From Anaerolineales bacterium (GTDB taxonomy: Bacteria > Chloroflexota > Anaerolineae > 4572-78 > NAK82), in assembly GCA_024643945.1 (NCBI GenBank), contig JAHELX010000094.1:1-13810 (forward strand): a stretch of DNA of 13,810 bases, given 5' to 3'. Below, piece after piece: positions 1 to 13,810 of this stretch. A model generated the notes under the pieces. The model was not told the DNA's origin. It ran no database searches and saw only the letters and a program-made list of their open reading frames with translations. The translations under genes were made by a program, and so were the position numbers. Every line of letters starts with the position of its first letter. The stretch's first letter is position 1.

Positions 1-1
1 G

Positions 2-739
2 CGACCAGAAGCGCTCAGCAACGTTCCGACACACTACTGCCCAGGCTGCACACATGGTCTCATCCACAAGCTCATCGGCGAGGTGATTGACGAACTCGGC
101 ATCCGTGAGCGTACCATCGCCGTAGCACCGGTGGGATGCTCTGTGTTGCTCTACAATTACTTCGAGCTGGATAGTGCCGAGGCTGCTCATGGACGTGCGC
201 CGGCTATGGCCACCGGGCTCAAACGGGTGCAACCTGATAAGGTTGTCTTCACCTATCAGGGAGATGGTGACCTGGCTTCTATCGGCATGGCTGAGATTGT
301 ATGGGCTGCCACGCGCGGCGAGAACATCACCGTCTTCTTCATCAACAACGCCATCTATGGGATGACCGGCGGGCAGATGGCACCCACCAGCCTCCCAGGT
401 CAGGTGACTGGCTCCTCGCCGACAGGAAGGGACGTGGAGATGACCGGTATGCCCATACGCATGGCCGAAATGCTGGCTGGCCTGCCCGGCGCTTCTTACG
501 TGGTGCGTCGCTCTGTTTACGATATTCGCACCATCAAAGACGCCAAGAAGGCCATCCGCACTGCGTTTCGGGTGCAAATAGCCGGCGCCGGGTTCTCGAT
601 GATCGAGTTCCTGTCCTCCTGCCCCACCAATTGGGGACTGGCGCCTTATCAAGCCCTTGACTGGATCAAAGAGAATATGGTACCTTACTATCCGCTGGGC
701 GATTATAAGGTGGCAGATATTGTTAAAGACCTGAAATAG
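2..739 (+). CDS. 2-oxoacid:ferredoxin oxidoreductase, beta (TPP-binding) subunit, 5'-truncated by window edge
   Basis: The reading frame is open from position 2, so the start lies outside the window; 245 residues are visible. This subunit binds thiamine pyrophosphate and an Fe-S cluster and, with alpha and gamma subunits, oxidatively decarboxylates 2-oxoacids to acyl-CoA while reducing ferredoxin in the cytoplasm. Seen: a CPGC-THG segment at visible residues 13-19, a further Cys in APVGCS, the TPP/Mg signature GDGD at about residues 87-90 followed by FINN at 113-116, then IYGMTGGQ. These match the VOR/KOR type (2-oxoisovalerate or 2-oxoglutarate). The gamma subunit gene follows at 797, so this is the end of an operon whose alpha subunit should lie upstream. 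The substrate cannot be decided from this fragment. The stop codon TAG lies inside the hairpin that follows. Confidence 0.93.
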
Positions 740-778
740 AGATTAGAGATTGGAGATAAGTCCAATCTCTAATCTCTA
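737..778. repeat. 18-bp perfect inverted repeat between beta and gamma subunit genes
   Basis: Positions 737-754 pair without mismatch with 761-778 around a 6-base loop (GATAAG). Both arms are built from short GAGATTAGAGATTGGA-type units. The left arm includes the TAG stop of the beta subunit, and the right arm ends about 9 bases before the gamma subunit Shine-Dalgarno sequence. There is no long T-run directly after it, so it looks more like an intercistronic RNA hairpin or an interspersed repeat than a classic terminator. Confidence 0.85.
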
Positions 779-796
779 ATCTTGTTGGAGGGAATG

Positions 797-1345
797 ATGC
801 AAGAAGAGATTATTATCTCTGGTTTTGGTGGTCAAGGGGCTCTCTTCGCCGGGATGGTTTTGGCCTATGCCGGCATGGACAATGGTAAAAACGTCACATG
901 GATTCCCAGCTACGGGCCGGAGATGCGTGGGGGAACAGCCTACGTGACTGTCATCATCGGCGATGAGGAGGTTGGCTCCCCCGTCATCCGGCGTCCCAGC
1001 TCAGCGATCGTGCTGAATAACCCCTCGATGGAAAAATATGAGCCATTGGTCAAAGAGAAAGGGGTGTTAGTGTATAACAGTTCGCTCATCTCAGGTACAC
1101 CGTCCCGAACTGACATTCGTTATATCGCTGTCCCTGCAAGTGACGTTGCTGCTGAGTTGGGAAATACCAAGATGGCAAATATGGTAGTGTTGGGTGCTTT
1201 GGTGGCGGCGACTAATGTATTGCCGCTAGAAGCCGTAGTCAAAGCCCTGCGCGATCATTTACCTGAAAGCAAGCACGCAATGCTGAAGCCCAATGAACAG
1301 GCCCTCCGGCGCGGGGCAGAACTCGCCGAGCCAGTCCTGGCTTGA
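797..1345 (+). CDS. 2-oxoacid:ferredoxin oxidoreductase, gamma subunit
   Basis: A 182-residue protein of the pyruvate/ketoisovalerate oxidoreductase catalytic gamma family. It partners the beta subunit just upstream in the ferredoxin-reducing complex. Seen: N-terminal IIISGFGGQGALFAG, the glycine-rich opening typical of the family, then SYGPEMRGGTAYV and an SPVI segment, followed by a Rossmann-like C-terminal half with AVPASD and MVVLGAL. Length is normal for the family (about 180-190). Start choice: GGAGGG lies at 787-792. ATG at 797 gives 4-5 bases of spacing, ATG at 794 gives only 1-2, and a TTG at 782 lies upstream of the ribosome site, so 797 is preferred. The 57-base gap to the beta gene, filled by a hairpin, suggests one transcript whose subunit ratio may be tuned by the RNA structure. 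KorC/VorC-like; exact substrate unresolved. Confidence 0.93.
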   Translation: MQEEIIISGFGGQGALFAGMVLAYAGMDNGKNVTWIPSYGPEMRGGTAYVTVIIGDEEVGSPVIRRPSSAIVLNNPSMEKYEPLVKEKGVLVYNSSLISGTPSRTDIRYIAVPASDVAAELGNTKMANMVVLGALVAATNVLPLEAVVKALRDHLPESKHAMLKPNEQALRRGAELAEPVLA

Positions 1346-1433
1346 GTCATTTCGCCCTTCCTGACTTACCCCGGGTGAGGACAGACGATCTTCAACACAT
1401 CGGTCGCACTACGCAGCACACAGGAGGCTTTGA

Positions 1434-2009
1434 ATGGCGTCTTCAATGAGCACAAGGCTGGCAACTTATCGCAACATCGTCACCCTGCGCGATGGCACCC
1501 GGGTACTTCTTCGAATGCTGGAGCCGGGTGACAAGGAACGGTTGCAGACGATGTTCGCCCAGACAGGCGACGACGATATGAAGTATATGCGCGACAATGT
1601 GAAAGATCCGGCAGTCATCCAGAGGTGGATAGATGAATTAGATTACAACCGTGTACTCCCCCTGGTGGCTTTGGTCAACGACGACATTGTGGGCGACATG
1701 ACATTGCATCTGGGCAACGGCCCGTATCGTCATAAGGCCGAGGTGCGAGTCTTTTTGGCTAAGCCCTATCGCTATCGTGGCCTCGGCACGGCAATGCTCA
1801 GGATACTGATCGATATAGCCAAAAAGCTGAACCTGTACCTCCTCACTGCCGAAATTGTCGCCAATAGAACTGCTGACATCCAGGCCTTTCAGGGGTTCGG
1901 CTTTCAATTGCAGGCTATGTTGCCCGGCTACTTCATGCTGCCGGATGCTGAGACCCACGATGTATCCCTGTTGATGTTGCAATTGGTGAGAACCACAACC
2001 GAGTTTTAG
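1434..2009 (+). CDS. GNAT-family N-acetyltransferase
   Basis: A 191-residue protein of the GNAT superfamily, which transfers an acetyl group from acetyl-CoA to an amine. Seen: N-terminal LRDGTRVLLRMLEPGD, the usual start of this fold; beta strand VEVRVFLAKPY leading to the acetyl-CoA pyrophosphate loop RYRGLGTA at residues 113-120 (the R/Q-x-x-G-x-G/A motif) and helix LRILIDIAKK; then TAEIVANRTADIQAFQGFGF, the conserved beta5 and C-terminal helix region. AGGAGG at 1422-1427, six bases before the ATG, supports the start. An in-frame ATG four codons later is an alternative. It stands 88 bases after the gamma subunit gene and ends just before a bidirectional terminator. The substrate cannot be inferred. 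Confidence 0.88.
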   Translation: MASSMSTRLATYRNIVTLRDGTRVLLRMLEPGDKERLQTMFAQTGDDDMKYMRDNVKDPAVIQRWIDELDYNRVLPLVALVNDDIVGDMTLHLGNGPYRHKAEVRVFLAKPYRYRGLGTAMLRILIDIAKKLNLYLLTAEIVANRTADIQAFQGFGFQLQAMLPGYFMLPDAETHDVSLLMLQLVRTTTEF

Positions 2010-2016
2010 AAAAGAC

Positions 2017-2074
2017 GTGGGGTGGCCTTTTCCCCAGAGGGGACCTATCCCCTCGGGGGAAAAGGCTGCCCCAC
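2017..2074. terminator. Strong bidirectional rho-independent terminator between convergent genes
   Basis: Positions 2017-2043 pair with 2048-2074 around a four-base loop (CCTA), with one mismatch (2036/2055) and two adjacent G-T pairs. The stem is followed by TTATTTT on the plus strand and by TCTTTTC on the minus strand. It lies between the stops of the GNAT gene (plus) and the mmdB gene (minus), so it can end both transcripts. Confidence 0.88.
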
Positions 2075-2095
2075 CTTATTTTCAGGCACACCCTC

Positions 2096-3232
2096 TTAGA
2101 CAATGCCCCCCAACAGAGCCAGGACCACACCACCCGCGACTACGCTCCCAAGCTGACCGGCCGTGTTAGCCCCCATGGCGTGCATCAGCAAAAAGTTCTC
2201 AAAATCGTATTCCTGCCCCAGGCGCTGCACGATGCGAGCCGACATCGGAAAGGCGCTGATGCCGGCTGCGCCGATGAGTGGATTGAACTTCTTGTGGGAG
2301 AGAACATACATCAGCTTACCGAAGAGTACACCGCCTGCCGTGTCGAGGATGAAGGCCAGCAAACCCATTCCCAGAATGAGCAAAGTATCGAGGCGGATGA
2401 AGCTGTCGCCGGCCATTGTGCTGCCGATGGTCAGGCCAAGGAAAATGGTAGTGACGTTGGCAATTTCATTTTGGGCCGACTTGCTCAATCGCTCTACCAC
2501 CCCTGACTCGCGCATCAGGTTGCCGAACATCAGCGTGGCAATCAAGGGCGAGGCAACTGGCGCCAGCAGCGAGACGATGATCGTCACCACGATCGGAAAG
2601 AGCACCCGCGTCGTCTTAGATACTTCGCGCTGAATATAGGGCATACGGACTTTACGTTCGGCATCAGTGGTCAGCAAACGCATGACTGGCGGCTGGATAA
2701 TGGGCACCAGCGACATATAGCTATAGGCCGCCACGGCGATTGGGCCCAGCAGGTGCGGCGCCAACTTGGTCGAGACGTAGATAGCCGTCGGGCCGTCTAT
2801 CGCGCCGATGATGCCAATGGACGCCGATTCGTTCAGATCGAAGCCTAGAGCCAGTGCCAGCATCAGGGTGCCAAAGATGCCAAACTGGCCAGCCGCACCC
2901 AGCAGCGCCATTTTGGGATTATCCAGAAGCGGGCCAAAGTCCGTCATCGCCCCCACGCCGATGAATATAAGTAAAGGGAAAAGTTCCGTCTCGATGCCGG
3001 CTCGGTAGAGAATGCCAAGCATACCCTGCTCGCCGGTAATACCCGTGAGAGGCAGATTGGCCAGGATCGCCCCAAAACCGATGGGCAACAACAACACCGG
3101 CTCGTAATCTTTGGCAATGGCCAGGTAAATAAGTACCCCCCCGGCGATCATCATCACTACCATCTGCCACGTGAGGTGCATCGGAGCTTGTACCAGTTCC
3201 AGCAGATTTATGGAGTCCATAAGCGCTCTCAC
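2096..3232 (-). CDS. mmdB: Na+-translocating methylmalonyl-CoA decarboxylase, beta subunit (sodium channel)
   Basis: A 378-residue integral membrane protein of the OadB/GcdB/MmdB family. It decarboxylates carboxybiotin on the carrier subunit and couples this to export of Na+ across the cytoplasmic membrane. Seen: about nine hydrophobic segments; GVGAMTDFGPLL; the catalytic/ion-binding loop GAIDGPTAIY with Asp146, equivalent to the essential Asp of Klebsiella OadB; SLVPIIQPPVMR; LTIGSTMAGDSF; and the C-terminal HAMGANTAGQLGS segment. Length is usual for the family. The GTG start at 3232 overlaps the stop of the biotin carrier gene by four bases (GTGA), which implies translational coupling. An ATG four codons later (3220), preceded by GAGAG, is an alternative start. 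It is the last gene of the operon and is followed by the bidirectional terminator. Confidence 0.93.
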   Translation of the reverse strand: MRALMDSINLLELVQAPMHLTWQMVVMMIAGGVLIYLAIAKDYEPVLLLPIGFGAILANLPLTGITGEQGMLGILYRAGIETELFPLLIFIGVGAMTDFGPLLDNPKMALLGAAGQFGIFGTLMLALALGFDLNESASIGIIGAIDGPTAIYVSTKLAPHLLGPIAVAAYSYMSLVPIIQPPVMRLLTTDAERKVRMPYIQREVSKTTRVLFPIVVTIIVSLLAPVASPLIATLMFGNLMRESGVVERLSKSAQNEIANVTTIFLGLTIGSTMAGDSFIRLDTLLILGMGLLAFILDTAGGVLFGKLMYVLSHKKFNPLIGAAGISAFPMSARIVQRLGQEYDFENFLLMHAMGANTAGQLGSVVAGGVVLALLGGIV

Positions 3233-3711
3233 TCTCCCGAGGGGGACCTGTCTTCAAACGTAAACAGCACATCCCCGTGAGCTACCGCCTGTCCCTCCGT
3301 GACATTCACACTGGCAATCACACCATCACGGGGTGAACGAACGGCGTTCTTCATTTTCATCGCTTCCAACGAGCACAGTCGCTGCCGGAAGCGGACAGGG
3401 TCGCCCGGCTTGACGCTGATGTCGAGAATGTTACCGGGCATGGGCGCTTTGACCTGCTTTACCAACGGCCCGCCCGGTCCTGGCGGTGTGGGAGCTTTCT
3501 CCGGTGCCGACGTCTCTCGCACCACCGACTCCAAAGCGGACGCCGGCTCGTCGGCAGGCACCATCTCTAATGCGCCAGCCTCGATGGTCACCAGGTAAGG
3601 GCGTCCATTGACGTTGACCGTGATCGGCGACCTGCTCAAATCTCCCACCTCAACCAGATACGGTTTGCCATTGACAGTCACCTTTAACCGCCGTCTGGAA
3701 GTTGGACTCAT
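3229..3711 (-). CDS. mmdC: Biotin carboxyl carrier subunit of the decarboxylase
   Basis: A 160-residue biotin carrier. The C-terminal domain (about 85-156) is a biotinyl/lipoyl fold with APMPGNILDI and the biotinylation motif EAMKM, in which Lys119 would carry biotin. It moves the carboxyl group from the carboxyltransferase to the membrane beta subunit. A Pro/Ala-rich linker (about 52-84, containing PTPPGPGGP) gives it reach, as in other decarboxylase carriers. Odd: the N-terminus holds two copies of one short motif, VTVNGKPYLVEVGD (11-24) and VNVNGRPYLVTIEAG (32-46); most carriers have one such strand pair. AAAGGAGAGG ending about 6 bases before the ATG supports the start. A long hairpin lies between it and the upstream gamma gene, and its stop overlaps the beta subunit start. 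Confidence 0.93.
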   Translation of the reverse strand: MSPTSRRRLKVTVNGKPYLVEVGDLSRSPITVNVNGRPYLVTIEAGALEMVPADEPASALESVVRETSAPEKAPTPPGPGGPLVKQVKAPMPGNILDISVKPGDPVRFRQRLCSLEAMKMKNAVRSPRDGVIASVNVTEGQAVAHGDVLFTFEDRSPSGE

Positions 3712-3726
3712 GGCTATCCTCTCCTT

Positions 3727-3778
3727 TAACTACTCAGGCTGGGCCGGGGGGTTGCACCTGGCCCAGCCTGAGTAGTTA
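3727..3778. repeat. 19-bp inverted repeat between gamma and biotin carrier genes
   Basis: Positions 3727-3745 pair perfectly with 3760-3778 around a 14-base loop containing a G-run. On the transcribed (minus) strand one arm begins at the TAA stop of the gamma subunit gene (3776-3778), and the other ends directly before the AAAGGAGAGG ribosome site of the biotin carrier gene. No U-run follows, so it is probably an intercistronic stability or translation-control hairpin rather than a terminator. Confidence 0.82.
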
Positions 3779-4114
3779 CCCTCTCCTTTGAAAATGCCGC
3801 CGAATGTGGCCCACTGTCCACCACGGCCCGTGTCCAGCCTCGAGCGTGGTTCCCAGTCCGCTCCGATGGAGGTCCAGCAAACGCAGATGAGCCAGCGCGA
3901 CGGCAATGGCCGCGACGACTTCTTCCTCCTCTGTGTCCCGCGCTAGCGTGCTGACCACCCGCGTCTCTTCCGTCTCACGCACGTCGGGAACCAACCGGCG
4001 CGTCCGGAAGATGTATTCTAGCAGAATCATCGCCAGGATGAGTAGCCCTAGCGCCGCAAAAGTGAGCCCCAGGCCCATCCCACTCAAACTCAGCCCTTGC
4101 ATAATTATGTTCAC
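3776..4114 (-). CDS. mmdD: OadG/MmdD-like small membrane subunit of the sodium-pump decarboxylase
   Basis: A 112-residue protein of the sodium-pump decarboxylase gamma/delta family, which anchors and stabilises the complex at the membrane. Seen: one N-terminal transmembrane segment (about 11-33, GMGLGLTFAALGLLILAMIL), a basic stop-transfer (RTRR), an acidic linker, then EEEEVVAAIAVALAHL (62-77), the conserved helix of this family, and a short tail with GPWWTVGHIRRH. The start is a GTG at 4114 with GAGGTG just upstream; an ATG four codons later is an alternative. The gene lies between mmdA and the biotin carrier, as in Propionigenium-type mmdADCB operons. Odd: its last codons encode FQRRG using AAAGGAGAGGG, the same sequence as the ribosome site of the next gene. 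Confidence 0.87.
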   Translation of the reverse strand: MNIIMQGLSLSGMGLGLTFAALGLLILAMILLEYIFRTRRLVPDVRETEETRVVSTLARDTEEEEVVAAIAVALAHLRLLDLHRSGLGTTLEAGHGPWWTVGHIRRHFQRRG

Positions 4115-4127
4115 AGTGCACCTCGCT

Positions 4128-4169
4128 CGTCCCGCCTGCGCGGGGCTTCGTCCCGCCTACGCGGGGCTT
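4128..4169. repeat. Two tandem 21-bp units with internal CCCGC/GCGGG dyad
   Basis: Units 4128-4148 and 4149-4169 differ at one base (G or A in CCTGC/CCTAC), and a four-base start of a third copy follows at 4170-4173. Each unit can fold as CCCGC-4 bases-GCGGG. They fill most of the gap between mmdA and the gamma subunit gene. The first 14 bases of unit one recur, inverted, at 11750-11763, so this is probably an interspersed genomic repeat. Two copies without spacers do not make a CRISPR array. Confidence 0.8.
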
Positions 4170-4178
4170 CGTCTCTCA

Positions 4179-5822
4179 TTACAGTGGAATATTCCCGTGC
4201 TTCTTGGGCGGGAGCGTCACCTGCTTGTTGTGCAGCAGTTCCAGGGCGGCGATAAGACGCGGACGCGTTTCGGCCGGAACGAGAATATCGTCAATGTGAC
4301 CACTGGCGGCGACTCGGTAGGGCTTTGAGAACTTCTCCTGGAACTCGGCCACCAGGCGTGCACGCGCCCGGCGGGCATCGGAATCCTGCATCTCTTTGAG
4401 TTGTTTGCGGTAGAGAATATTGATGGCTCCTTCGGCTCCCATCACGGCCAGCTCGGCTGTAGGCCAGGCGAAGACAAAATCGGTGCGAATGTATTTGCTG
4501 CTCATCACGATGTAAGCCCCACCATAAGCTTTGCGGGTGACGACACACAGCTTTGGCACCGTTGCCTCGGAATAGGCGTAAACGATTTTTGCCCCATGCC
4601 GGATGATCCCGCCGTGTTCCTGGGACAGGCCGGGCAAGAAGCCCGGCGAGTCGACGAAAGTGATGATCGGGATGTTGAATGCATCGCAGAAACGAATGAA
4701 GCGAGCAATTTTATCGGAGGCGTCAATATCTATGACGCCGGCCAGAATCATCGGCTGCTGAGCGACCACGCCCACTGTCTGTCCATGCAGCCGGGCAAAG
4801 CCGACGATAGCATTTTGGGCGAAATACTCGTGTACCTCAAAAAAACTATTCTGGTCAAAGATCCTGCGGATGATCGTCTTCATATTGTAGCCTTCACTGG
4901 GATCGGTGGGCACAAGAGTGTTTAGCTCCAGGTCCATGCGCCACGGGTCGTCGGTCGGTTCGACGGCGGGAGGTGGCTCAGCGTTGTTTGACGGCAGATA
5001 GCTGAGAAGGATACGGGTCAGCTCCAGTGCATGGTCCTCGTCGTCGGCGGCGAAATGGGCCACACCACTGGCAGTGCTGTGCGTCATTGCGCCCCCCAGT
5101 GTCTCCACATCCACTTCTTCTTGTGTCACAGTCTTGATGACCTCCGGACCGGTGATGAACATGTGGCTCGTCCCTTTGGTCATAATCACAAAATCGGTAA
5201 GACCGGGGGAATAAACCGATCCACCAGCACACGGACCCAGCATCACACTGATTTGGGGGACGACCCCGCTGGCCTGGGTGTTACGCCAGAAAAGTTCGGC
5301 GTAGGCTGCCAGGCTATACACCCCCTCTTGAATGCGCGCCCCCACCGAGTCGTTGAGTCCGATGACCGGCACTCCCGATTCCAGCGCCAGGTCCATCACT
5401 TTGGCCACCTTCTGCCCCTGTACTTCAGAAAAGGAGCCGCCCAACACCGTGAAATCCTGGGCATACACACACACCGCTCGCCCGTTGATCTTGCCAAATC
5501 CGGTCACTACGCTGTCGCCCGGGTAGCATTTCTTATCCATGCCAAAGTCTCTGTGGCGGTGGGTTATGTAGGCATCTATCTCTTGAAAGCTTCCCTCGTC
5601 CAGCAGACGGGTGATGCGCTCGCGGGCGGTGAGCTTGCCCTTGGCATGCTGGGTTTCGATCCGCTTCGGGCCGCCGCCTTGTTTGATCTGCTCTCGTTGT
5701 TCTTTCAGCTCTGCGATCAAGGCCGCATGCCCATCAGGACCCTGGGAATTCTCCGCACCCTTCGCATATTCCTCGGAACTACCTGCGTTCTCTATCGGCT
5801 GGGCATTCGCGTCTGACTCCAT
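4179..5822 (-). CDS. mmdA: Methylmalonyl-CoA decarboxylase alpha subunit (acyl-CoA carboxyltransferase)
   Basis: A 547-residue carboxyltransferase of the PCC-beta/MmdA family. It moves the carboxyl group of (S)-methylmalonyl-CoA to biotin on the carrier subunit, giving propionyl-CoA. Seen: N-terminal crotonase-like half with AKGKLTARERI, QDFTVLGGSFSE (ending near 133) and SVGARIQEGV (159-168); C-terminal half with FVDSPGFLPG (389-398), HGGIIRHGAK, KAYGGAYIVM (431-440) and AVMGAEGA (459-466), which form the CoA sites and oxyanion glycines. The residue after GGAY is Ile, not the Asp of many propionyl-CoA carboxylases. An acidic, Gln-rich extension of about 45 residues precedes the fold. AGGAGG at 5831-5836, 8 bases upstream, supports ATG 5822; an in-frame ATG at 5870 was passed over. 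The downstream membrane subunits argue for a decarboxylase rather than a carboxylase. Confidence 0.93.
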   Translation of the reverse strand: MESDANAQPIENAGSSEEYAKGAENSQGPDGHAALIAELKEQREQIKQGGGPKRIETQHAKGKLTARERITRLLDEGSFQEIDAYITHRHRDFGMDKKCYPGDSVVTGFGKINGRAVCVYAQDFTVLGGSFSEVQGQKVAKVMDLALESGVPVIGLNDSVGARIQEGVYSLAAYAELFWRNTQASGVVPQISVMLGPCAGGSVYSPGLTDFVIMTKGTSHMFITGPEVIKTVTQEEVDVETLGGAMTHSTASGVAHFAADDEDHALELTRILLSYLPSNNAEPPPAVEPTDDPWRMDLELNTLVPTDPSEGYNMKTIIRRIFDQNSFFEVHEYFAQNAIVGFARLHGQTVGVVAQQPMILAGVIDIDASDKIARFIRFCDAFNIPIITFVDSPGFLPGLSQEHGGIIRHGAKIVYAYSEATVPKLCVVTRKAYGGAYIVMSSKYIRTDFVFAWPTAELAVMGAEGAINILYRKQLKEMQDSDARRARARLVAEFQEKFSKPYRVAASGHIDDILVPAETRPRLIAALELLHNKQVTLPPKKHGNIPL

Positions 5823-5919
5823 AGACCTTTCCTCCTGGCAAGTCGTGGGTGAATTTGAAACTAAGCACACCGCAAAATGTACAGGTTTCTATCACGAACC
5901 GATGATTTTTCCCCTTTCT

Positions 5920-5948
5920 ACTATAAAGCAAGACTTGAACCCAGTCAC
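5920..5948 (-). promoter_or_regulatory. Candidate sigma70-type promoter for the mmd operon
   Basis: Read on the minus strand: GTGACT (5948-5943; four of six match TTGACA), a 17-base spacer, then TATAGT (5925-5920; five of six match TATAAT). It would start transcription about 90 bases before the mmdA start codon. The -35 match is moderate. Confidence 0.45.
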
Positions 5949-6041
5949 GTGCTAGGCATCACCATAATAATATGACATTGTGCCTAATTTGCAATATTCT
6001 ATCGCACTTGCCTGCAAACTGAAATCCCCCCCGTTGCGTCA

Positions 6042-6070
6042 TTGACACAAACGCTGACATGGGGTATCAT
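6042..6070 (+). promoter_or_regulatory. Sigma70-type promoter for the phosphohexomutase gene
   Basis: A perfect -35 box TTGACA (6042-6047), a 17-base spacer, and -10 TATCAT (6065-6070). The predicted start would give a leader of about 65 bases before the ATG at 6142. Confidence 0.75.
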
Positions 6071-6141
6071 CGGAGGGTAGCCCGGCGTGAGCTTGGCATA
6101 AGAGAGAGTTTGTAACGTTGTATTGAATAGGAGACTCAACC

Positions 6142-7518
6142 ATGACATCCGTGAACCCCGCCATTTTCCGTGAATACGACATCCGTGGTGTGGTAGACCA
6201 AGACTTAACCGAAGAGTTTGCGCATCTACTGGGCAAAGCCTCTGGCACAATGATACGCCGCGCTGGTCACAAAAAGGTTGTCATCGGCCACGACGTGCGC
6301 CCCTCGTCCCCGACCTACGCTCGCGCTATGACCGAGGGCATCCTGAGCACTGGCGTGGATGTAATAGACGTGGGCCTGGTACCTACGCCTGGCGTGTATT
6401 GGGCGCTGTGGAACCTGGATGTGGAAGGCGGCGCGATGATCACCGGCAGCCACAACCCGCCAGAATTCAACGGCTTCAAAGTTGCCGTGGGGCACGCCAC
6501 TATTTATGGAGAGGCTATCCAGGAGTTACGAAAGCTCATTGAGGCTGACGACTTTGAGGTAGGGAAAGGAACTCGCACCGAAGCCGACATCATCTCTGAT
6601 TACGTGGCCGACATGCGCCAGCGAGTAGGGACCATCGCCCGCCCGATGAAAGTGATTGCCGATTGCGGCAACGGTTGCGCATCGCTGACAGCTCAGTTGC
6701 TAGACGAGATCGGGGCCGACGTAACGCACCTGTATTGCGAGCCTGATGGCACCTTCCCCAATCATCACCCAGACCCTACCTTACCTGCCTCCCTGACCGA
6801 CCTCATCGCTAGAGTCAATGAGACCGGGGCTGAACTGGGTGTAGCATTCGATGGCGATGCCGACCGCCTGGGTGTGATAGACCGGCAGGGTCACATTATC
6901 TGGGGCGACTACTTGCTCATCCTCTACAGTCGGGAGATTCTGGCCAGGAAGCCGGGCGCGCCTATTATCTTCGAGGTGAAGTGCTCCCAGGCATTGGTTG
7001 AAGAGATAGAGAAAGAAGGGGGAAAGCCAATTATGTATCGCACCGGGCACTCTCTCATCAAGGAAAAGATGAAAGAGATTGGCGCGCCGCTGGCCGGAGA
7101 GATGAGCGGGCACCTCTTCTTCGCAGACGAATACTATGGTTACGATGACGCCGTCTACGCCGCCGCCCGACTGCTGCGTTACGTGGCCGCCAGCGACCAG
7201 ACCATCCAAGAGATGCTGGCCGATGTGCCCCGCTTTTACGCCACGCCGGAGATTCGCGTGGATTGTCCCGACGACGAGAAGTTCCAGGCAGTGGCTCGGA
7301 TGACTGAGTATTTCAAACAAAAGTACGACGTGATTGACGTAGATGGCGTACGGGTCCTCTTCGGCGACGGATGGGGCCTGGTTCGCGCCAGCAACACACA
7401 GCCAGTACTGGTACTGCGCTTTGAGGCAAAGACACCGGAGCGCTTGGAAGCTATCAAGCGGGAGATGCTGGACAAGTTATCTGAGGTATCGTCGGTTGAC
7501 GTCAGCGCAATTGGGTAG
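6142..7518 (+). CDS. Phosphomannomutase/phosphoglucomutase (alpha-D-phosphohexomutase family)
   Basis: A 458-residue cytoplasmic enzyme that interconverts hexose 1- and 6-phosphates, supplying sugar nucleotides for polysaccharide and glycoconjugate synthesis. All four family signatures are visible: the phosphoserine loop TGSHNPPEFNGFK with Ser103, the Mg2+ loop DGDADR (237-242), the sugar-binding loop GEMSGH (319-324), and the C-terminal phosphate-binding RASNTQP (415-421). The opening FREYDIRG also fits. GEMSGH favours the PMM/PGM (ManB/AlgC-like) group over phosphoglucosamine mutase. Length is normal (about 450-465). AGGAG (6129-6133) lies 8 bases before the ATG, and a strong promoter lies upstream, so it is probably transcribed alone. 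Its stop is only three bases from the stop of the convergent membrane protein gene. Confidence 0.94.
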   Translation: MTSVNPAIFREYDIRGVVDQDLTEEFAHLLGKASGTMIRRAGHKKVVIGHDVRPSSPTYARAMTEGILSTGVDVIDVGLVPTPGVYWALWNLDVEGGAMITGSHNPPEFNGFKVAVGHATIYGEAIQELRKLIEADDFEVGKGTRTEADIISDYVADMRQRVGTIARPMKVIADCGNGCASLTAQLLDEIGADVTHLYCEPDGTFPNHHPDPTLPASLTDLIARVNETGAELGVAFDGDADRLGVIDRQGHIIWGDYLLILYSREILARKPGAPIIFEVKCSQALVEEIEKEGGKPIMYRTGHSLIKEKMKEIGAPLAGEMSGHLFFADEYYGYDDAVYAAARLLRYVAASDQTIQEMLADVPRFYATPEIRVDCPDDEKFQAVARMTEYFKQKYDVIDVDGVRVLFGDGWGLVRASNTQPVLVLRFEAKTPERLEAIKREMLDKLSEVSSVDVSAIG

Positions 7519-7521
7519 ATA

Positions 7522-8334
7522 TCACGGCGTATAGCGCAGGATGACGAAGAGGCCGATGGCAGTAACGGCAGCGAACTCGATCAGCGCGCGACGGGTGAGG
7601 TGTCCTAACAAATGCTGCTGGGCCAGCCCGGTGAATATGTAGAAGATGAGTAACAGCCACAGGCCGGCCGTCGCTGGGGGTACGCGCCAGAAGTTGATGG
7701 CCCATAGGCACTGCCCCATCACCAGGGTCGCTATTCCGGCAAAGAGCCACGTCCGGCCGGCCTGGGCCGGTCCGGCACGTAAAAGCGAGGCAGCCAAAAG
7801 CCCGCTGACGAGCAGCACTTCTGTTGCTGATAAAATGCTGCGCGCACGGGTCTGGTAGATAACGACGAAGAACCCGAAGGCCACGCCATAAGCAACCAGG
7901 TTCAGCCAGAGCCGAGCTAATTCATACAGGGGATCACACGGGTCAATCGTGTGATATTCGGCTAGCACCAAAAACCAAAGTAGCACGCCCGTAGCTCCAA
8001 TCCCGGCCAACCACCAACCGAGAGACAGCGTCAGCAGGGAGAGCCACAGCGTGGCCAGAATGACGAGCAGGCCGGGCAATACCCAAAAGGCGAGAGCATA
8101 GCCCGGTGTTCGGCGAGACAAGAATGGGTGAGCATACACAACAGCCCTGGCGCCGGTTGCGGCCAGCCCACCCAATAGCAAAGCCATTAGCCATCGCTGC
8201 GACACTACCAGCGTGAGAGGCGACCCGAAAAGCGTCAGTTCGATGGTCCGGCTGGGCAGCTCAATCAGAAAATAGGCAACCAGACCCAACAGTGTAAGGC
8301 TGACCAGGATGCTGATTCGCTCGTAGATAGGCAT
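7522..8334 (-). CDS. Polytopic membrane protein of unknown function
   Basis: A 270-residue protein I do not recognise. It is very hydrophobic, with about eight or nine predicted membrane segments (for example near residues 8-25, 45-62, 81-104, 107-124, 140-160, 165-185, 195-212, 220-240 and 250-267). The loops are short. A conserved-looking polar stretch, AEYHTIDPCDPLYELARLW, separates the two halves. No catalytic motif is evident and no signal peptide is distinct from the first membrane segment. The ATG at 8334 has only a weak AGGTG upstream. The gene is convergent with the phosphohexomutase (three-base gap) and divergent from the prepilin peptidase, so its neighbours give no clear function. 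Confidence 0.75.
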   Translation of the reverse strand: MPIYERISILVSLTLLGLVAYFLIELPSRTIELTLFGSPLTLVVSQRWLMALLLGGLAATGARAVVYAHPFLSRRTPGYALAFWVLPGLLVILATLWLSLLTLSLGWWLAGIGATGVLLWFLVLAEYHTIDPCDPLYELARLWLNLVAYGVAFGFFVVIYQTRARSILSATEVLLVSGLLAASLLRAGPAQAGRTWLFAGIATLVMGQCLWAINFWRVPPATAGLWLLLIFYIFTGLAQQHLLGHLTRRALIEFAAVTAIGLFVILRYTP

Positions 8335-8405
8335 TTCTGGGCACCTGTAGGTCCCTTCGGGGAAACGACCTTAGTTTGTGAACAACATAGGATTGTATAC
8401 GCTCC

Positions 8406-8436
8406 GACCCTGAATGTCAAAGATGGTTTCAGGGTC
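8406..8436. repeat. 9-bp inverted repeat ahead of the prepilin peptidase gene
   Basis: GACCCTGAA (8406-8414) pairs perfectly with TTCAGGGTC (8428-8436) around a 13-base loop. It ends about 18 bases before the ATG at 8455 and just before the AAAGG ribosome site. It may be an operator or a translation-control hairpin; there is no T-run. Confidence 0.6.
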
Positions 8437-8454
8437 TCATCAAAGGCCTAACAT

Positions 8455-9267
8455 ATGAGCATCGAGACACTTGTATACGCTTTGATCGGCTGGCTGGTCA
8501 GCGTGTTCATCAACCATGCGGCCGACACCTTGCCACGTCGTGTGGGCTTGGGGGAGATTCCTTGCTGCGCGGATTGTAATACGCCCCGGCCCCCAGCAGC
8601 CTGGAGTGCGGTGATAGGATATCTCAGCGGACGGCGCGTTTGCCTGGGATGTGGTGCCCCGTTACCGCTTCGGTCGGTAGTGGTAGAGGTGGTGACGCCA
8701 GCCATTTTTGTGGGGCTATTGTGGCGATACGGTCCGTCGCTCCATTTAGGCCTTCTTTCCCTCTACAGCGCCATCTTCATCCTGGTGACTGTCACCGACC
8801 TGGAGCACCGCCTCATCCTGAACGTCGTCATGGTGCCGGCGATTTTGCTGGCGATAGGAGGCGCTTTTTTCAACAACGATATGAGTTATCGGCGTGCGCT
8901 TCTGGGAGGTGCGTTCGGCTTTATCAGCCTGTATGCGATGTTTCTGCTGGCACAACCCGTGGGTGCGCTGTTAAGCCGCCTCTCGGGGCGTGAGGTGAAC
9001 GAGGTTCCCTTCGGCTTCGGCGATGTGACGCTGGGCACTTTCATCGGGTTGATCACCGGGCTGCCAGGCGTTTTCCTTGCCTTACTCATCACGCTGCTAT
9101 CGGCAGGCCTGGGGGCAGCTTTGTTCTGGTTTGTGCGAGCTGTGATTCAGCGCCGTTATAGCCTGTTTACCCCGATACCCTATGGACCGTTCCTGGTGCT
9201 GGGTGGCTTCATCATGATGGCCTATGGTCCTCAAATCCTTCAGTGGTACATTGCCGGGGCGACATAG
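8455..9267 (+). CDS. Type IV prepilin peptidase (A24 aspartic peptidase)
   Basis: A 270-residue inner-membrane enzyme that cleaves the leader peptide from type IV prepilins or pseudopilins and in many members N-methylates the new N-terminus. Seen: N-terminal segment, then a cytosolic loop with two Cys pairs, CADC (38-41) and CLGC (63-66), the zinc-binding arrangement of bifunctional enzymes; the first catalytic aspartate in TDLEHRLI (Asp115); the second in the GxGD motif GFGDVTLG (Asp190); and about seven membrane segments. Odd: the residue after GFGDV is Thr where Lys is usual (GxGDVK). AAAGG lies about 9 bases before the ATG. No pilin or secretion genes are nearby, so it is an isolated copy, perhaps serving pili encoded elsewhere. 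Confidence 0.9.
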   Translation: MSIETLVYALIGWLVSVFINHAADTLPRRVGLGEIPCCADCNTPRPPAAWSAVIGYLSGRRVCLGCGAPLPLRSVVVEVVTPAIFVGLLWRYGPSLHLGLLSLYSAIFILVTVTDLEHRLILNVVMVPAILLAIGGAFFNNDMSYRRALLGGAFGFISLYAMFLLAQPVGALLSRLSGREVNEVPFGFGDVTLGTFIGLITGLPGVFLALLITLLSAGLGAALFWFVRAVIQRRYSLFTPIPYGPFLVLGGFIMMAYGPQILQWYIAGAT

Positions 9268-9577
9268 TACTACAACTTCATCGTTATCATCACCATTGTC
9301 CGTTGCCCGGACCGCGCAGTTCCCATCGCTCTAATATGAGTCTGGCAAGATAGAATTGGTCCTCGCAACCGCGTAACTTTCACCCACAATAGGGGTTTCT
9401 TTACTATGAAGTGGAAATGTCGTGCTACGGGGGGCTGCTTTCAAAAGCAAGCTTTTTACTTCTCACAGTCCTTTGCCTGTATATTACCTACAAGTGCTTA
9501 GTCTTTCCCTCACAAACCAGTCTTTTCTGCCACTACTTGAATGGTGATAATTCTACATACACCTCAGTGTAAATCTA

Positions 9578-9606
9578 TTGACACTTATCTGCAAAGATGA
9601 TAAAAT
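9578..9606 (+). promoter_or_regulatory. Near-consensus sigma70-type promoter for cstA
   Basis: A perfect -35 TTGACA (9578-9583), a 17-base spacer, and -10 TAAAAT (9601-9606; five of six). It sits about 225 bases ahead of the cstA start and therefore gives a long untranslated leader. Confidence 0.8.
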
Positions 9607-9612
9607 AAATGT

Positions 9613-9832
9613 ATCAATAGGATTTTAGTACCACCAAAAATCTCAAAAAATCCCCTGGGTTGGGCGGTAGCCGACCGTGGTGGCTGGCACGTGTGTCGCA
9701 GTGACTACGGCGTGACGGAAACGTGGGACAAGAGAGAAAGGAGGTGAGGCTACAAGCGAAACGCCAGCACCAAGTTTATCTCTTCAGTGACCGTCGTGTT
9801 GGGTTCTTTTTTCCAAAGGAGGAAAAAAAATT
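9613..9832 (+). promoter_or_regulatory. Long cstA leader with possible alternative hairpins; candidate cis-regulatory RNA
   Basis: The leader could form GGTG/CACC (9743-9746 with 9768-9771) enclosing GGC/GCC (9748-9750 with 9763-9765). Alternatively CCAGCAC (9764-9770) can pair with GTGTTGG (9796-9802), followed by TTCTTTTTT (9804-9812), which is terminator-like. The two structures share bases and exclude each other. Further possible stems are GATTTT/AAAATC and CCACCA/TGGTGG early in the leader. I could not match it to a known riboswitch by eye. Confidence 0.45.
9764..9812 (+). terminator. Terminator-like hairpin with U-run in the cstA leader (possible attenuator)
   Basis: A seven-pair stem (CCAGCAC with GTGTTGG, one G-T pair) with a 25-base loop is followed within a few bases by TTCTTTTTT. 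It lies just upstream of the cstA ribosome site at 9815-9822. The long loop weakens the case. Confidence 0.4.
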
Positions 9833-11548
9833 ATGAACGCAATACTTGTCTTGATATTGAGTGCCGTGGGCATCGCTGTCGGGTACGGCCTTTATGCCCG
9901 GATCATTGACAAAACTATCGTCCAGCCCAATCCCGACAAAAAAACGCCTGCCACGATGTATATGGACGGTGTGGACTTCACACCTGCCAAGGGAAGCGTG
10001 CTCTTCGGCTACCAGTTCAAGTCTATCGCCGCGCTGGGCCCTATCACCGGCCCCATCGTTGCGGTACAGTGGGGCTGGCTGCCAGCGCTTTTATGGATCC
10101 TCTTGGGTGTCTTCTTCATCGGCTGGGTGCAAGACTACGGCGCCATGATCATGGGTGTGCGTCGCGAGGGAGACACCATGGGCGCACTCAGTTACAAACT
10201 CATCTCGCCCCGCGCCCGCAACATCCTCATGATCTTCATCTACTTCTACCTGCTGCTGATTATGGGCGCGTTTGGCAACCTGGTAGGCAAGAACTTGATG
10301 GCCAAGCCCGAGGTACCCTTCGGCATGATTGCTGTCGTTCTGATGGGTGTGCTGGCCGGCCAGATGACCTATAAGTGGAAGCAGGACATCATCCTGACCA
10401 CCATCGTCACTGTCGTGTTTACCTTCGTAGGCATCTGGATAAGCACACTGCCGTTTATGACTAACCTCTTCTCAGGTATCTACGGCCTCCCCGATTCTCC
10501 GAAAATCCTTCTAGGCAACACACAGGCTCAGGTCATCGGCACCTTGCTGGTGGTCATCTTCTGCTACCTGGGCGCGGTGCTGCCCATCTGGTCTTTCGCT
10601 CAGCCCGTCAACTATATCTCCTTCTGGATCGTCTCGCTGGGGATGCTGGGTGGTGTGATCGGCCTGCTGATCTGGCGTCCAGGAATGGGTGACTTCCCTG
10701 CCTTTACCCGGTTCACCATCCCCGCCGGACCATTGTGGCCCATGCTCTTCGTCACCATCGCCTGCGGGGCTATCTCCGGCTGGCACAGCCTGGTTTCCAG
10801 CTCCGGCACAGCCCGCCAGTTGGAGAAGGAGACAGATGCTTTACCGGTTGGCGGCGGTGCCATGTTCATGGAAGCGGGATTCGCGGTTATGGCCTTCCTG
10901 ACCGCCACTGTCGCCTTCGGCGGCTTGAGTGGTTACCAGGAGACACTGGGAGCCTCGGCCGCCCTGGGTGTTTTCGCCAATGGGTTGGCCAACTTCCTGG
11001 ACTACATCGCCATCCCCCACAGCTTCGGCGTGGCCTACGGCTCCGTCTTCCTGACCATTATGGCGCTGACCATCATGCAACTAGTAGTGCGCTTCATGCG
11101 CGTGGCCAGCGCCGAGCTGGTGGGTGGCGCGGTGCCAGCGATGAAGAACATCCACGTCGGCAGCATCGTCGCATTGCTTTTGACGCTGCTCTTCGTCTGG
11201 ATCATCCCCTGGCTGACCATCTGGCTCGCCTTCGGCGCTTCAAACCAACTGATGGCCGGTCTGGCCCTGCTGCTGATCTCGCTATGGCTGATGTCGGAGG
11301 GTAGAAGACACAATTGGGCGCTCTATCCCGCGATCTTTATGATCATCACCACCATCGCGGCGTTGCTCTGGGTCGCCTATTCGAATCTTCTCGTCAGCCT
11401 GCCGCAGGCTGCCACTGCTCAGGCCGCGCTTGCCGCTATCCTCGTTGGTGTCATCTGTCTGGTACTGGTGGTGGCAGCGGTGATCCTGATTGCGGATGGC
11501 TGGCAGGCCATCCAGAAAGCCAGGAAGGTGAAGCCGGCTGAGGCCTGA
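9833..11548 (+). CDS. cstA: CstA-family carbon starvation transporter (pyruvate/peptide uptake)
   Basis: A 571-residue polytopic membrane protein of the CstA/BtsT family, which in characterised members imports pyruvate or peptides with cations. Seen: about 15 hydrophobic segments; the family signature FKSIAALGPITGP (62-74) followed by QWGWLPALLWILLG; VQDYGAMIMGVRR; and GWHSLVSSSGTARQL (316-330). It is shorter than Escherichia coli CstA and BtsT (about 700 residues), in line with the shorter branch of the family. AAAGGAGG (9815-9822) lies 10 bases before the ATG. It appears to be transcribed alone from the promoter at 9578, through a structured leader that may attenuate transcription. The exact substrate is not shown by sequence. 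Confidence 0.93.
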   Translation: MNAILVLILSAVGIAVGYGLYARIIDKTIVQPNPDKKTPATMYMDGVDFTPAKGSVLFGYQFKSIAALGPITGPIVAVQWGWLPALLWILLGVFFIGWVQDYGAMIMGVRREGDTMGALSYKLISPRARNILMIFIYFYLLLIMGAFGNLVGKNLMAKPEVPFGMIAVVLMGVLAGQMTYKWKQDIILTTIVTVVFTFVGIWISTLPFMTNLFSGIYGLPDSPKILLGNTQAQVIGTLLVVIFCYLGAVLPIWSFAQPVNYISFWIVSLGMLGGVIGLLIWRPGMGDFPAFTRFTIPAGPLWPMLFVTIACGAISGWHSLVSSSGTARQLEKETDALPVGGGAMFMEAGFAVMAFLTATVAFGGLSGYQETLGASAALGVFANGLANFLDYIAIPHSFGVAYGSVFLTIMALTIMQLVVRFMRVASAELVGGAVPAMKNIHVGSIVALLLTLLFVWIIPWLTIWLAFGASNQLMAGLALLLISLWLMSEGRRHNWALYPAIFMIITTIAALLWVAYSNLLVSLPQAATAQAALAAILVGVICLVLVVAAVILIADGWQAIQKARKVKPAEA

Positions 11549-11650
11549 TGAGCGCCAGGCCAACGGAATCCGTGTACTGCTGGGCGCGATGTTATCCAGC
11601 CTTCATCATTCCCGACCACAAAGCATCCTGCAGTTAGACTTCGGGTAAGA

Positions 11651-11800
11651 GAATAGGGGTGAACGGCCGCCCGCCATGTCTTGCTTTCGCTGGCCCGTAG
11701 GGTGGAGCCACCTGTGCCTGCGTATGCAGGCCCCAGGCTACCGACACCGGCGCAGGCGGGACGGGCAGGTGCGCCAACGGGCCAGGGTTCGCCCCTATTC
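11651..11800. repeat. 150-bp nested inverted-repeat structure
   Basis: Outer arms 11651-11664 and 11787-11800 pair over 14 bases (one G-T pair). Next inside, 11690-11698 (CTGGCCCGT) pairs perfectly with 11777-11785. Then CACCTG near 11710-11715 pairs with CAGGTG at 11766-11771, and CCTGC-GTAT-GCAGG forms a small internal hairpin. The nesting could make a long cruciform or RNA rod. It also contains the 14-base core shared with the repeat at 4128. It lies between cstA and the thioredoxin-like gene. Confidence 0.75.
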
Positions 11801-11834
11801 CCCGCCTCCGATAGGATTATGTGAGAGTATTGTG

Positions 11835-12206
11835 ATGTCCCACGTTTCCGTCCAGGTTATCGCCCCGGTACTGACGAACTTCTTCCACTGTATGCACTGT
11901 GAGCAAATCTTCGACCAGGCCGATATTGGCCGGCAGGTACATCAGGAAGAGCTCGATCAATATCCCGGAGATCTCAAACAAGAAACCGCTCGCCTGGCCA
12001 ACTGGCTCTCTGACCTGGCTTACCGCTATGGCGACCAGATCCACATGCGGGTGATTGACTCTCAATCGCCCGAAGGGCTTTTCAAGTCGCTGCGCTATTG
12101 GGTGCGCCAGTACCCCACCTTTATCGTGGACGGGCGCGAGAAGGTCACCGGCTGGGACCAGGGGGCACTGGAAGCAATTCTGCAAGCCCGGTTAGCGGGC
12201 AGGTAA
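11835..12206 (+). CDS. Thioredoxin-fold protein with CxxC motif
   Basis: A 123-residue protein with a thioredoxin-like pattern: strand SVQVIAPVLTNFF leading into a CMHC redox pair (Cys19, Cys22), a helical middle (about 35-65), strand QIHMRVIDSQSP, and YPTFIVDGREKVTGW with the cis-proline at 94 facing the active site. It probably acts in thiol exchange or as a redox sensor. I cannot assign it to a named subfamily. The frame is open further upstream, to 11676, but that part is Arg-rich, runs through the inverted-repeat structure, and adds nothing fold-like, so ATG 11835 was chosen; its ribosome site (GAGAG) is weak. The next gene starts at the base after its stop, which suggests a shared transcript and function with the small proteins and ATPase that follow. 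Confidence 0.8.
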   Translation: MSHVSVQVIAPVLTNFFHCMHCEQIFDQADIGRQVHQEELDQYPGDLKQETARLANWLSDLAYRYGDQIHMRVIDSQSPEGLFKSLRYWVRQYPTFIVDGREKVTGWDQGALEAILQARLAGR

Positions 12207-12515
12207 GTGTCTATCAAGCTATCTCGCACGCTCCAGCGACTTGAATTTGGCATTGAAAAGGCGCTTCAAATCCTACGCGACGTCATCTATGGGATGACTG
12301 TCTACGATTGGGTACACGAGCTGAACAAAGCTCGGAACGAGGAGGAGCGTCTTTTTACTGTTATTGTTTATGGTGACCTGTTGGGAATCCCCATTCTGCC
12401 GCCATATTATACGTTGCGCCTGCTTCCCTTTATGGTCCCGACCTTGGAAAACTGGCGGCGCAGTATGCTGCGCGAGAGAGACCTGACCGATCTTATCGAT
12501 CAAGAGATTGGCTGA
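12207..12515 (+). CDS. Small conserved-motif protein, first of two tandem paralogs, function unknown
   Basis: A 102-residue protein of no family I recognise. It begins with a GTG directly after the thioredoxin-like stop, with GGGCAGG just upstream. It is mostly helical in appearance: an amphipathic N-terminal helix (about 5-30), IYGM at 27-30, a charged middle, then GDLLGIPILPPYY (56-68), LRLLP (70-74), a Trp at 83 and MLRERDLTD (87-95). Aligned without gaps to the product of the gene at 12752, about 41 of 73 positions are identical. The hydrophobic, Pro/Tyr-rich centre is too short and broken for a clear membrane helix. Its position between a thioredoxin-fold gene and an ArsA-type ATPase suggests a partner or substrate of that ATPase; this is inference. 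Confidence 0.8.
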   Translation: MSIKLSRTLQRLEFGIEKALQILRDVIYGMTVYDWVHELNKARNEEERLFTVIVYGDLLGIPILPPYYTLRLLPFMVPTLENWRRSMLRERDLTDLIDQEIG

Positions 12516-12640
12516 TCGTAACTTGCTATTATCCGATTTTTGGATACACTTAATGGGCCGCAATTTGCTCCCGCTGAATCTAGTACCCCATCACAGGGAT
12601 TATGATATGATACAGATTACGCCCATGAGGCCGAATCTAA

Positions 12641-12663
12641 CTTATCAAAATCACTTTGATAGG
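12641..12663. promoter_or_regulatory. Inverted repeat, possible operator or hairpin
   Basis: CTTATCAAA (12641-12649) pairs with TTTGATAGG (12655-12663) around a five-base loop, with one G-T pair. It lies in the AT-rich 236-base gap between the two small paralogs, downstream of two overlapping TATGAT-like hexamers (near 12601-12611) that lack a good -35. It may be an operator for a second transcript; no T-run follows. Confidence 0.4.
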
Positions 12664-12751
12664 GCACTAGTAATCCGCTACGAGTTTCCGTGACCTGGCG
12701 ATACTCTCAACTCCCCGAAGGGGACATCTAGCATCTGTGGAGGAACGTATT

Positions 12752-13027
12752 ATGTCCGAAGAAGAACGCAACATCTTGAAGAAGCTAAGCCAGTCTGCTG
12801 TCCAGTTTATCTACGGCATGGCCGGCCACGATATGACCCGCTTTGCCTTAAAGACCCGGGGCAGCATGGAGCACCTGTTCATCCTCATCACGATGGGCGA
12901 CCTGCTGGGCGTGCCTATCCTGCCACCCTACTACTCGCTACGCTTGCTGCCTTACGTCGTACCCCAGATTTCCACCTGGAAGCGACGCATGCTGCGCGAG
13001 AGAGACCTGACCGACGCCTTGGCCTAG
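12752..13027 (+). CDS. Small conserved-motif protein, second of two tandem paralogs, function unknown
   Basis: A 91-residue paralog of the preceding small protein, with a shorter, acidic start (MSEEERNILKK) and the same ungapped core: IYGM (20-23), GDLLGVPILPPYY (49-61), LRLLP (63-67), Trp76 and MLRERDLTD (80-88). A GGAGG at 12739-12743 lies 8 bases before the ATG, so this start is preferred over an in-frame GTG at 12737 that overlaps the ribosome site. The ATPase gene begins 13 bases after the stop, so the two are very likely co-transcribed and may form a complex. Odd: the last conserved 26 bases are identical in DNA to the first paralog, although the DNA just upstream has diverged at synonymous sites. 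Confidence 0.85.
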   Translation: MSEEERNILKKLSQSAVQFIYGMAGHDMTRFALKTRGSMEHLFILITMGDLLGVPILPPYYSLRLLPYVVPQISTWKRRMLRERDLTDALA

Positions 13028-13040
13028 AAGGGATAATCTC

Positions 13041-13810
13041 ATGTCACTGGCACGCATCTTCGACGAATACCCCGAACGGCGATACATCATGTTCGGCGGC
13101 AAGGGAGGCCTGGGCAAAACCACCTTCTCGGCTGCCACCGCCTATTATCTGGCCAAAACGGGCCACAAAGTGCTGGTCTTTTCTGTAGACCCCCAGGCCT
13201 CTCTCTCTGACATCTTTGAGCGGGACATCTTCGGCCAGGGAGCGGTGGAAATTATGCCCAATCTCTACGCTCAGGAGATTGATGCCGACCGGCACATCAA
13301 GGAATACCAGGACGAAATCCGTCAAAAAATCTTCGATATGTACGGCCTGGATGAAATCCCTGAAGAGATCGAGAGCTACATTCAGGCGGCAGCGGCCGAA
13401 CCGGCGATGGAGGAGAGCGCCATCTTTGATCAGGTGGTAGATATCGTCGTCAGCGCCGAATATGACTACTACATCTACGACCTGGTGCCTCTCGGCCATG
13501 CGCTGTATTACCTGAGCATGGCCAGCGTGTATGATGAGTGGATTGGCAAAATCACCAAGCTGCGCCAGGAGATGGAGGAATACAGCCAAGTTGCTTCGCT
13601 CCTCAAGCGCGAAGAAGAGACTGAAGAGGATATGATCCTCAAAGAGCTGATGGAAATCAAATACCGCATCAACACCTCCTCCAGCATTTTGACCGATAAA
13701 GAAAAGACAGCCTTCTTCTTCGTCATCATCCCCGAAGAGATGGCCCTACTCGACACTCAAAAGGCGGCCGGTCTCTTTGCCAAATACCAGGTGCCCCTCA
13801 GCGGCTATGT
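13041..13810 (+). CDS. ArsA/Get3-family ATPase, 3'-truncated by window edge
   Basis: The first 256 residues are visible; the gene runs off the right edge. It is a P-loop ATPase of the SIMIBI class, ArsA/TRC40 family. Seen: deviant Walker A GGKGGLGKTT (19-28) with the signature Lys21, FSVDPQASLSDIF (47-59, switch I region), and DLVPLGHALYYL (147-158) where most ArsA/Get3 members have DTAPTGHTLR (switch II). A charged, helical region follows (about 170-215), then VIIPEEMALLDTQKAAGLF, typical of the family's C-terminal half. Members act in arsenite export or in targeting tail-anchored membrane proteins. No arsB, arsC or arsR is visible, so arsenite export is not supported here. AAGGGA about 7-8 bases upstream supports the ATG. 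Confidence 0.9.
   Translation, partial: MSLARIFDEYPERRYIMFGGKGGLGKTTFSAATAYYLAKTGHKVLVFSVDPQASLSDIFERDIFGQGAVEIMPNLYAQEIDADRHIKEYQDEIRQKIFDMYGLDEIPEEIESYIQAAAAEPAMEESAIFDQVVDIVVSAEYDYYIYDLVPLGHALYYLSMASVYDEWIGKITKLRQEMEEYSQVASLLKREEETEEDMILKELMEIKYRINTSSSILTDKEKTAFFFVIIPEEMALLDTQKAAGLFAKYQVPLSGY

What the first reader, a model, noticed from the sequence alone, without database searches (positions are those of the whole stretch)
11835..13810. Uncharacterised gene set: thioredoxin-fold protein, two small paralogs and an ArsA-like ATPase
Four adjacent plus-strand genes, with 0, 236 and 13 base gaps, combine a CxxC thioredoxin-fold protein, two small proteins sharing a strong motif (GDLLG-PILPPYY, LRLLP, MLRERDLTD) that I cannot place in any family, and an ArsA/Get3-type ATPase. 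No arsenic genes accompany them. ArsA-family dimers shuttle clients using ATP; the small proteins could be clients, adaptors or subunits, and the thioredoxin-like protein could set the redox state. The role is inference; the arrangement and shared motif are seen.
Basis: partly seen in the sequence, partly recalled or inferred. Interest (0 to 1): 0.75.

Follow-up and report, generated by a model that had tools for sequence, protein, structure and literature searches.

The report
CstA transporter module with paired ATPases
These genes belong to a CstA-type nutrient uptake system whose transporter gene sits just upstream, with small partner proteins, an ArsA-type ATPase and a thioredoxin-like protein that some relatives appear to make with selenium; the core grouping was described in 2010, while the paired active and altered ATPases and the selenium-linked redox partner look new.

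Summary
The set is a CstA-CstX-ArsA operon, a grouping described in 2010 (PMC2963123). The small proteins are CstX-like (PF25952 on listed homologues; sub-cut-off match to NCBIfam 'cory-CC-star'). Relatives show that the window cuts the operon short; the full form is CstA, Trx-like, CstX1, CstX2, ArsA1, ArsA2.

New here: (1) In 114 two-ArsA loci, ArsA1 keeps the catalytic Asp in 114 and ArsA2 has Asn in 113 (the other ORF lacks that part); in Get3 this change (D57N) stops hydrolysis and traps ATP. All 25 true single-ArsA loci keep Asp. (2) The Trx-like protein lies beside cstA, and in 21 of 67 copies in relatives an in-frame UGA stands at the first Cys of CxxC: a probable undescribed selenoprotein family (the window copy has Cys). 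(3) In 198 Actinomycetota genomes CstX and the E. coli-type partner YbdD sit beside different CstA types, never the same gene.

Best reading: a CstA transporter driven or gated by an ArsA1/ArsA2 dimer tethered through CstX, with a dedicated thiol/selenol partner. Parts are well supported; mechanism is inference.

The parts
9833..11548 (+). CstA-family transporter, short type (571 aa)
   Evidence: PF02554 E 1.5e-112
11835..12206 (+). Thioredoxin-like protein (T)
   Evidence: AF2 model with thioredoxin fold; under 600 bp from CstA in 58 of 63 loci holding both
11889..11900 (+). CxxC motif (C-M-H-C); first Cys codon TGT at 11889 is UGA in 21 of 67 copies in relatives
12207..12515 (+). CstX1, small partner protein
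   Evidence: NF041419 E 3.7e-11, below cut-off; profile family
12752..13027 (+). CstX2, small partner protein (alternative GTG start at 12737)
   Evidence: NF041419 E 3.3e-8, below cut-off; homologues carry PF25952
13041..13810 (+). ArsA1-type ATPase, cut by the window end
   Evidence: PF02374 E 8e-59; P-loop codons 13095-13121
13188..13190 (+). Switch I catalytic Asp codon (GAC) of ArsA1; Asn in ArsA2 of relatives

Best explanation
This is a CstA-CstX-ArsA transport module. CstA is the membrane transporter (E. coli members take up pyruvate and peptides). Small helical CstX proteins tether a soluble ArsA-type dimer to CstA, as Castillo and Saier proposed. In the duplicated form, which relatives show and the window is most likely part of, the dimer is probably mixed: ArsA1 hydrolyses ATP, while ArsA2 (catalytic Asp replaced by Asn) binds ATP without hydrolysing it and serves as a latch, so that each cycle has one hydrolytic stroke that drives or opens CstA. 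CstX1 and CstX2 would contact the two unlike halves. The Trx-like protein (CxxC, or UxxC in some relatives) is a dedicated reductant for a disulfide in the complex. Shown: gene set and order, paralogue-specific active sites, UGA at the Cys position in relatives. Inferred: the mixed dimer, tethering, energising versus gating, the redox target, and a second ArsA beyond the window end.
For: CstA upstream. CstA within 6 kb of CstX in 87 and ArsA within 3 kb in 97 of 101 loci with enough flank. Forms: 89 loci with two CstX and two ArsA, 26 with one and one, of 162; 85 and 26 of 153 after removing overlapping or near-identical loci. Asp in 114 of 114 first and Asn in 113 of 114 second ArsA ORFs; 109 of 109 each after thinning; 25 of 25 true singles keep Asp. 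Asn aligns with the catalytic Asp of a Get3 (PDB 3ug6); D57N traps ATP-bound Get3 (PMC12506534 passages). ArsA1, ArsA2 and single ArsA each lie on one side of a branch. YbdD, needed for E. coli CstA uptake (PMC5847655 passages), is absent beside CstX-type CstA. T lies beside CstA, with UGA at the active Cys in 21 of 67.
Against: No biochemistry for this branch. ArsA1 also departs from the usual switch II (DLVPLGH instead of DTAPTGH), so its activity is assumed. 14 of 101 flanked loci lack CstA nearby, four of them CstX alone. 23 of 162 loci have one CstX with two ArsA, so the two-to-two match is not strict. No T in 53 of 115 loci with two or more ArsA ORFs. The CstX model is weak (pTM 0.45). 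E. coli CstA works without ArsA.
Confidence: 0.5

Rival explanations
1. ArsA does not power transport but switches it: the dimer senses ATP or energy charge and, through CstX, opens or closes an otherwise ion-driven CstA.
For: CstA relatives work without ArsA: E. coli CstA uses YbdD, and 10 short-type CstA loci of Actinomycetota show neither CstX, ArsA nor YbdD in about 5 kb of flank (L319-L328). A latch-type ArsA2 suits a switch.
Against: None decisive; sequence cannot tell gating from energising.
Confidence: 0.25
2. ArsA is a Get3-like chaperone that helps CstX or CstA into the membrane.
For: Fold family; duplicated-class CstX has a basic stretch (pattern found in 183 of 241 sequences) that resembles the RERR motif of Get2, which contacts Get3 (PMC8629386 passage).
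Against: No CxxC zinc motif in 260 ArsA ORFs; 0 of 25 single-class CstX have the basic pattern; linkage is to one transporter, not to many clients (inference).
Confidence: 0.12
3. Arsenic or metal efflux: ArsA acts as in the arsenite pump.
For: Family name only.
Against: Single-domain ArsA beside CstA; no arsenic gene seen among window ORFs (by eye); [quoted passage not shown]
Confidence: 0.03

Closest known systems
CstA-CstX-ArsA operons (Castillo and Saier 2010, PMC2963123)
   Same: CstA transporter, a small protein of about 90 aa, single-domain ArsA; two CstX and adjacent ArsA pairs were already seen in a few organisms.
   Different: What I read of it does not mention a Trx-like member next to CstA, nor that the Asp/Asn difference separates the two ArsA paralogues (it notes only that the D of the SXD motif can be replaced by N).
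CstA-YbdD (E. coli; PF04328, KCU-star NF033934)
   Same: CstA with a small partner; many partners end in Cys-Cys or, in KCU-star, Cys-Sec.
   Different: Other CstA type, no ArsA; YbdD and CstX are not homologous by profile.
cory-CC-star protein (NF041419)
   Same: Homologous CstX of the single-ArsA class, often ending in Cys-Cys (18 of 25).
   Different: Window proteins score 43 and 33 bits against a cut-off of 80 and do not end in Cys-Cys.
Get3/ArsA ATPases
   Same: P-loop with signature Lys, switch I Asp in ArsA1.
   Different: No CxxC zinc motif; ArsA2 carries the D57N-type change.
Thioredoxin-like selenoproteins (PMC13188914, Table 1)
   Same: Thioredoxin fold, Sec in a UxxC motif.
   Different: Sec members of this family match no NCBIfam or Pfam model above cut-off; no entry seen in Table 1 (section 7 part 1 of 3, and passages) is named for CstA or ArsA.

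Membership tests
CstA-CstX-ArsA system | CstA adjacent | tested here: met
   PF02554 at 9833-11548
CstA-CstX-ArsA system | Small protein homologous to the published CstX | tested here: inconclusive
   Same size and place; the published CstX sequences were not compared
CstA-CstX-ArsA system | Single-domain ArsA of about 300-340 aa | tested here: met
   Window copy is cut at 256 aa; relative L003 has 331 and 327 aa
cory-CC-star (NF041419) | Score over the curated cut-off of 80 bits | tested here: not met
   42.9 and 33.4 bits
cory-CC-star (NF041419) | C-terminal Cys-Cys | tested here: not met
   Window proteins end ..EIG and ..ALA
Get3 | P-loop and switch I Asp | tested here: met
   ArsA1
Get3 | CxxC zinc motif | tested here: not met
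   0 of 260 ArsA ORFs in relatives and window (window copy is cut before the usual place)
Get3 | Binding of tail-anchored clients | not testable with these tools
   -
Arsenite pump ArsA | Two fused ATPase domains | tested here: not met
   Single-domain ORFs of about 330 aa in relatives
Thioredoxin-like fold | Fold with CxxC at the first helix | tested here: met
   AF2 model and Foldseek, weak E-values
Selenoprotein family (T) | In-frame UGA at the Cys position in the window copy | tested here: not met
   TGT at 11889
Selenoprotein family (T) | In-frame UGA at the Cys position in relatives | tested here: met
   21 of 67 copies
Selenoprotein family (T) | tRNA-Sec in UGA genomes | tested here: inconclusive
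   54 bits or more in 15 of 20 UGA and 32 of 36 Cys genomes
YbdD/KCU-star (PF04328) | Homology of CstX to YbdD | tested here: not met
   hhalign probability under 8%, only the tail aligned

The most novel reading that the evidence does not exclude
CstA-family transporters are thiol/selenol-redox-coupled machines. The redox centre sits either on the C-terminal Cys-Cys or Cys-Sec tail of the small partner (cory-CC-star CstX, YbdD/KCU-star) or, where CstX and ArsA are duplicated and the tail is lost, on a separate thioredoxin-like protein that is a new selenoprotein family (UxxC). Its redox state sets or resets an asymmetric ArsA1/ArsA2 dimer, one half hydrolysing and one half latched, that drives CstA.
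Probability: 0.3. Interest if true: 0.82.

Novelty: new variant of a known kind. Interest (0 to 1): 0.62.

Why it matters
Why some CstA transporters are linked to an ArsA ATPase has been open since 2010. A strictly kept pair of one Asp-type and one D57N-type ArsA gives a direct biochemical test (mixed dimer, single hydrolysing site). A thioredoxin-like partner that appears to use selenocysteine in loci of three phyla says that thiol chemistry matters here, and the Cys-Cys or Cys-Sec tails of the unrelated partners YbdD and CstX point the same way.

Tried and rejected
Homology of CstX to YbdD: rejected (a first try was spoilt by two long junk ORFs). A Get2-like motif as proof of a Get pathway: kept only as a lead, since single-class CstX lacks it and a PDB sequence search with that stretch found no Get2 chain. 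Structural neighbours of CstX: none convincing (PDB, viral, sequence); no solved relative of CstA by sequence at E<=1. tRNA-Sec as a discriminating test: not discriminating. SECIS: best-hairpin scores are higher in UGA than in Cys members (8.3 versus 5.9, p 6e-4, kinship not corrected; 20 of 21 UGA members have one); a folding-energy comparison was weaker (mean z -1.07 for 21 versus -0.31 for 48). CstX loci without CstA or ArsA: no shared neighbour seen by eye in L241, L242, L248. CstX-ArsA or CstX-CstA fusions: none in 162 loci; one 214-aa ORF joins a Trx-like piece to CstX (L036), a single metagenome-assembled case.

Full report
Observation. The small proteins share 52% identity over 82 residues.

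The missed neighbour. The ORF just upstream, 9833-11548, is CstA (PF02554, E 1.5e-112). The small proteins match NCBIfam NF041419 'cory-CC-star' below its cut-off. Of 6393 homologues of small protein 2, the 120 listed carry the precomputed label PF25952; the Pfam copy that I scanned did not return that family. Castillo and Saier 2010 (PMC2963123; abstract, sections 12 and 22 and passages read) describe 26 CstA-ArsA associations, 24 with a small CstX, and propose CstX as a link that couples ArsA ATP hydrolysis to CstA. So the grouping is known. I did not compare their CstX sequences; the identity rests on size, position and partners. The window is Chloroflexota-like: close homologues include Anaerolineae, and L003 (Anaerolineales) has CstA, T, two CstX and ArsA in the same order, with ORFs of like size upstream.

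Neighbourhoods. One genome scan gave 80 loci (185 confirmed, best 80 kept). I analysed 162 loci (80 scanned, 80 longer stretches, one plasmid locus, the window). Nine overlap or nearly repeat another; two pairs are the same place (L041/L265, L058/L297). By number of CstX and ArsA ORFs: 89 have two and two; 26 one and one (one of these, L042, is a cut two-ArsA locus); 23 one and two; 6 two and one (cut by contig ends or the window end); 15 no ArsA in the stretch; 3 others. After thinning to 153 loci: 85, 26, 22, 5, 12 and 3. Of 101 loci with enough flank, 87 have CstA within 6 kb and 97 ArsA within 3 kb; 14 have no CstA near, among them four with CstX alone. In some of these a second CstX lies elsewhere in the genome. 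A single-copy example with public annotation is a Pseudochrobactrum plasmid: carbon starvation protein A, cory-CC-star protein, ArsA family ATPase.

Paired ATPases. In the first 81 loci, switch I is Asp-type in 80 of 80 first ArsA ORFs and Asn-type in 73 of 73 second ones. In the larger set with two ArsA ORFs, the first has Asp in 114 of 114 and the second Asn in 113 of 114; the exception, L286, is an ORF that begins after the motif. After thinning: 109 of 109 and 109 of 109. L288, with three ORFs by a spurious middle frame, follows the rule. Of 32 loci with one ArsA, 7 are cut two-ArsA loci, the window among them; the 25 true singles keep Asp. ArsA2 also has PTAN for PTGH in switch II; ArsA1 keeps GH but departs elsewhere there (DLVPLGH for DTAPTGH), which counts against taking its activity for granted. 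The Asn of ArsA2 aligns with the Asp of M. jannaschii Get3 (PDB 3ug6). D57 of yeast Get3 is essential for hydrolysis and D57N traps the ATP state (PMC12506534, passages; D57 also in PMC10248533, passage). In a tree of 87 thinned sequences ArsA1, ArsA2 and single ArsAs each lie on one side of a branch (SH-aLRT 99, 100, 98; quick method, long-branch warnings). Hence my reading of a mixed dimer with one working site; that the two form a dimer is inference.

Which CstA. In 198 Actinomycetota genomes 47 have CstA at E<=1e-20, which I merged into 48 genes and split by profile score into long (21, three of them fragments assigned by hand) and short (27). YbdD/Sel_put (PF04328) lies beside 15 long and 0 short; CstX beside 0 long and 15 short; 6 long and 12 short have neither within 4.5 kb on the contig, some through contig breaks (Fisher p 5e-8 and 2e-5, kinship not corrected). 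One genome has both, each beside its own CstA. Of the 85 CstX genomes that had handles I tested 80: PF04328 occurs in 1. E. coli uptake of pyruvate by CstA requires YbdD (PMC5847655, passages). So CstX with ArsA takes the place of YbdD in another CstA branch. Both partners often end in Cys-Cys: 18 of 25 single-class CstX but 0 of 241 others, and 12 of 17 YbdD. The YbdD family has a Cys-Sec form, KCU-star/DUF466 (PMC13188914, Table 1; L302 matches PF04328, and NF033934 below cut-off). CstX and YbdD are not homologous by profile.

The thioredoxin-like protein. The window copy matches no Pfam or NCBIfam family; 70 close homologues were found. The AF2 model is a thioredoxin fold with a helical insert. 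It lies under 600 bp from CstA in 58 of 63 loci that hold both. It was found in 62 of 115 loci with two or more ArsA ORFs and 0 of 26 with one CstX and one ArsA, but the profile was trained on the former. Reading TGA as Sec gave longer members. Of 73 hits I set aside 6 degenerate second copies; of 67, 46 have Cys and 21 (in 20 loci) have in-frame UGA at the first Cys of CxxC (44 and 20 after thinning). 19 are UxxC; L018 (UxxY) and L279 (UxxK) lack the second Cys. By locus titles they come from Desulfobacterota-type and Chloroflexota-type loci and from the phylum of L058 (Methylomirabilota). Upstream of the UGA, differences among the 14 sequences of that phylum fall 376, 112 and 590 on codon positions 1, 2 and 3, as expected of coding DNA. 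Hairpins downstream score higher than in Cys members (p 6e-4, kinship not corrected). tRNA-Sec: all 14 control genomes give weak hits, so I used 54 bits: 15 of 20 UGA genomes and 32 of 36 Cys genomes (at the family cut-off of 47 bits, 16 and 33). G003 (L018), a chromosome-level bin, has none and its copy lacks the second Cys, so it may be a decayed gene. The 2026 inventory (PMC13188914; section 7 part 1 of 3 and passages seen) shows no family named for CstA or ArsA, and Sec members match no NCBIfam or Pfam model above cut-off. As far as these and paper searches 84, 85 and 91 go, this is an undescribed selenoprotein family.

Mechanism. Most likely the ArsA1/ArsA2 dimer, held by CstX, drives or gates CstA, and the Trx-like protein reduces a disulfide in the complex. 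Energising and gating cannot be told apart here. CstX is modelled as a long helix and a second helix joined by the conserved LGVPILPPYY turn (pLDDT 80, pTM 0.45), with a borderline hydrophobic stretch (highest 19-residue mean 1.45 and 1.59 in the window proteins), which would suit a membrane-dipping tether. The stretch KRRMLRERD resembles the RERR motif of Get2 that contacts Get3 (PMC8629386, passage); a lead only.

Novelty. The CstA-CstX-ArsA grouping is known. Not found in what I read: the paralogue-specific Asp/Asn pair, the Trx-like selenoprotein partner, and the division of CstA types between YbdD and CstX. A paper search from 2011 on listed 15 of 103 papers, none of which holds 'CstX' or 'ArsA family ATPase'; 'cory-CC-star' occurs in 0 papers.

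Noticed in passing
L018, L021, L038, L050, L074, L075, L279-L282, L284, L285, L287, L289-L291, L293-L296: In-frame UGA at the first Cys of CxxC in the Trx-like protein of relatives, a probable undescribed selenoprotein family; became part of the finding.
   Followed up: yes
window 2096-5870, minus strand: Biotin-dependent Na+-pumping decarboxylase set (OAD_beta, biotin carrier, OAD_gamma, carboxyl transferase).
   Followed up: no
window 2-1345: 2-oxoacid:ferredoxin oxidoreductase subunits (TPP_enzyme_C and POR), so 2-oxoacids such as pyruvate are handled nearby.
   Followed up: no
L027, L051, L055, L057, L064, L069; L036:6844-7488: A second, degenerate Trx-like copy without CxxC near CstX; in L036 one ORF joins such a piece to CstX.
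   Followed up: partly
L241, L242, L248, L260: CstX genes with neither CstA nor ArsA in the stretch; in three of the four genomes a further CstX match was found.
   Followed up: partly
L319-L328: Short-type CstA genes with no CstX, ArsA or YbdD in about 5 kb of flank; their partner, if any, is unknown.
   Followed up: no
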